A stretch of 64,000 nt of DNA from Herbaspirillum sp. SJZ107 (GTDB taxonomy: Bacteria; Pseudomonadota; Gammaproteobacteria; Burkholderiales; Burkholderiaceae_D): the NCBI RefSeq assembly GCF_006715485.1, contig NZ_VFNH01000001.1, forward strand, positions 930,001 to 994,000. The letters run 5' to 3'. Positions 1 through 64,000 of this stretch are shown here, one piece after another. The position numbers and the translations under genes are program-made. Under the pieces are notes generated by a model. It was not told where the DNA came from, ran no database searches, and worked only from the letters and a program-made list of their open reading frames with translations. The first letter of the stretch is position 1; each line of letters starts with the position of its first letter.

Positions 1-1
1 C

Positions 2-1147
2 ATGGGCAGCGCGGTCCCGGCATGGACCCGTGCTCTGGCCAGGCATCTGGCCCCGCTGCCGGTGCTGTGCCTGGCCTTCGGGCTGGCCCTGGCGGGGTGC
101 AGCGCACCGGGCATCCACTTCCGTTCCGGCACGAATGCCGGCGCCGACGAGCCTGCGCCACCCACCGAACTCATCACCGAAACGCTGCTCGCCAGCGAAC
201 GGCAGCAGAACCGCGCAGTAGCCAACCAGAACCTCGACCGCCTGCTGGTGCCGAACCCGCCACCCTATAAAATCGGCAGCGGCGACATCCTCTCGATCGT
301 GGTGTGGGACCATCCCGAACTGGCCGGCGGCCTGACCGCGTCCGGCAATACCGATCCCGCCACCGCCGCGAGCGCGAGCGCGGTGCCGCAGGGCTTCGTG
401 GTCGACCACCAGGGCCGCATCCAGTTTCCGCTGGTCGGGCTGCTGGTCATGGAAGGCCTGACCGAGGAACAGGCGCGCGGGCTGCTGACCACCCGCCTGG
501 CCAAGTACCTGGCCCACCCCAACGTCACGCTGCGCGTGCAGGCCTACCGCAGCAAGCGCGTCTACATCGACGGCGAAGTCAAGTCGCCCGGCCTGCAGGC
601 GATCAACGACATTCCGATGACCCTGGTCGAAGCGCTGAACCGTGCCGGCGGCCTGCTGCCCACCGCCGACCAGAGCCGCATCGCCCTCGAGCGCGGCCAG
701 CAGCGCTACACCGTCAACCTGCGCGAGCTGGTCCAGAAGGGCGTCAATCCCGGCCTGGTGATGCTGGCGCCGGGCGATGTCGTGCGCGTGCATTCGCGCG
801 ACGAAAGCAAGGTGTTCGTGTCGGGCGAGGTGATCACGCCCAAGGCGCTGCTGATGCACGACGGCCGCCTGACGCTCAACGAAGCGCTCGGCGAAAGCGG
901 TGGCATCAGCCCGCTGAGCGGTGACGCGCGCCAGGTCTACGTGGTCCGCAAGACGCCGGAGCGTACCCGGGTGTTCCAGCTCGATGCGCGCGTCGCCGGA
1001 TCGCTGGCCATGGCCGAAGCTTTCGAGCTGCAGCCGAAGGACATCGTCTACGTTGCCGCGACGCCGCTGGCGAACTGGAACCGCCAGCTGAGCTTGCTGA
1101 TCCCGGGTGCCCTGACGTCTGCCGTCACCGCCACCAACCGGCCCTGA
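2..1147 (+). CDS. Polysaccharide export outer-membrane lipoprotein (Wza/EpsA-like)
   Basis: Probable outer-membrane export channel subunit for exopolysaccharide. The 381-residue product opens with a hydrophobic signal ending in a lipobox (L-A-G-C, Cys33), so it should be lipidated. A Poly_export-type domain starts near residue 90 (KIGSGDILSIVVWDHPEL), followed by two SLBB-like segments at about 185-250 and 265-330 (YIDGEVKSPG and VFVSGEVITPKAL). Length fits the Wza family. The next gene, 54 bases downstream, encodes the inner-membrane Wzc partner, the usual pairing. The start at base 2 gives a complete signal peptide, but the window edge hides any upstream start and the ribosome binding site. 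Confidence 0.9.
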   Translation: MGSAVPAWTRALARHLAPLPVLCLAFGLALAGCSAPGIHFRSGTNAGADEPAPPTELITETLLASERQQNRAVANQNLDRLLVPNPPPYKIGSGDILSIVVWDHPELAGGLTASGNTDPATAASASAVPQGFVVDHQGRIQFPLVGLLVMEGLTEEQARGLLTTRLAKYLAHPNVTLRVQAYRSKRVYIDGEVKSPGLQAINDIPMTLVEALNRAGGLLPTADQSRIALERGQQRYTVNLRELVQKGVNPGLVMLAPGDVVRVHSRDESKVFVSGEVITPKALLMHDGRLTLNEALGESGGISPLSGDARQVYVVRKTPERTRVFQLDARVAGSLAMAEAFELQPKDIVYVAATPLANWNRQLSLLIPGALTSAVTATNRP

Positions 1148-1201
1148 TCCGCGCCCATCCGCACCCACGAGTACCGACCCGATTCACGCACGGAGTATAC
1201 G

Positions 1202-3490
1202 ATGAGCAATGCCAGCGAGCAGCACGCACTGACCCAGGTGGCTTCCAGCCTGCCGATCCCCGGCGTGCCCTTCGATCCGCGCGTGGTCGAGGTCCCGCAG
1301 CAGGATCCGGGCTTCGACTTCAGGGGCCACCTGCACACCCTGTACGACAGCCGCTGGCTGATCGGGGGCATCACCGCCCTCATCACGCTGGTGGCGGTGC
1401 TGTACGCGCTGGTCGCCAAGCCGGTGTACGAAGCCAACCTGATGATCCACGTCGAGGAGGAAAGCCCGAACGCGTCGAAAAACATCCTGAGCGAAGCCTC
1501 GTCGCTGTTCGAGACCAAGAAGGCCGCGATCGCCGAAATGGAGCTGCTGCGCTCGCGCATGGTGGTATCGCGCGCGGTCGACAACCTGCAGCTGACCATC
1601 GACGTGCGGCCTAAATATTTTCCGATCGCCGGTTTCTGGTTTGCCAAGCAGAACGGCAGTTCCTTGTCGGAGCCCGGGCTGTTCGGCTACGGCGGCTATG
1701 CCTGGGGCGGCGAAAAGGCCGAGGTCTCGCTGTTCGAGGTGCCCGACGCCTGGCTCGGACGCGAGTTCACGCTGACAGCGTTGGGCAGCAAGCGCTTCCG
1801 CTTTTCCGGCGGCGGCCAGCGCATCGTGTTCGATGGCGACGTCGGCCTGCGCTACCGTGTGCCGACGCCCGAAGGCGTGATCGAACTGAAGGTCGACCGC
1901 ATGGCCGCCAATCCCGGCGTGCGCTTCCAGCTGCGCCGGATGTCGAGCCTGGCCATGATCCAGGCGATCCAGAACACGCTGGTGATCGCCGAGCAGGGCA
2001 AGCAGTCCGGCATCATCGAAGTCAAGCTGCAGGGCGAGAATGCGCGCCGTACCCATGCCGTGCTGAGCGAGATCGGGCGCGAGTACATGCGCCAGAACCT
2101 GGCACGCAAGACCGAGGAAGCCGAGAAATCGCTGGCCTTCCTGAACCAGCAGCTGCCCATCCTCAAGCGCCAGCTGGAACAGGCCGAAGACCGCTACAAC
2201 CAGTTCCGCAACGCCCACGGCACCGTCGACCTGCAGGAAGAGGCACGCATGACGCTGCAGCAGGCCGCCGCCGCGCGCGCCCGCCGCAACGACCTGATCC
2301 AGAAGAAAACCGAACTACTGGCGCGCTTCACCGAAGACCATCCGGTGGTGGCCGCCGTCAATCGCCAGCGCCGCGAAGTCGAGGCCGAGATCGAGTCGGT
2401 CAACGCCCGCATCAAGTCCATGCCGGTGCTCGAGCAGGACGAGGCGCGCCTCACGCGCGACATCAAGGTCAACACCGACCTGTACACCGCGCTGTCGAAC
2501 ACCGCCCAGCAGCTGCGCCTGATCTCGGTGGGCAGGGTCAGCAACGTGCGCATGGTCGATGCGCCGATCCCGCCCGAAAAACCGATCAAGCCGAACCGTC
2601 CATTGATCGTGGCGCTGGCGGTCGTCAGCGGCCTGTTCCTGGGCGCCCTGATCGCGCTGACGCGCAAGGCCATGATGGGCGGCATCGACGATCCGCAGAA
2701 GATCGAGCGTCTGCTGCGTGCGCGTGTCGTGTATGCCACGATCCCGCACAGCAGCAACCAGGACCGGCTGATGCGCAAGGCCAGGGGCGATCACGGTACG
2801 CTGCCGCTGCTGGCCAGCATCATCCCGGAAGACCCGGCCGTCGAAAGCCTGCGCAGCTTCCGCGCCGCCCTGCAATTCGCGATGCCGCACTTTCGCAACA
2901 ACATCGTGATGTTCGCCGGGCCCACGCGCGGAATCGGCAAGTCCTTCGTCAGCGCCAACTTTGCCGCCGTGATGGCGGCCAGCGGCAAGCGCGTGCTGCT
3001 GATCGACGCCGACCTGCGCAACGGCCAGCTGCACCATTACTTCGGCGGCGGCCGCGAGCGCGGGCTGTCGCGCGCCATCCTCGGCAAGGCGAATGTGGAA
3101 GACGTGATCCACCACGACGTGGTCGAGAACCTGGATTTCATCCCCACCGGCGAACTGCCGCCGAACCGCTCCGAATTCCTGCTGCACCCGAGTTTCGGCA
3201 ACCTGCTGCGCCAGGTGAGCGCGGCCTACGACCTGGTGCTGCTGGATCCGCCGCCGCTGCTAGCGATCGCGGATGCCCTGATCATCGGCGCGCACGCGGG
3301 CGCCGTCTTCATCGTCGCGCGTTCGGGCCAGACCAACGAATCCGAGATCAACGAGTCGATCAAGCGCCTGAACCACGCCGGCATCTCGCCCCAGGGTGTG
3401 CTGTTCAACGACATGGCGCCGCGTCTCGGGACTTACGGCGACTACCCGCGCATCGGCACCGCAGGGCGGATCGGTTTCAGCGGGGGCTGA
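1202..3490 (+). CDS. Chain-length determinant protein / tyrosine autokinase (Wzc-like)
   Basis: Inner-membrane copolymerase that sets polysaccharide chain length and carries a cytoplasmic BY-kinase. The 762-residue protein has a Wzz-type N-terminal domain with a first membrane helix near residues 50-72, a long periplasmic coiled-coil part (about 270-430) and a second helix at about 465-487. The kinase domain contains a Walker A motif GPTRGIGKS near residue 573, Walker A' VLLIDAD near 600 and Walker B LVLLDPPP near 678. The C-terminal tail has only two tyrosines (GTYGDYPR), a short tyrosine cluster compared with E. coli Wzc. It follows the export lipoprotein gene in the same direction. Confidence 0.93.
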   Translation: MSNASEQHALTQVASSLPIPGVPFDPRVVEVPQQDPGFDFRGHLHTLYDSRWLIGGITALITLVAVLYALVAKPVYEANLMIHVEEESPNASKNILSEASSLFETKKAAIAEMELLRSRMVVSRAVDNLQLTIDVRPKYFPIAGFWFAKQNGSSLSEPGLFGYGGYAWGGEKAEVSLFEVPDAWLGREFTLTALGSKRFRFSGGGQRIVFDGDVGLRYRVPTPEGVIELKVDRMAANPGVRFQLRRMSSLAMIQAIQNTLVIAEQGKQSGIIEVKLQGENARRTHAVLSEIGREYMRQNLARKTEEAEKSLAFLNQQLPILKRQLEQAEDRYNQFRNAHGTVDLQEEARMTLQQAAAARARRNDLIQKKTELLARFTEDHPVVAAVNRQRREVEAEIESVNARIKSMPVLEQDEARLTRDIKVNTDLYTALSNTAQQLRLISVGRVSNVRMVDAPIPPEKPIKPNRPLIVALAVVSGLFLGALIALTRKAMMGGIDDPQKIERLLRARVVYATIPHSSNQDRLMRKARGDHGTLPLLASIIPEDPAVESLRSFRAALQFAMPHFRNNIVMFAGPTRGIGKSFVSANFAAVMAASGKRVLLIDADLRNGQLHHYFGGGRERGLSRAILGKANVEDVIHHDVVENLDFIPTGELPPNRSEFLLHPSFGNLLRQVSAAYDLVLLDPPPLLAIADALIIGAHAGAVFIVARSGQTNESEINESIKRLNHAGISPQGVLFNDMAPRLGTYGDYPRIGTAGRIGFSGG

Positions 3491-3976
3491 GCGGATTGTC
3501 GATGGGAGTCGGGCTGCAGCCGCCGGCCCGGTCATCCCAGCCGATCGAACGGTGCGTCAAGCAGCGCTACCGAGGCCGGTTCCACCGAGGCCGGCTTATT
3601 CGTGCGAGAGGCGAACTCTAGCCACATTCATCGTGTCTAAACAGGCATGGAACTCGACGATGAATGCACGGATAGGCCTTCGTTCGGCAGCGCTAGCTAT
3701 CCCGCTGACAGAGTCGTGGCGGTAGCGTTGCGCATGGGCCGTTCAGTCGAAGCCCTGTCGGGCCGGACCCGGCTCATTACCGAATATCTTGAAGAGATCT
3801 ACCGGGAAGGTATCCGGCGCGGCATCGGCCGGCGCTGCTGCGCGGTGTGCCGGACCACATGCTTCGCTGCCTGCAGCCGGGCCGATACGCTGGCCCGGCG
3901 ATACGGGGAATATGGGCGATATGGGCGAAACTGGCGATACCGACTGCGTACCCGGACCGATGCCGGGCACGCAGCC
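3491..3976. other. Intergenic region without a recognised gene
   Basis: This 486-base gap lies between convergent units: the wzc-like gene ends from the left and the acyltransferase gene ends from the right. I see no convincing coding sequence. Two copies of CGAGGCCGG lie near 3570-3596, and a degenerate 9-base tandem repeat of the form GATATGGGC lies at about 3899-3945. No strong hairpin followed by a T run was found. Confidence 0.5.
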
Positions 3977-5179
3977 TTATTTGATCGACGCGGATACGAT
4001 CGCCGGACGCCGCGTCTGCGACCGCAGGGCGTTCTTCAGCAGGCGCCGGATGCGGAAGGTATGCGACTCGAACAGCAGGTAGGAGAGATAGGCGGCAGCC
4101 ATGATCGCGAGCAGCATGCCGAAGTAGATCGCGAAATCCGCCGGCTGGTTGGCCACCAGGCGGTTGCGGCCGAATTCCTGCATGCCCAGGTGGCGCAGCA
4201 GCTTGATCAGCGGTACGTGGATCACGTAGAGCGTGAACGAAAACTCGGACAGCAGATGGGCAGCGGGCGCGAGCGTGCGCATCCAGCCGGGGCTGGCGGC
4301 GAGCGGGCGCTGCATCGATGCGAGGAAGGCCAGCAGGGGCAGGCTGTACATCAGGTGTTTCACGAAGAGGCCAGGGTTCAGGTCGTCGTTCCCTTCGGTG
4401 GCGCGCAGAAAGACGAGGGCGGCGGCGGCAGCAAGGAGCAGGGCGGCGCGCACGGCCGTCGTGCAATCGATGCGCACGCGCGAGAACAGGGCGCCGAGCA
4501 GCCACAGGGCGAAATACACGGTCATCGATGCCGGCAGTCCCACGGCGGTCAGCACCAGCACGGTGGCGGCGACCAGCTGGCGTACCCGGGTGCGTCCGGT
4601 GAATACGATCAGCAGCAGGGGAAACTGCAGGTAGTACCAGGTCTCGTTGGACAGGCTCCACAATGCGTAATTGTCGGCGAAGGTCGGTACCAGCACGGTC
4701 TGCAGGCCGAGCAGGTTGCCGATGAAGCTGGCGGCCGAGTAATCGTTCGCGGCCGAGAAGTCGGCCTGCGCGAGCGACACGGTACCCGTAACCGCGCCGA
4801 CGGCGAGCATCAGGCACAGGGCCGGTACCAGCACCGTCCACAACCGGGTGGCGCGGTCGATGGCGTAGGCGGTCATGGCGCCGGGCTGGTCGAGCTTGTT
4901 GAGCAGGCTGCCGCCGACCAGCCAGCCGCTGATCAGGAAGAACACGACAACCGCCTGATGCGAAAAGGCGGTGGCGAAGGCCAGTATCTGGTAGTACAGC
5001 GGCGGATCGGCGAGTTCGCGCAAGCCGGGAAACATTTCGGATCGCAGGTGCGCCGCCGCGACTTGCAGCGCCGCCAATCCGCGCAGCAGCGAAATCAGGA
5101 AGGAATGGGCCGAGTGGGTGTCGACCTGGCTCTGTCGCTGCCAATGCAGACGGAACGATGGGGTACGCATGCTACACAT
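3977..5179 (-). CDS. Acyltransferase 3 family membrane protein
   Basis: Probable integral-membrane O-acyltransferase (OafA/ExoZ type) that acetylates or otherwise acylates the surface polysaccharide. The product of about 400 residues has multiple hydrophobic segments and the family N-terminal pattern RGLAALQVAAAH followed by FFLISGWLVGG. The start at 5179 is chosen because AGGAG sits just upstream, whereas the longer reading to 5251 has no comparable site. It is the last gene of the minus-strand polysaccharide operon, 62 bases after the PAP2 gene. The acyl group and acceptor sugar cannot be read from the sequence. Confidence 0.88.
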   Translation of the reverse strand: MCSMRTPSFRLHWQRQSQVDTHSAHSFLISLLRGLAALQVAAAHLRSEMFPGLRELADPPLYYQILAFATAFSHQAVVVFFLISGWLVGGSLLNKLDQPGAMTAYAIDRATRLWTVLVPALCLMLAVGAVTGTVSLAQADFSAANDYSAASFIGNLLGLQTVLVPTFADNYALWSLSNETWYYLQFPLLLIVFTGRTRVRQLVAATVLVLTAVGLPASMTVYFALWLLGALFSRVRIDCTTAVRAALLLAAAAALVFLRATEGNDDLNPGLFVKHLMYSLPLLAFLASMQRPLAASPGWMRTLAPAAHLLSEFSFTLYVIHVPLIKLLRHLGMQEFGRNRLVANQPADFAIYFGMLLAIMAAAYLSYLLFESHTFRIRRLLKNALRSQTRRPAIVSASIK

Positions 5180-5241
5180 GGGAGTCTCCTGTCGAAAAGC
5201 ATTCACTGCCGGGTAAAAAAAGCGTTTAAAACGGGGGCGCC

Positions 5242-5892
5242 TCAGCCGCATTGATCCCAGGGCACCGGTGCGCTATTGCCTGACAGGACCAGGGCGACCT
5301 TGATCATCCACCAGTTGAGCGGGGCCGAACGCAGCAGCCAGGCGCTGGCCAGGCAGGCCAGGGCTGCGCAGGCGATCGTGGCCGGTGTCGGCGCAAATGC
5401 GGGCGCGGCCGCAGGTGCCAGCGAAGTCACTGCGGTGACGGGCGTGCCGCGGGCAAGCCGCGCAGTGCACAGAAAGGCGCCGGCGCCGATCACCCAGCCG
5501 GCCGCGGCTTCGGCCAGCGTATGCTCGCCGGCATGGACGAGTGCCGCCGCGACCACGGCGGCCAGCGCCAGCGCCGCGGCGGCGGCCGGTACCCTGGCGC
5601 GTGCCATCCGCGCCGGCATGGCCAGGTAGCACAGGGTTGGGAAAACGGCGGCGAAGCCGGTCGCGTGACCGCTGACGGCCTTGAAGGCCAGGGCCGGCAA
5701 GCCGGTCGCCCAGCCCATGAAGGCGATCTTGGTGGCCGCCACCAAACCCAGCGCCAGTCCGAACCCGACGATCCAGCCGAGCGCGGCGCGCCAGGCGCGG
5801 GCGGCGAGCAGCCAGGCCGCGATCGCGCTGCCGAGCGGCAGGGTCAGCATCGGGTCACCCAGATGGAACAACTGGTACCAGCTCATGTGCAT
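5242..5892 (-). CDS. Degenerate PAP2-like membrane phosphatase
   Basis: Polytopic membrane protein of 216 residues resembling PAP2 phosphatases, which remove phosphate from polyprenyl or lipid phosphates. Motif 2 is recognisable as VSGHATGF and motif 3 as HAGEHTLAEAAAGW, so the two catalytic-type histidines are kept. The usual PSGH proline and the Asp after the motif 3 histidine are replaced, and motif 1 (KxxxxxxRP) is not clear. The start at 5892 is preceded by AGAGG and lies 10 bases after the sugar-transferase gene. In this operon a role in undecaprenyl-(di)phosphate recycling is plausible but inferred. Confidence 0.7.
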   Translation of the reverse strand: MHMSWYQLFHLGDPMLTLPLGSAIAAWLLAARAWRAALGWIVGFGLALGLVAATKIAFMGWATGLPALAFKAVSGHATGFAAVFPTLCYLAMPARMARARVPAAAAALALAAVVAAALVHAGEHTLAEAAAGWVIGAGAFLCTARLARGTPVTAVTSLAPAAAPAFAPTPATIACAALACLASAWLLRSAPLNWWMIKVALVLSGNSAPVPWDQCG

Positions 5893-5902
5893 GCCGGGCC
5901 TC

Positions 5903-6547
5903 TTACCTGAGCACGGCCGCCAGGGTGCGGAAGATGATGCGCAGGTCGAGCCAGAACGAGCGTTCGCGCACGTAGCGCTGGTAGTACTCGAGCTTGACCG
6001 GCAGAATGGTCTCGACATAGGCGCGTTCGGGATCGGCGGCGCGTCCCAGGATCTCGCTTTCCTCCTTGTACAGGATCGACGCCAGGTCGGTGATGCCGGG
6101 CGCCACCGACAGGACGGCGGCGCGCGCCGCCGGCGGATAGCAGTCGACGTAGCGCGGCACTTCCGGACGCGGACCGACCAGGCTCATCGTGCCCTGCAGC
6201 ACGTTGATCAGCTGCGGCAGCTCGTCCAGCTTGCTGCTGCGCAGGAAGCGGCCGGCACGCGTGATGCGCGGATCGCAGCCGACGGTGAGCTGGCGGCCGT
6301 CGTCGGGGCGGGCCACCATGGTGCGGAACTTGAGTATGTCGAAGCGCACGCCGTGGCGGCCGACCCGCTGCTGGCGGAACAGCACCGGGCCCGGCGAATC
6401 GAGCCGGACCCACAGCGCCAGCGCCAGCAGCAGCGGTGCCAGCAGCAGCAGGCCGATGCCGGCGGCGCACACGTCGAACAGGCGCTTGGCTACCTGCGCG
6501 CCGGTTCGATCGCGCTGTTGTTGCGGTTGCTTGTCGGCGGGCGTCAT
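5903..6547 (-). CDS. Initiating phosphoglycosyl transferase (PglC/WcaJ C-terminal type)
   Basis: Predicted to move a sugar-1-phosphate from a UDP-sugar to undecaprenyl phosphate, starting the repeat unit. The 214-residue protein corresponds to the small monotopic form: one N-terminal hydrophobic hairpin (residues about 26-47), then the family motifs KFRTM, the LDELPQ helix and SLVGPRPE. The large multi-membrane N-terminal half of WbaP/WcaJ is absent, as in PglC. It overlaps the aminotransferase gene upstream by 4 bases, suggesting that the sugar made by that enzyme is its substrate. Confidence 0.9.
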
Positions 6548-7728
6548 GCCAGCAGCTCATGCAGGGCGCGGATGACGCGGTCCTGGTCGGCGTCGGTCAT
6601 CCTGGTGTAGAGCGGCAGCGTGAGCATGCGCTCGAAGCAGGCTTCGGCGACCGGGAACTGCGCCGGCGCCAGGCTACCGCTATCGCGCCAGTAGGGATGG
6701 CGGTGCAGCGGGATGAAGTGCACGCTGGTGCCGATGCCGCGTTCCGACAGCGCCTGGATCAGGGCGTCGCGCCCGAGCGGCGCCTGCGGCGCCAGGCGCA
6801 CCACATACAGATGCCATGCGTGGGTGCTGGCGGCGCCGGCCCGTGCCGGCAGCTGCAGCGGCAGCCCGGCCAGGCCGGCGTCGTAGCGCTGCGCCAGCTG
6901 TTCGCGGCGGCGCGCGAAGCGGTCGATCTTGCGCAGCTGCTGGATGCCGATGGCCGAGGCGATGTCGGTCAGGTTGTACTTGAAGCCGGCGGCGACCACT
7001 TCGTAGAACCAGGCCGGCGTGCGCGACACGTAGCGGTTGAAGGCGTCCTGGCTGATGCCGTGGATGCGCATCAAGCGTACACGGCGTGCCAGTTCGGGGT
7101 CGCGCGTGACCACCATGCCGCCTTCACCGGTGGTCATGGTCTTGTTGGCGTAGAAGCTGAACACGGTGGCGTCGCTGCCGAGGGTACCGACCATCTGTCC
7201 CTTGTAGCGGGTGGGAAAGGCGTGCGCCGCGTCCTCGACCACGCGCAGGCCGTGGCGCCGCGCCAGTGCCAGCAGGGCATCCATGTCGCAGGCCAGGCCG
7301 GCGTAGTGCACCGGCATGATGGCGCGGGTGCGCGGCGTGATGGCAGCCTCGACGGCGGCGAGGTCGATGTTCATGTGGCCGGGGTCGACGTCGACCAGCA
7401 CCGGCTGCGCGCCCAGGTAACGCACCACTTCGGCGGTGGCCGTGAAGGTCATGGTCGGCACGATCACCTCGTCGCCGGGGCCGATGCCGAGGCCTTCCAG
7501 GGCCAGATGCAGGCCAGCGGTGGCAGAGTTGACGGAGATCGCCTGCAGGTCGGGCTGGCCGAGGTAAGCGGCGAAATCGTGTTCGAACTGGCGCGTGACC
7601 GGCCCGGTCGTGACCCAGCCGGAGCGCAGGCAGGCCACCACGGCGTCGATCTCGGCGTCGTCGATGTCGGGCAGGGCGAAGGGCAGGAAGGGTTCGGCGG
7701 CGGATTCGAGACGGTCTTGTTCAGCCAT
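6544..7728 (-). CDS. DegT/DnrJ/EryC1/StrS-family sugar aminotransferase
   Basis: PLP-dependent aminotransferase acting on a keto-sugar nucleotide. The roughly 394-residue protein has the family features: an N-terminal [11 protein letters not shown] segment, the [11 protein letters not shown] motif, the EDAAHAFP cofactor-binding stretch and the Schiff-base lysine in FSFYANKTM (about Lys196). It sits immediately before a PglC-like transferase and in an operon with a WbpM-type 4,6-dehydratase, so a C4 aminotransferase making a 4-amino-4,6-dideoxy sugar is the best guess. The start at 7728 is chosen for a GGAG 9 bases upstream; it overlaps the preceding glycosyltransferase gene by 8 bases. Starts at 7737 or 7746 are also possible. 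Confidence 0.9.
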
Positions 7729-8980
7729 GGCGCGCATCTCCAGCAAGGGCGGTTAAAAAGCGTTGTCCGAGCACCGGGTAGGTGTGGTTGGCGAGGGCAT
7801 AGGCGCGGCCGCGCAGTCCGAGCGCGGCGCGGGCGTCGGCACCCAGTGCCAGCAGAGCGAGGATGCCGTCGGCCAGCGCTCCCGGGTCTTCCGGTGCCAC
7901 GGTAAGTCCGCAGCCGGCCTCGGCCACCGGGTCGTTGCCGGCCTCGACCGCGTGGAGTACGGGACGGGCCGCCATCATGTAATCGATTAATTTATTAGGC
8001 GAGATGCCGAAGCGGTACAGCGGCTGCCGGCGCCAGCCGATATAGGCGAGGTCGAAGCGGCGTAGCAGCGCCGGCACCATGGCCTTCGGCACCGGATCGA
8101 AGAAGTGCACGTTGGCGAGGTCCATGTCGAGTGCGCGCCGTACCAGTGCCGCCTTGTCGGGTCCATTGCCGACCAGTACGAAGGCGACTGGCTTGTCGCG
8201 CAGCCGGGCGGCGGCGTCGAGCAGGGTGCCGAGTGCATTCGCCAGGCCATGGGTGCCGGCATAGCCGACCACGAATTTGCCGCGCATGCGCAAGGTGTCG
8301 AGCGCAGCATCGAGGGTGGGCGGCAGCGCATGCGTGTCCGCTTTTCCCTCGTCCTGCCATTCGGCCGGGTCGACGCCGTTCGGCACCAGGTGCAGCTTGT
8401 GCGGCGCCATGCCATGCGCCTCGAGGTGTTCGCGTACGCGCGGCAGGATCGAGACGATGGCGTCGGCCTGGCGGCAGGCGAAATCCTCGGCCGCCTGCAG
8501 CAGCATGATGAACGGATGCCAGCGCGAGTAGCCGCCCAGTTCCATCGGCGACAGCGGCCACAGGTCGTGCAGTTCGAACAGCAGGCGCGCGCCGGCGCGG
8601 CGGGCGATGCGCGCGGCCGGCCAGATGTCGAGCGGATAGGTGCTGGATGCAATCACCACGTCCGGCCGCAGGCTGCGCGCCAGCATGTCGGCATCGCGCC
8701 GCAGGCGCAGCACGAAGGCCAGCATGTTGCGCACCCGTCCGGCGCCGTTGCCGCGGTAAGGCGGCGTGGCCAGCCAGGTGTAGTGGATGCCGTCGATGGT
8801 CTCGTCCAGCCGCCCGGTGCCCTGCAGCTGTGGTGCCTGGCTGCGGATGTGCGATTCGGACGAGGCCACGATGTGCACGCGGTGCCCGAGGCGCACCCAC
8901 TCGCGCGCCAGGTAATACGGACGGTATTCCATCCCGTGGCGCACCGAACCGGCATAGTGGTTGATGAGGAGGATGTTCAT
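7721..8980 (-). CDS. Glycosyltransferase family 4 (WbuB-like)
   Basis: Cytoplasmic GT-B glycosyltransferase of 419 residues. The start at 8980 ([12 protein letters not shown]) gives the typical N-terminal strand and glycine-rich loop. The C-terminal donor-binding half includes [10 protein letters not shown] near the linker and [19 protein letters not shown], the family's EX7E-like region being degenerate (K-L-I-D-Y-M-M). It resembles WbuB-type enzymes that add an amino sugar. An ATGA overlap with the upstream deacetylase-like gene indicates coupled translation. Sugar specificity cannot be assigned. Confidence 0.9.
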
Positions 8981-9834
8981 GTGTGCCACACCAGTTCTTC
9001 GGCCAGGCGCACCATGTTGCAGCGCGTGTTTTCGACCCAGTTGGTTTCCCACTGGACCGGGTGGGTCAGGAAGCAGATGCGCGCATGGCGGCCCAGCGCC
9101 TCGAAGGGCGAAACCGGGTAATAGAACACCGGATATGGACGATCGCTGACGTACAGGTCGAAGTGGCGCAGCAGCTCGTTGTCGTAGGATTCGCATTCGA
9201 TGCCGCAGCGCCGGCGCAGCTCGGGATCGCGCAGCAGCTCGTGGTTGATCACCTTGAGGCGGCGGTTGGCGAAGTCGCCGTGGCTGGCCACCGTCGCCAT
9301 CCGCAGGCCGAGTTCGGTGCTGATGCGCATGAAATTGCGCTCGAACTGGACGCGGATCTCGGGGAAGCACGCGCGCACTTCGCAGCCGCGGCGCAGCCGG
9401 TGGTGCTTGGCATAGGTGGCGACTTCCTCGTAGTGATAGCTGGCTTCGCTGCCGGCGGCTTCGATCGCGCGCATGAAGCCGATGTCGAGCGTGCTCAGAC
9501 GGAAGTAGTAGCTGGCTCGCACCCCGTGCCTGACTTCGAGGTCGAACATCTTGCGCGCCGTGCGCAGGTCGCTGTCGATGTCGTGGCGGTGCACCAGTAC
9601 CCGGGCCGGGCCGCCGTCGCCGCGCTGCACGGCGCGGTAGAAGTCGCGCACCGACAGCTGGGCATAGCCGGCCTGGCCGGCTTGCATCAGCAGCTTTTCG
9701 TATTCGGCCAGGCGCGACGGCATCAGGTAGTCGGCGTAGAGGCGCGAATACAGGCGGCGCAACAGCGACCGGCGCGGGGCGCGATGCGGGGCGCCGCGCG
9801 GGGGTGTGGGCAGCGGACGGAGCGAGGTGTTCAT
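8977..9834 (-). CDS. Uncharacterised protein, polysaccharide-deacetylase-like
   Basis: Protein of 285 residues with no confident function. A stretch near residues 95-140 (VLVHRHDIDSDLRTARKMF and SYYFRLSTLD) resembles the NodB deacetylase core, including an HDID motif for metal binding and a downstream HYEEVATYAKHH segment with further histidines. No signal peptide is present, so it probably acts in the cytoplasm on a nucleotide or lipid-linked sugar. Both ends overlap neighbours by 4 bases (ATGA), tying it firmly to the operon. It could equally be a non-enzymatic relative of the fold. Confidence 0.75.
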   Translation of the reverse strand: MNTSLRPLPTPPRGAPHRAPRRSLLRRLYSRLYADYLMPSRLAEYEKLLMQAGQAGYAQLSVRDFYRAVQRGDGGPARVLVHRHDIDSDLRTARKMFDLEVRHGVRASYYFRLSTLDIGFMRAIEAAGSEASYHYEEVATYAKHHRLRRGCEVRACFPEIRVQFERNFMRISTELGLRMATVASHGDFANRRLKVINHELLRDPELRRRCGIECESYDNELLRHFDLYVSDRPYPVFYYPVSPFEALGRHARICFLTHPVQWETNWVENTRCNMVRLAEELVWHT

Positions 9835-10523
9835 TGCTTGCTGTACTTCACGCGAAAGGGCTGGAATCCGAGAATCTGCTTGAACTGGCGCAGGCCGGGC
9901 TGGGCGCCGAAAAACGTGTCGTACATCAGGTAGCGCACCCGCTTGCTCTCGATCAGGCGCGAAGCGACCTCGACGACCAGCAAATGCATGATGCCGTCGT
10001 TGTTGCGCATGCCGATCAGGTGGGAAAAGGCGTCGAAGTTGCCGTAGTGGCCGACGTTGGCGTAGGCCACCAGCCTGCCTTCCGGGTTCAGTACGCCGTA
10101 GTAGCTGAAGTGGCCGAGCCGCTCGAACTGCGTGACCTTGTCCAGGTAGTGCTGGTCCATGCGCCGGCCCTGGCGCACGTCGAGCGAGGTGTTGATGGCG
10201 TGGATGTCGTCGACGTGGTCGTTGCGCTCGATCTCGCGGCAGACGTAGCCGCGGTTGCGGGCGCGCCGTGCATGCCAGGCGCCGTGGTTCTTGCCCTGGA
10301 TGGTGTCGAGGTAGGCCGGCGTGTCGGTATAGCGTCCGAGGTCGATCAGGGCCGCGCCGATCGTCTTGTTGCGGATGATCTTGTAGCGCGGGTGCGGCCT
10401 CGTGAAATAACGGTAGGTCTTGTCGATGTCGTGCGGATCGATGCGCGTATCGAAGCACAGGCTGGCCACGGGCAGCTTGATGATCTGGCGGACGGTATCG
10501 ACATGGCGGAAGAGGGCATTCAT
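9831..10523 (-). CDS. Uncharacterised GNAT-like protein of the polysaccharide operon
   Basis: Protein of 230 residues without a recognised named family. The layout is compatible with a GNAT-type acyltransferase fold: a segment GYVCREIERNDHVDDIHAIN, a central GRLVAYANVGHYG beta region and a C-terminal half ending VRYLMYDTFF. The canonical acetyl-CoA loop (Q/RxxGxG/A) is not evident. It overlaps the following deacetylase-like gene by 4 bases. Given the aminotransferases around it, N-acylation of an amino sugar is possible, but this is inference from context. Confidence 0.7.
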   Translation of the reverse strand: MNALFRHVDTVRQIIKLPVASLCFDTRIDPHDIDKTYRYFTRPHPRYKIIRNKTIGAALIDLGRYTDTPAYLDTIQGKNHGAWHARRARNRGYVCREIERNDHVDDIHAINTSLDVRQGRRMDQHYLDKVTQFERLGHFSYYGVLNPEGRLVAYANVGHYGNFDAFSHLIGMRNNDGIMHLLVVEVASRLIESKRVRYLMYDTFFGAQPGLRQFKQILGFQPFRVKYSKQ

Positions 10524-10550
10524 GGTCGCGGAAGGTCTCGTGGTCGGGAA

Positions 10551-11711
10551 TCAGCTGCAGGCCTGGCGTGCGCCCGATGCGGCCGGGCGCCCGGCCTGCG
10601 CCCGCGCCGCCAGCAGGCTGTCGTACAGGCCGGCGAGCTTGGCGGCCTCGCTGTGCCAGTTGTAGCGTGCAAGCACCGCGCGCCGGCCGTTCTCGCCCAT
10701 GCGCCGGGCCACCTGCGGATGCAGGCAGAAATGGTCGATCGCGGCGGCGATCGCGGCCGGGTTGCCGGGATCGACGCAGACGCCGCACCCGTTGCCTTCG
10801 ACGATTTCCTGCCACAGCGGAAAGCGCGAGGCGATCACCGGCAGACCGGCCGCCATGTACTCGAACATCTTGACCGGCAGTGCGTCGAGGTAGTTGACCA
10901 CCGGATGGAGTGTCACCAGGCCGGCCACCGCGCGCCGCATCGCCGCCTGCACGCCGGCGCGGCCGAGATGGCCATGGGCGTCGACCCGCTTCCAGCCGGG
11001 AAAATGCGCCACTTCGCGCTCCAGTGCCGGCTCGGCGAAGCTGCCGACCAGCGACAGCCGCGCCGGCGAGCGCAGCAGTTCGCAGGCGCGCACCAGTTCG
11101 CGGATGCCGCGGATCGCCGAAATGCTGCCGACATAGCAGACCTCGGCCACCTTGCCGTCCCAGTCCGGTGCGGCATCGAATTCCTGCAGCATCGGGTAGT
11201 TGTTGACGTCGACCGTGTTCGGATGCAGGTGTTGGAGGCGCTCGCGGATGAAGGGCGTGGCCGCGACCAGGCCGTCGAAGCGGCGGTAGGCGCGCCGTTC
11301 GCAGGCGGCATAGCCGGCCGACAGCAGGCGCCGCGCCAGCGGGCTCAGGTAGGGCTTGGCGAGCAGCTGCGCCGGCACGTCTTCGTGGGAATCGAAGATC
11401 ACGGTCTTGCCGAGGCGCTTCAGGCGCAGGCCGGCCGGCACCAGTTCCGGGTCGTGCAGCTGGTAGACGTCGGCGTCGAGCCGGCGCGCCGCCTGCAGCA
11501 CGCGGCGGGTGGTGCGCAGCACCCGGTTGGCGCGCCCCTCGAGGCGGCCGACGTCGATCACCTGTACGCCGTCGATACGCTCGTCGCCCAACGCGTCGGC
11601 GACCACCAGCGTCACCGTGTGGCCGAGCGCGGCCAGGCTGCGGCACTGCTTCACGAAGATGCGGGTGTCGTAGCGCGGGTGGGCAGAGGTCAGGTGGACG
11701 ATGGCGGCCAT
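10551..11711 (-). CDS. Glycosyltransferase family 4
   Basis: Predicted GT-B glycosyltransferase of 386 residues. The N-terminus MAAIVHLTSAHPRYDTRIFV is typical of enzymes acting on bacterial polysaccharides, followed by VYQLHDPELVP and FDSHEDVPAQL acceptor-side motifs. In the C-terminal half VCYVGSISAIRG marks the donor domain and LPVKMFEYMAAGLPVI carries the conserved phosphate-binding region. The start at 11711 is the first ATG giving the complete N-terminal strand. It lies 32 bases after wbpE and 27 before the GNAT-like gene. Donor and acceptor are unknown. Confidence 0.9.
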   Translation of the reverse strand: MAAIVHLTSAHPRYDTRIFVKQCRSLAALGHTVTLVVADALGDERIDGVQVIDVGRLEGRANRVLRTTRRVLQAARRLDADVYQLHDPELVPAGLRLKRLGKTVIFDSHEDVPAQLLAKPYLSPLARRLLSAGYAACERRAYRRFDGLVAATPFIRERLQHLHPNTVDVNNYPMLQEFDAAPDWDGKVAEVCYVGSISAIRGIRELVRACELLRSPARLSLVGSFAEPALEREVAHFPGWKRVDAHGHLGRAGVQAAMRRAVAGLVTLHPVVNYLDALPVKMFEYMAAGLPVIASRFPLWQEIVEGNGCGVCVDPGNPAAIAAAIDHFCLHPQVARRMGENGRRAVLARYNWHSEAAKLAGLYDSLLAARAQAGRPAASGARQACS

Positions 11712-11743
11712 GACGGGTTCCGGGCGGCGAGTTGAAGGCGGCT

Positions 11744-12868
11744 TCAGGCCGGCAGCACCAGGGCGTCGGCCGGCGTGTCGCGGCCGACCGCGTCCAGCAG
11801 CACCGTGCACACACGGTCGATGTCGGCATCCGTGAGATATGGCCCCATCGGCAGGCTCAGCACCTTGTCGGCGAGCAGGCGCGCGGTCGGGCAGTCGGCG
11901 CCGGCCGACAGGGCGGCGTAGGCCGGCTGCAGGTGGACCGGGACCGGATAGTGCACGGCGGTCGGGATACCGGCAGCCTGCAGGGCACGCTGCACGGCCT
12001 CGCGCTGCTCCACCACCACGGTGTACTGGGCGTAGACGCTGCTGCGGTCGGTGCGCCGGCCGACCGGGCGCACTTGGCCGCCGAGCCGGGCCGCATAGCT
12101 GGCGGCGGCGCGCTGGCGCTGCTGCAGTTCCCAGTCGAACAGCGGCAGCTTGGCCAGCACGATCGCACATTGCAGCGTGTCCATGCGGCCGCCGACGCCG
12201 ACCCGGGTATGGACGTAGCGCTGGCTCTGGCCATGCACGCGGATCTCGCGCATCGCGCCGGCCAAGTCGTCGTCGCTGGTGAACAGGGCGCCGCCGTCGC
12301 CGTAGCAGCCGAGCGGCTTGCTGGGGAAGAAGCTGGTACAGCCGACCGTGGACAGGTTGCCGCTCCTGCGGCCGCGGTAGAAGGCGCCGAAGCTCTGGGC
12401 GCCGTCCTCGATCACCGGCAGGCCGTGGCGCGCGGCCACGGCGTTGATCTCGTCCATGTCGGCCGGCTGCCCGAACAGCGACACCGGGATGATGGCGCGC
12501 GTACGCGGCGTGACATGGGCCTCGATCTGGGCGGCGTCGAGGTTGCAGGTGGCCGGGTCGACGTCGACGAACACGGGCGTCGCCCCCAGCAGCACGATGA
12601 CTTCGGCGGTGGCGATGAAGGTGAAGGGCGTGGTGATGACTTCGTCGCCGCGTCCGACGCCGAGCGCCATCAGGGCGATCAGCAGCGCCTCGGTGCCGGA
12701 TGCCACGGTGATGCAATGGCGTGCGCCGGTGTAGCGCGCCAGCGCCTCCTCGAGTTCCCGCACTTCGGGACCCATGATGTATTGGCCGTGATCGAGCACG
12801 GCCTGGATGCGCGCATTGAGCAGGTCGCGCGACGCCTGGTACTGGGACTTGAGATCGATGAATTCCAT
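11744..12868 (-). CDS. wbpE: UDP-3-keto-sugar aminotransferase (WbpE-like)
   Basis: DegT-family PLP aminotransferase of 374 residues, predicted to aminate C3 of UDP-2-acetamido-3-keto-glucuronate. Evidence: MEFIDLKSQY N-terminus typical of WbpE/WlbC proteins, GDEVITTPFTF, IEDGAQSFGA, and the Schiff-base lysine in FFPSKPLGCYGDGG (about Lys184). It is encoded with a WbpA-type dehydrogenase, a WbpB-type oxidoreductase and a WbpD-type acetyltransferase, the complete set for UDP-2,3-diacetamido-2,3-dideoxy-glucuronate. Start at 12868 is preceded by AGGA at suitable spacing. Confidence 0.9.
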   Translation of the reverse strand: MEFIDLKSQYQASRDLLNARIQAVLDHGQYIMGPEVRELEEALARYTGARHCITVASGTEALLIALMALGVGRGDEVITTPFTFIATAEVIVLLGATPVFVDVDPATCNLDAAQIEAHVTPRTRAIIPVSLFGQPADMDEINAVAARHGLPVIEDGAQSFGAFYRGRRSGNLSTVGCTSFFPSKPLGCYGDGGALFTSDDDLAGAMREIRVHGQSQRYVHTRVGVGGRMDTLQCAIVLAKLPLFDWELQQRQRAAASYAARLGGQVRPVGRRTDRSSVYAQYTVVVEQREAVQRALQAAGIPTAVHYPVPVHLQPAYAALSAGADCPTARLLADKVLSLPMGPYLTDADIDRVCTVLLDAVGRDTPADALVLPA

Positions 12869-12908
12869 GATGGTCCTGGATGGCATGAAGGTCGGGTCGC
12901 CCGGCGGC

Positions 12909-13508
12909 TCACTGGGCGGCGGGCACGATGCTGCAGACGCCGTCCAGCAGCAGGTAGACGTCGCCGGTGTGCGGGCAGACCGCTTCGCCTTTGCCCGCGC
13001 GCGGCAGCGGCAGGCGTTCGCCGAAGCGGCTGATCCAGCCGAGCTGGCGCGCCGGCACCCCGGCCATCAGCGCGAAGTCGGGCACGTCGTGCTTGACCAC
13101 GGCCCCGGCGCCGATGAAGGCGTAGCTGCCGACCGTGACGCCGCAGACGATGGTGGCGTTGGCGCCGATGCTGGCGCCGCGCCGCACCAGGGTGCGCCGG
13201 TACTGGTCCTTGCGCACAAAGCCGGCGCGCGGGTTGTAGACATTGGTGAAGACCATGCTCGGGCCGCAGAACACCTCGTCCTCGAGGGTCACGGCGTCGT
13301 ACACCGAGACGTTGTTCTGGATCTTGACGCGGTCGCCGATGACGACGTCGTTGCCCACGAAAACGTTCTGGCCGAGCGAACAGGCGGCGCCGATGCGCGC
13401 GCCGGCGCACACGTGCGAGAAGTGCCAGACGCGCGTGCCCGCGCCAAGGACGGCACCGTCGTCGACGATGGCGCTGGGGTGGACGGCTTGTGTGTCGTTC
13501 ATGTGCAT
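12909..13508 (-). CDS. wbpD: UDP-2-acetamido-3-amino-glucuronate N-acetyltransferase (WbpD-like)
   Basis: Left-handed beta-helix acetyltransferase of 199 residues that should acetylate the 3-amino group formed by WbpE. Hexapeptide repeats run through residues 8-150 ([50 protein letters not shown]), with the [10 protein letters not shown] segment typical of WbpD/WlbB proteins. The C-terminus after residue 155 is non-repetitive and contains a [10 protein letters not shown] segment. Start at 13508 has GGAG 8 bases upstream; a second ATG at 13502 is possible. It is separated from wbpB by 2 bases. Confidence 0.92.
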
Positions 13509-13510
13509 GC

Positions 13511-14572
13511 TCAGTACTCCAGCGGCAGCGCGACGCGCTTGCCGTCGCGCGCGGACATGTAGGCGGCGACCAGCACCTCGAGCGATTTCAGCCCCTCGCG
13601 GCCGTCGGTTTCCGGCTCGGCCTCGCCGCGCAGCACCTTGATCACGTTGTCGTAGTACAGCGGATGGCCGAAGCCGTATACCGAGGTGGTCTGGTAGCTG
13701 GCGTCCGCGACCCTGGCATCGTCGGGGTCGGGCGTGGCGAATTCCCACTGCTGGATCTCGTTCACGGCGACGCCGCCGATGCGCACCGTGCCGTGCTCGC
13801 CGAGGATGGTGATCGAGCCTTCCAGGTTGCGCGGGTAGGTCAGCATGGTGACGTTCATCGAACCGAGCGCGCCGTTGCGCCAGCGCAGGCTGATGACGCC
13901 GGTGTCCTCGACCTCGATGTCGCGTGCCAGCGTGGCCGTATAGGCTTGCAGGCTCTCGACCGGGCCGACGATCCAGTCGATCAGGTCGACGTAGTGGCTG
14001 GCCTGGTTCATGAAGGCGCCGCCGTCGAATTCCCAGGTGCCGCGCCATCTGGCGCTGTTGTAGTACTCGGGCGGACGGGTCCAGAACACGTTCAGGTTGA
14101 CCATGTAGATGCGCCCGAAACGCTTCTTGTCGACCGCGCTCTTGAGCAGCTGCAGGGTGGCGTTGCGGCGGTTCTGCTTGACCACGAACAGGCGCACCCC
14201 GGCAGCGTCGGCGGCGGCGACCATGCGCTTGCCGTCTTCCCAGCGCGTGGCCATCGGCTTTTCGGTGATCACGTGGCGCCCGGCCTGGGCGATGCGGATC
14301 GCCTGTTCCGGGTGCAGGCCGGACGGGGTGGTGACGATGAAGGCGTCGGCGTCGCATTCCTTCAGCATCTGGTCGAGGCTGGCGTAGCCGCGTGCGCCGG
14401 TGGCGCCGGCCGCGCGGTCGAGCGCGCGCGCGTCGACGTCGCACACGCCGGCGAGTTCGGCACGGTCCTGGTGCTGGCGCAGCGCATCGAAATGGTTGTT
14501 CGCGATGCGGCCGCAGCCGACCAGCGCGAAGCGGATCTTGCGGTCGAGGATGGGGGCGTGGTAGTTGCGCAT
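13511..14572 (-). CDS. wbpB: UDP-N-acetyl-2-amino-2-deoxyglucuronate oxidase (WbpB-like)
   Basis: Gfo/Idh/MocA-family NAD(P)-dependent oxidoreductase of 353 residues. The Rossmann motif is [13 protein letters not shown] at residues 15-27, and the family lysine motif is ITEKPMA near residue 100. [15 protein letters not shown] near residue 195 contains the usual active-site histidine helix. In the WbpB pathway it oxidises C3 of UDP-GlcNAcA for amination by the downstream WbpE. It lies 9 bases after the dehydrogenase gene and 2 before wbpD. Confidence 0.92.
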
Positions 14573-14581
14573 GGCCGCTCC

Positions 14582-15910
14582 TCAGGCTTTCACGACGTTC
14601 GGCAGCGGCGTCAGGTAGACCCCGCGGGTATCCACGATCAGCTTGGCGTACTGGCGGATCAGGTCATAGTCGAAGGCGCTGTGCGCGGTGGCCAGCAGCA
14701 CCACGTCGTAGGACGCGATGGTGGGCGCGTCCAGCTCGACGCTCTTGAGGTCGAAACGGTGCTCGCGCATGCGCGGGAACACCGGCACGTGCGGATCGGC
14801 GTAGTCGACCAGCGCGCCCTTGTCGCGCAGGATCTCCATCAGCTCGACCGAGGGCGACTCGCGCATGTCCTCGACGTCCTTTTTATAGGCGATGCCCAGC
14901 ACCAGCACGCGGCTGCCCATTACCGACCGGCCGCGCAGGTTGAGGGCATCGGTGACCTTGCCGATCACCCAGTGCGGCATGTCGCTGTTGATTTCGCCGG
15001 CCAGTTCGATGAAGCGGGTGTGCAGGCCGAATTCGCGTGCTTTCCAGGTGAGGTAGAAGGGGTCGATCGGGATGCAGTGGCCGCCCAGGCCCGGACCCGG
15101 GTAGTAGGGCGTGAAGCCGAAGGGCTTGGTCGCGGCGGCGCGGATGACTTCATGGATGTCGATGTCCATGCGGTCGGCGATGACCTTCATTTCGTTGACC
15201 AGACCGATGTTGACGGCGCGGTGGATGTTTTCCAGCAGCTTGGTGAGTTCGGCGGCGCGGGTCGAGCTGACCGGCACCACGCGGTCGATCGCCGGGCCGT
15301 ACAGCGCAAGGCCGGCCTCGAGGCAGGCCGGCGTGACGCCGCCGCATACCTTGGGAATGGTGCGGGTGTGGAAATCGGGATTGCCCGGGTCTTCGCGCTC
15401 GGGCGAGAACACCAGGAACACGTCGCGCCCGACCGTGAAGCCGCGCGACTCCAGGCGCGGTTTCAGCTCTTCGTCGGTGGTGCCGGGATAGGTGGTGCTT
15501 TCCAGCGACAGCACCTGGCCGGCGCGCATGAAGGGCAGCAGGGCGTCGGCGGTGTCGAGCACGAACGAGAGATCCGGCTCGCGGTAGGCGTTGAGCGGGG
15601 TCGGCACGCAGATGACGAGGGCATCCGGCTCGCCGGCGCGGGTGAAGTCGGTGGTGGCTTCGAAGCCGTGCTCGCGGGCCCTGGCGATGGCGGCGCCGTC
15701 GATGTGCTTGATGTAGCTTTCGCCGCGGTTCAGGCGGTCGACCTTGGCGCCGTCGATATCGATCCCGAGTACGCGGAAACCGGCTTCTGCATAGCGCAGC
15801 GTCAGGGGAAGGCCAACGTAGCCGAGGCCGACGATGCCGATGACGGCGGTGCGGTCACGCAGCCTGCTGGTGAGCTGTTCGAGAGTTGCCGGTTTGCTTT
15901 CGTCACGCAT
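14582..15910 (-). CDS. wbpA: UDP-N-acetyl-D-glucosamine 6-dehydrogenase (WbpA/WecC family)
   Basis: Nucleotide-sugar dehydrogenase of 442 residues, predicted to oxidise UDP-GlcNAc twice at C6 to the uronate. The N-terminal NAD site is [12 protein letters not shown] (about residues 25-36). The catalytic cysteine lies in [13 protein letters not shown] (about Cys279), and the C-terminal domain has [19 protein letters not shown]. The substrate assignment to UDP-GlcNAc rather than UDP-Glc rests on the adjoining wbpB, wbpD and wbpE. A GAGG site precedes the start at 15910. It follows the dehydratase gene by 39 bases. Confidence 0.93.
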
Positions 15911-15949
15911 GAGTTTCCTCGCGAATCTGTGGATGGTCGGGGCACTGCA

Positions 15950-17971
<2,022 letters not shown>

Positions 17972-18258
17972 GATTCTGGAGAGACTGCGTAGGAGTTTCG
18001 AATTGAGCTCTTTGTGCGAGGGGAATTGCGTAAGTGAATGAATTGAAAGGAGTTTATGTATCTGCTTTAAGAAGACCGGATATCCATGGGATGGAAATCG
18101 CCACCGTTTAGATTCTGTATTGCTGAGTAAGTTTATTATCCGGGGCTGTAAGAACGATGGGTTTGACCATGCTCAACCGCCAGAATGGAATTAATTTATT
18201 CCTCCATTTAAGTGAAATGGGGAAATTTATTCTTGGAATTAAATTGCTGAAAGATGGT
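17972..18258. other. AT-rich intergenic region upstream of the polysaccharide operon
   Basis: This stretch is visibly richer in A and T than anything around it and has no gene that I can support. It must carry the promoter of the minus-strand operon that begins with the 4,6-dehydratase, but I could not fix a single convincing -35/-10 pair. A minus-strand ORF of 20 codons ends near 18108 (MVKPIVLTAPDNK...) and could be a leader peptide; the evidence is too thin to annotate it as a gene. A GGCGGTTG sequence on the minus strand near 18180 is one base off the ops element core. Confidence 0.5.
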
Positions 18259-18494
18259 GGAGGTCGGTGTTTTGTAGGACGGGAACCCGTGCCGGTCTCC
18301 AGTGTGCGGCAGCTAACGGTGTGCACCCAGCCGTTTCGCATAAGATGGAACCGTTGAGTGAGGCGCCAGCGATGTTTCGTAGGCCCCAACTACCTCAACA
18401 GGTCAGCCGGTCGCCTCGAGGATCGGCACCAATACCGCGTGACGCTGCCGCCGAGTGACGGCAGCGGGCACGCCGAGACAGCGGAGGGTTGTCC
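18259..18494 (+). promoter_or_regulatory. Possible structured 5' leader upstream of a 55-codon gene
   Basis: Several complementary segments lie in series on the plus strand. GGAGGTCGG (18259-18267) can pair with CCGGTCTCC (18292-18300) using two G-U pairs and encloses ACGGGAACCCGT. GTTGAG and CTCAAC bracket about 18354-18399. GCCGGTC (18406-18412) pairs with GATCGGC (18421-18427). CGCTGCCG (18443-18450) pairs perfectly with CGGCAGCG (18459-18466), ending shortly before the GGAGG ribosome binding site at 18483. I recognise no known riboswitch or RNA family. It may be a structured leader or an independent small RNA; GC-rich DNA forms such stems by chance fairly often. Confidence 0.35.
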
Positions 18495-18662
18495 ATGTCC
18501 TTGCCAACGACGAGTCATCCACCCAAGCATCTGGTGCGCGAGTATCTCGAACGGCGCGCCCGGGACACCCAGCCGCCGCCGACGCCGGAAGAAATCCGCC
18601 GCCAGCTGGGCTGGAGCCTGCTGATGCAGGGGGACGACAAGGCCGGCGCTCCCCGCTCCTGA
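18495..18662 (+). CDS. Small hypothetical protein (55 residues)
   Basis: Short reading frame with a strong ribosome binding site (GGAGG at 18483-18487, 7 bases before ATG). The product is hydrophilic, with no signal or membrane segment. A central charged stretch (HLVREYLERRARD) is followed by a PPPTPEEIRRQLGW helix-like segment. It is 62 bases upstream of another small gene in the same direction, and the pair ends at a strong terminator, so the two are probably co-transcribed. No function recognised. Confidence 0.65.
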   Translation: MSLPTTSHPPKHLVREYLERRARDTQPPPTPEEIRRQLGWSLLMQGDDKAGAPRS

Positions 18663-18724
18663 ATCCGACGCCGTCCGCACTGTTGCGACGGCATTTTTAA
18701 AGCACCCCATCGAAGGAGAAACCC

Positions 18725-18895
18725 ATGACCGCCAAGATCGGTAACAAGAACATCGCCCAGCACCGCGGCAAGAAGGAACGCCAGGAAATCCGCAAGACCA
18801 ACATCGCGCGCGAAGCCGTGAAGCTGGCCGAAGCCCGTGCCAAGTACCGTAACCAGGTCAAGGGCCAGGCACCGGCCGTCCAGAACGCAGCCTGA
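18725..18895 (+). CDS. Small basic hypothetical protein (56 residues)
   Basis: Short gene with AAGGAG placed 7 bases before ATG and a clear terminator 27 bases after the stop. The product (MTAKIGNKNIAQHRGKK...) is rich in Lys and Arg in its first 45 residues and looks largely helical, ending in an Ala/Pro/Gln tail. It has no signal peptide. A nucleic-acid or ribosome-associated role would fit the charge, but this is only an inference from composition. No known family is recognised. Confidence 0.7.
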   Translation: MTAKIGNKNIAQHRGKKERQEIRKTNIAREAVKLAEARAKYRNQVKGQAPAVQNAA

Positions 18896-18921
18896 TCGCG
18901 CCGCTTCACCGTTCCAGAAAG

Positions 18922-18951
18922 GCCCGCCCGAGCAATCCGGCGGGCTTTTTT
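18922..18951 (+). terminator. Rho-independent terminator
   Basis: GCCCGCC (18922-18928) pairs perfectly with GGCGGGC (18939-18945) across a 10-base loop, followed directly by six T residues. It ends the transcript of the two small genes. Confidence 0.9.
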
Positions 18952-19075
18952 GCGTCCGCACATGGCCTGCCGCTGCGCCATTCACCGCCCGCACACCGCC
19001 GTTCGCCGAAAAGCGCTTTCCCGCCCGGCCGCGACTCCGGTATCTTGTCGTCATTCCGATCCTCCTGGAGAACAC

Positions 19076-19471
19076 ATGAAAAACGAAGCTTCCTACGACT
19101 TGCGGCGCCAGGTGCTGTGGGGCCTGTTGCTGGTCGGACTGGGCGTGGCCTTCCTGCTCGACCAGATGAACATCGTCGAGATCGAAAGCCTGTGGCACTA
19201 CGCGCCGCTGCTGCTGGTCGTCATCGGCATCAACCAGACCATCGGCTATCCGAGCGGGCGCGAATTTGCCAACGGGCTGTGGACCGCCTTCATCGGCCTG
19301 TGGCTGTTTGCCGTGCTGGAAGGCGTGTTCGGCCTGACCTTCGCCAACAGCTGGCCGCTGTTCATCATCATCTCGGGCGTGACGATGGCGATCCGTCCGC
19401 TCGCGGAACGCAAGTTCGGCAAGTACGACCATCGTATCGAACACAAGGGAGGCAACGACCATGGCCACTGA
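19076..19471 (+). CDS. LiaI/LiaF N-terminal-like small membrane protein
   Basis: Protein of 131 residues with four predicted membrane helices (about residues 12-28, 38-55, 65-85 and 88-106) arranged as in the LiaI/LiaF transmembrane region (DUF5668-like): LLLVGLGVAFLLDQMNI followed by paired helices. The C-terminus is charged and histidine-rich (KYDHRIEHKGGNDHGH). A GGAG site lies 6 bases before the start. Its last 11 bases overlap the next gene, which encodes a longer relative, so the two probably act together at the inner membrane. Confidence 0.8.
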   Translation: MKNEASYDLRRQVLWGLLLVGLGVAFLLDQMNIVEIESLWHYAPLLLVVIGINQTIGYPSGREFANGLWTAFIGLWLFAVLEGVFGLTFANSWPLFIIISGVTMAIRPLAERKFGKYDHRIEHKGGNDHGH

Positions 19472-20177
19472 CACCCGCCGCGCCTCGCACCAGGTCGTCC
19501 TCGGCCTGCTGGTGATGGGCATGGGCGTGCTGTTCCTGCTGGATAACCTCGACATCCTCGACTTCCGCCACGCGATCGGCTTCTGGCCGCTGGCCTTCAT
19601 CGCCGCCGGCGTGATCGTGCTGGCCGGCGACGGCCCGCGCAGCGGCAGCTATACCGGGGCAGTGCTGATCGGGGTCGGCGTGCTGATGATCCTGGGGCGC
19701 ATGGGCGTGCTATATATCAGCTGGTCGATGGTGTGGCCGCTGCTCCTGATCGCGCTCGGCGGACTGATCCTGTTCCGGACCATGGGTCCGGGCCGTACGC
19801 CGCGTCCGCTGCGCGCGGCCGGCCTCGATGGCGTCGACAGCGTCGCCCCGGACAACGTGGTCGACGTGGTGGCCATCCTGGGCGGGGTTGAACGGCGCAT
19901 CAACACTGCGGATTTCCTCGGCGGCGAGATCACGGCGGTACTGGGCGGCTGCGCCCTCGACCTGCGCGAGTCGTCCATCGTCAAGGAAGCCGTGCTGAAC
20001 GTCTTCACGATCTGGGGCGGCATCAACATCCAGGTGCCGCCGGATTGGACCGTGGTCTGGAGCGGCACCGCGCTGATGGGCGGTTTTTCCGAGAAGACCG
20101 CCAGCGCGCGCGACGGCGGCAAGCGCCTGGTGATCCGGGGCTACGCCATCATGGGCGGCATCGAAGTACGCAACTGA
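19461..20177 (+). CDS. LiaF-like membrane protein with C-terminal cell-wall-response domain
   Basis: Protein of 238 residues. The N-terminal half repeats the four-helix layout of the preceding gene (VVLGLLVMGMGVLFLLDNLDI), and the C-terminal half from about residue 130 resembles the LiaF/VraT beta-sheet domain (VVDVVAILGGVERRI, ITAVLGGCALDLRES, INIQVPPDWTVV, ALMGGFSEK). In Firmicutes LiaF restrains a histidine kinase that senses envelope stress. Here it precedes a kinase gene by 15 bases, so a similar controlling role is a reasonable inference. The cytoplasmic or external placement of the C-terminal domain cannot be decided from the sequence. Confidence 0.85.
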   Translation: MATDTRRASHQVVLGLLVMGMGVLFLLDNLDILDFRHAIGFWPLAFIAAGVIVLAGDGPRSGSYTGAVLIGVGVLMILGRMGVLYISWSMVWPLLLIALGGLILFRTMGPGRTPRPLRAAGLDGVDSVAPDNVVDVVAILGGVERRINTADFLGGEITAVLGGCALDLRESSIVKEAVLNVFTIWGGINIQVPPDWTVVWSGTALMGGFSEKTASARDGGKRLVIRGYAIMGGIEVRN

Positions 20178-20192
20178 CGCGCGGCCGCTCAC

Positions 20193-21326
20193 GTGTACGG
20201 CGTCTTCGCCAGCTGGCGCTCCACCCGGCTGTACCTGCTGGCCTGGCTGATGCTCGGCCTGCTGCTGGCGGCCATGCTCGCCGCCGGCGGCGCCGACTGG
20301 GGCGCCAGCCTGCTGTTCGCGGTGCCGCTGGCCATCGTGTATGCGTATGCCACCGGCTATTCGGCCTATTACGTCTGCCGCGCCTATCCGCTGGGCCAGG
20401 CGCCGCTGCCGGCCATCGTCGCCGGCGCCGGCCTGAGCGCAGCCTGCGTCGCGGCCCTGTGGTGCGCAATCGGCCTGGCGTGGCGCAGCCTGCTGGCGTC
20501 GCTGCGGCTGACCCTGGGCGCGCAGCCGGCCGCGGAGCTGCACAGTGAGCTGGCGACGGGACTGCTAGCGGGCGCACCGCAGTTGGCGCGATTGCTGGCG
20601 CCGATGTTCGGGCTGGGCGTGATCCTGTACGGGCTGGCGGTGGCAGTGAATTATCTGGTGCTGGAATCCGAGCGCGTGCGCCGGCTCGAGACCCAGGAGC
20701 TGGAGACGCGCCTGATGGCGCGCGATGCCGAGCTGCGCATGCTGCGCACCCAGGTCGATCCGCACTTCCTGTTCAACAGCCTGAATTCGATCAGCGCCCT
20801 GACCGCGCTCGATCCGGCCGGCGCGCGCGCCATGACGCTGCGCCTGGCCGAGTTCTTCCGCCACAGCCTGGGCCTGCAGGCCGACCGCAAGGTCACGCTG
20901 GATACAGAACTCGAGCTGGTGCGCCACTTCCTGGCGATCGAACAAGTGCGCTTCGGCGAGCGCCTGCGTGTCGCGATCGACGCCGAAGCCGATGCCTTGT
21001 CCTGCCTGCTGCCGCCGCTGCTGCTGCAGCCGCTGGCCGAGAACGCGGTGAAGCACGGGATCGGGCGCATGCTGGAACCGGGGCTGGTGCGGATCGAGGC
21101 GGCGCGCGCCGGCTCGCTGCTGCGCATCCGCATCGAGAACGACGTCGATACGGACGAGGCGGACGAGGCGGGCGCGCCCGGCGGGGCCGGCATCGGCGTC
21201 GACAACGTGCGCCGGCGCCTGGCCGCGGCCTATGGCCACGAAGCGGGCGCGCGCTGGACCAGGGAAGGAGGACGCTTCCGCGTGGAGCTGGTGCTGCCCG
21301 CGGAGACCGGATCGGAGGGCGAATAA
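20193..21326 (+). CDS. LytS/AlgZ-type sensor histidine kinase
   Basis: Membrane histidine kinase of 377 residues, GTG start. Four or so membrane helices occupy residues 10-160, with no large sensor domain. The phosphoacceptor is His191 in RTQVDPHFLFNSLNSIS, the hallmark of the His_kinase (LytS/YpdA) family. The ATPase domain shows LQPLAENAVKHGI (N box) and GGAGIGVDNVRRRL (G box). The response regulator starts 3 bases after its stop. With the two LiaF-like genes upstream it appears to form a four-gene signalling unit. Confidence 0.93.
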   Translation: MYGVFASWRSTRLYLLAWLMLGLLLAAMLAAGGADWGASLLFAVPLAIVYAYATGYSAYYVCRAYPLGQAPLPAIVAGAGLSAACVAALWCAIGLAWRSLLASLRLTLGAQPAAELHSELATGLLAGAPQLARLLAPMFGLGVILYGLAVAVNYLVLESERVRRLETQELETRLMARDAELRMLRTQVDPHFLFNSLNSISALTALDPAGARAMTLRLAEFFRHSLGLQADRKVTLDTELELVRHFLAIEQVRFGERLRVAIDAEADALSCLLPPLLLQPLAENAVKHGIGRMLEPGLVRIEAARAGSLLRIRIENDVDTDEADEAGAPGGAGIGVDNVRRRLAAAYGHEAGARWTREGGRFRVELVLPAETGSEGE

Positions 21327-21329
21327 ATC

Positions 21330-22082
21330 ATGCGGGTCATCATCGTGGACGACGAAATGCTGGCACGCGCCGTGCTGCGCGAGCACCTGGCGGCGCATCC
21401 GGACGTCGACATCGTGGGCGAGTGCGCCAACGGTTTCGAGGCGGTGAAAGCGATCGGCGAGCTGGCGCCGGACCTGGTGTTCCTCGACATCCGGATGCCC
21501 AAGCTGGACGGCTTCGAGGTGGTCGAACTGGCCGGGACGAAGACCCATTACGTGTTCGTGACCGCCTACGACCAGTTCGCGCTGCGCGCCTTCGAGGTGC
21601 ATGCGGTCGACTACCTGCTGAAACCCTTTGCGCGCGAGCGGCTGGATGCGGCGCTGGCGCATGCGCGCACGCGCCTGCGCGATCCGGGACCGCAGGCGGC
21701 GGGGCTGCAGGCGGTGGTCCAGGAAGCCGCGCAGGAAGCCGTCAAGCAGCGCGGGCCCCTGACCCGCGTGCTGATCCGCGACGGCGCGCGCGTGCACGTG
21801 GTGGCGGCCGCCGACATCGACTACATCGAAGCCCAGGACGACTACATCGCGGTGTGCGCCGGCGGCAAACGCTGGCTGAAGAGCCAGCGCCTGTCCGAGC
21901 TGGAAGGCCAGCTCGACCCGCAAGCCTTCCTGCGCGTGCACCGCTCGTACATCGTCAACGTCGGTGCGGTTGTCCGCATCGAGCCGCTCGGGCGCGACAG
22001 CCATTGCGCGGTGCTGCGCGACGGCACCCGGATCCCGGTCAGCCGCAGCGGCTACGCCCGCGTCAGGGACCTGATCCGGTAG
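21330..22082 (+). CDS. LytTR-family response regulator (AlgR-like)
   Basis: Response regulator of 250 residues. The receiver domain has the acidic pair VDDE near the N-terminus, phosphoacceptor Asp53 (LVFLDIRMP), Thr in FVTAYD and Lys in YLLKPF. The C-terminal LytTR DNA-binding domain spans about residues 145-250 (ADIDYIEAQDDYIAVCAG, FLRVHRSYIVNV, IPVSRSGYARVRDLI). It is the cognate partner of the kinase gene upstream. Targets are unknown; autoregulation of the LiaF-like genes is possible. Confidence 0.95.
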   Translation: MRVIIVDDEMLARAVLREHLAAHPDVDIVGECANGFEAVKAIGELAPDLVFLDIRMPKLDGFEVVELAGTKTHYVFVTAYDQFALRAFEVHAVDYLLKPFARERLDAALAHARTRLRDPGPQAAGLQAVVQEAAQEAVKQRGPLTRVLIRDGARVHVVAAADIDYIEAQDDYIAVCAGGKRWLKSQRLSELEGQLDPQAFLRVHRSYIVNVGAVVRIEPLGRDSHCAVLRDGTRIPVSRSGYARVRDLIR

Positions 22083-22087
22083 TCACC

Positions 22088-24361
22088 TCATGTAGTAACG
22101 TCGACGTCCCACCACTGCGGCAGCAGCGCCAGCACGTCCTGCCGCGCGAAGCGGTCGTCGATCAGCCACACGGTGCCGCGGTCCTGTTCGGTGCGGATCA
22201 CGCGTCCGGCGGCCTGCACCACCTTCTGCATGCCGGGATACAGATAGGTGTAGTCGTAGCCCGCGCCGAACATCGCCTGCATGCGCTCGCGCAGCTGCTC
22301 GTTGACCGGGTTCACCTGCGGCAGGCCGAGGGTGGCGACGAAGGCGCCGATCAGGCGGTCGCCCGGCAGGTCGACCCCTTCGCCGAAGGAGCCGCCCAGC
22401 ACGGCGAAGCCGATGCCGCGCCCATCGGGCGTGAAGCGCTCCAGGAAGGCGGCGCGGTCCGGTTCGCTCATGCGGCGCGACTGGCGCCAGGTCGGGATGT
22501 CCGGGTGCGCCGCCTCGAACGCGTCGGCGGCCTGCTGCAGGTAATCGAAGCTGCTGAAGAAGGCCAGGTAGTTGCCGGGCTTGGCAGCGTACTGGCGCGC
22601 CATCAGGCCGGCGATCGGCGCCAGCGATGCCTTGCGGTGCTGGTAGCGGGTCGAGATGTTGCGCGCCACGTGCACCTGCAGCTGGTGGGCGTGGAAGGGC
22701 GAGTCGACGTCGATCCAGGCGGTGTCCGCCGGCATGCCGAGCAGGTCGGCGAAATAATGCCAGGGCCCGAGGGTGGCCGAGAACAGCGTGGTCGAGTGGG
22801 CGAAGCCGAAGCGCGGTGCCAGGAAGGGCGCCGGCACCACGTTGCGGATGCACAGGACGGTGTCGCGCTCGTCGACCCGGGTCAGGTCGAAGATCGAGTG
22901 CTCGCCGAAGGATTCGGCCAGGCGCTGGAACTGGAGCATGCTGAAGTAGAACTCCTGCAGCGCCGGGTCGAGCGGCACCGGGAAGGCAGCCAGGTGTTCG
23001 GTGATGGCGCTGGCGGCGTTCTGCAGCGCATTCAGCATCTTCTCGGAGACGCCATCCAGTACCTGGTAGGGCAGCGGTGCGGCCTTGCTGGCGTCGAGCC
23101 AGGCGCGCCCGATCTTTTCCAGCGGCTTGGCCAGGTTCGGCGGCGCCACCGCGCGTGCGGCGCGCAGCGCGGCCCGTTCCAGCGTGGCGGTGTACATCGA
23201 GCGCGCGCGCGCGACCAGGTTGTGCGCCTCGTCGGCCAGCACGCTGGTCTTCCAGCCGTTGGCCAGTGCCAGCGCGTACAGCATGGCGCCGCCGTCGAAC
23301 CAGTAATTGTAGTCGCCGACGATGACGTCGCTCCAGCGCGCCATTTCACTGCCCAGGTAGTAGGGGCAGACGTCGTGGGCCAGGCCGATCTCGCGCAGCG
23401 TGGCGCGGTCGAGCACCGGGACATCCGCGGCGACGGCGGCGGCGCGCGCGGCCGGCAGGCGGTCGTAGAAGCCCTTCGCCAGCGGGCAGGCCTCGCCGTG
23501 GCAGGCGGCATCGGGATGTTCGCAGGCCTTGTCGCGCGCGGTGAGTTCCATCACGCGCAGCGGGATGCTGCCGCCTGCCTTGAGCGTCGCGGCCGCGTCC
23601 AGCGCCAGCTGGCGTCCGGGCGTCTTGGCGGCCAGGAACACGATCTTGTCGAGGCCCTCGCGCGGCGTCGCCTTCAGCACCGGGAAAAGGGTGCCGACGG
23701 TCTTGCCGATGCCGGTCGGGGCCTGGGCCAGCAGGCTGCGCTTGCTCGCGTTCGCGCGGAAGATGGCTTCGGCGAGCTGGCGCTGGCCGGGCCGGAAATC
23801 GGCATGCGGGAAGCGCAGCGCTTCGAGGGCGGCGTTGCGCGCGGCGCGGTGCGCCAGTTCCAGCTCGGCCCAGGCCAGGAAGCGGCTGCAGTGCTCTTCG
23901 AAGTGGGCCGCCAGCTCGCTGGCGCTGCGGCTCTCGCGCAGCACGGTTTCCTGCTGGGTCCCGATGTCGAAGTAGACCAGGGCCAGGTTGACGCTGTCCA
24001 TGCCGAGCTGCTGGCACATCAGGTGGCCGTAGACGCGCAGCTGGGCCCAGTGCAGGTGGCGGTGGTTGTCGGGGATGCTGTCGAAGCGGCCGCGGAAGGT
24101 CTTCACTTCTTCGATCAGGTTCTGGTCGGGATCGTAGCCGTCGGCGCGGCCGCGCACGTGCAGCGGGCCGAAGTCGCCTTCGAGCGTCACCTCGGCCTTG
24201 TAGTTATCGTCGCGCCGCGCCGCCACCACGGCGTGGCCCTGGATGCCTTCCTGGGCGGTGGGCGAGGGCGTGAAGCGCAGGTCGAGGTCGCCCTGCTTGG
24301 CGGTGAACTCGCACATGGCGCGCACCGCCACCGTGTAGGTGCCTGCGGTGGCGCTGCTCAT
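22088..24361 (-). CDS. XPD/DinG-like FeS helicase with N-terminal PD-(D/E)XK nuclease domain
   Basis: Predicted 5'-3' DNA helicase of 757 residues. Residues 40-115 match a RecB/Cas4-type nuclease: GRADGYD (Asp74), an E-V-K triplet at 85-87 and QLRVY at 107-111 (the QxxxY motif). The helicase core follows: Walker A QAPTGIGKT near residue 220, a cysteine cluster (KACEH, ACHGEAC, VCPYY) fitting a 4Fe-4S cluster, the DEAH-box motif LADEAHN, and motif VI QAAGRVIRTEQD. It overlaps the upstream VRR-NUC gene by 4 bases and shares its SOS-type promoter. A role in crosslink or structured-DNA repair is inferred. Confidence 0.88.
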   Translation of the reverse strand: MSSATAGTYTVAVRAMCEFTAKQGDLDLRFTPSPTAQEGIQGHAVVAARRDDNYKAEVTLEGDFGPLHVRGRADGYDPDQNLIEEVKTFRGRFDSIPDNHRHLHWAQLRVYGHLMCQQLGMDSVNLALVYFDIGTQQETVLRESRSASELAAHFEEHCSRFLAWAELELAHRAARNAALEALRFPHADFRPGQRQLAEAIFRANASKRSLLAQAPTGIGKTVGTLFPVLKATPREGLDKIVFLAAKTPGRQLALDAAATLKAGGSIPLRVMELTARDKACEHPDAACHGEACPLAKGFYDRLPAARAAAVAADVPVLDRATLREIGLAHDVCPYYLGSEMARWSDVIVGDYNYWFDGGAMLYALALANGWKTSVLADEAHNLVARARSMYTATLERAALRAARAVAPPNLAKPLEKIGRAWLDASKAAPLPYQVLDGVSEKMLNALQNAASAITEHLAAFPVPLDPALQEFYFSMLQFQRLAESFGEHSIFDLTRVDERDTVLCIRNVVPAPFLAPRFGFAHSTTLFSATLGPWHYFADLLGMPADTAWIDVDSPFHAHQLQVHVARNISTRYQHRKASLAPIAGLMARQYAAKPGNYLAFFSSFDYLQQAADAFEAAHPDIPTWRQSRRMSEPDRAAFLERFTPDGRGIGFAVLGGSFGEGVDLPGDRLIGAFVATLGLPQVNPVNEQLRERMQAMFGAGYDYTYLYPGMQKVVQAAGRVIRTEQDRGTVWLIDDRFARQDVLALLPQWWDVDVTT

Positions 24362-26052
24362 GCGGCGTCAAGCTGGGTGTCGAGGATGTCCTGCTGCGCC
24401 CACTGCAGGTAGCAGACGGTGAGCGGCATGCCGTGCGCGGCGCAGTACTCGATCCAGCGCAGCTGGTTGTCCTGCAGGCGGTCGCCGGGACCCTTCACTT
24501 CGATCATGTCGTAGCGCCGGTTCGGGTCGGATTCCGCCGGCCGGAACTGGATCAGGTCGGGGAAGCCGGTGCGGTTGTCGCGCACGTCCTGCAGGATGCG
24601 CTCGCACCACAGCTTCAGGTGCGCGGCCGGAATGCAGGCGAGCGCCAGCGCGATGAGGTCCCAGCCCAGGTAGTCCCAGGACACGAAGGGCGACTGCAGC
24701 CCGGCCTTTTGCTCCCAGGTCGCACGGATGGCGGCGCGGTAGCTGCCGTCGTCCAGGCGAGCAAGGCAGGCGTCGAACTCCGCCTTGCGGCGGCGCTGGA
24801 AGTCGGCACTGTACAGGTCGGCCGGGCCGCGGTGGAAAGGGTGGAAAAAGGCGCCCGGGATGGCGGCGAAGATCGCCGGCCAGCACAGCAGGCCGAACAG
24901 GGTATTCGCGAGCGTGTTCTCGACGTAGAACACGGGCGCCTCCTCGGTGTGCAGGTGCGCCAGTACCACGCCCTCGACGCGCCAGTCGCCACCGGGGCGC
25001 GGCAGGTTCAGGTCGAGGCGGCTGGGCGGCGGCGCACGGCGCGACCTGGTCGCCGGGTGGCCGAGCTTGCGCGCCAGGCGCGGGCCGATGCGCAGCAGGT
25101 GCTGGCGTTCGGCTTCGTTTTCCGGCGCGGCGCTGGCGATCTCGAACAGGGCATACGCCTGGTCGAACTTCTCGTGCTTTTCCAGCACCCGGATCGCGCG
25201 GCTGCGGGCGCCGGGGAAGCGGCACTCGGCATACACGCCGTGCGCCTGCTCCCAGTCCTTCTCCTTCTCCAGCTGCTGGCCGAGCTGGAACAGCAGGCGT
25301 TCGCGCCGGCTGTCGAGCCAGTCGTTGTCGAAGGCGTGCGGCGGCAGCGCGCGCACCGCCTGCAGCACCTCGAGCGCCGGCTCTTCGGCGTAGTAGCGCT
25401 CCTTGCAGGCGTGCAGCAGCAGGTAATGGTCGATGTCGGCGCGGCTGCGGAAACCGCGCGAGGCCGGCGAGAACTCGACCTGTTCATAGCGGAACAGGCC
25501 GAGGTCGGACAGCACGAATTCGGTCCAGTCCTGGCTCAGGTTGCCGAAGAAGAGCAGGCGCAAGCGATCGCACAGCGGTTTCAGCAGGATCGCGAACACG
25601 GTGTCCTGGCAGCCGGCGAACCAGTTCGAAAAAGCGCGGTCCTCGCCGCAATCGGCGCGCAGCGCTTCCAGCTGTTCGCTCTTGCGGGCCTGGCGCTGCT
25701 GCGGCGGCAGCGCGAAGGCCTGGGCGATCTCGGGCTTGGACAGCAGGTCGAACACCTCGTCGAGCGAGACCACCGGATCGAGCGCGATCCAGCCGGTCGG
25801 CAGCAGCGCCTGCGCCGCCTCGAGCGGGCAGCCGATTTCGGCGTAACTCAGTTTGCTGGCGCGGAACAGGTGGCCCTTGCGCATCACCATGCGCACGAAC
25901 AGGGCGCGCGCCGCCTGCGGCAGGGCGGGAAAGCGGGCGATGAAGTCATGCTCGTCGCTGTCGAGCAGGTCGGCGTAGCGCTCGGCGATCCAGTCCAGCA
26001 CGCGCTGGAAGTTATCCAGGTAATAAAACTCGTTTTCCAGAACCCTGATCAT
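24358..26052 (-). CDS. FAN1-like VRR-NUC domain nuclease
   Basis: Homologue of the FAN1 structure-specific nuclease, 564 residues. The C-terminal VRR-NUC domain keeps the PD-(D/E)XK residues: Asp499 in GFPDLIQF and Glu518-Val-Lys520 in MIEVKGPGD, followed by RLQDNQLRW. Ahead of it are an N-terminal SAP-like/helical part with a RKGHLFRASKLSY segment and a helical TPR-like middle. Bacterial FAN1 proteins cut 5' flaps and help unhook interstrand crosslinks. The start at ATG 26052 is preferred over TTG 26064, which lies inside the operator. It is the first gene of a two-gene operon with the helicase. Confidence 0.92.
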   Translation of the reverse strand: MIRVLENEFYYLDNFQRVLDWIAERYADLLDSDEHDFIARFPALPQAARALFVRMVMRKGHLFRASKLSYAEIGCPLEAAQALLPTGWIALDPVVSLDEVFDLLSKPEIAQAFALPPQQRQARKSEQLEALRADCGEDRAFSNWFAGCQDTVFAILLKPLCDRLRLLFFGNLSQDWTEFVLSDLGLFRYEQVEFSPASRGFRSRADIDHYLLLHACKERYYAEEPALEVLQAVRALPPHAFDNDWLDSRRERLLFQLGQQLEKEKDWEQAHGVYAECRFPGARSRAIRVLEKHEKFDQAYALFEIASAAPENEAERQHLLRIGPRLARKLGHPATRSRRAPPPSRLDLNLPRPGGDWRVEGVVLAHLHTEEAPVFYVENTLANTLFGLLCWPAIFAAIPGAFFHPFHRGPADLYSADFQRRRKAEFDACLARLDDGSYRAAIRATWEQKAGLQSPFVSWDYLGWDLIALALACIPAAHLKLWCERILQDVRDNRTGFPDLIQFRPAESDPNRRYDMIEVKGPGDRLQDNQLRWIEYCAAHGMPLTVCYLQWAQQDILDTQLDAA

Positions 26053-26063
26053 CGCCGTCGCCA

Positions 26064-26084
26064 ACTGTACACTTGTACAGTATA
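26064..26084 (-). promoter_or_regulatory. LexA (SOS) box overlapping the -10 of the fan1-like operon
   Basis: ACTGTACACTTGTACAGT at 26064-26081 is palindromic apart from its central two bases and fits the CTGT-N8-ACAG LexA operator of gamma- and betaproteobacteria. On the minus strand the hexamer TATACT (26079-26084) overlaps its edge and looks like the -10 box, so bound LexA would block the promoter. The first ATG is 12 bases beyond the box. No clear -35 is visible. Confidence 0.82.
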
Positions 26085-26164
26085 GCGGCGAGACTTCATC
26101 TCACCCAGCCTTTTTGCCGCTTTTGCGCCACGTTCGTGGTTTTTATGGCTGGGTTGGCGCTGGG

Positions 26165-26944
26165 TTATGGCCGGTTTGGCATCTTTGCGGCGCCGTCCTT
26201 CACCTCGCCGCGCTGGTTGACGTGCTGGATGATGGCCGAGATCAGGGCAACGTCGGTATCGACCGCAGCCGGTGCCGGCTTGGCTTTCTGCGCTGTGGGC
26301 GCGGCGCGGCGGGCATGTGCGGATGCCGGCTGGCGGGCCTCGGCAAGGACGCTGCGTGCGGCCGGCGCGGCCTTCGGCGGCGCCCGGTGCGGCGCGTGGT
26401 GCGTCGGCCGCGTGACCGTTGCGCTGACCGGGACCACGACCGGCGCGTCGGGGCGCGCGGGCACGGGTGCTTGCGGCGGGGCCGGCGTGACGGCCGCGAG
26501 CGCCTGTGCTCCCGGCTGCGCATCGTCCAGCACACGGGCGCCGGACGGCGCCGGCTGTAGCGCCGATGCCGCATCGGCAGCCACCGGCGCGACGTCGACC
26601 ACGGCGGCGCCATGCGTGCGCGGTGGATCCACCTGCAATGCCGGGTTCGGCACCCGATCGGACACGATTTCGAGGGGCACGGCCGGCGGCCCGGCCGGCA
26701 CCCGGCCTTCGAAACCGCTGCCGGTTTGGTCGTGCACCAGCCACGCCACCGCGCCGACCAGGGCGCAGGCCAGCACGCCGCCGCTGCCGTACCAGGCCGC
26801 CCGCGGCAGCCGGGCAAGCGGCCCCGGCTTGCGCGCCTGGCCGTCGAGCATGGCCAGGATATTGATCTCGGCGCCAGTGCGGCGCGACGACGACATCAGG
26901 TTAGGACGCCTGGAGCCGGTTTGATTTTCATCTGTAGGGCGCAC
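26165..26944 (-). CDS. Hypothetical single-pass membrane protein, Ala/Pro-rich
   Basis: Protein of 259 residues, function unknown. A short basic cytoplasmic N-terminus is followed by one membrane helix near residues 53-70 (GSGGVLACALVGAVAWLV) and a long Ala/Pro-rich periplasmic part with many PAPP-type stretches. The last 35 residues form a separate charged segment (DVALISAIIQHVNQRGEVKD). This layout resembles TonB-like or SPOR-like anchored proteins without their C-terminal domains. The GTG start at 26944 is chosen because TAGGAG lies 8 bases upstream. It is divergent from the TagX-like gene, 57 bases away. Confidence 0.7.
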   Translation of the reverse strand: MRPTDENQTGSRRPNLMSSSRRTGAEINILAMLDGQARKPGPLARLPRAAWYGSGGVLACALVGAVAWLVHDQTGSGFEGRVPAGPPAVPLEIVSDRVPNPALQVDPPRTHGAAVVDVAPVAADAASALQPAPSGARVLDDAQPGAQALAAVTPAPPQAPVPARPDAPVVVPVSATVTRPTHHAPHRAPPKAAPAARSVLAEARQPASAHARRAAPTAQKAKPAPAAVDTDVALISAIIQHVNQRGEVKDGAAKMPNRP

Positions 26945-27001
26945 CGTGTTACTCCTAAGATTTGCAGGTTGCTTCTAATTAGAAACAAACCGGAGAAACG
27001 G

Positions 27002-27841
27002 ATGCTGATATTCATCGCATTGTTGTACTTTTGCCTTGCATGCAGCCTGATCTGGCTGCTCGTGTTCCCGGCCGGGCGCGCGTCCCTGCTGCAACTGCTG
27101 GGGACGCTGCAACGGCGGCTGCTGTGGCGTGCCGGTACGCTCCAGCATGCCGGCACGGCCGCCGCCAGCGCCGGCTGGTCCGGCACCCGTGGCCAGTTGC
27201 GCAACTGGCGCAAGCTGCTGCGCCGCCACTGGGCCTTCTGCGCGATCGGCGCGCCGCTGATCCTGATTCCGACGCTGGTGGCGCTGTTGCTGCGCAAGCC
27301 CGACATGCTGCCCGACTACGAGCCGGTCGATACCGTGGTCGACGCCCAGGTCGCCGCGCTGCTGAAAGGCGAGCAACTGGTGCCGCCGGCCGCGCTGCCG
27401 CCGATCGCGTTCAGCACCCGCGAAGTCGAACTGGTGCGGCCGATGCTGGTCAACGCCAGCCGCAACTGGGGCTTGCTGCATCCGGAATACAGCCAGCGGC
27501 TGCTGCTCGCCTTCAAGATCATGAAGGAAAAGTATGGCTACGAGATGGCGCTGCTCGAAGGCTACCGCAGCCCGGCGCGCCAGGATGCGCTGGCACAGAT
27601 GGGGGCGACGGTGACGAATGCGCGCGCCTTCCAGAGCTGGCACCAGTACGGGCTGGCGGCCGATTGTGCGTTCTGGCACGACGGCAAGCTGGTGATCTCG
27701 GAAAAAGACCCGTGGGCCATGCGCGGCTATCAATTGTATGGAGAAGTCGCCGAATCGCTGGGCCTGACCTGGGGCGGGCGCTGGACCATGATGGATTTTG
27801 GCCACACCGAACTGCGCCTGCGCGGCGTGATGCGGCGCTGA
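27002..27841 (+). CDS. tagX: M15-family peptidase, TagX-like (type VI secretion associated)
   Basis: Predicted zinc L,D-endopeptidase of 279 residues anchored in the inner membrane. Two hydrophobic segments (residues 1-20 and about 80-98) precede a peptidase domain with LLEGYRSPARQ, the zinc motif SWHQYGLAADCAF and a distal GLTWGGRW...DFGHTEL. TagX proteins cut peptidoglycan to let the secretion apparatus assemble; the position directly before tssM supports that role here. GGAG lies 7 bases before the start. A phage-type endolysin is less likely because of the membrane anchor and the neighbours. Confidence 0.85.
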   Translation: MLIFIALLYFCLACSLIWLLVFPAGRASLLQLLGTLQRRLLWRAGTLQHAGTAAASAGWSGTRGQLRNWRKLLRRHWAFCAIGAPLILIPTLVALLLRKPDMLPDYEPVDTVVDAQVAALLKGEQLVPPAALPPIAFSTREVELVRPMLVNASRNWGLLHPEYSQRLLLAFKIMKEKYGYEMALLEGYRSPARQDALAQMGATVTNARAFQSWHQYGLAADCAFWHDGKLVISEKDPWAMRGYQLYGEVAESLGLTWGGRWTMMDFGHTELRLRGVMRR

Positions 27842-27957
27842 GCGCGCTCGGTACAGGGGGCATACTTGCCGGTATGCCATTGCTTCATCTCAATAAACGC
27901 GCTGGAAATAGTGCCAGTATGGCCTCTGGCCTTCATCAACTTTCCGAGCGAACCCCT

Positions 27958-30900
27958 ATGTCCCGACTCTGGCAGTTCCTCACCCATCGCCGTGTGCTGG
28001 CCACCGTTGGCCTGCTCGCTCTTGCGGCTTTCCTGTTCCTGGGGGCGGACACCCTCGAAATCGCTGCCCTGTGGGCCGTGCTGGCCGGACTGGTCCTGCT
28101 GGCCGGCTGGGGCGTCTGGTGGCTGCTGCGCGCGCGCCGGCACCGCCGTGCCGCCGCCGCGCTGAGCGAAGCGATCGTGCCCTCGTCGCCGGACAGCGAC
28201 CAGGCGCAAGCCGTGCGCAACGACGCTGCCGTGCTGCGCAAGGGCATGCTGGAAGCGATCAACACCATCAAGACCTCCAAGCTGGGCCTGACGCGCGGTG
28301 CAGCGGCCCTGTACGAACTGCCGTGGTACATGATCATCGGGAACCCGGCGGCCGGCAAGAGCAGCGCCATCAAGCATTCGGGCCTGACCTTTCCGATCCC
28401 CGGCAGCAAGGCGGTGCAGGGCGTGGGCGGCACCCGCAACTGCGACTGGTTCTTCACCACCGACGGCATCCTGCTCGACACCGCCGGCCGCTACTCGGTG
28501 CACGAAGCCGACCGCGCCGAGTGGTTCAGCTTCCTCGACCTGCTCCGCAAGCATCGCGCGCGGGCGCCGATCAACGGCATCCTGATCGCGGTCAGCGTGG
28601 CCGAGCTGGCCGGCGGCGCCCCCGAAGCCTCGATCGAACTGGCCAAGAGCCTGCGCACCCGGGTGCAGGAGCTGACCGAGCGCCTGGGCGTGTATGCGCC
28701 GGTGTACGTGATCTTCACCAAGGCCGACCTGATCGCCGGCTTCGCCGATTTCTTCCACGACGCCGAACGCGGCGAGCGCGAACGCGTGTGGGGTGCGACG
28801 CTGCGCTACAACCGGCGCAGCACGCCGCAGGACGTACTGGGCTTTTTCGACACCCATTTCGACGAGCTGCACGATGGCCTGAAGGAGATGAGCCTGGCCA
28901 ACATGGCAGCCAACCGCAGTGCCGCGCTGCGTCCCGGCGTGTTCACCTTTCCGCTGGAATTCGCCTCGCTGCGTCCGCAGCTGCGCGCCTTCCTGGCCAC
29001 GCTGTTCGAGGAAAACACCTGGCAGTTCAAGCCGGTGTTCCGCGGCTTTTATTTCACCAGCGCGCTGCAGGAAGGCTTTGTCGAAAACCTGGCGTCGCGC
29101 CGCGTGGCCAGCCGCTTCGACCTGCAGCTCGGCGCACTCAAGGGGACGCACAAGGACGGGCAGAAGGGCGCTGTCGCAAGCGGACAATCCGGTGATCAGT
29201 CCGGGTACTTCCTGCTCGAGCTGTTCCGCAAGGTGATCTTCGCCGACCGCGACCTGGTCAAGCGCTACACCAGCCCGGCGAGCGCGCGCCTGAAATACGG
29301 CGCCTTCTTCGCCGCCACCATCGTGCTCGGCTGCGCGCTGGGTGGCTGGAGCTGGTCGTACATGGGCAACAAGCAGCTGGTGGCCAACGTGCAGGCCGAC
29401 CTCGATAAAGTCAGCAAGCTGCAGGCGCGCCGCAGCGACCTGCAGTCGCGCCTCGAGGGCCTGGAAATCCTGCAGGACCGCATCGAACAGCTGGACAAAT
29501 ACCGCGCCGGGCGGCCGTGGGCGCTGTCATTTGGCCTGTACCAGGGCGAAGCGGTCGAGCGCAAGCTGCGCGACGAATACTTTGCCGGCGTGCGCGAAGT
29601 GATGGTGCTGCCAGTCGCCGGTGCGATCGAATCGCTGCTGGCCGAGACCAACGCCAACGCGTCCCAGCTCGATCCGAACGCCAAGGCAGCCCCCGCTGCC
29701 CGCCCGGGCCAGCCCTACCAGGACGTCTCGCCGACCAACGTCGGCGACGCCTACAATGCCCTGAAAACCTACCTGATGCTGGCCGATAAAAGCCATGCCG
29801 AGCCGGGCCACCTGAACGACCAGCTGACCCGCTACTGGCGCGGCTGGCTGGCCGCCAACCGCGGTTCGATGTCGCACGAGCAGACCATCCGCAGCGCCGA
29901 GCGCCTGCTGACCTTCGTGCTGGCCCACGTCGACGACCAGGCCTGGCCGCAGATCACGCCCAAACTGAGCCTGCTCGACACCGCACGCGAAAACCTGCGC
30001 CGCGTGGTGCGCGGCACGCCGGCACGCGAGCGCGTGTACGCCGACATCCGTACCCGCGCCGCCACCCGCTTCCCGGCGGTGACGGTGGCGCGCATCGTCG
30101 GCGAGCAGGACCAGGGCCTGGTGGTCGGCAGCTATGCGGTGAGCGGCGCCTTTACCCGCGACGCCTGGGACAAGTTCATCCAGGGCGCGATCCGCGACGC
30201 TTCCAACCGCGAACTGCAAAGCACCGACTGGGTGCTGAAGACCGTGGCCAAGGACGACCTGACGCTGGAAGGCAGCCCGGAACAGATCCAGAAGACGCTG
30301 GTCGACCTGTACAAAGCCGATTATGCGAAGGAGTGGAGCAAGTTCGTGCAGGGCGTGACGGTGGCCGACCTGAATGGCTTCGAGGGCAGCGTGCAGGCGA
30401 TGAACCGGCTCGGCGATCCGCAGGCCTCGCCGCTGGCCAAGCTGCTCAAGACCGTGTACGAGCAGACCGTGTGGGACGATCCGGCGCAGGCGCGCGTCGT
30501 CGACGACAAGGTCAAGCGCGGACTGATGGCCTGGTTCCGCGAAGTCGTGCTGCGCCAGACGCCGAGCGATGCGCGCCAGGTCGTGGACGCTCTCGGCCCG
30601 CTGCCTGTCGGCGGTGCCCCGGGGGCCGGACCGATCGGGCGTGAGTTCGCCGGCGTGGCGCGCCTGGTCGGCGTCAAGGAGAAGGATGCGTCGCTGATGA
30701 CGGGCTATCTCGACGCGCTGTCGAAGCTGCGCTCGCGCCTGAACCAGCTGAAGAACCAGGGCGACCCCGGTCCCGGCGCCAAGCAGCTCATGCAGCAGAC
30801 GCTGGAAGGCAATGGCTCGGAACTGGCCGACGCCCTGAAATACGTCGACGAACAGATGCTGACCGGGATGAGCGATTCGCAGAAGCAGATGCTGCGTCCG

Positions 30901-31746
30901 CTGCTGGTGCGGCCGCTGGTGCAGACCTTCGCCATGATCGTGCTGCCGTCCGAGTCCGAGATCAACAAGACCTGGCAGGCGCAAGTGGTCGAACCCTTCC
31001 AGAAATCGCTGGCCGCCAAGTACCCGTTCGCACCGGGTGCGCAGGTCCAGGCCACGGCCGGCGAGATCGGCCAGGTGTTCGGTCCCGAAGGCGTGGTCGC
31101 GAAATTCGTCGGCACCACCATGGGACCGCTGGTGGTGCGGCGCGGCGACGTGCTGGCCAGCCGCACCTGGGCCGACATCGGCATCACGCTGGCGCCGCAG
31201 GTCGTCAGTGGCTTCCCGGGCTGGGTGGCGCCGCTGTCGGCCAACGGCGTGGCTGCCGGCAGCGGGTCGCAGCGGGTGTTCCAGCTGCTGCCGATGGCGG
31301 CGCCCGGCGTCACCGAATACACGATCGACATCGACGGCCAGCAGCTGCGTTACCGGAACACGCCGCCAGCCTGGGTCAACATGGTGCATCCGGGGCCGCA
31401 GGGCAGCAGCGGCGTGAAGATCAGCGCGGTCACTTTCGACGGCCGCACCGTGGACCTGTTCGGCGAGCCGGGCGAGTTCGGGCTCGAAAAGATGATCGGC
31501 GCCGCCGAGAAGAAGCGTCTCGGACCCGGCGTGGCCGAGCTGCGCTGGAGCGCCAACAACGTCACCGTCGGCATCACGCTGAAGGTGGTCAGCAACGCCG
31601 GCGCCGGCAGCGGCGATGGCCAGGCCAGCCGCGGCTTCAACGGCCTGCGGCTGCCGGAAGCCATCGTCGGCCGCGCAGGTATTTCCGCGGTTGCGTCGAA
31701 TGCGGCGGCCGCTGCGGGTCCGTCCCTCGCCGGGGCCGCCCAATGA
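27958..31746 (+). CDS. tssM: Type VI secretion membrane-complex protein TssM (IcmF)
   Basis: Large inner-membrane scaffold of the T6SS, 1262 residues. Two helices lie near residues 10-60 and a third near 450 (FFAATIVLGCALGGWSW). Between them is the cytoplasmic NTPase-like domain with Walker A GNPAAGKSS near residue 128 and the switch region LLDTAGRYSVHEAD. The periplasmic C-terminal half ends in the IcmF/VasK-type beta domain (VAELRWSANNVTVGI). The start at 27958 gives the family N-terminus; an ATG at 27919 would add 13 residues. tagF begins inside its stop codon region (ATGA). Confidence 0.95.
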   Translation: MSRLWQFLTHRRVLATVGLLALAAFLFLGADTLEIAALWAVLAGLVLLAGWGVWWLLRARRHRRAAAALSEAIVPSSPDSDQAQAVRNDAAVLRKGMLEAINTIKTSKLGLTRGAAALYELPWYMIIGNPAAGKSSAIKHSGLTFPIPGSKAVQGVGGTRNCDWFFTTDGILLDTAGRYSVHEADRAEWFSFLDLLRKHRARAPINGILIAVSVAELAGGAPEASIELAKSLRTRVQELTERLGVYAPVYVIFTKADLIAGFADFFHDAERGERERVWGATLRYNRRSTPQDVLGFFDTHFDELHDGLKEMSLANMAANRSAALRPGVFTFPLEFASLRPQLRAFLATLFEENTWQFKPVFRGFYFTSALQEGFVENLASRRVASRFDLQLGALKGTHKDGQKGAVASGQSGDQSGYFLLELFRKVIFADRDLVKRYTSPASARLKYGAFFAATIVLGCALGGWSWSYMGNKQLVANVQADLDKVSKLQARRSDLQSRLEGLEILQDRIEQLDKYRAGRPWALSFGLYQGEAVERKLRDEYFAGVREVMVLPVAGAIESLLAETNANASQLDPNAKAAPAARPGQPYQDVSPTNVGDAYNALKTYLMLADKSHAEPGHLNDQLTRYWRGWLAANRGSMSHEQTIRSAERLLTFVLAHVDDQAWPQITPKLSLLDTARENLRRVVRGTPARERVYADIRTRAATRFPAVTVARIVGEQDQGLVVGSYAVSGAFTRDAWDKFIQGAIRDASNRELQSTDWVLKTVAKDDLTLEGSPEQIQKTLVDLYKADYAKEWSKFVQGVTVADLNGFEGSVQAMNRLGDPQASPLAKLLKTVYEQTVWDDPAQARVVDDKVKRGLMAWFREVVLRQTPSDARQVVDALGPLPVGGAPGAGPIGREFAGVARLVGVKEKDASLMTGYLDALSKLRSRLNQLKNQGDPGPGAKQLMQQTLEGNGSELADALKYVDEQMLTGMSDSQKQMLRPLLVRPLVQTFAMIVLPSESEINKTWQAQVVEPFQKSLAAKYPFAPGAQVQATAGEIGQVFGPEGVVAKFVGTTMGPLVVRRGDVLASRTWADIGITLAPQVVSGFPGWVAPLSANGVAAGSGSQRVFQLLPMAAPGVTEYTIDIDGQQLRYRNTPPAWVNMVHPGPQGSSGVKISAVTFDGRTVDLFGEPGEFGLEKMIGAAEKKRLGPGVAELRWSANNVTVGITLKVVSNAGAGSGDGQASRGFNGLRLPEAIVGRAGISAVASNAAAAAGPSLAGAAQ

Positions 31747-32717
31747 ATCGCGCCGGCGGGGCCAGCCGGATCGGCTACTTCGGCAAGATTCCGGCACACG
31801 ACGACTTCGTCAAGGCGGCCGACGACCCGCGCGTGGTCGGCATGCTGGACGACTGGCTGGCGCAGGTGATGACGCGCCTGCCGGCCGACGCGCGCTGGAA
31901 GCTGAACTACGACGCGATGGCGCCGGTGAGCTTTGCCTTCGTCGGACCGCAGCGGCGCCATGCGCTGGCCGGGCACCTGGTCGCCAGCCATGACCGCTCG
32001 GGGCGGCGCTATCCCTTCCTCACGCTGCGCCGGCTGGACGTGCCCGATCCGGCCGACTTCATCGCGCGCTGCCCGCTGGTGTTTGCGCCGCTGTGGCGCT
32101 TGCTGGAAGCGGCTGCGCCGCGCGTGCTGGCGGCGGTCGATCCGAGCGCACACCTGCAGGCGATCCTGGATGCGCCGCTGCTGGGCGAGCCGGACGCCGC
32201 GATCGAGCCGGCGCTGGGGGAATTCCTGGCGCTGTCCACGGTCGGCTCGCTGTCCGGCCTGCTCGGGATGCCGGCCGACCGCGTGATCCTCGGCCTCGGC
32301 CTGCTGCTGCAGCCGGTGATGCACAGCCGGCCGGCGGCGCTGCACAGAAGCCTGGTGCTGCCGCTGCCGGCGGACGAGGTCGGGCGCTTCGCGGCGGCGG
32401 CGTTCTGGCTGGCGCTGATTGCACCGTTCGTGCGCCGCACCGGCTACGACCTGGTGCTGTTCGTGACCCGCGTCGAGGGCCGGCCGGCGCTGGTGGTCGG
32501 CTTCGGCGGCGACGCCGCCGGCACCTTGCATGCGCTGATCGACCCGCTGGTCGGCCTCGAGCAGCAGGTGCGCATGGAAGACAACGGCTGGATCGACGAG
32601 CAGATGGGCATCGACATCGACGTGCGCGCCCTGGCCAGCTACCTCGAGCAGCCGATGCTGCCGCTGCGCATGGCGCGCGACCTGTTCCTGAAAACCTTCA
32701 TCGGAGCCGCTTCGTGA
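31743..32717 (+). CDS. tagF: Type VI secretion-associated protein TagF
   Basis: TagF-family protein of 324 residues with the family opening IGYFGKIPAHDDFV, residues RRYPFLTL near 95 and a long helical C-terminal part. In Pseudomonas TagF acts as a post-translational repressor of T6SS assembly through Fha; no fha gene is seen here. A 4-base overlap with tssM upstream and with the OmpA-family gene downstream shows tight translational coupling. Confidence 0.9.
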   Translation: MNRAGGASRIGYFGKIPAHDDFVKAADDPRVVGMLDDWLAQVMTRLPADARWKLNYDAMAPVSFAFVGPQRRHALAGHLVASHDRSGRRYPFLTLRRLDVPDPADFIARCPLVFAPLWRLLEAAAPRVLAAVDPSAHLQAILDAPLLGEPDAAIEPALGEFLALSTVGSLSGLLGMPADRVILGLGLLLQPVMHSRPAALHRSLVLPLPADEVGRFAAAAFWLALIAPFVRRTGYDLVLFVTRVEGRPALVVGFGGDAAGTLHALIDPLVGLEQQVRMEDNGWIDEQMGIDIDVRALASYLEQPMLPLRMARDLFLKTFIGAAS

Positions 32718-33493
32718 AAACCGATTATTTGCCGCGCTTGATTGCCGCCTCGATCCTGGTGCTGGCGCCGCTGGCTTCCCACCCGGCACGGGCCGATGCC
32801 GCCGCGCCCATCGTGGTCTCCGGCACCGTCGCCGACGAAGCCAGTAAAGCGGCCCTGCTGGCGCGCCTGCGCGCGCTGTACGGCGCCGAGCGCGTGGTCG
32901 ACCAGCTGGCGGTCGGCCGTGTCGCGGCGCCGCCCAACTGGAACGAGTACGTGGGCAGGCTGGTCGGTCCCAACCTCAAACTGATCAGCCGCGGCCAGCT
33001 GCAGGTCGACGGCACCAGCGTCAGCCTGCGCGGCGACGTCGCCAGCGAAGCGCAGCGCCAGCAGATCGCCGGCGACATCTCGGCCGGTCTCGACGCCGGC
33101 TACACGGTCAACAACGGCTTGCGCGTGGCGGCCTCGGAGCAGGGCATGCTGGATGCGGCACTGGCCAACCGCATCATCGAATTCGAATCGGGCAAGGCCG
33201 AGCTGGCCGAATCCGGCAAGGCCATTCTCGACCAGATGAGCGTGGCGCTGCTGCGCCTGAAGGACAAGAAGGTCGAAGTGATCGGCCACACCGACAACGC
33301 CGGCTCGCGCGCCGGCAACCTGTCGCTGAGCCAGGCGCGCGCCGAAGCGGTCAAGGCCTACGTGGTCGGGCGCGGCGTGCATGCCGAGATGGTGGCGGTG
33401 TCGGGGGAGGGGCCGGACCGGCCGGTGGCCGACAACCGCACGCCGGAGGGGCGGGCGCGCAACCGGCGCATTGAATTCAAGGTTGTCCAATAA
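32714..33493 (+). CDS. OmpA-family peptidoglycan-binding protein of the T6SS locus
   Basis: Exported protein of 259 residues with an N-terminal signal (to about ADA, residue 33). A middle region with a BON-like repeat (LQVDGTSVSLRGDVASEAQ) leads into an OmpA C-terminal domain at about 155-259: IIEFESGKAEL, VIGHTDNAGS and NRTPEGRARNRRIEF. Since TssL here lacks an OmpA extension, this protein may supply peptidoglycan anchoring to the apparatus; Burkholderia clusters carry a similar gene (called tagN, from memory). GTG start overlaps the tagF stop (GTGA). Confidence 0.87.
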   Translation: MKTDYLPRLIAASILVLAPLASHPARADAAAPIVVSGTVADEASKAALLARLRALYGAERVVDQLAVGRVAAPPNWNEYVGRLVGPNLKLISRGQLQVDGTSVSLRGDVASEAQRQQIAGDISAGLDAGYTVNNGLRVAASEQGMLDAALANRIIEFESGKAELAESGKAILDQMSVALLRLKDKKVEVIGHTDNAGSRAGNLSLSQARAEAVKAYVVGRGVHAEMVAVSGEGPDRPVADNRTPEGRARNRRIEFKVVQ

Positions 33494-33540
33494 GGCCTTG
33501 AGTAGCAGTGGCGTTGATGCTTGCCATTTGCTTATGCACG

Positions 33541-33626
33541 TCGTACCCGCGAAGGCGGGTACCCAAGTTCTCTTGGTGCTGTCGAAACGCCAGCAAACTT
33601 GGATCCCCGCCTTCGCGGGGATGACG
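33541..33626. repeat. Imperfect inverted repeat (REP/MITE-like)
   Basis: Two arms of about 29 bases in inverted orientation surround a 28-base centre. Each arm contains its own palindrome: CCCGCGAAGGCGGG in the left arm and CCCCGCCTTCGCGGGG in the right, bordered by CAAGTT and AACTTGG. This is the form of a dispersed extragenic palindrome common in Proteobacteria. It sits between the convergent OmpA-family and tssL genes. Confidence 0.8.
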
Positions 33627-33661
33627 TTTTCACGTTCGCAGGGATGATATTTCCAGGCTGT

Positions 33662-34432
33662 TCAGGGCAGGGTGACTGTCACACTCGCCGACCGCGGTGG
33701 CAGCTTCACCAGGTCATTGTAGCTGGCCAGGGCAGTATCGGTCTCGTGCACCAGCGCCGTACGGAAGCCGGCGTAAGCCCCCAGCCCTGCGAGGGCAAAC
33801 ACCGCGCTCAATACCCACAGCGAGACGTCGCTGCCCAGCTTGTGGACGATCTGGTCGGGGCGCTCGGCGTGCGGGGCGAAGCCGCGGCTCTTGCCGCGCA
33901 TGCGGGCGATTTCGTCGCCCAGGCGCGCGGTCAGGTAGTTCAGTTTGTCCTTGCCGTCGAGGGCGAAGCGGCCCTGGAAGCCGAGCAGCAGGCACATATG
34001 GAAGACTTCGAGCGCCTGCAGGTGGGCGCTGCCCTTGGCGCGCAAGTCCTCGAGGCGCTGGAAGAAGTGCTCGCCGGCGAGCTGGTCGCCGAACAGGCGC
34101 AGCTGCAGCGGGCGCGTTTCCCAGGCGTCGCGGATGTCGTAGTCGGAGCCGAGGATGATCTCGTCGACCGCCGCGCAGAACGCGTACTTGGCCGCCGTGA
34201 CGTCGTCGGCGGCGACGCCGAGCGCCTTGGCGTTGCAGTCGATGTCGCCGAGGAAGGCGGTCATGTGGTCGGCAAAAGCGGTCTTGTCCTGCGGGCCGCA
34301 GCCGCCCTTCAGCAGGAACAGCGCATAAAAGCCCTCGACCATCAGGTCGACCAGGGATTGCGGCGCGCCGGCGGCGCCGTTGCGGGAGGAAGCCGGCGCG
34401 GCGCGCCGTTCGATGTGGGGTTGCATGCTCAT
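33662..34432 (-). CDS. tssL: Type VI secretion membrane-complex protein TssL (DotU)
   Basis: Inner-membrane T6SS subunit of 256 residues. The cytoplasmic DotU hook domain spans residues 25-205 (AFCAAVDEIILGSDYD, HFFQRLEDL, FHMCLLLGFQGRF). A single membrane helix follows near 212-232 (WVLSAVFALAGLGAYAGF) and then a short periplasmic tail. There is no OmpA-like peptidoglycan-binding extension. It is the third gene of the minus-strand tssJ-tssK-tssL group, 7 bases after tssK. Confidence 0.94.
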   Translation of the reverse strand: MSMQPHIERRAAPASSRNGAAGAPQSLVDLMVEGFYALFLLKGGCGPQDKTAFADHMTAFLGDIDCNAKALGVAADDVTAAKYAFCAAVDEIILGSDYDIRDAWETRPLQLRLFGDQLAGEHFFQRLEDLRAKGSAHLQALEVFHMCLLLGFQGRFALDGKDKLNYLTARLGDEIARMRGKSRGFAPHAERPDQIVHKLGSDVSLWVLSAVFALAGLGAYAGFRTALVHETDTALASYNDLVKLPPRSASVTVTLP

Positions 34433-34439
34433 GGGGAGG

Positions 34440-35786
34440 TCACGCGGCGATCGCGATCAGGTCGAGTTTGAGGTCGCGCAGCCCGTTCGGGACGTAGATC
34501 GAGATCGACTGCGCCTTCAGCATGCTGTCGTACAGCAGGCCGCGGTTTTCCAGCACGAAGTAATAGGTATCCGGGCGCACCGGCAGTGCGCTCGGCACCT
34601 GCGGCGCATGCACCAGCTTCACGCCGGGCATGGCCGACAGCACCAGCTTGTCGACGTCTTCCGGGGCGCCGATCTTGAAGCGCAGCGGCACGATCTCGAC
34701 CAGCTGCAGGGCCGGCATGTCGGCCTTGACGCCCAGGTAGAGCGTGGTCTGCGGCGTGATCTTGCCCGAGTCCAGCGCACCGAGGTGGTAGGAGGGGCGG
34801 TCGTTCGACAGCGCGACCGAGAAGTATTTGGACGAGATCACGGTATCCAGCAGTTCGCGCAGGATGCCGTCCAGGCGCGCGAATGCCGGGCCCGGGTCCT
34901 GGTGCGCGTAGGCCGGCAAGTCTTCGAGCTTGACCGCGCGCGAGAACGTCATCAGGCCGCCCGCCAGCATCAGCAGTTCCTGGAACAGGCGCTCCGGATG
35001 CAGTTCGCGGTGTGCCAGGTAGTGGCTCAGTGCGGCGTAGCCCGAGCTGGCCGTGTGCAGCAGCCAGAACGACGAGACATCGCCGCCGCGCAGTTCGACC
35101 ACGTTCTTGCTCGGCTCGCGATGATGGCCGTACAGTGCATTCACCTTGGCCAGCAGCTTTTCCATCAGGCGAGCCAGCCGCGCTTGCAGACCGGGTGCGC
35201 CCTCGATCGAGATGCTGGGCGGGATGAAGTCCTGGTCGACCTCGAATCCGCCGGTGGCGACGCGGCGCAGGCGCAGCAGCGGAAAGCTGTCGTAGGCGTC
35301 GAGCGGATCGAGGTCGGGCACCAGGCGCAGGTTGCGCGTCAGGTAGGCCACCGGCGCCGGCGCCGCTTCGCTGAACAGGTCCTGGGTATCGTGTTCGCGC
35401 TGGCTGAAGCGCGCGTCCGGGCGGACCTCCCCGCGCGCCGCGCAGTTCTCGCCGTGCACCTTGAGCGCGGGCAGGGCGGCATGGAAGGTGAGGCTGCCTT
35501 CGAACGGTGGCAGGTCGCCGAGCCGCACCTGGGGCGGCAGCAGGTCGTGCTCGGGCGCCCTGTAGACCTCGCCGTCGGGGAAGATCAGCGCCAGCTCGGT
35601 GATGCGCAGCACGTCGGCCTTGAGCGCGTCGGCGTCGATTGCCAGCCGGCGCACGCCCCAGCAGTAGGGGTGCAGGGCGGCGGCGGTTTCGTTCAGGCGC
35701 GCCTCGTGGTAGCGGTCCTGCTGCTGGAAATGCTGGGGACGCAGGAACAGGCCCTCGCCCCACAAGATCTTGGCCGCCGTCGTCAT
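34440..35786 (-). CDS. tssK: Type VI secretion baseplate protein TssK
   Basis: Baseplate-to-membrane connector of 448 residues. The N-terminal motif ILWGEGLFLRPQHFQQQDRY is the TssK signature; the conserved core continues with DPLDAYDSFPLLRL and a C-terminal domain ending YVPNGLRDLKLDLIAI. The start at 35786 is supported by GAGGAGG upstream and gives the family N-terminus; the reading frame stays open further upstream. It lies between tssJ and tssL on the minus strand. Confidence 0.95.
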   Translation of the reverse strand: MTTAAKILWGEGLFLRPQHFQQQDRYHEARLNETAAALHPYCWGVRRLAIDADALKADVLRITELALIFPDGEVYRAPEHDLLPPQVRLGDLPPFEGSLTFHAALPALKVHGENCAARGEVRPDARFSQREHDTQDLFSEAAPAPVAYLTRNLRLVPDLDPLDAYDSFPLLRLRRVATGGFEVDQDFIPPSISIEGAPGLQARLARLMEKLLAKVNALYGHHREPSKNVVELRGGDVSSFWLLHTASSGYAALSHYLAHRELHPERLFQELLMLAGGLMTFSRAVKLEDLPAYAHQDPGPAFARLDGILRELLDTVISSKYFSVALSNDRPSYHLGALDSGKITPQTTLYLGVKADMPALQLVEIVPLRFKIGAPEDVDKLVLSAMPGVKLVHAPQVPSALPVRPDTYYFVLENRGLLYDSMLKAQSISIYVPNGLRDLKLDLIAIAA

Positions 35787-35859
35787 GCTTGCCTCCTCGT
35801 CACGTCGTTGGCTTTCAGGGTTTCCGCAAAACACTAGCTTGCTAGAAACACCTAGGCGC

Positions 35860-36489
35860 TCATTGACAGCGCACAAGCGACATGGGCTTGACAGCGGCAC
35901 CGCTTGCAGCCGCGCCACTGCCGACATTCATCGCACAGGCGTGCAGGCCGACCGTCACGCCGGCCTGTTCGGCTTCGCCCGCGGCGAAGGCCAGGCGCCA
36001 GCCCTCGCGCGCGGGCGAGTGGTACAGCGCAACGATGCCGAGCCAGCCGGTGTCGCGGGCCAGCCGGTCGGCCAGCTCCAGCTGCTGGCCCGGCACCAGC
36101 GTGACTTCCTTGACCTCGACCAGGTCGGCGCCCAGCGCTTCGCGCTCGGCCTGGGGCGACAGGAAGGCCGCATACGGCGCCGCATCGAAAGCGGCGCGCT
36201 GGCGCAGTTTATACACGCGCACCAGCAGCGCCAGCGACTGCCCGCGCGCATCGACGTTCAGGCGCTTGGCCGCGTGCAGGCGCAAGGTCACGTTGCGCGG
36301 CGGCTGCTGCGCTTCCGGCAGTGGCGGTGGCGGCGGCTTGCGCAGGCCGACGGCTTCCATGGCGCCGGCCAGCAGGGGTTTGTCAGCGGCGCCACCTGTG
36401 TCCAGGCCCGCGCCGGCGCCGGCACAGCCGGACAGCAGGGGCAGCGCAAGGACCAGGGCGAGAGGCAATTGCATTCGAATGAGGTTCAT
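35860..36489 (-). CDS. tssJ: Type VI secretion outer-membrane lipoprotein TssJ
   Basis: Lipoprotein of 209 residues with a signal ending in the lipobox L-L-S-G-C (Cys22). The mature part has a proline-rich linker (KPPPPPLPEAQ) and a transthyretin-like beta fold typical of TssJ: VTLRLHAAKRLNVDARGQSL, LLVRVYKLRQ and a final KPMSLVRC. It anchors TssM to the outer membrane. Start ATG 36489 has AAGG upstream; a GTG 6 bases earlier is possible. It is the first gene of the tssJKL group and is divergent from the TPR lipoprotein gene. Confidence 0.9.
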   Translation of the reverse strand: MNLIRMQLPLALVLALPLLSGCAGAGAGLDTGGAADKPLLAGAMEAVGLRKPPPPPLPEAQQPPRNVTLRLHAAKRLNVDARGQSLALLVRVYKLRQRAAFDAAPYAAFLSPQAEREALGADLVEVKEVTLVPGQQLELADRLARDTGWLGIVALYHSPAREGWRLAFAAGEAEQAGVTVGLHACAMNVGSGAAASGAAVKPMSLVRCQ

Positions 36490-36680
36490 GAGCACCTTGC
36501 ACTTAGTTAATTAGTGGCGACAGCGAAAGATTTAACGGCAAGGTGCCGCGCACTCCGTGAGCCGGCGCAAGACCCCGGTCGATCCGATGCAACGCCCGGC
36601 TATCAACAGTTGACCAGACGCAATTACCGAATGTTGCCTCTCACCAATAATTGGCGCCTGATTCCAACCCGGAGGACCCG

Positions 36681-37286
36681 ATGACTTTTCACCGCTTGTT
36701 CCCTCGCATATCGACCCAGCTGGCGATCGTCGCCGGCGCCGCCATCCTGTCGGCCTGCGCCAGCAGCGGCCCGACCGCACCCCCCGCCAAGACCGCGCCG
36801 CCGACGATGGCGGCCACCATGGCCGCCGTCGACGCCGCCGTGCTGGCCGGCCAGAACGACAAGGCCTACGCGCTGCTGAAGCAGGCCGGCAGCACTTTCC
36901 CGACCGACAAGACGCCATGGGTGCGCATGGCCCAGATGCGCTTCGACAGCACCAACTACGGCGAGGCCATCGTCAACGCGCTCGAGGCGCTGGAACGCGA
37001 CCCGGACGACACGCTGGCCAACAGCATCGTCGCCGTGAGCGGCCTGCGCGTGACCAGCAAGGCCTTGTCCGACCTGAGCCACAAGAACAACCTGAGCGGC
37101 AACGTGCGCACCGAAGCCCAGGAACTGGCCAAGCTGCTGCGCACCAGCCTGAACGAAGAGGTGCTGGTGGCGAACCGCGCCGGCGCACGCAAGGACGCCG
37201 GCACCAAGAAAACTGTCAGCGCGCCGCCGACCGCTACGCCACGTCCCGGCAGCAGCGGCGGCGATCCGTTCGGCGCCCTCAAGTAA
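36681..37286 (+). CDS. TPR-containing lipoprotein of the T6SS locus
   Basis: Lipoprotein of 201 residues: signal peptide with lipobox L-S-A-C (Cys26), a Pro/Ala linker, then TPR-like helices at about residues 45-115 (AYALLKQAGSTFPTDKTPW, ALEALERDPDDTLANSI). The C-terminal 40 residues are Pro/Ser/Gly-rich and low in complexity. Burkholderia T6SS clusters carry a similar gene ahead of tssB (tagM, from memory). GGAGG precedes the start. It heads the tssBC-hcp-tssE-tssH-tssA run, 28 bases before tssB. Confidence 0.85.
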   Translation: MTFHRLFPRISTQLAIVAGAAILSACASSGPTAPPAKTAPPTMAATMAAVDAAVLAGQNDKAYALLKQAGSTFPTDKTPWVRMAQMRFDSTNYGEAIVNALEALERDPDDTLANSIVAVSGLRVTSKALSDLSHKNNLSGNVRTEAQELAKLLRTSLNEEVLVANRAGARKDAGTKKTVSAPPTATPRPGSSGGDPFGALK

Positions 37287-37314
37287 GCCACCGCATCAAT
37301 CCCCAGGAGCCGCC

Positions 37315-37818
37315 ATGCCCAAGAATGAAAGCGTGCAGAAACGCCTGCAGAAAGTACGCGCGCCGCGCGTGCAGATGACCTACGACGTCGAGATCGGCGA
37401 CGCCATCGAGAACAAGGAGCTGCCCTTCGTGGTCGGCGTGCTCGGCGACTTCGGTAGCGATCCCGAGGCTGCCAGGAAGCGCCTCAAGGACCGCAACTTC
37501 GTCAACGTCGACGTCGACAACTTCGACGAAGTGCTGGATGGCGTGGCGCCGGTAGCGCAGTTCCGCGTGCCGAATCACCTGTCGCAGGAAGGCGGCGAAT
37601 TCGCCGTCAAGCTGCAGTTCCGCGAGATGGCCGACTTCCGTCCGGAAGCCGTGGTGCAGCAGGTGGCGCCCCTGAAAGGCTTGCTGGAAGCGCGCAGCAA
37701 GCTGGCCGACCTGCGCAACAAGCTGGCGGGCAACGACAAGCTGGAAGACATCCTCAACGACGTGCTGACCAGTACCGAAAAACTGGCCAGCCTGCGCAAA
37801 AGCGAAAAAGGGGAATAA
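37315..37818 (+). CDS. tssB: Type VI secretion contractile sheath small subunit TssB (VipA)
   Basis: Sheath subunit of 167 residues. Family features: QKRLQKVRAPRVQMTYDVEIGDA at the N-terminus, the LPFVVGVLGDFG strand and a long C-terminal helix. It forms the sheath together with TssC, whose gene begins 3 bases after its stop. AGGAG precedes the start. Confidence 0.97.
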   Translation: MPKNESVQKRLQKVRAPRVQMTYDVEIGDAIENKELPFVVGVLGDFGSDPEAARKRLKDRNFVNVDVDNFDEVLDGVAPVAQFRVPNHLSQEGGEFAVKLQFREMADFRPEAVVQQVAPLKGLLEARSKLADLRNKLAGNDKLEDILNDVLTSTEKLASLRKSEKGE

Positions 37819-37821
37819 TCG

Positions 37822-39315
37822 ATGGCGGCCATCCTCGAAAACGCAGCATCGGCCCCGGCCCAGGCGCTCGAACTGGACACCGGCCTGCTCGACCAGATCG
37901 TCGAGCAGAGCCGCGTCGCGAAGTCGACCAGCGAGCACGAACGCGCACGCGACATCATCTCCGAACTGGTGACCCAGGTGATGGAAGGGACGATGGTGGT
38001 CTCGACCAACCTGTCGGCCACCATCGACGCGCGCCTGGCGGAGCTGGACCGCATGATCTCAAGCCAGCTGTCGGCGGTCATGCACGCGCCCGAATTCCAG
38101 AAGCTGGAGCGCAGCTGGACCGGCCTGCATTACCTGGTCAAGAACAGCACCACCAGCGCCGGCCTGCAGATCCGCATGCTCAACGCCACCAAGAAGGAAC
38201 TGGTGAAGGACTTCCAGTCGGCCCTCGAATTCGACCAGAGCACGCTGTTCAAGAAGGTCTACGAAGAAGAATTCGGCAGCTTCGGCGGCGCGCCCTACGG
38301 CACCCTGATCGGCGATTTCGAAGTCTCGCGCCAGCCGGAAGACGTCTACTTCCTCGAGCAGATGTCGCACGTGGCCGCGGCCAGCCATGCTCCTTTCATT
38401 ACCTCGGCTGCGCCCGACCTGTTCGGCGTCGACAGCTTCGGCGACCTGGGCCGCCCGCGCGACCTGGCCAAGGTATTCGACACCGTGGAATACGCGAAGT
38501 GGAAGGCTTTCCGCGAATCCGAGGACTCGCGCTACGTCGGCCTGACGCTGCCGCGCTTCCTCGGGCGCCTGCCGTACAACCCCGTCGACGGCACTGCCAC
38601 CGAAGGCTTCAACTTCGTCGAGGACGTGGACGGCAGCGACCATCACAAATACCTGTGGTGCAACGCCGCCTACGCCTTTGCCTCCAAGCTGACCAAGGCC
38701 TTCGAAGATTACGGCTGGTGCGCGGCGATCCGCGGCGTCGAGGGGGGCGGCCTGGTCGAGAACCTGCCGACCCACACCTTCAAGACCGACGAAGGCGAGG
38801 TCGCGCTCAAGTGCCCGACCGAGCTGGCGATCACCGACCGCCGCGAGAAGGAACTGTCGGACCTCGGCTTCATCTCGCTGGTGCACTGCAAGAACACGTC
38901 GTACGCGGCCTTCTTCGGCGCCCAGTCGGCGCAGAAGGCACGCAAGTACAACAGCGACGCCGCCAACGCCAACGCACTGCTGTCCTCGCAGCTGCAGTAC
39001 ATCTTCGCGGTCTCGCGCATCGCGCACTACATGAAGGCCATGATGCGCGACAAGATCGGCAGCTTCGCTGCCGCCTCCAACGTCGAGGATTACCTCAACC
39101 GCTGGCTGACCCAGTACGTGCTGCTGGACGATAACGCCAGCCAGGAGCAGAAGGCCCAGTTCCCGCTGCGCGAAGCCAGCGTGCAGGTGGCCGAAGTCCC
39201 TGGCCGGCCGGGCGTGTACCGCGCGGTCTCCTTCCTGCGTCCGCACTTCCAGCTCGACGAGCTGTCCGTTTCGCTCCGACTGGTCGCGGAGTTACCGCAA
39301 TCGACCAAATCCTGA
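37822..39315 (+). CDS. tssC: Type VI secretion contractile sheath large subunit TssC (VipB)
   Basis: Sheath subunit of 497 residues, normal for the family. Recognisable segments: FQKLERSWTGLHYLV, YGTLIGDFEVS, ENLPTHTF, ELAITDRREKELSDLGFI and the C-terminal RPGVYRAVSFLRPHFQLDELSVSLRLVAELP. TssB and TssC assemble the contractile tube around Hcp and are disassembled by TssH, whose gene is further along the same run. Confidence 0.98.
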   Translation: MAAILENAASAPAQALELDTGLLDQIVEQSRVAKSTSEHERARDIISELVTQVMEGTMVVSTNLSATIDARLAELDRMISSQLSAVMHAPEFQKLERSWTGLHYLVKNSTTSAGLQIRMLNATKKELVKDFQSALEFDQSTLFKKVYEEEFGSFGGAPYGTLIGDFEVSRQPEDVYFLEQMSHVAAASHAPFITSAAPDLFGVDSFGDLGRPRDLAKVFDTVEYAKWKAFRESEDSRYVGLTLPRFLGRLPYNPVDGTATEGFNFVEDVDGSDHHKYLWCNAAYAFASKLTKAFEDYGWCAAIRGVEGGGLVENLPTHTFKTDEGEVALKCPTELAITDRREKELSDLGFISLVHCKNTSYAAFFGAQSAQKARKYNSDAANANALLSSQLQYIFAVSRIAHYMKAMMRDKIGSFAAASNVEDYLNRWLTQYVLLDDNASQEQKAQFPLREASVQVAEVPGRPGVYRAVSFLRPHFQLDELSVSLRLVAELPQSTKS

Positions 39316-39344
39316 TTCTTTATTCAACCTGAATGGAGTAGAAC

Positions 39345-39836
39345 ATGGCAATAGACGTCTACCTGCAAATCGACGGCATCAAGGGCGAGTCGGCCGACGA
39401 CAAGCACAAGGACTGGATCGAATGCAAATCGGTGGCCTGGGAAGTGCTGCAGCCGAAATCGGCGACTGCATCGACCGGCGGCGGTCACACCGCCGAGCGC
39501 TGCGAGCACAAGGAAATCGAAATCAGCAAGCTGGCCGACCTGTCGTCGCCGGTGTTGCTGCAGACCTGCTCGTCGGGCAAGACCATCCCCAAGGCCAAGT
39601 TCGAATTCATGCGTGCCGACGGCCAGGGCGAGCGCGTCAAGTACTTCGAGATCGAACTCGAGAACGTGCTGATCGGCTCGATCATGCCGGAGGTGAAAGA
39701 GGGCGATTTCATGCACGAAAAGGTCGGCCTCAAGTTCTCGAAAGTGAAGTGGAAATACACCCAGCAAAAGATCGGCGGCGGCGCCGGCGGCAACACCTCG
39801 GGCGGCTGGGACCTGGCCACCAACAAGGTTGCCTGA
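39345..39836 (+). CDS. hcp: Type VI secretion tube protein Hcp (TssD)
   Basis: Hcp-family protein of 163 residues that stacks as hexamers to form the inner tube. The N-terminus MAIDVYLQIDGIKGESADDK and the segments EISKLADLSSPVLLQ and FEIELENVLIGSI are typical. GGAG lies before the start. It is followed by two perfect hairpins before tssE, which may uncouple hcp expression from the downstream genes. Confidence 0.97.
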   Translation: MAIDVYLQIDGIKGESADDKHKDWIECKSVAWEVLQPKSATASTGGGHTAERCEHKEIEISKLADLSSPVLLQTCSSGKTIPKAKFEFMRADGQGERVKYFEIELENVLIGSIMPEVKEGDFMHEKVGLKFSKVKWKYTQQKIGGGAGGNTSGGWDLATNKVA

Positions 39837-39858
39837 TCCTGCTTTTGCAGCACATCCG

Positions 39859-39904
39859 CCGCGGCCTCGTGCCGCGGTGTTCATTGTGCGGCCCGATGCC
39901 GCAC
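39859..39904 (+). promoter_or_regulatory. Two tandem hairpins between hcp and tssE
   Basis: CCGCGGC (39859-39865) pairs perfectly with GCCGCGG (39871-39877) over a 5-base loop; 8 bases later GTGCGGC (39886-39892) pairs perfectly with GCCGCAC (39898-39904), also with a 5-base loop. Neither is followed by a T run. They may protect the 3' end of hcp mRNA or lower read-through. Confidence 0.6.
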
Positions 39905-39920
39905 TCTCTCTGGAGCGGCG

Positions 39921-40388
39921 ATGACTGCTGTCGTACCCGGCCTGCTGGACCGCCTGATGGGCGCCGCGCAGAATGCATCCGGCCTGGAACAGCTCAAGGC
40001 CTGCGTCGCGCGCGACCTGGAAGCCCTGCTGAATACCCGCGCCGGCTGTCCGCCGCAAGCCTTCGACGATTATCCCGAGGCGCGCGCCTCGATCCTGAAT
40101 TACGGCCTGCTCGACTTTGCGGCATTCAACCTGGCCAGCAGCGAAGACCGGGCGGCGGTCGAAGCCAGCCTGAAGGACGCCATCGAGCGTCACGAGCCGC
40201 GCCTGCGCAATGTCAGCGCCACGCTCCATGAAAACACCAGCGTCAACCGCCTGGACTTCGTGATCCACGCGACGCTCGAACTCGACGGCATGGCGGAAGC
40301 GGTCAACTTCGACGCCATGCTGCAGCCGTCGTCGCTGCATTACTCCATCTCACTGAACCAAAGGACCCGTCGATGGACATCAACCTGA
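39921..40388 (+). CDS. tssE: Type VI secretion baseplate protein TssE (gp25-like)
   Basis: Baseplate wedge protein of 155 residues related to phage T4 gp25. The core has LKACVARDLEALLNTRAGC near residue 23, SILNYGLLDFAAFNL near 57, EPRLRNVSATL and FVIHATLELDGMAEAVNFD. The last 15 residues (NQRTRRWTST) overlap the tssH start by 16 bases in another frame. In the usual gene order tssF and tssG would follow here; they are missing from this window. Confidence 0.93.
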   Translation: MTAVVPGLLDRLMGAAQNASGLEQLKACVARDLEALLNTRAGCPPQAFDDYPEARASILNYGLLDFAAFNLASSEDRAAVEASLKDAIERHEPRLRNVSATLHENTSVNRLDFVIHATLELDGMAEAVNFDAMLQPSSLHYSISLNQRTRRWTST

Positions 40389-43015
40389 AGACCCTGATTG
40401 GCAAGTTGAACGACACCAGCCGCGTCGCCGCCACCCGCGCAGCCGGCATCTGCGTCGGTCTCGGCCAGTACGAAGTCGACATCGAACACCTGTTCCTGGC
40501 GCTGCTGGAGCAGCCCGGCTGCGACGTGGTGGCCGCCGCGCGCCAGGCCGGCATCAACCTGACGGCGCTGGAAACCGACTTGCGGCGCGAAGTCGAGCGC
40601 CTGCCGGGCGGCAGCACGCGCACCCCGGTCTTCTCGCGCCACTTGCCGGCGCTGTTCGAGCACGCCTGGCTGATCGCTTCACTTGGCAACGGCCAGCGCC
40701 AGCGCATCCGCAGCGGCCACCTGCTGCTGGCGCTGCTCACCGAACCCGGCCTGGCCCAACTGGCCCAGCGCGCCTCGCGTCAGTTCGCCGGCTTCCCGCT
40801 CGACCGCCTGAAGCACGATTTCGACAAGCTCACGCGCGGCTCGGAAGAAGCGGAAGCCGCGGCACCGGCAGCGGAAGCGGAAAGTGCCGACCCGGTCACC
40901 GAAATGCAGAACACGGCCCCTGGCAAGACGCCGGCGCTCGACCAGTACACCACCTGCCTGACGGCGCGCGCGCGCGAAGGCAAGGTCGATCCGGTGATCG
41001 GGCGCGACGCCGAGATCCGCCAGGTGATCGACATCCTGATGCGGCGGCGTCAGAACAACCCGATCCTGACCGGCGAGGCCGGCGTCGGCAAGACCGCGGT
41101 GGTGGAAGGGCTGGCGCTGCGCATCGCCCAGGGCGACGTGCCCGACGTCTTGAAGGGCGTCGAGATCCACAACCTCGACATGGGCCTGCTGCAGGCCGGC
41201 GCCAGCGTGAAGGGCGAGTTCGAGAGCCGTCTCAAGAACGTCATCGACGAGGTGAAAAAGAGCCTGCACCCGGTCATCCTGTTCATCGACGAAGCCCACA
41301 CCATGATCGGCGCCGGCGGCCAGGCCGGCCAGAACGACGCCGCCAACCTGCTCAAGCCGGCGCTGGCGCGCGGCGAGCTGCGCACGGTGGCGGCCACCAC
41401 CTGGAGCGAATATAAAAAGTACTTCGAGAAGGATGCGGCGCTGGCGCGGCGCTTCCAGGTGGTCAAGGTCGAAGAGCCGGACGAAGATACCGCCAGCGCC
41501 ATGCTGCGCGCGATGGCGCCGCTGATGGAACAGCACTTCGGCGTGCGCATCTACGACGAAGCGGTCACCGAGGCCGTGCGCCTGTCGCACCGCTACATCA
41601 GCGGACGCCAGCTGCCCGACAAGGCGATCAGCGTGCTCGATACCGCCTGCGCCAAGGTCGCGCTGGGCCAGAAGGCGACGCCGGCGGCGCTGGAAGAATG
41701 CACGCGCAAGCTGGAGCGCCTCGATGCCCGTATCGGTTCACTGGTGCGCGAGGAAAGCGCCGGCGCCGACCATGCCGCCGCCCTCGGCACGCTGCGTGCC
41801 GAACGCGCCGATGCGCTGCAGGAGCAGGCGCGCCTGCGCGAGCGCTGGGAGCGCGAGCAGGCCCTGACCGGCGAGATCCACGCGATGCGCGCGCGGCTGG
41901 AGTCGAGCGCCGACAAATCCGGCAGCATGGCATTGCAGGCCAAGGTCGAGGAACTGCGCCAGCTGCAGGGCGAGTCGCCGCTGGTGCCGGTGCAGGTCGA
42001 CGGCCACACGGTGGCCGCCATCGTCGCCGCCTGGACCGGCATCCCGCTCGGGCGCATGGTGAAGGACGAGATCCGCACCGTGATGAACCTGCGCGGCATG
42101 CTCGACGAGCGCATCCTCGGCCAGACCCACGCCAGCGGCATCGTCGCCCAGCGCGTGCGCACCGCGCGCGCCCATCTGGAAGACCCGAACAAGCCGAAGG
42201 GCGTGTTCCTGTTCGTCGGAACCTCGGGCGTCGGCAAGACCGAGACCGCGCTGGCGCTGGCCGACCTGCTGTACGGCGGCGAGCGCAAGCTGGTGACGAT
42301 CAACATGAGCGAGTACCAGGAAGCGCACAGCGTCTCCGGCCTGAAAGGCTCGCCGCCCGGTTATGTCGGCTACGGCGAAGGCGGGGTATTGACCGAGGCG
42401 GTGCGGCGCAATCCATACAGCGTGGTGCTGCTCGACGAAGTGGAAAAGGCGCACAGCGACGTGCTCGAACTGTTCTTCCAGGTGTTCGACAAGGGCGTAC
42501 TGGACGATGCCGAAGGGCGCCAGATCGACTTCCGCAACACCATCATCATCCTGACCTCGAACGCCGCTTCCAGCCAGATCATGCAGGCGTGCTTGAACAA
42601 GCCGGCAAGCGAGCGCCCGACGCCGGAGCAACTGGCGGAACTGATCCGCCCGGCCCTGATGAAGCACTTCAAGCCGGCCTTCCTCGGCCGCCTGACGGTG
42701 GTGCCGTTCTACCCGATCGACGACGAGGTGCTGTCCAACATCATCCGCCTGAAGCTCGACCGCATCAAGGCGCGCGTGTCGGCCAACCACAACGCCCAGT
42801 TCCACTACGACGATGCGCTGGTGGCGGCGGTGCTGGGGCGCTGCACCGAAGTCGATTCCGGCGCGCGCAACGTCGACACCATCCTGAACGGCACGCTGCT
42901 GCCGGAAATCGCCGATGCCGTGCTGGCGACGATGGCCGAGGGCGGCGCGATAGGCAAGGTCAAGGTCAGCGCGACCCGCGCCGGCAAGATCAAGTACGCG
43001 ATCGACGCGGCGTGA
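40373..43015 (+). CDS. tssH: Type VI secretion AAA+ ATPase TssH (ClpV)
   Basis: ClpB-related disaggregase of 880 residues that recycles contracted TssB-TssC sheath. An N-terminal repeat domain (about 1-150) with the ClpV-specific start MDINLKTLIGKLNDTSR leads to two ATPase modules: Walker A GEAGVGKTAV near residue 234 with Walker B VILFIDEAH, and GTSGVGKTETAL near 617 with VVLLDEVEKAH. The M-domain between them is short, as in ClpV. AAAGGA lies before the start within the end of tssE. Confidence 0.97.
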   Translation: MDINLKTLIGKLNDTSRVAATRAAGICVGLGQYEVDIEHLFLALLEQPGCDVVAAARQAGINLTALETDLRREVERLPGGSTRTPVFSRHLPALFEHAWLIASLGNGQRQRIRSGHLLLALLTEPGLAQLAQRASRQFAGFPLDRLKHDFDKLTRGSEEAEAAAPAAEAESADPVTEMQNTAPGKTPALDQYTTCLTARAREGKVDPVIGRDAEIRQVIDILMRRRQNNPILTGEAGVGKTAVVEGLALRIAQGDVPDVLKGVEIHNLDMGLLQAGASVKGEFESRLKNVIDEVKKSLHPVILFIDEAHTMIGAGGQAGQNDAANLLKPALARGELRTVAATTWSEYKKYFEKDAALARRFQVVKVEEPDEDTASAMLRAMAPLMEQHFGVRIYDEAVTEAVRLSHRYISGRQLPDKAISVLDTACAKVALGQKATPAALEECTRKLERLDARIGSLVREESAGADHAAALGTLRAERADALQEQARLRERWEREQALTGEIHAMRARLESSADKSGSMALQAKVEELRQLQGESPLVPVQVDGHTVAAIVAAWTGIPLGRMVKDEIRTVMNLRGMLDERILGQTHASGIVAQRVRTARAHLEDPNKPKGVFLFVGTSGVGKTETALALADLLYGGERKLVTINMSEYQEAHSVSGLKGSPPGYVGYGEGGVLTEAVRRNPYSVVLLDEVEKAHSDVLELFFQVFDKGVLDDAEGRQIDFRNTIIILTSNAASSQIMQACLNKPASERPTPEQLAELIRPALMKHFKPAFLGRLTVVPFYPIDDEVLSNIIRLKLDRIKARVSANHNAQFHYDDALVAAVLGRCTEVDSGARNVDTILNGTLLPEIADAVLATMAEGGAIGKVKVSATRAGKIKYAIDAA

Positions 43016-43026
43016 AGGAGATTGCC

Positions 43027-44046
43027 ATGCTGGACATCGACAAGCTGCTGGCGCCCGTCAGCGAACAGCAGCCCTGCGGCGAAGACCTCGCGTTTTCCAG
43101 CGAGATCGACGCCATCGTGCGCGCGCGCCAGGCCGACGATCCGTCGATCGAGCAGGGCGCCTGGGTCACCGACCTGAAGGAAGCCGACTGGAAGTTCGTG
43201 GCCAGGCAGTGCGCGCAACTGATCGAAAAGCGCAGCAAGGACCTGCAGCTGGCGGTATGGCTGGCCGAAGCCGGCGTCAAAACCGGCGGCGTGCGCGGCC
43301 TGGCCGGCAGCCTGGAACTGATCGCGGCGCTGTGCGAACGCCACTGGGACGGCATGTATCCGCTGCCGGACGAAGACGGCTTCGAGCGCCGCATCGGCAA
43401 CCTGGCCTGGGTGGCTGCGCGCATCGCGCCCTGGCTGCGCGCGGTGCCCCTGACCGAGGGCAACCCGCCGGGCGGGTCTGCGTATGCGCTGAGCGACTTC
43501 GACGTCGCCCGTGCCCACGGCGGCGAGGAGCTGGCGAAGCTGGAAGCGGCGCGCCAGCGCGGCGCGCGCAGCTTCTACCGCAACCTGCTGCGCGACTGCG
43601 GCCAGTGCAAAGCCGCCATCGACCGCCTCGAACAGAGCGTCGATGCGCGCCTGGGCGCCGACGGGCCGAGCTTCAGTGCGGCCAAATCGGGGCTGGAAAG
43701 CGTGCTGATGTTCGTGAAGCCGCTCGCGGGCGAGGAGCCCGCCGAGACGGCAGCGCTGCCGGATGCGGCGCCTGCTACGCCGGCGGCACCGGGGCAGGGC
43801 GGCAGCGACGCGCCATCGGCCAGGGCCAACGGTCCGCTCCAGAACCGGGTCCAGGCGCTGGCCCAGCTGCGCGCCGTCGCCGAATTCTTCCGCCGCACGG
43901 AGCCGCACAGCCCGGTGGCCTATCTGGCGGAAAAGGCCGCCCACTGGGGCGAGCAGCCGCTGCACGTGTGGCTGCGGGCGGTAGTCAAGGACGACGCCTC
44001 GTTCGCCCATATCGAAGAACTGCTGGGCGTCGAGACGAAGTCCTAG
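43027..44046 (+). CDS. tssA: Type VI secretion protein TssA
   Basis: TssA/ImpA-family protein of 339 residues. The ImpA_N domain covers about residues 5-130: LLAPVSEQQPCGEDL, ADWKFVARQC, ELIAALCERHWDGMYPLPDED. A Pro/Ala-rich linker near 235-265 leads to a short C-terminal helical domain (AVAEFFRRTEPHSPVAYLAEKAAHW). This is the compact TssA form. GGAG precedes the start at 43027, 11 bases after tssH. It is the last T6SS gene in the run and faces the phasin gene with only 7 bases between. Confidence 0.93.
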   Translation: MLDIDKLLAPVSEQQPCGEDLAFSSEIDAIVRARQADDPSIEQGAWVTDLKEADWKFVARQCAQLIEKRSKDLQLAVWLAEAGVKTGGVRGLAGSLELIAALCERHWDGMYPLPDEDGFERRIGNLAWVAARIAPWLRAVPLTEGNPPGGSAYALSDFDVARAHGGEELAKLEAARQRGARSFYRNLLRDCGQCKAAIDRLEQSVDARLGADGPSFSAAKSGLESVLMFVKPLAGEEPAETAALPDAAPATPAAPGQGGSDAPSARANGPLQNRVQALAQLRAVAEFFRRTEPHSPVAYLAEKAAHWGEQPLHVWLRAVVKDDASFAHIEELLGVETKS

Positions 44047-44053
44047 ACTGGCG

Positions 44054-44677
44054 TTACTGGGACTGGCCGGGCTGGGCCGCTGCCGACGACGAAGCCGATG
44101 AAGCCGATGAAGCCGCCGATTGCGCAGCCTGGCCGCCGGCCTGGCCCGCCTGCGCGACCTGGGACGTGGCCCGTGCCACCTGTTCCTCGACCCGGCGCAT
44201 CGCTTCGCGCGTCGACTGGGTCACCTGCTCGTAGCCCTTGAAGGCATTGTCGATCGCGGCCTTGATGATCTCGACCGCGTTTTCCTGGCCCGGCTTGACG
44301 TTCTGGGTGACGTCGTAGATCAGCGCCGACAGCGTGTTCTTGGCTTCGACCAGGTGGGTGTCGGCGGCCTGCTGGAAATCCTTCTGGATGTCGCCGATGA
44401 TCTGGCGCAGCTGTTCGCCGTAGGCGGTGGCTTCCGAGACGCCTGGCTGGATGCGCGACTGCACGGCATCGATGGCGGCTTTCGGATCGCCGGCCTGGCT
44501 GGCGGCGCGGCCGGTCGCCAGGGTGCCTTCCAGCGCATTGCGGGCCGTGCTCAGGTTGAGTGCCACCACCTGCTCGACCCCCTGCACCGCCTTGCTGGCG
44601 AGGGCATTGAAGGTCTGGACCTGCAGATCGAACAGGGTCTTGGTGGCGGATGCGAATTGCTCGGGATTGGTGAACAT
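44054..44677 (-). CDS. phaP: Phasin family protein
   Basis: Granule-coating protein of 207 residues for polyhydroxyalkanoate inclusions. The N-terminal half has the Phasin_2 pattern (EQFASATKTLFDLQVQTFNALASKAVQGVEQ segment split over residues 5-37), and the whole protein is predicted helical and amphipathic. The C-terminal 40 residues are low-complexity Ala/Ser/Gln. A GAGGAG site precedes the start. No PHA synthase or depolymerase gene is nearby. It ends against tssA on the opposite strand. Confidence 0.9.
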   Translation of the reverse strand: MFTNPEQFASATKTLFDLQVQTFNALASKAVQGVEQVVALNLSTARNALEGTLATGRAASQAGDPKAAIDAVQSRIQPGVSEATAYGEQLRQIIGDIQKDFQQAADTHLVEAKNTLSALIYDVTQNVKPGQENAVEIIKAAIDNAFKGYEQVTQSTREAMRRVEEQVARATSQVAQAGQAGGQAAQSAASSASSASSSAAAQPGQSQ

Positions 44678-44770
44678 CGTTTTCTCCTCGCGATAGATGA
44701 ACTGGATACCTGCGAACGACCTGGAACTGCTCCTCTTTCTTGTTATCGAATCTTCATGCCAGCGCAGGCA

Positions 44771-44974
44771 TTATTTAACAGGCATGCGTTTTTCGCAACG
44801 GGCGTCACGATACGGCCCACTGGCTTTTTCCCAGCCCGGACCCAGCGGCGTCTGCGTGCAGACCAGGGTGCCGGTGGCCTTGCTGCGCCACTGGAACCAG
44901 GGTGCCGGCTCGGCGTGCAGGCACGCGGGGAGGGCGAGTACGAGCCCGGCGGCAATGAGGATGGCGTGTTTCAT
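44771..44974 (-). CDS. Small secreted hypothetical protein
   Basis: Protein of 67 residues with a clear signal peptide (MKHAILIAAGLVLALPACLHA) and a 46-residue mature part containing two cysteines (TLVCTQTPLG, DARCEKRM) that could form a disulphide, plus several tryptophans. No family is recognised. There is no strong ribosome binding site, which lowers confidence. It is divergent from the CueR-type gene. Confidence 0.55.
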   Translation of the reverse strand: MKHAILIAAGLVLALPACLHAEPAPWFQWRSKATGTLVCTQTPLGPGWEKASGPYRDARCEKRMPVK

Positions 44975-45020
44975 GATGCGCCGAGCTTAACCGCTTGGCG
45001 CCGCAAGTCAAGCGTACGCA

Positions 45021-45051
45021 TTGACCTTGCCATCGTGGGAAGGTGTACCCT
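45021..45051 (+). promoter_or_regulatory. MerR/CueR-type promoter-operator with 19-base spacer
   Basis: The -35 box TTGACC (45021-45026) and a -10 like TACCCT (45046-45051) are 19 bases apart, the long spacing used by MerR-family promoters. Between them ACCTTGCCA (45024-45032) and TGGGAAGGT (45036-45044) form a dyad with one mismatch, close to the CueR CCTTCC/GGAAGG operator. The expected start of transcription falls on or next to the ATG at 45058, suggesting a leaderless mRNA. Confidence 0.8.
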
Positions 45052-45057
45052 TGTCGT

Positions 45058-45498
45058 ATGGAACACGACAATCACGGGCGCAGCCCGCAATGGAATATCG
45101 GCGAGGCGGCCAGGGCATCCGGCGTCAGCGCCAAGATGATCCGCCACTACGAAGCGATCGGCCTGCTGCCGCCGGCGCGCCGCACCGGGGCGGGCTACCG
45201 CCTGTACGGCGAGCAGGACGTGCGGGTGCTGCAATTCATCCACCGCGGCCGCGCCCTCGGCTTTTCGCTGGAACAGGTCGCCAACCTGCTGGCGCTGTGG
45301 CAGGACAAGGGCCGCGCCAGCGCCGACGTGCGGCGCCTGGCCGCAGCCCACATCGATGAACTCGAGCGCAAGATCGCCGAACTGGAAGCGATGAAGCGCA
45401 CGCTGCAGGCGCTGGCCCATTCCTGCCATGGCGACCAGCGTTCGGACTGTCCGATTCTTGATGATCTGGCATCGCACGAGCCGTGTTCTAATGGCTGA
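45058..45498 (+). CDS. cueR: Copper-responsive MerR-family regulator (CueR)
   Basis: Regulator of 146 residues. The winged helix is WNIGEAARASGVSAKMIRHYEAIGLLPPARR, then a coiled-coil dimer helix. The metal loop CHGDQRSDCPI (Cys123 and Cys131) matches the CueR C-x7-C pattern, and the serine in RASADVRR is the residue linked to monovalent-ion selectivity. It should activate copper efflux genes on Cu(I) binding. No copA, copper chaperone or oxidase gene is in the window, so targets other than itself are elsewhere. The ATG at 45058 lies just after its operator. Confidence 0.88.
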   Translation: MEHDNHGRSPQWNIGEAARASGVSAKMIRHYEAIGLLPPARRTGAGYRLYGEQDVRVLQFIHRGRALGFSLEQVANLLALWQDKGRASADVRRLAAAHIDELERKIAELEAMKRTLQALAHSCHGDQRSDCPILDDLASHEPCSNG

Positions 45499-45524
45499 CT
45501 TCCAGCTCAGCCTGAATCGACCCG

Positions 45525-46400
45525 ATGCGCATACCCCTGCTGTCTACCTTCCTTATCCTGGTCCTGCTCGGCGCCGCCGCACTCTGGGTGCTGGGTTCCG
45601 CCCTCATCAAGGTCGAGCCACGGGCGGTGACGCTCGATGTCGCGCTCGGCGCCGAGCCCTTGACGCTGGACGCCGGTCCCGGCCGGCGCGTCGCCGCCTC
45701 CTATATCCCGGCGCTGGAAACAGGCAAGGGCGGGGGCAAGGGCGGCATCCTGCTGCTGCACGGCATCCACAGCGACCGGCGCCAGATGGAGGCGCGCGCC
45801 GCCTTCCTGCATCGCGAAGGCTATGCCGTGATGCTGATCGATTTGCCGGGCCAGGGTGCCAGCACCGCGCCGGCAGTGACTTTCGGCCTGACCGAGGCCG
45901 AAGGGGTGCGCGCCGCGCTCGAGGAATTGCAGCGGCGCCTGCCCGGCCGGCGCATCGGCGTGATCGGCGTCTCGCTCGGCGCCGCGTCGCTGGTGCTGTG
46001 CCGCGATTGCCCGAAAGTGGATGCGGCGGTGCTGGAATCGATGTACCCGTCGATCGAAGAAGCGGTCGAAGACCGCCTGCGCATCCGCCTGGGTGCGCTC
46101 GGCGCGCCCTTGTCGCGGCTGCTGCTGTGGCAACTGCCGCTGCGCCTGGACATCCATCCGGCGCAGCTGCGTCCGATTGCTCATGTGGGATCGCTGGGGA
46201 TGCCGCTGCTGATCGCCGCCGGCAGCGCCGACCGCCACACGACGCTGGCCGAAACCGAGCGTCTGTACGCGGCCGCGGCGGCGCCGAAATCGCTGTGGGT
46301 GGTCGACGGGGCGGCGCACGTCGACTTGCACGGCTATGCGACGGCGGAGTACGAACGCCGCATCGGTGCCTTCCTGGAGCGCTACGTGGCCGGCCAATAA
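45525..46400 (+). CDS. Alpha/beta hydrolase, membrane-anchored
   Basis: Hydrolase-fold protein of 291 residues with an N-terminal membrane helix (residues 5-25, LLSTFLILVLLGAAALWVL). The fold is shown by LLHGIHSDRR (oxyanion region), nucleophile elbow GVSLGA, PLLIAAGSADRHTT before the acid residue and the C-terminal GAAHVDLHGY with the catalytic-type histidine. A lysine/glycine-rich stretch (GKGGGKGG) precedes the hydrolase core. Substrate unknown. It follows the CueR-type gene by 26 bases and may be read from the same transcript. Confidence 0.85.
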   Translation: MRIPLLSTFLILVLLGAAALWVLGSALIKVEPRAVTLDVALGAEPLTLDAGPGRRVAASYIPALETGKGGGKGGILLLHGIHSDRRQMEARAAFLHREGYAVMLIDLPGQGASTAPAVTFGLTEAEGVRAALEELQRRLPGRRIGVIGVSLGAASLVLCRDCPKVDAAVLESMYPSIEEAVEDRLRIRLGALGAPLSRLLLWQLPLRLDIHPAQLRPIAHVGSLGMPLLIAAGSADRHTTLAETERLYAAAAAPKSLWVVDGAAHVDLHGYATAEYERRIGAFLERYVAGQ

Positions 46401-46412
46401 CGCGGCCAATAA

Positions 46413-46456
46413 CGCAAAACGCCGCAATCCTTTTGCAAAGATTGCGGCGTTTTGCG
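46413..46456. terminator. Bidirectional terminator hairpin
   Basis: A perfect 17-base inverted repeat (46413-46429 with 46440-46456) containing ACGCCGCAATC, with a 10-base loop. Each stem end carries four T residues when read outward, so it can serve both the hydrolase gene (+) and the tRNA-Leu operon (-). Confidence 0.85.
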
Positions 46457-46498
46457 CCAGACAAAATATCTAGTAGGTCTCGACGACCGGGTAGCATT

Positions 46499-46583
46499 TG
46501 GTGCCCACGGAGGGACTCGAACCCCCACACCTCGCGGCACATGGACCTGAACCATGCGCGTCTACCAATTCCGCCACGTGGGC
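46499..46583 (-). tRNA. tRNA-Leu (CAG), copy 3 of the operon
   Basis: 85-base tRNA including encoded CCA. The acceptor stem GCCCACG pairs with CGTGGGC, the anticodon loop is TTCAGGT (anticodon CAG) and there is a long variable arm as expected for a class II tRNA-Leu; the T-loop reads GGTTCGAGTCC. It is distal in the minus-strand transcript and 45 bases from the next copy. Confidence 0.97.
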
Positions 46584-46628
46584 ATGCAAACAACTTGTAC
46601 AACGATACTGCAACAACCAGGTAGCTTT

Positions 46629-46713
46629 TGGTGCCCACGGAGGGACTCGAACCCCCACACCTCGCGGCACATGGACCTGAACCATGCGCGTCTACCAATT
46701 CCGCCACGTGGGC
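46629..46713 (-). tRNA. tRNA-Leu (CAG), copy 2 of the operon
   Basis: Identical in sequence to the neighbouring copies as far as I can compare: anticodon CAG in the loop TTCAGGT, long variable arm and encoded CCA. The 45- and 43-base spacers that separate the copies share their first few bases, which fits tandem duplication. Confidence 0.97.
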
Positions 46714-46756
46714 ATACAAACAACCGGTACTACAACCATCAACAACACAGCAGCTT

Positions 46757-46841
46757 TGGTGCCCACGGAGGGACTCGAACCCCCACACCTCGCGGCACAT
46801 GGACCTGAACCATGCGCGTCTACCAATTCCGCCACGTGGGC
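46757..46841 (-). tRNA. tRNA-Leu (CAG), copy 1 (promoter-proximal)
   Basis: First tRNA of the minus-strand operon. Same 85-base sequence with encoded CCA and anticodon CAG, decoding CUG, the main leucine codon of such GC-rich genomes. The consensus promoter at 47024-47051 lies about 180 bases upstream. Confidence 0.97.
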
Positions 46842-47242
46842 GCTGTATTGCTTCTACTTCTTGCTTCTGCTTCTTTACTGCTGCTCGACGTTGCCGTCGA
46901 ATTCCGCTACGATATCAGGCTTTGCCGTTTTGCGCTAGACCAACTTTCGTTTGTCTCTCACCGGGCTGCGACTGACTCGCATCGCTCCTCGTTTCCGGCT
47001 GTGCCGTTTTCGAAGAGAGCGAAAGTATAGCGGATCAATTGCAAATGTCAAAGGGGCACGATGCGATCGCTGCGATGACCCGTCACCGGCGCCGATCCGG
47101 CCACGCCACCCGCAGCACGCTTCGGACGCCAAGTTAGGCGAATCCCCGTGTCCTCCGTTACACTACGCGTGAAGACGTGTCAATCCAACCATTGCGCCGA
47201 TAGTCGGCCAACCTACTGGCTCAACAAGATTAAGAAGACGAT
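46842..47242. other. Divergent intergenic region between tRNA-Leu operon and rnr
   Basis: No gene is supported in these 401 bases. The part 46842-47017 would be the leader of the tRNA transcript; it is pyrimidine-rich on the plus strand (CTTCTACTTCTTGCTTC) and ends in no obvious tRNA-like fold. The part 47052-47242 must contain the rnr promoter, for which I found only a weak TACACT at 47158-47163 without a good -35. Confidence 0.5.
47024..47051 (-). promoter_or_regulatory. Consensus sigma-70 promoter of the tRNA-Leu operon
   Basis: On the minus strand TTGACA (47046-47051) and TATACT (47024-47029) are separated by 16 bases: a perfect -35 and a five-of-six -10. Transcription would start near 47017 and run into the three tRNA-Leu genes. 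Confidence 0.85.
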
Positions 47243-50200
47243 TTGAAGCACCCAACCTATACCATCCCCAGCCGAGAGGAAATCCTCGGCATCTTCCGCC
47301 AGGCCGGATCGCCACTCGACAGTGGCGCCGTGGCCCGCGCCCTGCAAGTCGATCCAGAAGCCGAGGGCGTGCTGACGCGCCGCCTGAATGCGATGGAACG
47401 CGACGGCCAGATCCGCGCCAACGCCTCCGGCGAATATCAATTGACCGACCATTCGAGCTTCGTCTCGGGCCGTGTCAGCGCCCACCGCGACGGCTTCGGC
47501 TTCGTGATCCCGGACGAGGGCGGCGACGACCTGTTCCTGCCCGACAAAGAGATGCAGAAAGTCCTGCACGGCGACCGCGTGCTGGCGCGCGTGATCGGCA
47601 CCGACCGCCGCGGCCGTCCGGAAGGCACGATCGTCGAAGTGGTCGAGCGTGCGAATACCCACATCATCGGCCGCCTGCTGCAGGAAGACGGCGTGTGGAA
47701 AGTCGCACCCGAAGACAAGCGCATCGGCCAGGACATCCTGCTGGCCGGCCGGCCGGACAAGGCCAAGGCCGGCCAGGTGGTCAGCGTCGAACTGGTCGAG
47801 CAGCCGTCGCGCTTCAAGCAGCCGACCGGCCGCATCGTCGAAGTGCTCGGCGAGCTGGACGACCCGGGCATGGAAATCGAGATCGCCGTGCGCAAGTTCG
47901 GCGTGCCGCACGTGTTTTCCGCTGCCGCACTGAAGCAGGCCAACAAGCTGCCGAACGAAGTGCGCGATATCGACCTCGGCGAGCGCGTCGACCTGCGCGA
48001 CGTGCCGCTGGTGACCATCGACGGCGCCGATGCGCGCGACTTCGACGATGCCGTCTACTGCGAACCGGTCAAGATCGGCCGCACCCGCGGCTATCGCCTG
48101 CTGGTGGCGATCGCCGACGTCAGCAACTACGTGAAGCCGGGCGATCCGCTCGACGACGATGCCATCGAGCGCTCGACCTCGGTGTATTTCCCGCGCCGCG
48201 TGATCCCGATGCTGCCGGAAAAGCTGTCGAACGGCCTGTGCTCGCTGAACCCGGCGGTGGACCGCCTGACGCTGGTGTGCGACATGGTGGTGTCGCTCGA
48301 GGGCGAGGTCGGTGCCTACCAGTTCTACCCGGCCGTGATGCACTCGGCGGCGCGCCTGACCTATGACGAAGTGGCCACCATCCTGGGCAATACCCAGGGT
48401 CCGGAAGCGGGCCGCCGTCCCGGCATCGTGCCGCACCTGCTGCACCTGAACGAAGTGTTCCGCGCGCTGCTGAAGGCGCGCCAGGAACGCGGTGCAATCG
48501 ATTTCGAGACCACCGAGACCTATATCGTCTCGAACGCGATGGGCAAGATCGAAAAGATCCTGCCGCGCACCCGCAACGACGCACACCGCCTGATCGAGGA
48601 ATGCATGCTGGCCGCCAACGTGTGCGCCGCCGACTTCCTGATCCGCCACGACCAGCCGAGCACCTTCCGCATCCACGCGGTGCCGACCGAGGAAAAGCTG
48701 AACCAGCTGCGTACCTTCCTCAAGCAGGCCGGCCTGAACCTGGGCGGCGGCACCACGCCGCAGGCGCGCGACTACGCCGAGCTTATGCAGCGCATCAAGG
48801 AGCGCCCGGATGCGACGCTGCTGCAGACCATGCTGCTGCGCTCGATGCAGCAGGCGGTCTACAGCCCGGACAACGTCGGCCACTTCGGCCTGGCCTACGA
48901 GCACTACGCCCACTTCACCAGCCCGATCCGCCGTTATCCCGACCTGCTGACCCACCGCGCGATCAAGGCGGTCCTGAAGGGCAAGAAGTACGAGCCGACC
49001 GGCATCGACCTGTCCAAGCTGAACACGACGCTGTCGAATTCGGCGCGCAAGCAGGCCGCCAAGGACAAGCTGGAAGGCAGGCAGAAGGATCCGAAGGACC
49101 TGACCATCTGGGACGCGCTCGGCGTGCACTGCTCGGCCAACGAGCGCCGCGCCGACGAAGCCTCGCGCGACGTCGAGAACTGGCTCAAGTGCTACTACAT
49201 GCAGGACAAGCTGGGCGAGGAATTCACCGGCGTGATCTCGGGCGTGACCCCGTTCGGCATCTTCGTGCAGCTGAACGAGCTGTTCGTCGAAGGCCTGGTC
49301 CACATCAGCGGCCTGGGCACCGGCGACTACTTCCAGTACGACGAAGCGCGCCATGAGCTGCGCAGCGACCGCACCGGCAAGGCCTTCAAGCTCACCGACC
49401 AGGTGACGGTGCAGGTGGCGCGCGTCGACCTCGAGTCGCGCAAGATCGACCTGGTGCTGGCGCAGCCGGCTCAAGAGAAGGCGGCTCTCCCGGCGCCGCT
49501 GGAGCGCGCCCGCGCCCTGGCCCAGGAAGCGCTGACCCAGAAGGAACCGAAGGAATCGCGCCGCCGCAAGCGCAACCGCAACAAGAACAAGGGGAACCGC
49601 GAGCAGAACCCGGTCGCGGACGAGGCGCTGACCTGGCCGATACCAGTCGACGCGGAGGAGACTTCCGACGAGGAAGTCACTGCCAGCGACGAAAGCCCGG
49701 ACGACGTCGTGTTCGTGCCGCCGTCGCGCAGCAGCCGCCGCCGCAAGGCGCGGGCGCAGCGTGCCGAAGCGGCACGTGCCGCGGAGGCAGGCAATGCCGG
49801 CGCATCGGCGCCGGCGGCTGCCGACGTGCCGCCGCCACCACCGCCAGCAGTCGAGCCGCCGGTAGCCGCGCCTGTCGAAGCCGCGCTTGTGCAGGCCGAG
49901 CCTGCGCCGGCACCGAAGAAGAAACGCGCGGCAAAACGCGTTGCCGAGGAAGCCGCAGCGCCGCTGCAGGAACCGGCACTGGCACCGGCACCGGCTCCGG
50001 TTCCCGAGCCTGCGGCTGCTCCGGCCGAGCAGGCACCGAAGAAGAAGCGTGCCGCCAAGAAGGCGCCGCAGGATGCTGCGGTCCTGGCGCCGGAACCGGC
50101 CCCGGAACCGGTGGCGGCACCGGCCGCACCAGCAGCACCAGCTGAACCGGCACCGAAGAAGAAGCGCGCTGCGAAGCAGGCGCCGCAGGAAGCTGCGGCA

Positions 50201-50461
50201 CCGGCACCAGTGCCCGCGCCGGAACCGGCACCGGCGGAACCGGCACCAAAGAAAAAGCGCGCTGCCAAGCCAGCGGCGCTGGAAGTGCCGGCAGCGGAAC
50301 CGGCCCCGGCAGAACCGGCGCCGAAAAAGAAGCGGGCAAGCAGCAAGCCGGCCGAGCCAGCGGCGCAAGCCGTTGTAACGGCGCCAGCGAAAAAACCGGC
50401 TGCCAAAAAAGCAGTGGCCAAAAAAGCTGCGGCTAAAAAAGCGGCACCCAAGGCGAAGTAA
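47243..50461 (+). CDS. rnr: Ribonuclease R with long repetitive Ala/Pro/Lys-rich tail
   Basis: 3'-5' exoribonuclease that degrades structured RNA. The 1072-residue protein has an N-terminal winged-helix segment (IPSREEILGIFRQA), cold-shock domains, the RNB catalytic core with DGADARDFDDAV near residue 262, and an S1 domain near 658-745 (GVISGVTPFGIFVQLNELF). Ordinary RNase R ends soon after S1, near 800 residues. Here about 300 extra residues follow, with five copies of APKKKRA in a Pro/Ala background and a final KKAAAKKAAPKAK-type tail. TTG at 47243 is taken as the start because it begins the conserved N-terminus; the ribosome binding site is weak. rlmB follows. Confidence 0.93.
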   Translation: MKHPTYTIPSREEILGIFRQAGSPLDSGAVARALQVDPEAEGVLTRRLNAMERDGQIRANASGEYQLTDHSSFVSGRVSAHRDGFGFVIPDEGGDDLFLPDKEMQKVLHGDRVLARVIGTDRRGRPEGTIVEVVERANTHIIGRLLQEDGVWKVAPEDKRIGQDILLAGRPDKAKAGQVVSVELVEQPSRFKQPTGRIVEVLGELDDPGMEIEIAVRKFGVPHVFSAAALKQANKLPNEVRDIDLGERVDLRDVPLVTIDGADARDFDDAVYCEPVKIGRTRGYRLLVAIADVSNYVKPGDPLDDDAIERSTSVYFPRRVIPMLPEKLSNGLCSLNPAVDRLTLVCDMVVSLEGEVGAYQFYPAVMHSAARLTYDEVATILGNTQGPEAGRRPGIVPHLLHLNEVFRALLKARQERGAIDFETTETYIVSNAMGKIEKILPRTRNDAHRLIEECMLAANVCAADFLIRHDQPSTFRIHAVPTEEKLNQLRTFLKQAGLNLGGGTTPQARDYAELMQRIKERPDATLLQTMLLRSMQQAVYSPDNVGHFGLAYEHYAHFTSPIRRYPDLLTHRAIKAVLKGKKYEPTGIDLSKLNTTLSNSARKQAAKDKLEGRQKDPKDLTIWDALGVHCSANERRADEASRDVENWLKCYYMQDKLGEEFTGVISGVTPFGIFVQLNELFVEGLVHISGLGTGDYFQYDEARHELRSDRTGKAFKLTDQVTVQVARVDLESRKIDLVLAQPAQEKAALPAPLERARALAQEALTQKEPKESRRRKRNRNKNKGNREQNPVADEALTWPIPVDAEETSDEEVTASDESPDDVVFVPPSRSSRRRKARAQRAEAARAAEAGNAGASAPAAADVPPPPPPAVEPPVAAPVEAALVQAEPAPAPKKKRAAKRVAEEAAAPLQEPALAPAPAPVPEPAAAPAEQAPKKKRAAKKAPQDAAVLAPEPAPEPVAAPAAPAAPAEPAPKKKRAAKQAPQEAAAPAPVPAPEPAPAEPAPKKKRAAKPAALEVPAAEPAPAEPAPKKKRASSKPAEPAAQAVVTAPAKKPAAKKAVAKKAAAKKAAPKAK

Positions 50462-50500
50462 GCGGGCGTCGTCAACACAACAAGAACAGTAGTCAGATGA

Positions 50501-50535
50501 GGTCGGAGCCCACCCGTGTGAACCGGGCTCCGGCC
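50501..50535. repeat. Intergenic palindrome between rnr and rlmB
   Basis: GGTCGGAGCCC (50501-50511) and GGGCTCCGGCC (50525-50535) form an 11-base-pair stem with one G-U pair and a 13-base loop. No T run follows, so it is not a standard terminator. The form suggests a dispersed extragenic palindrome; it may also stabilise rnr mRNA. Confidence 0.6.
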
Positions 50536-50571
50536 CCATGGTTTAAAACTAGCAGGAAGAAGACGTAACGA

Positions 50572-51318
50572 ATGAAAAATAAAATGATTTTTGGCTTCCA
50601 TGCGGTGACCTCGCGCCTGCGGCACGAGGCAGCATCGGTGGAAGAGATCTTTGTCGATGCCGAGCGCCAGGACCGCCGCATGCAGGACCTGATCGCCAAC
50701 GCCAAGCAGGCCGGCGTGCGCGTCATGCCGGTGGAGTCGGCGCGCCTCGACAAGATCGTCGGCACCCGCCGCCACCAGGGCGTGATCGCGTTCGCCAGCC
50801 AGCTGTCGCTGGCGCGCAACCTGGATGAGCTGCTGGACGTGGTGGAAGGTCCGCCGCTGCTGCTGATCCTGGACGGCATCACCGATCCGCACAACCTGGG
50901 CGCCTGCCTGCGCGTGGCCGACGGCGTCGGCGCGCACGCGGTCATCGCGCCGAAGGACCGCTCGGTCGGCCTGAACGCCACCGCCGCCAAGGTCGCCAGC
51001 GGCGCCGCCGAGAGCGTGCCCTACATCACCGTCACCAACCTGGCGCGCACCATGCGCGACCTGAAGGACCGCGGCATCTGGCTGATCGGCACGTCCGACG
51101 ACGCCGACAAGGGCCTGTACGAAGGCGACTTCACCGGCCCGACGGCGCTGGTGATGGGCTCGGAAGGCGAGGGCATGCGCCGCCTGACCCGCGAGACTTG
51201 CGACGTGCTGGTCAACATCCCGATGTTCGGCTCGGTCGAGAGCCTGAACGTCTCGGTCGCCTCCGGCGTCTGCCTGTACGAGGCGCGCCGCCAGCGTCTG
51301 GCCAAAGAGCCGCAGTAA
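50572..51318 (+). CDS. rlmB: 23S rRNA (guanosine-2251-2'-O)-methyltransferase RlmB
   Basis: SpoU-family (SPOUT) methyltransferase of 248 residues. Motif 1 is [19 protein letters not shown] near residue 105, motif 2 [12 protein letters not shown] near 198, and motif 3 [22 protein letters not shown] near 220. The N-terminal RNA-binding domain starts [13 protein letters not shown]. RlmB methylates G2251 in the 23S peptidyl-transferase P loop. Adjacent rnr and rlmB is the arrangement known from E. coli. AGGAAG lies upstream; a strong terminator follows. Confidence 0.96.
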
Positions 51319-51340
51319 GCCATCCGCCCCGGCACTGAAC

Positions 51341-51376
51341 GCCCGTTGCCCGGCATTGCCGCGCAGCGGGCTTTTT
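51341..51376 (+). terminator. Rho-independent terminator after rlmB
   Basis: GCCCGTTGC (51341-51349) pairs with GCAGCGGGC (51363-51371) with one G-U pair, followed by five T residues and then CTTT. It ends the rnr-rlmB transcript. Confidence 0.88.
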
Positions 51377-51458
51377 CTTTCCAGGCCAGACCGAAGGCCC
51401 GCAAGCAAGACCGGCCCGGATACGCTACCATGCTGTCTGTTTGCCACGGTTTTATCCT

Positions 51459-52196
51459 ATGTTTTCCAATCTGCGTGAAGATATCCAGAGCATCATCGAG
51501 CGCGACCCTGCGGCGCGCAACGGATGGGAAGTGCTCACCTGTTATCCCGGCCTGCATGCCGTGGTCATGCATCGCTGGGCGCACGCCTGCTGGTATGCCG
51601 GCTTCAAATGGCTGGGCCGCTTCATCTCGTATATCGCGCGCATCGTCACCGGCATCGAGATCCACCCGGGCGCGACCATCGGCCGGCGCGTCTTCATCGA
51701 CCACGGCTTCGGCGTGGTCATCGGCGAAACGGCCGTGGTCGGCGACGACTGCACCATCTACCAGGGCGTGACCCTGGGCGGCACCACGCTGGTGGCCGGC
51801 ACCAAGCGCCATCCCACGCTCGAGCGCGGCGTGATCGTCGGCGCCGGCGCCCAGGTGCTGGGCGCGTTCACCGTGGGCGAGTACGCCAAGATCGGCTCCA
51901 ACGCCGTGGTCGTGAAGCCGGTGCCGGCCGGCGCCACCGCGGTCGGCAACCCGGCTCACCTGGTGCGCAAGGAAGAGCAGGCGCGCAGCGCCCAGATGTT
52001 CGCGGCCTACGGCGTCACGCCCAACGGCGACGACCCGCTGTCGAAGGCGCTGCGCAACCTGATCGCGCACGCGGCGGCCCAGGACGAGCAGATCGAACGC
52101 CTGTGCGCCACCATGAAGGCAGCCGGCATCGCCTGCCAGAGGATGGACGAGAATGATAAACTCGATCAGGCCCAGCTGAACCGGCTGGTAGATTGA
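51459..52196 (+). CDS. cysE: Serine O-acetyltransferase
   Basis: First enzyme of cysteine synthesis from serine, 245 residues. The N-terminal helical part (MFSNLREDIQSIIERDPAA, HRWAHACWYAG) leads to a hexapeptide-repeat acetyltransferase domain: IEIHPGATIGRRVFIDHGFGVVIGE, DDCTIYQGVTLGG, VGAGAQVLGAFTVGEYAKIGSNAVV. The catalytic-type His-Asp pair lies in IDHGFG. The C-terminal tail is extended and helical. ATG 51459 is preferred over an earlier start because it begins the conserved MFSNLRED. Confidence 0.95.
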   Translation: MFSNLREDIQSIIERDPAARNGWEVLTCYPGLHAVVMHRWAHACWYAGFKWLGRFISYIARIVTGIEIHPGATIGRRVFIDHGFGVVIGETAVVGDDCTIYQGVTLGGTTLVAGTKRHPTLERGVIVGAGAQVLGAFTVGEYAKIGSNAVVVKPVPAGATAVGNPAHLVRKEEQARSAQMFAAYGVTPNGDDPLSKALRNLIAHAAAQDEQIERLCATMKAAGIACQRMDENDKLDQAQLNRLVD

Positions 52197-52212
52197 GCGT
52201 AAAGAGAGCAAT

Positions 52213-52902
52213 ATGGAAGACAATATCCCGGGCAGCTTCGACCCGGCATCCGATCTCGATCCCTTCGAAATCCGCGTCCTCGGCGTGCTCGCCGAAAAAG
52301 AGGCGCTCACGCCGGACAACTATCCGCTCACGCTGAACGCGCTGATGAACGGCTGCAACCAGCTGTCCAGCCGCGATCCGGTGATGCAGCTGCCGGAAGA
52401 CGTGGTGCACGACACCCTGCAGCGCCTCATGCAGCGCAAGCTGGTCAACGGCATCACCCAGGCCGGCGCCCGCGTCGTGAAATACGAGCACCGCATGCGC
52501 ATCAAGTGGTCGCTCGAGCAGGACAAGGTCGCCATCCTCACCGTGCTGATGCTGCGCGGCCTGCAGACCGCCGGCGAGATCCGCTCGCGCAGCGGGCGCC
52601 TGTACGACTTCAAGTCGGTGTCCGACGTCGAGGCCGGCCTGCAATTTCTGATCGACAAATACCCGCCGCTGGTGGCGCGCCTGGAACGCGCGCCGGGCAC
52701 CAAGGAATCGCGCTACGGCCACCTGCTGGGCGGCGCGATCAACCTGGCGCGCGACGATTCCGCCTTCGGTGCCGCCAGCGCGCCGAGCACACCGTCGTCG
52801 GGTTCGCGCGTGGCCCAGCTGGAGCAGGAAGTGGCCAGCCTGCGCGTCGAGGTCGACGAACTCAAGGCGCAGTTCGCGGCGTTTCGCCAGCAGTTCGAGT
52901 AA
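52213..52902 (+). CDS. YceH family protein (DUF480)
   Basis: Protein of 229 residues of the YceH family, function not established. Two winged-helix-like units are visible: EIRVLGVLAEKEALTPDNYPLTLNAL at residues 17-42 and KVAILTVLMLRGLQTAGEIRSRS near 105-127. The C-terminus is a predicted coiled coil (VAQLEQEVASLRVEVDELKAQF). It lies 16 bases after cysE, with AGAGAG as ribosome binding site, and its end faces the ABC permease gene. Confidence 0.9.
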   Translation: MEDNIPGSFDPASDLDPFEIRVLGVLAEKEALTPDNYPLTLNALMNGCNQLSSRDPVMQLPEDVVHDTLQRLMQRKLVNGITQAGARVVKYEHRMRIKWSLEQDKVAILTVLMLRGLQTAGEIRSRSGRLYDFKSVSDVEAGLQFLIDKYPPLVARLERAPGTKESRYGHLLGGAINLARDDSAFGAASAPSTPSSGSRVAQLEQEVASLRVEVDELKAQFAAFRQQFE

Positions 52903-52929
52903 TCCGCGCCGGCCCGGCGCCGCGCACAG

Positions 52930-52961
52930 GACCTGCATCGACAGGCGGCGCGATGCAGGTC
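52930..52961. terminator. Convergent-gene hairpin, possible terminator
   Basis: GACCTGCATCG (52930-52940) is perfectly complementary to CGATGCAGGTC (52951-52961), loop of 10 bases. It lies between the ends of two converging genes. There is no T run on either side, so it may act only as a weak terminator or mRNA stabiliser. Confidence 0.5.
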
Positions 52962-52968
52962 GAATGGA

Positions 52969-53952
52969 TCAGCCTTCGTCGCGGAAGCGGCGCAGGCGCA
53001 TCGCCGCATACAGCATGGCGGCGCCAAGCAGTGCCCACAGCCAGGCGTCGGCATGGGCCAGCGTCGCATACGAACTGCTGACCAGGCCATCCATCGCGGC
53101 GCCGTTTGGGTCGGTGCGCACGGCGGGCGGCACGCCGTCGAAGGTGAACCAGATGCCGGGCACGATGCCGCCGAGCAGGCGGGCGACCACGTCCTGCGCA
53201 TAGGGCATCAGGCCGAGCGGTTCGCCGTTCACGCTGGCGGCGGCCAGGCTGATCCATTTCACCAGGAGCAGGCCGATCAGCGGCACGCCCACCGCCCAGA
53301 TCAGCGGCTTGGCGCGCGCCCAGCTCGACACCAGCAGCAGCCAGCCGACGGCGGGCAGCGCCCACACCACGTACACCGGCAGCAGGGCAAGCAGGCGTAG
53401 CGGCGACAGGTAGAGATCGGGCGAGGTCAGCACATAACCGAATACGTGGACGCCGCCGAGGCCGAGCGTCACGCACGAGATGAGCAGCAGCAGCAGAGAC
53501 GCGACGGTGCCCAGCACGATCGTGATCAGCGGCGCCACCAGCAGCGCAGTGATGGCCTTGGACAGCACCGTCATCCCGTCCGACACCGGCAGCGACTTCC
53601 AGAACAGGATGCTGCGGTCGCGCCGCTCGTCGTGCAGCGCACCGAGGCAGTACGAAAAGATCACCGCGGTCAGCAGCGCGAACAGCGGCAGGGATGCGCC
53701 CAGGTAAACGCTGCTGCCCAGTTGCGCGATCCGGCGCGTGGCCTCGAGCGTGACGCCGACCTTGATGCCGTTGACCGTCTGGCCGTTGATGGTGACGTGG
53801 GTCGGGAGGTTGTGCATCGCCAGGCCGTAAACCATGGTACCGCCGAGGAACAGCACCAGCAGCGCGGCCACCGCCAGCGGCGCCCAGAACATCGAGCCCT
53901 TGTATTCCCAGAATTCGCGGCGCAGCAGCCATTTCATGGTCACGGTGTTCAT
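52969..53952 (-). CDS. ABC transporter permease
   Basis: Integral membrane protein of 327 residues with about six membrane helices (near 22-42, 110-130, 145-170, 178-200, 210-245 and 300-320). N-terminal sequence MKWLLRREFWEYKGSMFWAP and the ERRDRSILFWKSLPVSD segment resemble ABC-2 type permeases paired with GntR-type regulators. It overlaps the ATPase gene upstream by 4 bases. The exported substrate is unknown; related systems in other bacteria respond to cell-wall antibiotics. Confidence 0.87.
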   Translation of the reverse strand: MNTVTMKWLLRREFWEYKGSMFWAPLAVAALLVLFLGGTMVYGLAMHNLPTHVTINGQTVNGIKVGVTLEATRRIAQLGSSVYLGASLPLFALLTAVIFSYCLGALHDERRDRSILFWKSLPVSDGMTVLSKAITALLVAPLITIVLGTVASLLLLLISCVTLGLGGVHVFGYVLTSPDLYLSPLRLLALLPVYVVWALPAVGWLLLVSSWARAKPLIWAVGVPLIGLLLVKWISLAAASVNGEPLGLMPYAQDVVARLLGGIVPGIWFTFDGVPPAVRTDPNGAAMDGLVSSSYATLAHADAWLWALLGAAMLYAAMRLRRFRDEG

Positions 53953-54818
53953 GCGTAGCTTCCTTTCATGGTGGCGACGAACAAATCGGCCACGCTCGGG
54001 TTGCGGGTTTCGCCGAGGGCGGCCAGCTGCTGGCGCGAGACGCCATTGGAGGCTGCGTCGAACAGCATCACGGATTTGCCGAACACGGTGCGGCGGTCGA
54101 TCGGCTGCAGCGCGTTCGCGGCGCTGAGCTTGTCGTGCGAGACCATCACCTCGATGTAGCGCTCGCCGATTTCTTCCATCGACGCGGCCAGCACGATGCG
54201 GCCTTCGCGGATGAACATCAGGTCGGTCAGGATGTGCTCGACCTCCTCGACCTGGTGGGTGGTGATGACGATGGTCTTGTGCTCGTCAAAATAATCTTCC
54301 AGCAGGTTCTGGTAGAACTGCTTGCGGTAGAGGATGTCGAGGCCGAGCGTCGGTTCGTCCAGCACCAGCAGCTTGGCGTCGATGGCCATCACCAGCGCCA
54401 GGTGCAGCTGGACGATCATCCCCTTCGACATTTCCTTCACCCTCATCGTGAGGCGCAGCGAGGTCGCGGCGATGTAGCGTTCGGCCTTCTCGCGGTTGAA
54501 GCGCGGGTGCACGCCGGCGACGAAGTCGATCGCATCTTTTACACGCAGCCAGCGCGGCAGGATGGCGACGTCGGCAATGAAGCAGACGTCCTGCATCAGG
54601 TCGTCGCGCTGGGTGCGCGGGTCGAAACCCAGCACCGACAGCGAGCCCTCGAACGGGATCAGCCCCAGCGCCGCCTTCAGCGTGGTGGTCTTGCCGGAAC
54701 CGTTGGGGCCGATCAGTCCGACGATGCGCCCGGCGGGGATGTCGAAATCGATGCCGTCGACGGCGACCCGCTTGCCGTAGCGCTTGGTGAGGCCTTTGGC
54801 CGTGATCACGCTGCTCAT
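53949..54818 (-). CDS. ABC transporter ATP-binding protein
   Basis: ATPase of 289 residues. Walker A is GLIGPNGSGKTTT near residue 37, Walker B LLVLDEPTLGLD near 160, and the H-loop VITTHQVEEVE near 195. The ABC signature is unusual: EMSKGMIVQLHLALVM in place of LSGGQ, as seen in some YtrB-like proteins. The C-terminal third is extended. Start 54818 overlaps the GntR stop (ATGA) and has GGAG upstream. Partner of the permease downstream. Confidence 0.93.
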   Translation of the reverse strand: MSSVITAKGLTKRYGKRVAVDGIDFDIPAGRIVGLIGPNGSGKTTTLKAALGLIPFEGSLSVLGFDPRTQRDDLMQDVCFIADVAILPRWLRVKDAIDFVAGVHPRFNREKAERYIAATSLRLTMRVKEMSKGMIVQLHLALVMAIDAKLLVLDEPTLGLDILYRKQFYQNLLEDYFDEHKTIVITTHQVEEVEHILTDLMFIREGRIVLAASMEEIGERYIEVMVSHDKLSAANALQPIDRRTVFGKSVMLFDAASNGVSRQQLAALGETRNPSVADLFVATMKGSYA

Positions 54819-55180
54819 GAGCGGTCTCCGTTCGTATCGCGCAGCAGTTGTTCGGTGTCCAGGCCCAGGCGGCGGATGCGTTCCAGCATGGCCGGCCATT
54901 CTTCGCGCAGGAAACGTTCGCGCTCGCTCGCCAGCAGCTTTTCGCTGGCTCCTTCCGTGACGTACATACCGATCCCCCTTCGTTTTTCCACCAAGTTATC
55001 GTCGACCAGTTCCTGGTAAGCCTTGGACACCGTGATCGGATTCAGCTGGTATTCGGCGGCGATCTGGCGCACCGAGGGCAGGGCGTCGCCGGATTTCAGC
55101 GCGCCATCCAGCATCATGCCGATCACACGCTCCTTGAGCTGCCTGTAGATCGGTGTATTGTCATTCCAGCCGATGGTCAT
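54815..55180 (-). CDS. GntR-family regulator (YtrA subfamily)
   Basis: Short regulator of 121 residues: an N-terminal winged helix (TPIYRQLKERVIGMML, LPSVRQIAAEYQLNPITVSKAYQEL, RRGIGMYV) and only about 45 C-terminal residues, as in the YtrA subfamily, which has no large ligand domain. It is the first gene of the regulator-ATPase-permease operon and most likely represses it. A strong promoter overlapped by a matching dyad lies 72 bases upstream. Confidence 0.93.
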   Translation of the reverse strand: MTIGWNDNTPIYRQLKERVIGMMLDGALKSGDALPSVRQIAAEYQLNPITVSKAYQELVDDNLVEKRRGIGMYVTEGASEKLLASERERFLREEWPAMLERIRRLGLDTEQLLRDTNGDRS

Positions 55181-55251
55181 TGCCGGCCTCGCTTTCCTGC
55201 GGTGCAGCCTGGATACCCATGCCTGCCTCCATGTTGGTGATGTAATGGTGT

Positions 55252-55292
55252 GGTGTTGTAGTTAAGTATAACACCAGTCTTGTCACTGTCAA
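55252..55292 (-). promoter_or_regulatory. Strong promoter with overlapping GntR-type operator
   Basis: On the minus strand TTGACA (55287-55292) and TATACT (55265-55270) are 16 bases apart. A dyad with arms GGTGTTGTA (55252-55260) and TATAACACC (55267-55275), 8 of 9 bases matching across a 6-base centre, covers the -10 box. This is the expected place for autorepression by the YtrA-type regulator. Confidence 0.83.
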
Positions 55293-55336
55293 CACAGGGA
55301 TGGCGGGTGCCATCCTGTCAGTTCGGATAGGTCGGA

Positions 55337-56095
55337 TCAGAGCTGCGTGCCGTCGAGGGCGTGGCGCGTGATGTTACCGGCGGCATCGATCGCGATCCAG
55401 CCGCCGCGCACCGGCTCCTCGTCGAGCTCCCAGTCGGGCAGCACGTAGCGGCGCCGTGGGCCGTCCTGGTGCAGGGCGGGGCGGTGGGTGTGGCCGTGGA
55501 TGATGGTGTCGGCGCCGGTGCTGTCATGCAGCTCGGCGACCGCCGCCGGCGCCACGTCCATGATCTCGTAGGATTTTTCAGTGTGGGCGGCGCGGCTGCC
55601 TTCGCGCAGGCCGGCGATGATCGCCTTGCGCTGGCCCAGGGGCATGGCCAGGAATTGCTGTTGCCAGGCCGCTTCGCGCACCTGGGCGCGGAAGGCCATG
55701 TATTTGGTGTCGCCGGTGCACTGGGCGTCGCCGTGGACCAGCGCCACGCGCATGCCGGCGAACTGCGCGACGTGCGGCTCCGCCAGCAGGCTCAAGCCGG
55801 CCGCGTCGGCAAAGCCCTGGCCGGCGAGGAAATCGCGGTTGCCGGCCATCCAGTAAAGCTTGACGCCGGCGTCGGCCAGGCGGCGCAGCGCACCGGCCAC
55901 CTCGGCGTTGAACGGTGTCTCGAGGTCGTCGTCGCCGGCCCAGTACTCGAAGATGTCGCCGAGCAGGTAGAGCGCCTCGGCGTGGTGCGCGCGCCCGGCG
56001 AGGAAGCCGAAAAAGGCCTCCGCCGTGCGCGGGTGGGATGCCTGCAGGTGCAGGTCCGAGATGAACAGCGCAAGCATGCGCGCGGGAGTGGTCAT
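55337..56095 (-). CDS. lpxH: UDP-2,3-diacylglucosamine diphosphatase
   Basis: Lipid A pathway enzyme of 252 residues that hydrolyses UDP-2,3-diacylglucosamine to lipid X at the inner membrane. It is a calcineurin-fold metallophosphatase with all signature motifs: FISDLHLQ near residue 11, YLLGDIFEYW near 44, WMAGNRDF near 81, LVHGDAQC near 118 and IIHGHTHRP near 198. Length is normal. The start at 56095 lacks a good ribosome binding site; ATG 56077 is the alternative. It lies 42 bases after ppiB. Confidence 0.95.
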   Translation of the reverse strand: MTTPARMLALFISDLHLQASHPRTAEAFFGFLAGRAHHAEALYLLGDIFEYWAGDDDLETPFNAEVAGALRRLADAGVKLYWMAGNRDFLAGQGFADAAGLSLLAEPHVAQFAGMRVALVHGDAQCTGDTKYMAFRAQVREAAWQQQFLAMPLGQRKAIIAGLREGSRAAHTEKSYEIMDVAPAAVAELHDSTGADTIIHGHTHRPALHQDGPRRRYVLPDWELDEEPVRGGWIAIDAAGNITRHALDGTQL

Positions 56096-56137
56096 GGCGA
56101 GGTCCCGCGCGCGGGTTGCATCAAGCTCGAGGGTGGA

Positions 56138-56632
56138 TTACTGGACGACTTCGACTTTCTCGATGATCACCGCATCGGCCGGCACGTCGGCGTGCATGCC
56201 GGCGCGGGTGGTCTTGACGGTGTTGATCTGGTCGACCACGTCCTGGCCTTCGACGACCTTGCCGAACACGGCGTAGCCCCAGCCATCCTGGCCCGGGTAG
56301 TTCAGGAAGTCGTTGTTCTTGGTGTTGATGAAGAACTGGGCCGATGCCGAGTGCGGGGCCGAGGTACGGGCCATCGCGATCGTGTACTTGTCGTTCTTCA
56401 GGCCGTTCTTGCCTTCGTTTTCCACGGTCTGGTCGGTGTCCTTCTGCTTCATGCCGACTTCGAAGCCGCCGCCCTGGATCATGAAGTCCTTGATGACGCG
56501 GTGGAAGATGGTGTTGCTGAACTGGCCCTTGTTCACGTAGTACAGGAAGTTTTCAACGGTCTTCGGTGCTTTGGCGTCGTCCAGCTCGACCTTGATGTTG
56601 CCCTTGTTGGTGGTCATGAGTACGGTGGTCAT
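56138..56632 (-). CDS. ppiB: Cytoplasmic peptidyl-prolyl cis-trans isomerase B (cyclophilin)
   Basis: Cyclophilin of 164 residues without a signal peptide. Active-site motifs: TIFHRVIKDFMIQGGGF near residue 40, ARTSAPHSASAQFFIN near 88 and YAVFGKVVEGQDVVD near 122. It lies 35 bases after a second cyclophilin gene that encodes the exported form. Confidence 0.95.
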   Translation of the reverse strand: MTTVLMTTNKGNIKVELDDAKAPKTVENFLYYVNKGQFSNTIFHRVIKDFMIQGGGFEVGMKQKDTDQTVENEGKNGLKNDKYTIAMARTSAPHSASAQFFINTKNNDFLNYPGQDGWGYAVFGKVVEGQDVVDQINTVKTTRAGMHADVPADAVIIEKVEVVQ

Positions 56633-56667
56633 GTTGGTATCCTGTGTGTAGTGGTGTTGAGAGTTCG

Positions 56668-57273
56668 TTATTTTACAGCCTTGTCGCCCTTGAGCACGGT
56701 CACGGACTCGATCACGACCGGCGTGACCGGCACGTTCTGGTAGCCGTGGGTGTCGTCGACCAGCACGCCCTTGATCTTGTCGACCACTTCCTTGCCCTTC
56801 ACGACCTTGCCGAACACGGTATAGCCGCCGTCCACGCGGTTGATGGCGTCGAGGCCGAAATTGTCGACGACGTTGATGAAGAATTGCGAGGTGGCCGAGT
56901 CGGGATTGTCTTCGCGCGCCATCGCGACCGTGTAAGCCGCGTTGGACAAGCCATTGTTGGATTCGTTCTTGATCGGCGGACGCGGCTTGCGGTTGACGAA
57001 CTTGGCGTCCATGCCGCCGCCCTGGATCATGAAGCCGTCGATCACGCGGTGAAAGATCGTGCCCTTGTAGAAGCCGGATTTTACGTATTTCAGGAAATTA
57101 TCGACCGTGATCGGCGCTTTTTCCTGGTCCAGTTCCAGCACGATCTCGCCCATGCTGGTCTTCAGCGACACCTGCGGGTCGGCGGCAAAGGCGGCGGCCG
57201 ACAGCAGCAGGGCGCCAGCGGCAACGGCGAAACGGGTCAGCATCCGGGCGCCGGACGGTTTGAATGTGTGCAT
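56668..57273 (-). CDS. ppiA: Periplasmic peptidyl-prolyl cis-trans isomerase A (cyclophilin)
   Basis: Cyclophilin of about 201 residues with a signal peptide ([20 protein letters not shown], cleavage before ADPQV). Catalytic motifs mirror Ppi[31 protein letters not shown] and [15 protein letters not shown]. It should assist folding in the periplasm. Start ATG 57273 is preferred because GAGG lies about 9 bases upstream; ATG 57243 would also give a full signal peptide. The gene is divergent from cysS. Confidence 0.93.
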
Positions 57274-57359
57274 CGGTGGCTTCCTCTCGATCGACATAAA
57301 GCAAACTACTGTCAAGGGTTTTGTAGAAAAATAAACTGTCGGCATCTGCGGCCAGTCGG

Positions 57360-57405
57360 GATTTTATCAATGCTATACTTCGCGACGGACTGTCGATTTT
57401 ATCAA
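57360..57405. promoter_or_regulatory. Direct repeats flanking a -10-like box between ppiA and cysS
   Basis: GATTTTATCAA occurs twice, at 57360-57370 and 57395-57405. Between them lies TATACT (57374-57379), a good plus-strand -10 candidate for cysS, though its -35 is weak. The 35-base period puts the two sites on nearly the same helix face, suggesting a regulator or merely a local duplication. Confidence 0.4.
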
Positions 57406-57518
57406 ACGGAACATACATTCCAAAACAATAAGAACCAGTCCTGACGATCCGACGCCGGCCGCGCCTTGCCGCGTGTGTCCGTCCGAGCGTCATGCTCCAA
57501 CCTCTAGCCAACCATCCG

Positions 57519-58916
<1,398 letters not shown>

Positions 58917-58935
58917 GCCGGCGACAAGACCACGC

Positions 58936-59592
58936 ATGGCACTTTCCAAGGACCTCGCGGGCACCGACCCGGTGCTGCCCGACGTTCCGCCTTACTGGGC
59001 GGAGGCGAAGGCTGAACTCATGCGGCGGGACCGCATCATGAACAAGCTGATCCCGCAGTTCGGCGACATGCACCTGCGCGGCCATCCGGACCCGTTCACG
59101 ACGCTGGCCCGTTCCATCGTCGGCCAGCAAGTGACGGTCAAGGCTGCCGAAGCCGCCTGGACCAAGCTGCGCACGCTGTGCCCGAAGATGACGCCGGCGC
59201 AGGTGCTGAAGGCCGGCGCCGAGCCGGTGTCGGCGTGCGGCCTGTCGAAGCGCAAGACCGAATACATCCTCGACCTGGCCGGCCACTTCAAGGACAAGCG
59301 GGTACATGCCGACCAGTGGTCGGAAATGGCTGACGAAGCCGTGATCGCGGAACTGGTCCAGATTCGCGGCATCACCCGCTGGACAGCCGAGATGTTTTTG
59401 ATATTTAATCTGCTCAGGCCAAACGTGCTGCCGCTCGACGATGCGGGCTTGATCCAGGGCATCAGCCAGAATTATTTCTCGGGCGAGCCGGTGTCGCGCA
59501 GCGATGCGCGCGAAGTGGCGGCCAACTGGGAGCCTTGGCGGACGGTTGCTACCTGGTACTTATGGCGCAGTTTAGACCCGATTCCAGTATAG
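58936..59592 (+). CDS. DNA-3-methyladenine glycosylase, AlkA/HhH-GPD family
   Basis: Base-excision repair glycosylase of 218 residues. The helix-hairpin-helix is LVQIRGITRWTAEMFLIF near residue 140, followed by the catalytic aspartate in VLPLDDAGL. FTTLARSIVGQQVTVKAA near residue 55 is the usual HhH-GPD opening helix. The N-terminal AlkA extra domain is missing, so it is a compact form. It follows cysS by 19 bases and precedes accA. Confidence 0.9.
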   Translation: MALSKDLAGTDPVLPDVPPYWAEAKAELMRRDRIMNKLIPQFGDMHLRGHPDPFTTLARSIVGQQVTVKAAEAAWTKLRTLCPKMTPAQVLKAGAEPVSACGLSKRKTEYILDLAGHFKDKRVHADQWSEMADEAVIAELVQIRGITRWTAEMFLIFNLLRPNVLPLDDAGLIQGISQNYFSGEPVSRSDAREVAANWEPWRTVATWYLWRSLDPIPV

Positions 59593-59663
59593 AATAGCGC
59601 CCTTGCTGCCGCGGCCCCTGGTGAGTCGACCCGGGCGCGGCCACCAAAACACCCGGAGGTACA

Positions 59664-60641
59664 ATGAGTAAAACAACTTTCCTCAGCTTCGAGCAGCCGA
59701 TTGCCGAGCTCGATTCAAAGATCGAAGAACTGCGCTTCGTGCAGGACGATTCGGCCGTCGACATCTCGGAAGAAATCGACCGCCTGGCCAAGAAGAGCCA
59801 GCAACTGACGAAAGACATCTATGCCAAGCTGACGCCATGGCAGGTTTCCCAGATCGCGCGCCACCCGCAGCGTCCCTACACGATGGACTACGTGAACGCG
59901 ATCTTCACCGATTTCCATGAACTGCACGGCGACCGCACCTTCGCCGACGACCAGTCGATCATCGGCGGCCTGGCCCGCTTCAACGGCCAGTCCTGCATGG
60001 TCATCGGCCACCAGAAGGGCCGCGACACGAAAGAGCGCGCGATGCGCAACTTCGGCATGCCCAAGCCCGAAGGCTACCGCAAGGCGATGCGCCTGATGAA
60101 GCTGGCCGAGAAGTTCAACCTGCCGATCTTCACCTTCGTCGACACCCCGGGCGCCTTCCCCGGCATCGACGCCGAAGAGCGCGGCCAGTCGGAAGCGATC
60201 GGCCACAACCTGTACGTCATGGCCGAACTGAAAGTGCCGCTGATCGCCACCATCATCGGCGAAGGCGGTTCCGGCGGCGCGCTGGCGATTGCCGTCGGCG
60301 ACGCGGTGCTGATGCTGCAGTACGCCACCTATTCGGTGATCTCGCCGGAAGGCTGCGCCTCGATCCTGTGGAAGACCTCGGAACGCGCGGCCGACGCCGC
60401 CGACGCGCTGGGCCTGACCGCACACCGCCTGAAAGCCATCGGCCTGATCGACAAGATCATCAGCGAACCGCTGGGCGGCGCCCACCGCGACCCGGCCGCC
60501 ATGGCCCAGGGCCTGAAGCGCGCGCTGGCCGACACCCTGCGCCAGTTCCAGGGCATGAAGACCAAGGATCTGCTCGAGGCCCGTCACGCCAAGCTGATGG
60601 CCTACGGCAAATTCAAGGAAACCACCCCGCGCGAGGAATGA
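59664..60641 (+). CDS. accA: Acetyl-CoA carboxylase carboxyltransferase subunit alpha
   Basis: Alpha subunit of the carboxyltransferase that makes malonyl-CoA for fatty-acid synthesis, 325 residues. Family segments: [20 protein letters not shown], the [17 protein letters not shown] core, [22 protein letters not shown] and [16 protein letters not shown], and [11 protein letters not shown]. The partner AccD is encoded elsewhere. GGAGG precedes the start. Its stop overlaps the tilS start (ATGA). Confidence 0.97.
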
Positions 60642-62077
60642 TGCAAAGCGGTAAAGCGGCTGGCCGCGGCAGGCCGGCTGCTGCCGGCGTTTCCTCTCTC
60701 TTTGCGCAGGCCCTCGGCGGCCTGCGGTCCGAATACTTCCCGAGTACTGCACCCGCGATCGCGGTCGCCCTCAGCGGCGGCCTCGATTCGATGGTCTTGC
60801 TGCGTCTCGCGCACGCGTATGCGCGCGAGCACGGGCTGTCCCTGTCCGCCTTCCACGTCCACCACGGACTGAGTCCGAACGCCGATGCCTGGCGCGCGCA
60901 CTGCGCCGCCGCCTGCGCCACGCTCGGCATCGCTTTCGACGCGCGCGCCGTCAGCGTGGAAAAGGGCAAGAGCGGCATCGAAGCGGCCGCCCGCAAGGCA
61001 CGCTACGCGGCGCTGGGCACCATGTGCCGCGCGCATGGCGCGGACCTGCTCCTCACCGCCCACCATCTCGACGACCAGGCTGAGACGGTGCTGCTGCAAT
61101 TGCTGCGCGGGTCCGGCCCGGCCGGCCTGTCCGGCATGGACACCGCCAACCGCGCCCCGACGCTGCTGGGCGACGAGCATCTGCTGATGGCACGGCCGCT
61201 GCTGCAGGCGGCACGCGCCGACCTGGAAGTGCTGGCGAAGGAGGAGGGCATCGACTGGGTCGAGGACGAATCGAACAGCGACCCGCGCTACGCCCGCAAC
61301 GCGCTGCGCCACACGGTGATGCCGGCGCTGGCCGCGGCCTTCCCCGGCTTCCAGGCACGCGTCGCGCGCAGCAGCATGCATGCCCAGTCGGCGCTGCGCG
61401 TGCTGCTCGAGGTCGCCGGCCAGGATCTGGAGCGCTGCCTGGACGGCGATGCCATCGACCTGGCGCAACTGCGCGCGCTGAGCCCGGACCGCATCAACAA
61501 TGTCCTGCGCCACTGGTTCTCGGTACGCCGCCTGGCGATGCCGTCGACGGCGTGGATGGACGAGATGATCGGCCAGCTGTTCTCGGCGCGCGAGGATGCG
61601 CAGCTGCTGGTGGTGCATCCGGAGTGCGATGTGCGGCGCCACCGCGAGCGTCTCTATTTAGTACCGAAGCTGCCTGACCTCGCCGGCATGCGCGACCCGG
61701 ACGACGAAGGCATCATCGACAAGCACGCCCAGGCCTTCCGCTGGGCGGGCGAAAGCGCGCTGGCTTTCCCGGACTACGGCGGCATCCTGCATTTCGATGA
61801 GGCAGCACATGGCTTCGATCCCGCCTGGCTGCGCGCCCAGCCGCTGGCGATCGATTTCCGCAAGGGCGGCGAGCGCCTGAAGCTGGCGCCGAACCGGCCC
61901 AGCCGCAGCCTGAAGGCGCATTTCCAGGCGGGCGGCGTGCCGGCCTGGGAGCGTACCCGGCTGCCGATCGTCAGCAGCGGCATCGACCTGCTGTACGCGG
62001 CCGGGCTCGGCATGGACTGCCATTACCTGCAAGAGGGGGCGGGGCGCATCGCGCTGCGGTGGGAAACCGGCGACTGA
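60638..62077 (+). CDS. tilS: tRNA(Ile)-lysidine synthetase
   Basis: ATP-dependent enzyme of about 479 residues that converts C34 of tRNA-Ile(CAU) to lysidine. The PP-loop is [13 protein letters not shown] near residue 44. [31 protein letters not shown] and [13 protein letters not shown] are typical N-domain motifs; the C-terminal TilS_C region contains [20 protein letters not shown]. Two successive ATG codons (60638 and 60641) are possible starts, both inside the accA stop region, so translation is probably coupled. Confidence 0.95.
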
Positions 62078-62113
62078 ATCCGGCCGCACTGTAATTCCAT
62101 TTCCGCATGACCA

Positions 62114-62178
62114 TATACCAATTCGGTATAGGTTTGACCATGCCAAGGCTTGAGATTCTGCACCGCAGCATGTACAGT
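62114..62178 (+). promoter_or_regulatory. Probable lysC promoter with upstream palindrome
   Basis: TTGAGA (62150-62155) and TACAGT (62173-62178) are 17 bases apart and would start transcription about 35 bases before lysC. Just upstream TATACC and GGTATA form a dyad over a 5-base centre at 62114-62130, a possible binding site. Confidence 0.5.
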
Positions 62179-62220
62179 AAAAGGCTCTATTGACTTTTTA
62201 CAAGCGGAAACCCCCACTTC

Positions 62221-63468
62221 ATGGCTTTAATCGTCCACAAATATGGCGGGACGTCGATGGGTTCGACGGACCGTATCAAGAACGTCGCCGCGCGCGTCGC
62301 GAAATGGCATGACGCCGGTCACCGCGTCGTCGTCGTGCCGTCGGCAATGTCGGGTGAAACCAACCGCCTGATCGGCCTCGCCAAGGAAATCATGGCCCAG
62401 CCGGACCCGCGCGAACTCGACATGATCGCTTCCACCGGCGAGCAGGTCTCGGTCGGCCTGCTGGCGATGGCGCTGCTGGCGCGCGGCAAGGATGCCGTGT
62501 CGTACACCGGCTGGCAGGTGGGCATCAAGACCGATTCGGCCTTCACCAAGGCCCGCATCCAGTCGATCGACGACAGCCGCGTGCGCGCCGACCTCGATGC
62601 CGGCAAGATCGTGATCATCACCGGCTTCCAGGGCGTCGACGAAGAAGGCAACATCTCGACCCTGGGCCGCGGCGGCTCGGACACCTCGGCAGTCGCCATC
62701 GCAGCCGCGCTGAAGGCCGACGAATGCCTGATCTACACCGACGTCGACGGCGTCTACACCACGGACCCGCGCATCGTCGACGAGGCGCGCCGCCTGGAAA
62801 AGATCACCTTCGAAGAGATGCTGGAACTGGCGTCGCTCGGCTCCAAGGTCCTGCAGACCCGCTCCGTCGAATTTGCCGGCAACTACCGCGTGCCGACGCG
62901 CGTGCTGTCGTCGCTGACCGATCCCCTGATGCCGCTCGAAGAAGAAGCCAAGTCGGGAACCCTGATTTCGTTTGAGGAAGAAAGCAATATGGAACAAGCC
63001 GTCATCTCGGGCATCGCCAACCACCGCGATGAAGCCAAAATCACCGTCCTGGGCGTGCCCGACAAGCCGGGCGTCGCCTTCCACATCCTCGGTCCGGTCT
63101 CGGAGGCCAACATCGAGGTCGACATGATCATACAGAATGTGTCGGTAGACGGTAAAACGGATTTCACGTTCACGGTCTCGCGCAACGACTACCAGCGCGC
63201 CCTGGCCGTGCTGGAAGCGCAGAAGGACGTGCTCGGCTTCGCGCGCTTGGTCGGCGACGCCAAGGTGTCGAAGGTGTCGGCCGTGGGCGTGGGCATGCGC
63301 AGCCACGTCGGCGTCGCCTCGCAGATGTTCCGCACGCTGGCGGACGAGGGCATCAACATCATGATGATCTCGACCTCGGAGATCAAGATCTCGGTCCTGA
63401 TCGACGAAAAGTACATGGAACTGGCCGTACGCGCCCTGCATAAAGCGTTTGGTTTAGAGCAAGCTTAA
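62221..63468 (+). CDS. lysC: Aspartate kinase
   Basis: First enzyme of the aspartate family pathway (lysine, threonine, methionine), 415 residues. The kinase domain opens [11 protein letters not shown] and has [28 protein letters not shown] and [14 protein letters not shown]. Two ACT domains follow after about residue 265, including [19 protein letters not shown] and [14 protein letters not shown], which bind feedback inhibitors. Length and layout fit the monofunctional alpha-beta form; an internal beta start is possible near codon 259. Ribosome binding site is weak. Confidence 0.96.
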
Positions 63469-63496
63469 CTTTTTCGCATAAATTGGTCGCGCTTCC

Positions 63497-63525
63497 TTGA
63501 CGAAATGAGGTGTGGCCATTAATAT
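63497..63525 (+). promoter_or_regulatory. Promoter of tRNA-Ser
   Basis: TTGACG (63497-63502) and TAATAT (63520-63525) are separated by 17 bases, placing the transcription start about 35 bases before the tRNA. Confidence 0.65.
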
Positions 63526-63566
63526 GCGTGCACTCAGCGACATCGAGCAACACTGTGAAGCTGATT

Positions 63567-63659
63567 GGAGACGTGGCCGAGTGGCCGAAGGCACATCCCT
63601 GCTAAGGATGCATATGGCTTATACCCGTATCGTGGGTTCGAATCCCACCGTCTCCGCCA
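63567..63659 (+). tRNA. tRNA-Ser (GCT)
   Basis: 93-base class II tRNA with encoded CCA. Acceptor stem GGAGACG pairs with CGTCTCC; the anticodon loop CTGCTAA gives anticodon GCT (codons AGC/AGU); a long variable arm and the T-arm GGGTTCGAATCCC are clear. It has its own promoter upstream and a terminator 12 bases downstream. Confidence 0.97.
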
Positions 63660-63670
63660 GGATGCAAACG

Positions 63671-63697
63671 AAAAAGCGACCGCAAGGTCGCTTTTTT
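63671..63697 (+). terminator. Rho-independent terminator after tRNA-Ser
   Basis: GCGACC (63676-63681) pairs with GGTCGC (63686-63691) around the stable tetraloop GCAA, flanked by five A residues before and six T residues after, so it can work in both directions. It also lies just past the end of the minus-strand gene at 63716. Confidence 0.92.
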
Positions 63698-63715
63698 GTT
63701 TTCCGCAGCACCCGT

Positions 63716-64000
63716 TCACGCCGCTGCCGGCGCGACCGACGCGCCTTCGATGCGATGGCGCGCAAGGGCGTCTGCAACGAAGCCGCTCGCCTTTACCTCC
63801 TCGACAAAGCGCGCGAGAAAGGCGGCAGCGTCGGCGCCGCGGCTCTTCGGCGTGCCCGTCGCCTGCTGGATGACCATGAATCGTCCGTCCAGCAGGCGCA
63901 AGCCGCCAATGCGTCGGGCATCCGCTTCCAGCTGCTGCCTGACGCCTGCCGCGACCTCGGCACCGGCTTCCAGGAAAGTATCGACCACGGTGGGCGATGT
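63716..64000 (-). CDS. C-terminal part of a probable substrate-binding protein (partial)
   Basis: The minus-strand frame is open from 63716 to the window edge, giving the last 94 or so residues of a larger protein. The segments VVDTFLEAGAEVAAGVRQQL, GLRLLDGRFMVIQQATGTPK and FLARFVEEVKASGFVADAL look like the C-terminal lobe of a periplasmic amino-acid-type ABC substrate-binding protein. A GTG at 63988 could in principle be a start, but a stand-alone 90-residue protein is unlikely. Identification is tentative. Confidence 0.65.
   Translation of the reverse strand, partial: TSPTVVDTFLEAGAEVAAGVRQQLEADARRIGGLRLLDGRFMVIQQATGTPKSRGADAAAFLARFVEEVKASGFVADALARHRIEGASVAPAAA

Follow-up and report, generated by a model that had tools for sequence, protein, structure and literature searches.

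A putative LexA-controlled operon of a FAN1 nuclease and an EndoDinG-type nuclease-helicase in Herbaspirillum sp. SJZ107

In the stretch of Herbaspirillum sp. SJZ107 DNA analysed here (64,000 nucleotides, called the window, with positions counted from its first letter), two genes for DNA-processing enzymes lie one behind the other on the minus strand, preceded by a short palindrome. The features are as follows.

24358 to 26052, minus strand: FAN1, bacterial type with HTH, SAP and VRR-NUC domains, ATG start at 26052
22088 to 24361, minus strand: EndoDinG, an N-terminal PD-(D/E)XK nuclease joined to an XPD/DinG-type Fe-S helicase, start overlapping the FAN1 stop (ATGA)
26065 to 26080, no strand assigned: LexA-type operator CTGT-N8-ACAG, a near-perfect palindrome
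26079 to 26084, minus strand: TATACT, a -10-like hexamer overlapping the operator, read from the sequence

The two reading frames share four bases (ATGA), the FAN1 stop lying within the EndoDinG start, and both this overlap and the positions bear out the first-pass annotation, which had placed two coupled genes behind a box here. For FAN1 a longer reading frame is also available, with a TTG start at 26064 that directly abuts the box; the ATG at 26052 is favoured over it by the start positions in relatives, and if this is the start then the box lies outside both genes. On the upstream side, the next ORF on the same strand as FAN1 has no Pfam match, and on the downstream side a convergent gene is recognised by Pfam as a LytTR response regulator; the unit therefore looks like two genes.

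Three Pfam models, FAN1_HTH (PF21315), FANC_SAP (PF18081) and VRR_NUC (PF08774), each match above the curated cut-off, so that the earlier description as a VRR-NUC (FAN1) nuclease holds for a full-length bacterial FAN1, with the HTH/SAP region followed by the C-terminal VRR-NUC domain; a search of the NCBIfam models gave no name for it. Among 15 sequences, D499 and K520 are invariant and E518 is kept in at least 90%, which makes up the D ... E-x-K motif that we take to be the catalytic residues. The P. aeruginosa FAN1 (PA1865; crystal structures for example 4r89 and 5y7g) is a full-length homologue with the same active-site motif, and its structure 4r89 is the closest solved relative, matching residues 9-557 with 608 bits.

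The second product combines two enzymes in one chain. Helicase_C_2 and DEAD_2 score above the Pfam cut-off, and PDDEXK_1 is found at the N-terminus below it. Among 14 sequences H43, E57, E85, K87, Q107 and Y111 are invariant and D74 is conserved in at least 90%, so the N-terminal PD-(D/E)XK centre has its H, E, D, E and K; in the same number of sequences the four-cysteine Fe-S motif comprises C280, C292 and C332, all invariant, and C287, present in at least 90%. The predicted structure (mean pLDDT 85.3) has H43 in a helix and E57 and E85 in strands, and is closest to 9kqh, the Finegoldia magna DinG with ssDNA (Z 32.6, 720 residues, rmsd 4.7), to which phmmer also relates the sequence with E 6.8e-106. 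All names that NCBIfam offers are XPD/DinG ones and sub-threshold, for example 83.8 bits with the DinG model (cut-off 598) and 86.9 with the YoaA model (cut-off 680). The E. coli genes dinG and yoaA, likewise XPD-family helicases of bacterial repair, are under LexA control; we know of neither a fused nuclease nor a FAN1 partner for either of them. The EndoDinG class of the review PMC11981726 (section 3.7), with a representative in B. bacteriovorus, shares with the present protein the PD-(D/E)XK centre of H, E, D, E and K, the CCCC Fe-S motif and the helicase core, and the features match; calling the gene a nuclease-helicase fusion was right. Neither FAN1 nor VRR is mentioned in the main text of this review, and the partnership with FAN1 and the probable control by LexA are added here.

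The box, CTGTACAAGTGTACAG on the minus strand (26065-26080), has its end 12 bases upstream of the FAN1 ATG. Counting the bare pattern was tried as evidence and rejected: an exact CTGT-N8-ACAG occurs once in the 64-kb window against 0.49 expected, 40 of 100 shuffles contain at least one, and in the whole genome the 42 sites are not commoner than the 41 of the reversed control. The significance of the box hence comes not from such counts but from its conservation upstream of orthologues and its resemblance to the SOS boxes of the same genome.

As for conservation, which the first-pass annotation had named as a check, the palindrome is indeed present upstream of the orthologous operons. In the named genomes an exact box lies at most 200 bp upstream of FAN1 in 58 of 60 loci (62 FAN1 loci minus two without a gene start). 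All 58 belong to the Massilia group (Massilia, Telluria, Pseudoduganella, Rugamonas and other Oxalobacteraceae or Burkholderiaceae), and of the two loci without an exact box, that of Alcanivorax has a site with one mismatch and that of Marinobacter no site at all. Across the 58 boxes the eight half-site bases and position 5 are constant and the other seven spacer positions vary, giving 23 distinct 16-mers; in the more distal upstream flanks of 55 boxed loci, 257,793 bases in all, the exact site was found 0 times. Among 40 divergent members of the home family, hand-chosen from 98 FAN1-bearing genomes, 23 carry the exact box at a distance of up to about 400 bp and eight only a one-mismatch site, a class that at this width is partly due to chance; the remaining nine have neither, which counts against the reading of the locus as an SOS operon.

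The hexamer overlapping the box is also recurrent, for in 52 of the 58 boxed relatives TATA stands before it and gives the same TATACT overlap. Of the earlier statement that the operator overlaps the -10 box, the overlap with TATACT stands; the promoter scan, however, returned no sigma-70 hexamer pair and no -35 element matching TATACT, and it is plausible that the operator overlaps a -10 box.

With regard to the SOS genes of the same genome, lexA has an exact box, CTGTATTTTTGTACAG, 31 bp upstream, and exact boxes are likewise located upstream of dinB, ruvC and two imuA genes, as well as at dnaE2 and parE (128 bp away), the last two being named from truncated frames below the model cut-offs. 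In the comparison with lexA and recA that had been proposed, the window's box matches that of lexA, and the recA site, CTGGGATTTTATACAG, has one mismatch; neither this comparison nor that of the orthologous promoters refuted the first-pass interpretation. In a matrix trained on eight SOS sites of this genome, the window's box is 16th of the 42 exact sites and 9th of the 35 outside the training set; it ranks above the mass of chance sites and below the strongest SOS boxes. Altogether, the near-perfect palindrome that had been read as a LexA operator is present, is conserved in relatives and is like the operator of the genome's own lexA, and such sequence comparison strongly indicates regulation of the FAN1-EndoDinG operon by LexA.

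Beyond the home family, 19 of the 369 genomes sampled from the class carry FAN1, as do 169 of 390 from one order and, at the level of families, 176 of 201 (f173), 352 of 398 (f162) and 14 of 21 (f145). In the class sample, 3 of 17 FAN1 promoters (loci L103-L119; our own genome and one split hit were left out) have an exact box and two more a one-mismatch box. For the three families, the 150 bp upstream of each FAN1 match were scanned and compared with control windows of the same size drawn from these loci. A box with at most one mismatch is present in 43 of 44 loci in f162 (5 exact; controls 66/1174), in 15 of 30 in f173 (1 exact; controls 21/802) and in 14 of 14 in f145 (4 exact; controls 8/350), so that the control rate is 2 to 6% across the families; these fractions are to be read with the f162 and f173 loci being the best-scoring returned and not random ones, and with related genomes not being independent. 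The 15 loci of f173 that have no box at this level are a further point against the SOS-operon reading. In f162 the box usually ends in CCAG; in f145 lexA has CTGG-N8-ACAG in the four genomes checked.

Which of the two genes the box belongs to can be judged from genomes where they occur separately. Of 195 genomes sampled from the home family, 98 carry FAN1 and 119 have a strong EndoDinG match; the linkage is conserved, all 98 FAN1 genomes also have EndoDinG, and 21 have EndoDinG alone. Of these helicase-only loci 16 were fetched, one of them with only about 70 bp of upstream sequence, and in 14 the promoter carries neither an exact box nor one with a single mismatch; the exceptions are one exact box 83 bp and one one-mismatch box 80 bp before EndoDinG. 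Conversely, three genomes of f145, the family whose FAN1 is boxed in 14 of 14 loci, gave only weak matches when searched for EndoDinG (E 3e-10 to 1e-6), and in f162 seven of the 44 loci have a boxed FAN1 but show no EndoDinG in the flank that was fetched. Assigning the box to the helicase is therefore not supported; rather, the box follows FAN1, and EndoDinG on its own is not necessarily an SOS gene.

Two observations on particular loci may be added here. In the genome G427 (L164 3060-3160), which is the case with the exact box 83 bp before EndoDinG, the box is followed by a FAN1 remnant, MPAVPDHRFYSLSNFQQAA, with a stop; EndoDinG comes next, again overlapping by ATGA. The remnant resembles the start of FAN1 in the genus-mate G394. 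FAN1 has suffered a large internal deletion, of which a stub of 19 residues remains, so that the box now stands directly before the helicase gene. The seven f162 loci with boxed FAN1 and no EndoDinG in the fetched flank (L291, L295, L299, L305, L308, L309 and L310) share a distinct box, CTGTACGGATAACCAG.

The family f162 also provides a link to data from Pseudomonas aeruginosa. The FAN1 of its genome G1259, the nearest to P. aeruginosa among those sampled, is 93% identical to the P. aeruginosa crystal protein; an exact CTGTATGCATGAACAG lies 18 bp before its GTG start, and EndoDinG overlaps the end of FAN1 by eight bases. According to PMC12796719, PA1865 (FAN1) and PA1866 are induced by UV with no known LexA-like regulator, PA1865 responds to UV-C and ciprofloxacin by induction and to hydrogen peroxide by repression, and it does not count among the 15 SOS genes known from P. 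aeruginosa; in contrast to what is proposed for the present operon, it is placed in none of the known regulons of LexA, Prt and Alp. PA1866 would presumably be the EndoDinG seen in G1259, and with an exact box before FAN1 in that genome we predict that control by LexA explains the UV response of PA1865-PA1866. In many pseudomonads the box departs slightly from the consensus at its CCAG end, and if the operon is induced only modestly in the SOS response, as the broader reading given below would have it, this would explain why the UV-responsive pair is absent from the lists of LexA targets.

Taken together, we consider the locus, with a probability of about 0.74, to be a two-gene repair operon of the LexA (SOS) regulon, from which FAN1 and EndoDinG are made upon damage, likely for work on crosslinks or flaps. 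Also weighing against this reading are the 16th rank of the box in the matrix, the lack of a -35 in the promoter scan, the 14 helicase-only loci without a box, and the placing of PA1865 outside the known SOS genes together with its repression by hydrogen peroxide. In Herbaspirillum sp. SJZ107, LexA would bind the palindrome and block the promoter, and RecA filaments on damaged DNA would trigger its cleavage, upon which FAN1 and EndoDinG would be produced together, coupled by the ATGA overlap. FAN1 would most likely incise 5' flaps and forks next to a lesion, for instance an interstrand crosslink; the 5'-3' Fe-S motor of EndoDinG would most likely open the duplex from the incision, and its nuclease, the second of the pair, would most likely trim the displaced strand and leave a gap, to be filled presumably by the SOS translesion polymerases (ImuA/DnaE2, DinB).

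As to the substrate, there is a considerable chance, somewhat short of one half, that the operon is SOS-controlled but that its main substrate is not the interstrand crosslink, the pair instead clearing 5' flaps, R-loops or collapsed forks: the helicase fold is common to XPD, DinG and CasDinG, and 21 of the 119 genomes with a strong EndoDinG match have no FAN1, whereas PMC12796719 ascribes to PA1865 a guiding role in the unhooking of interstrand crosslinks, and in Arabidopsis, by PMC6550410, fan1 and fancjb mutants are both hypersensitive to mitomycin C with the double mutant no worse than the singles.

A broader reading, which we put forward tentatively and would not bet on at even stakes, holds that FAN1 is a core and unlisted SOS gene across much of Beta- and Gammaproteobacteria, and that FAN1 with EndoDinG is the bacterial counterpart of the plant FAN1-FANCJ crosslink unit; as part of the same tentative reading, one enzyme would nick at the crosslink and the Fe-S helicase-nuclease would open and trim from that nick. 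To our knowledge FANCJ carries no RecB-like nuclease. Arabidopsis FAN1 and FANCJB (PMC6550410) are similar in that a FAN1 nuclease there shares a crosslink-repair pathway with an XPD-family Fe-S helicase, and the difference is that the plant pathway uses a FANCJ-type helicase and has no LexA. The same source reports FAN1 and FANCJ of chicken DT40 cells to be synergistic and not in one pathway, which we count against the task proposed for the operon.

It is unlikely that the palindrome is the site of another repressor, such as an S24-type or other HTH regulator, and not of LexA. The assignment depends on sequence comparison, the box is often imperfect in f162 (the CCAG end) and in f173, and P. 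aeruginosa has the further LexA-like repressors PrtR and AlpR (PMC12796719); nevertheless, the half-sites and their spacing are identical to those of the boxes of lexA and other SOS genes in the same genome, lexA in one f162 genome has both CTGT-N8-ACAG and CTGT-N8-CCAG, and the authors of the Pseudomonas study did not assign PA1865 to PrtR or AlpR.

A reading of the two genes as a module of defence against phages or plasmids that resembles repair genes is very improbable, for although EndoDinG reaches 396 bits against the PADLOC model typeIV_DinG (PDLC01439), FAN1 has no PADLOC match at E 0.1, the region 12000-36000 of the window has no direct-repeat array (the search being for direct repeats of 20 bases or more that lie no further than 120 bases apart), the two flanking ORFs, the only ones scanned in this respect, match no Cas family in Pfam and are the LytTR response regulator and the ORF without a Pfam match, and FAN1 is, unlike mobile defence genes, near-universal in f162 and f173. 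CasDinG of type IV CRISPR is similar to EndoDinG in this PADLOC match and in its helicase fold, where the listed CasDinG crystal structures score Z values of about 19 to 22, and differs in its N-terminal domain, as well as in the repeat array that is missing from the region just given. As a separate matter, a match of this size where no array is found in that region means that PDLC01439 may mislabel EndoDinG genes as CRISPR parts.

How bacteria handle crosslinks other than through UvrABC and recombination is far from settled, and bacterial FAN1 has been noted chiefly as a model, through its crystal structures, for its human relative, a nuclease of crosslink repair. SOS control together with a dedicated Fe-S helicase-nuclease partner would provide bacterial FAN1 with a physiological setting, and the partnership of FAN1 with an XPD-family protein becomes testable in simple bacteria. 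The arrangement seen here is also present in distant bacteria, and it may account for a Pseudomonas damage response, where LexA is a testable candidate for the regulator behind the unexplained reaction of PA1865-PA1866 to UV. Both enzymes are known parts; their operon as a recurrent LexA target appears to be new, since it was not found in the literature searched, most subscription papers being outside its reach.

Several other boxes of the Herbaspirillum sp. SJZ107 genome merit attention in their own right. Two separate imuA genes (L002 and L096) each have an exact LexA-type box before them, and at C2:421061-421076 (L094 1062) a strong LexA-type box is found 128 bp ahead of a gene that matches parE (topoisomerase IV subunit B) over its first 311 codons. 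At C2:1480276-1480291 (L098 977), a box tied for the top matrix score of the genome is located 18 bp before a radical SAM gene of the PA0069 family. Moreover, an exact LexA-type box at C2:169205-169220 (L014 1501) stands 13 bp before another radical-SAM gene, which matches TIGR03916 (rSAM_link_UDG, putative DNA modification/repair radical SAM protein) and which, judged from this box, is possibly an unlisted SOS gene.
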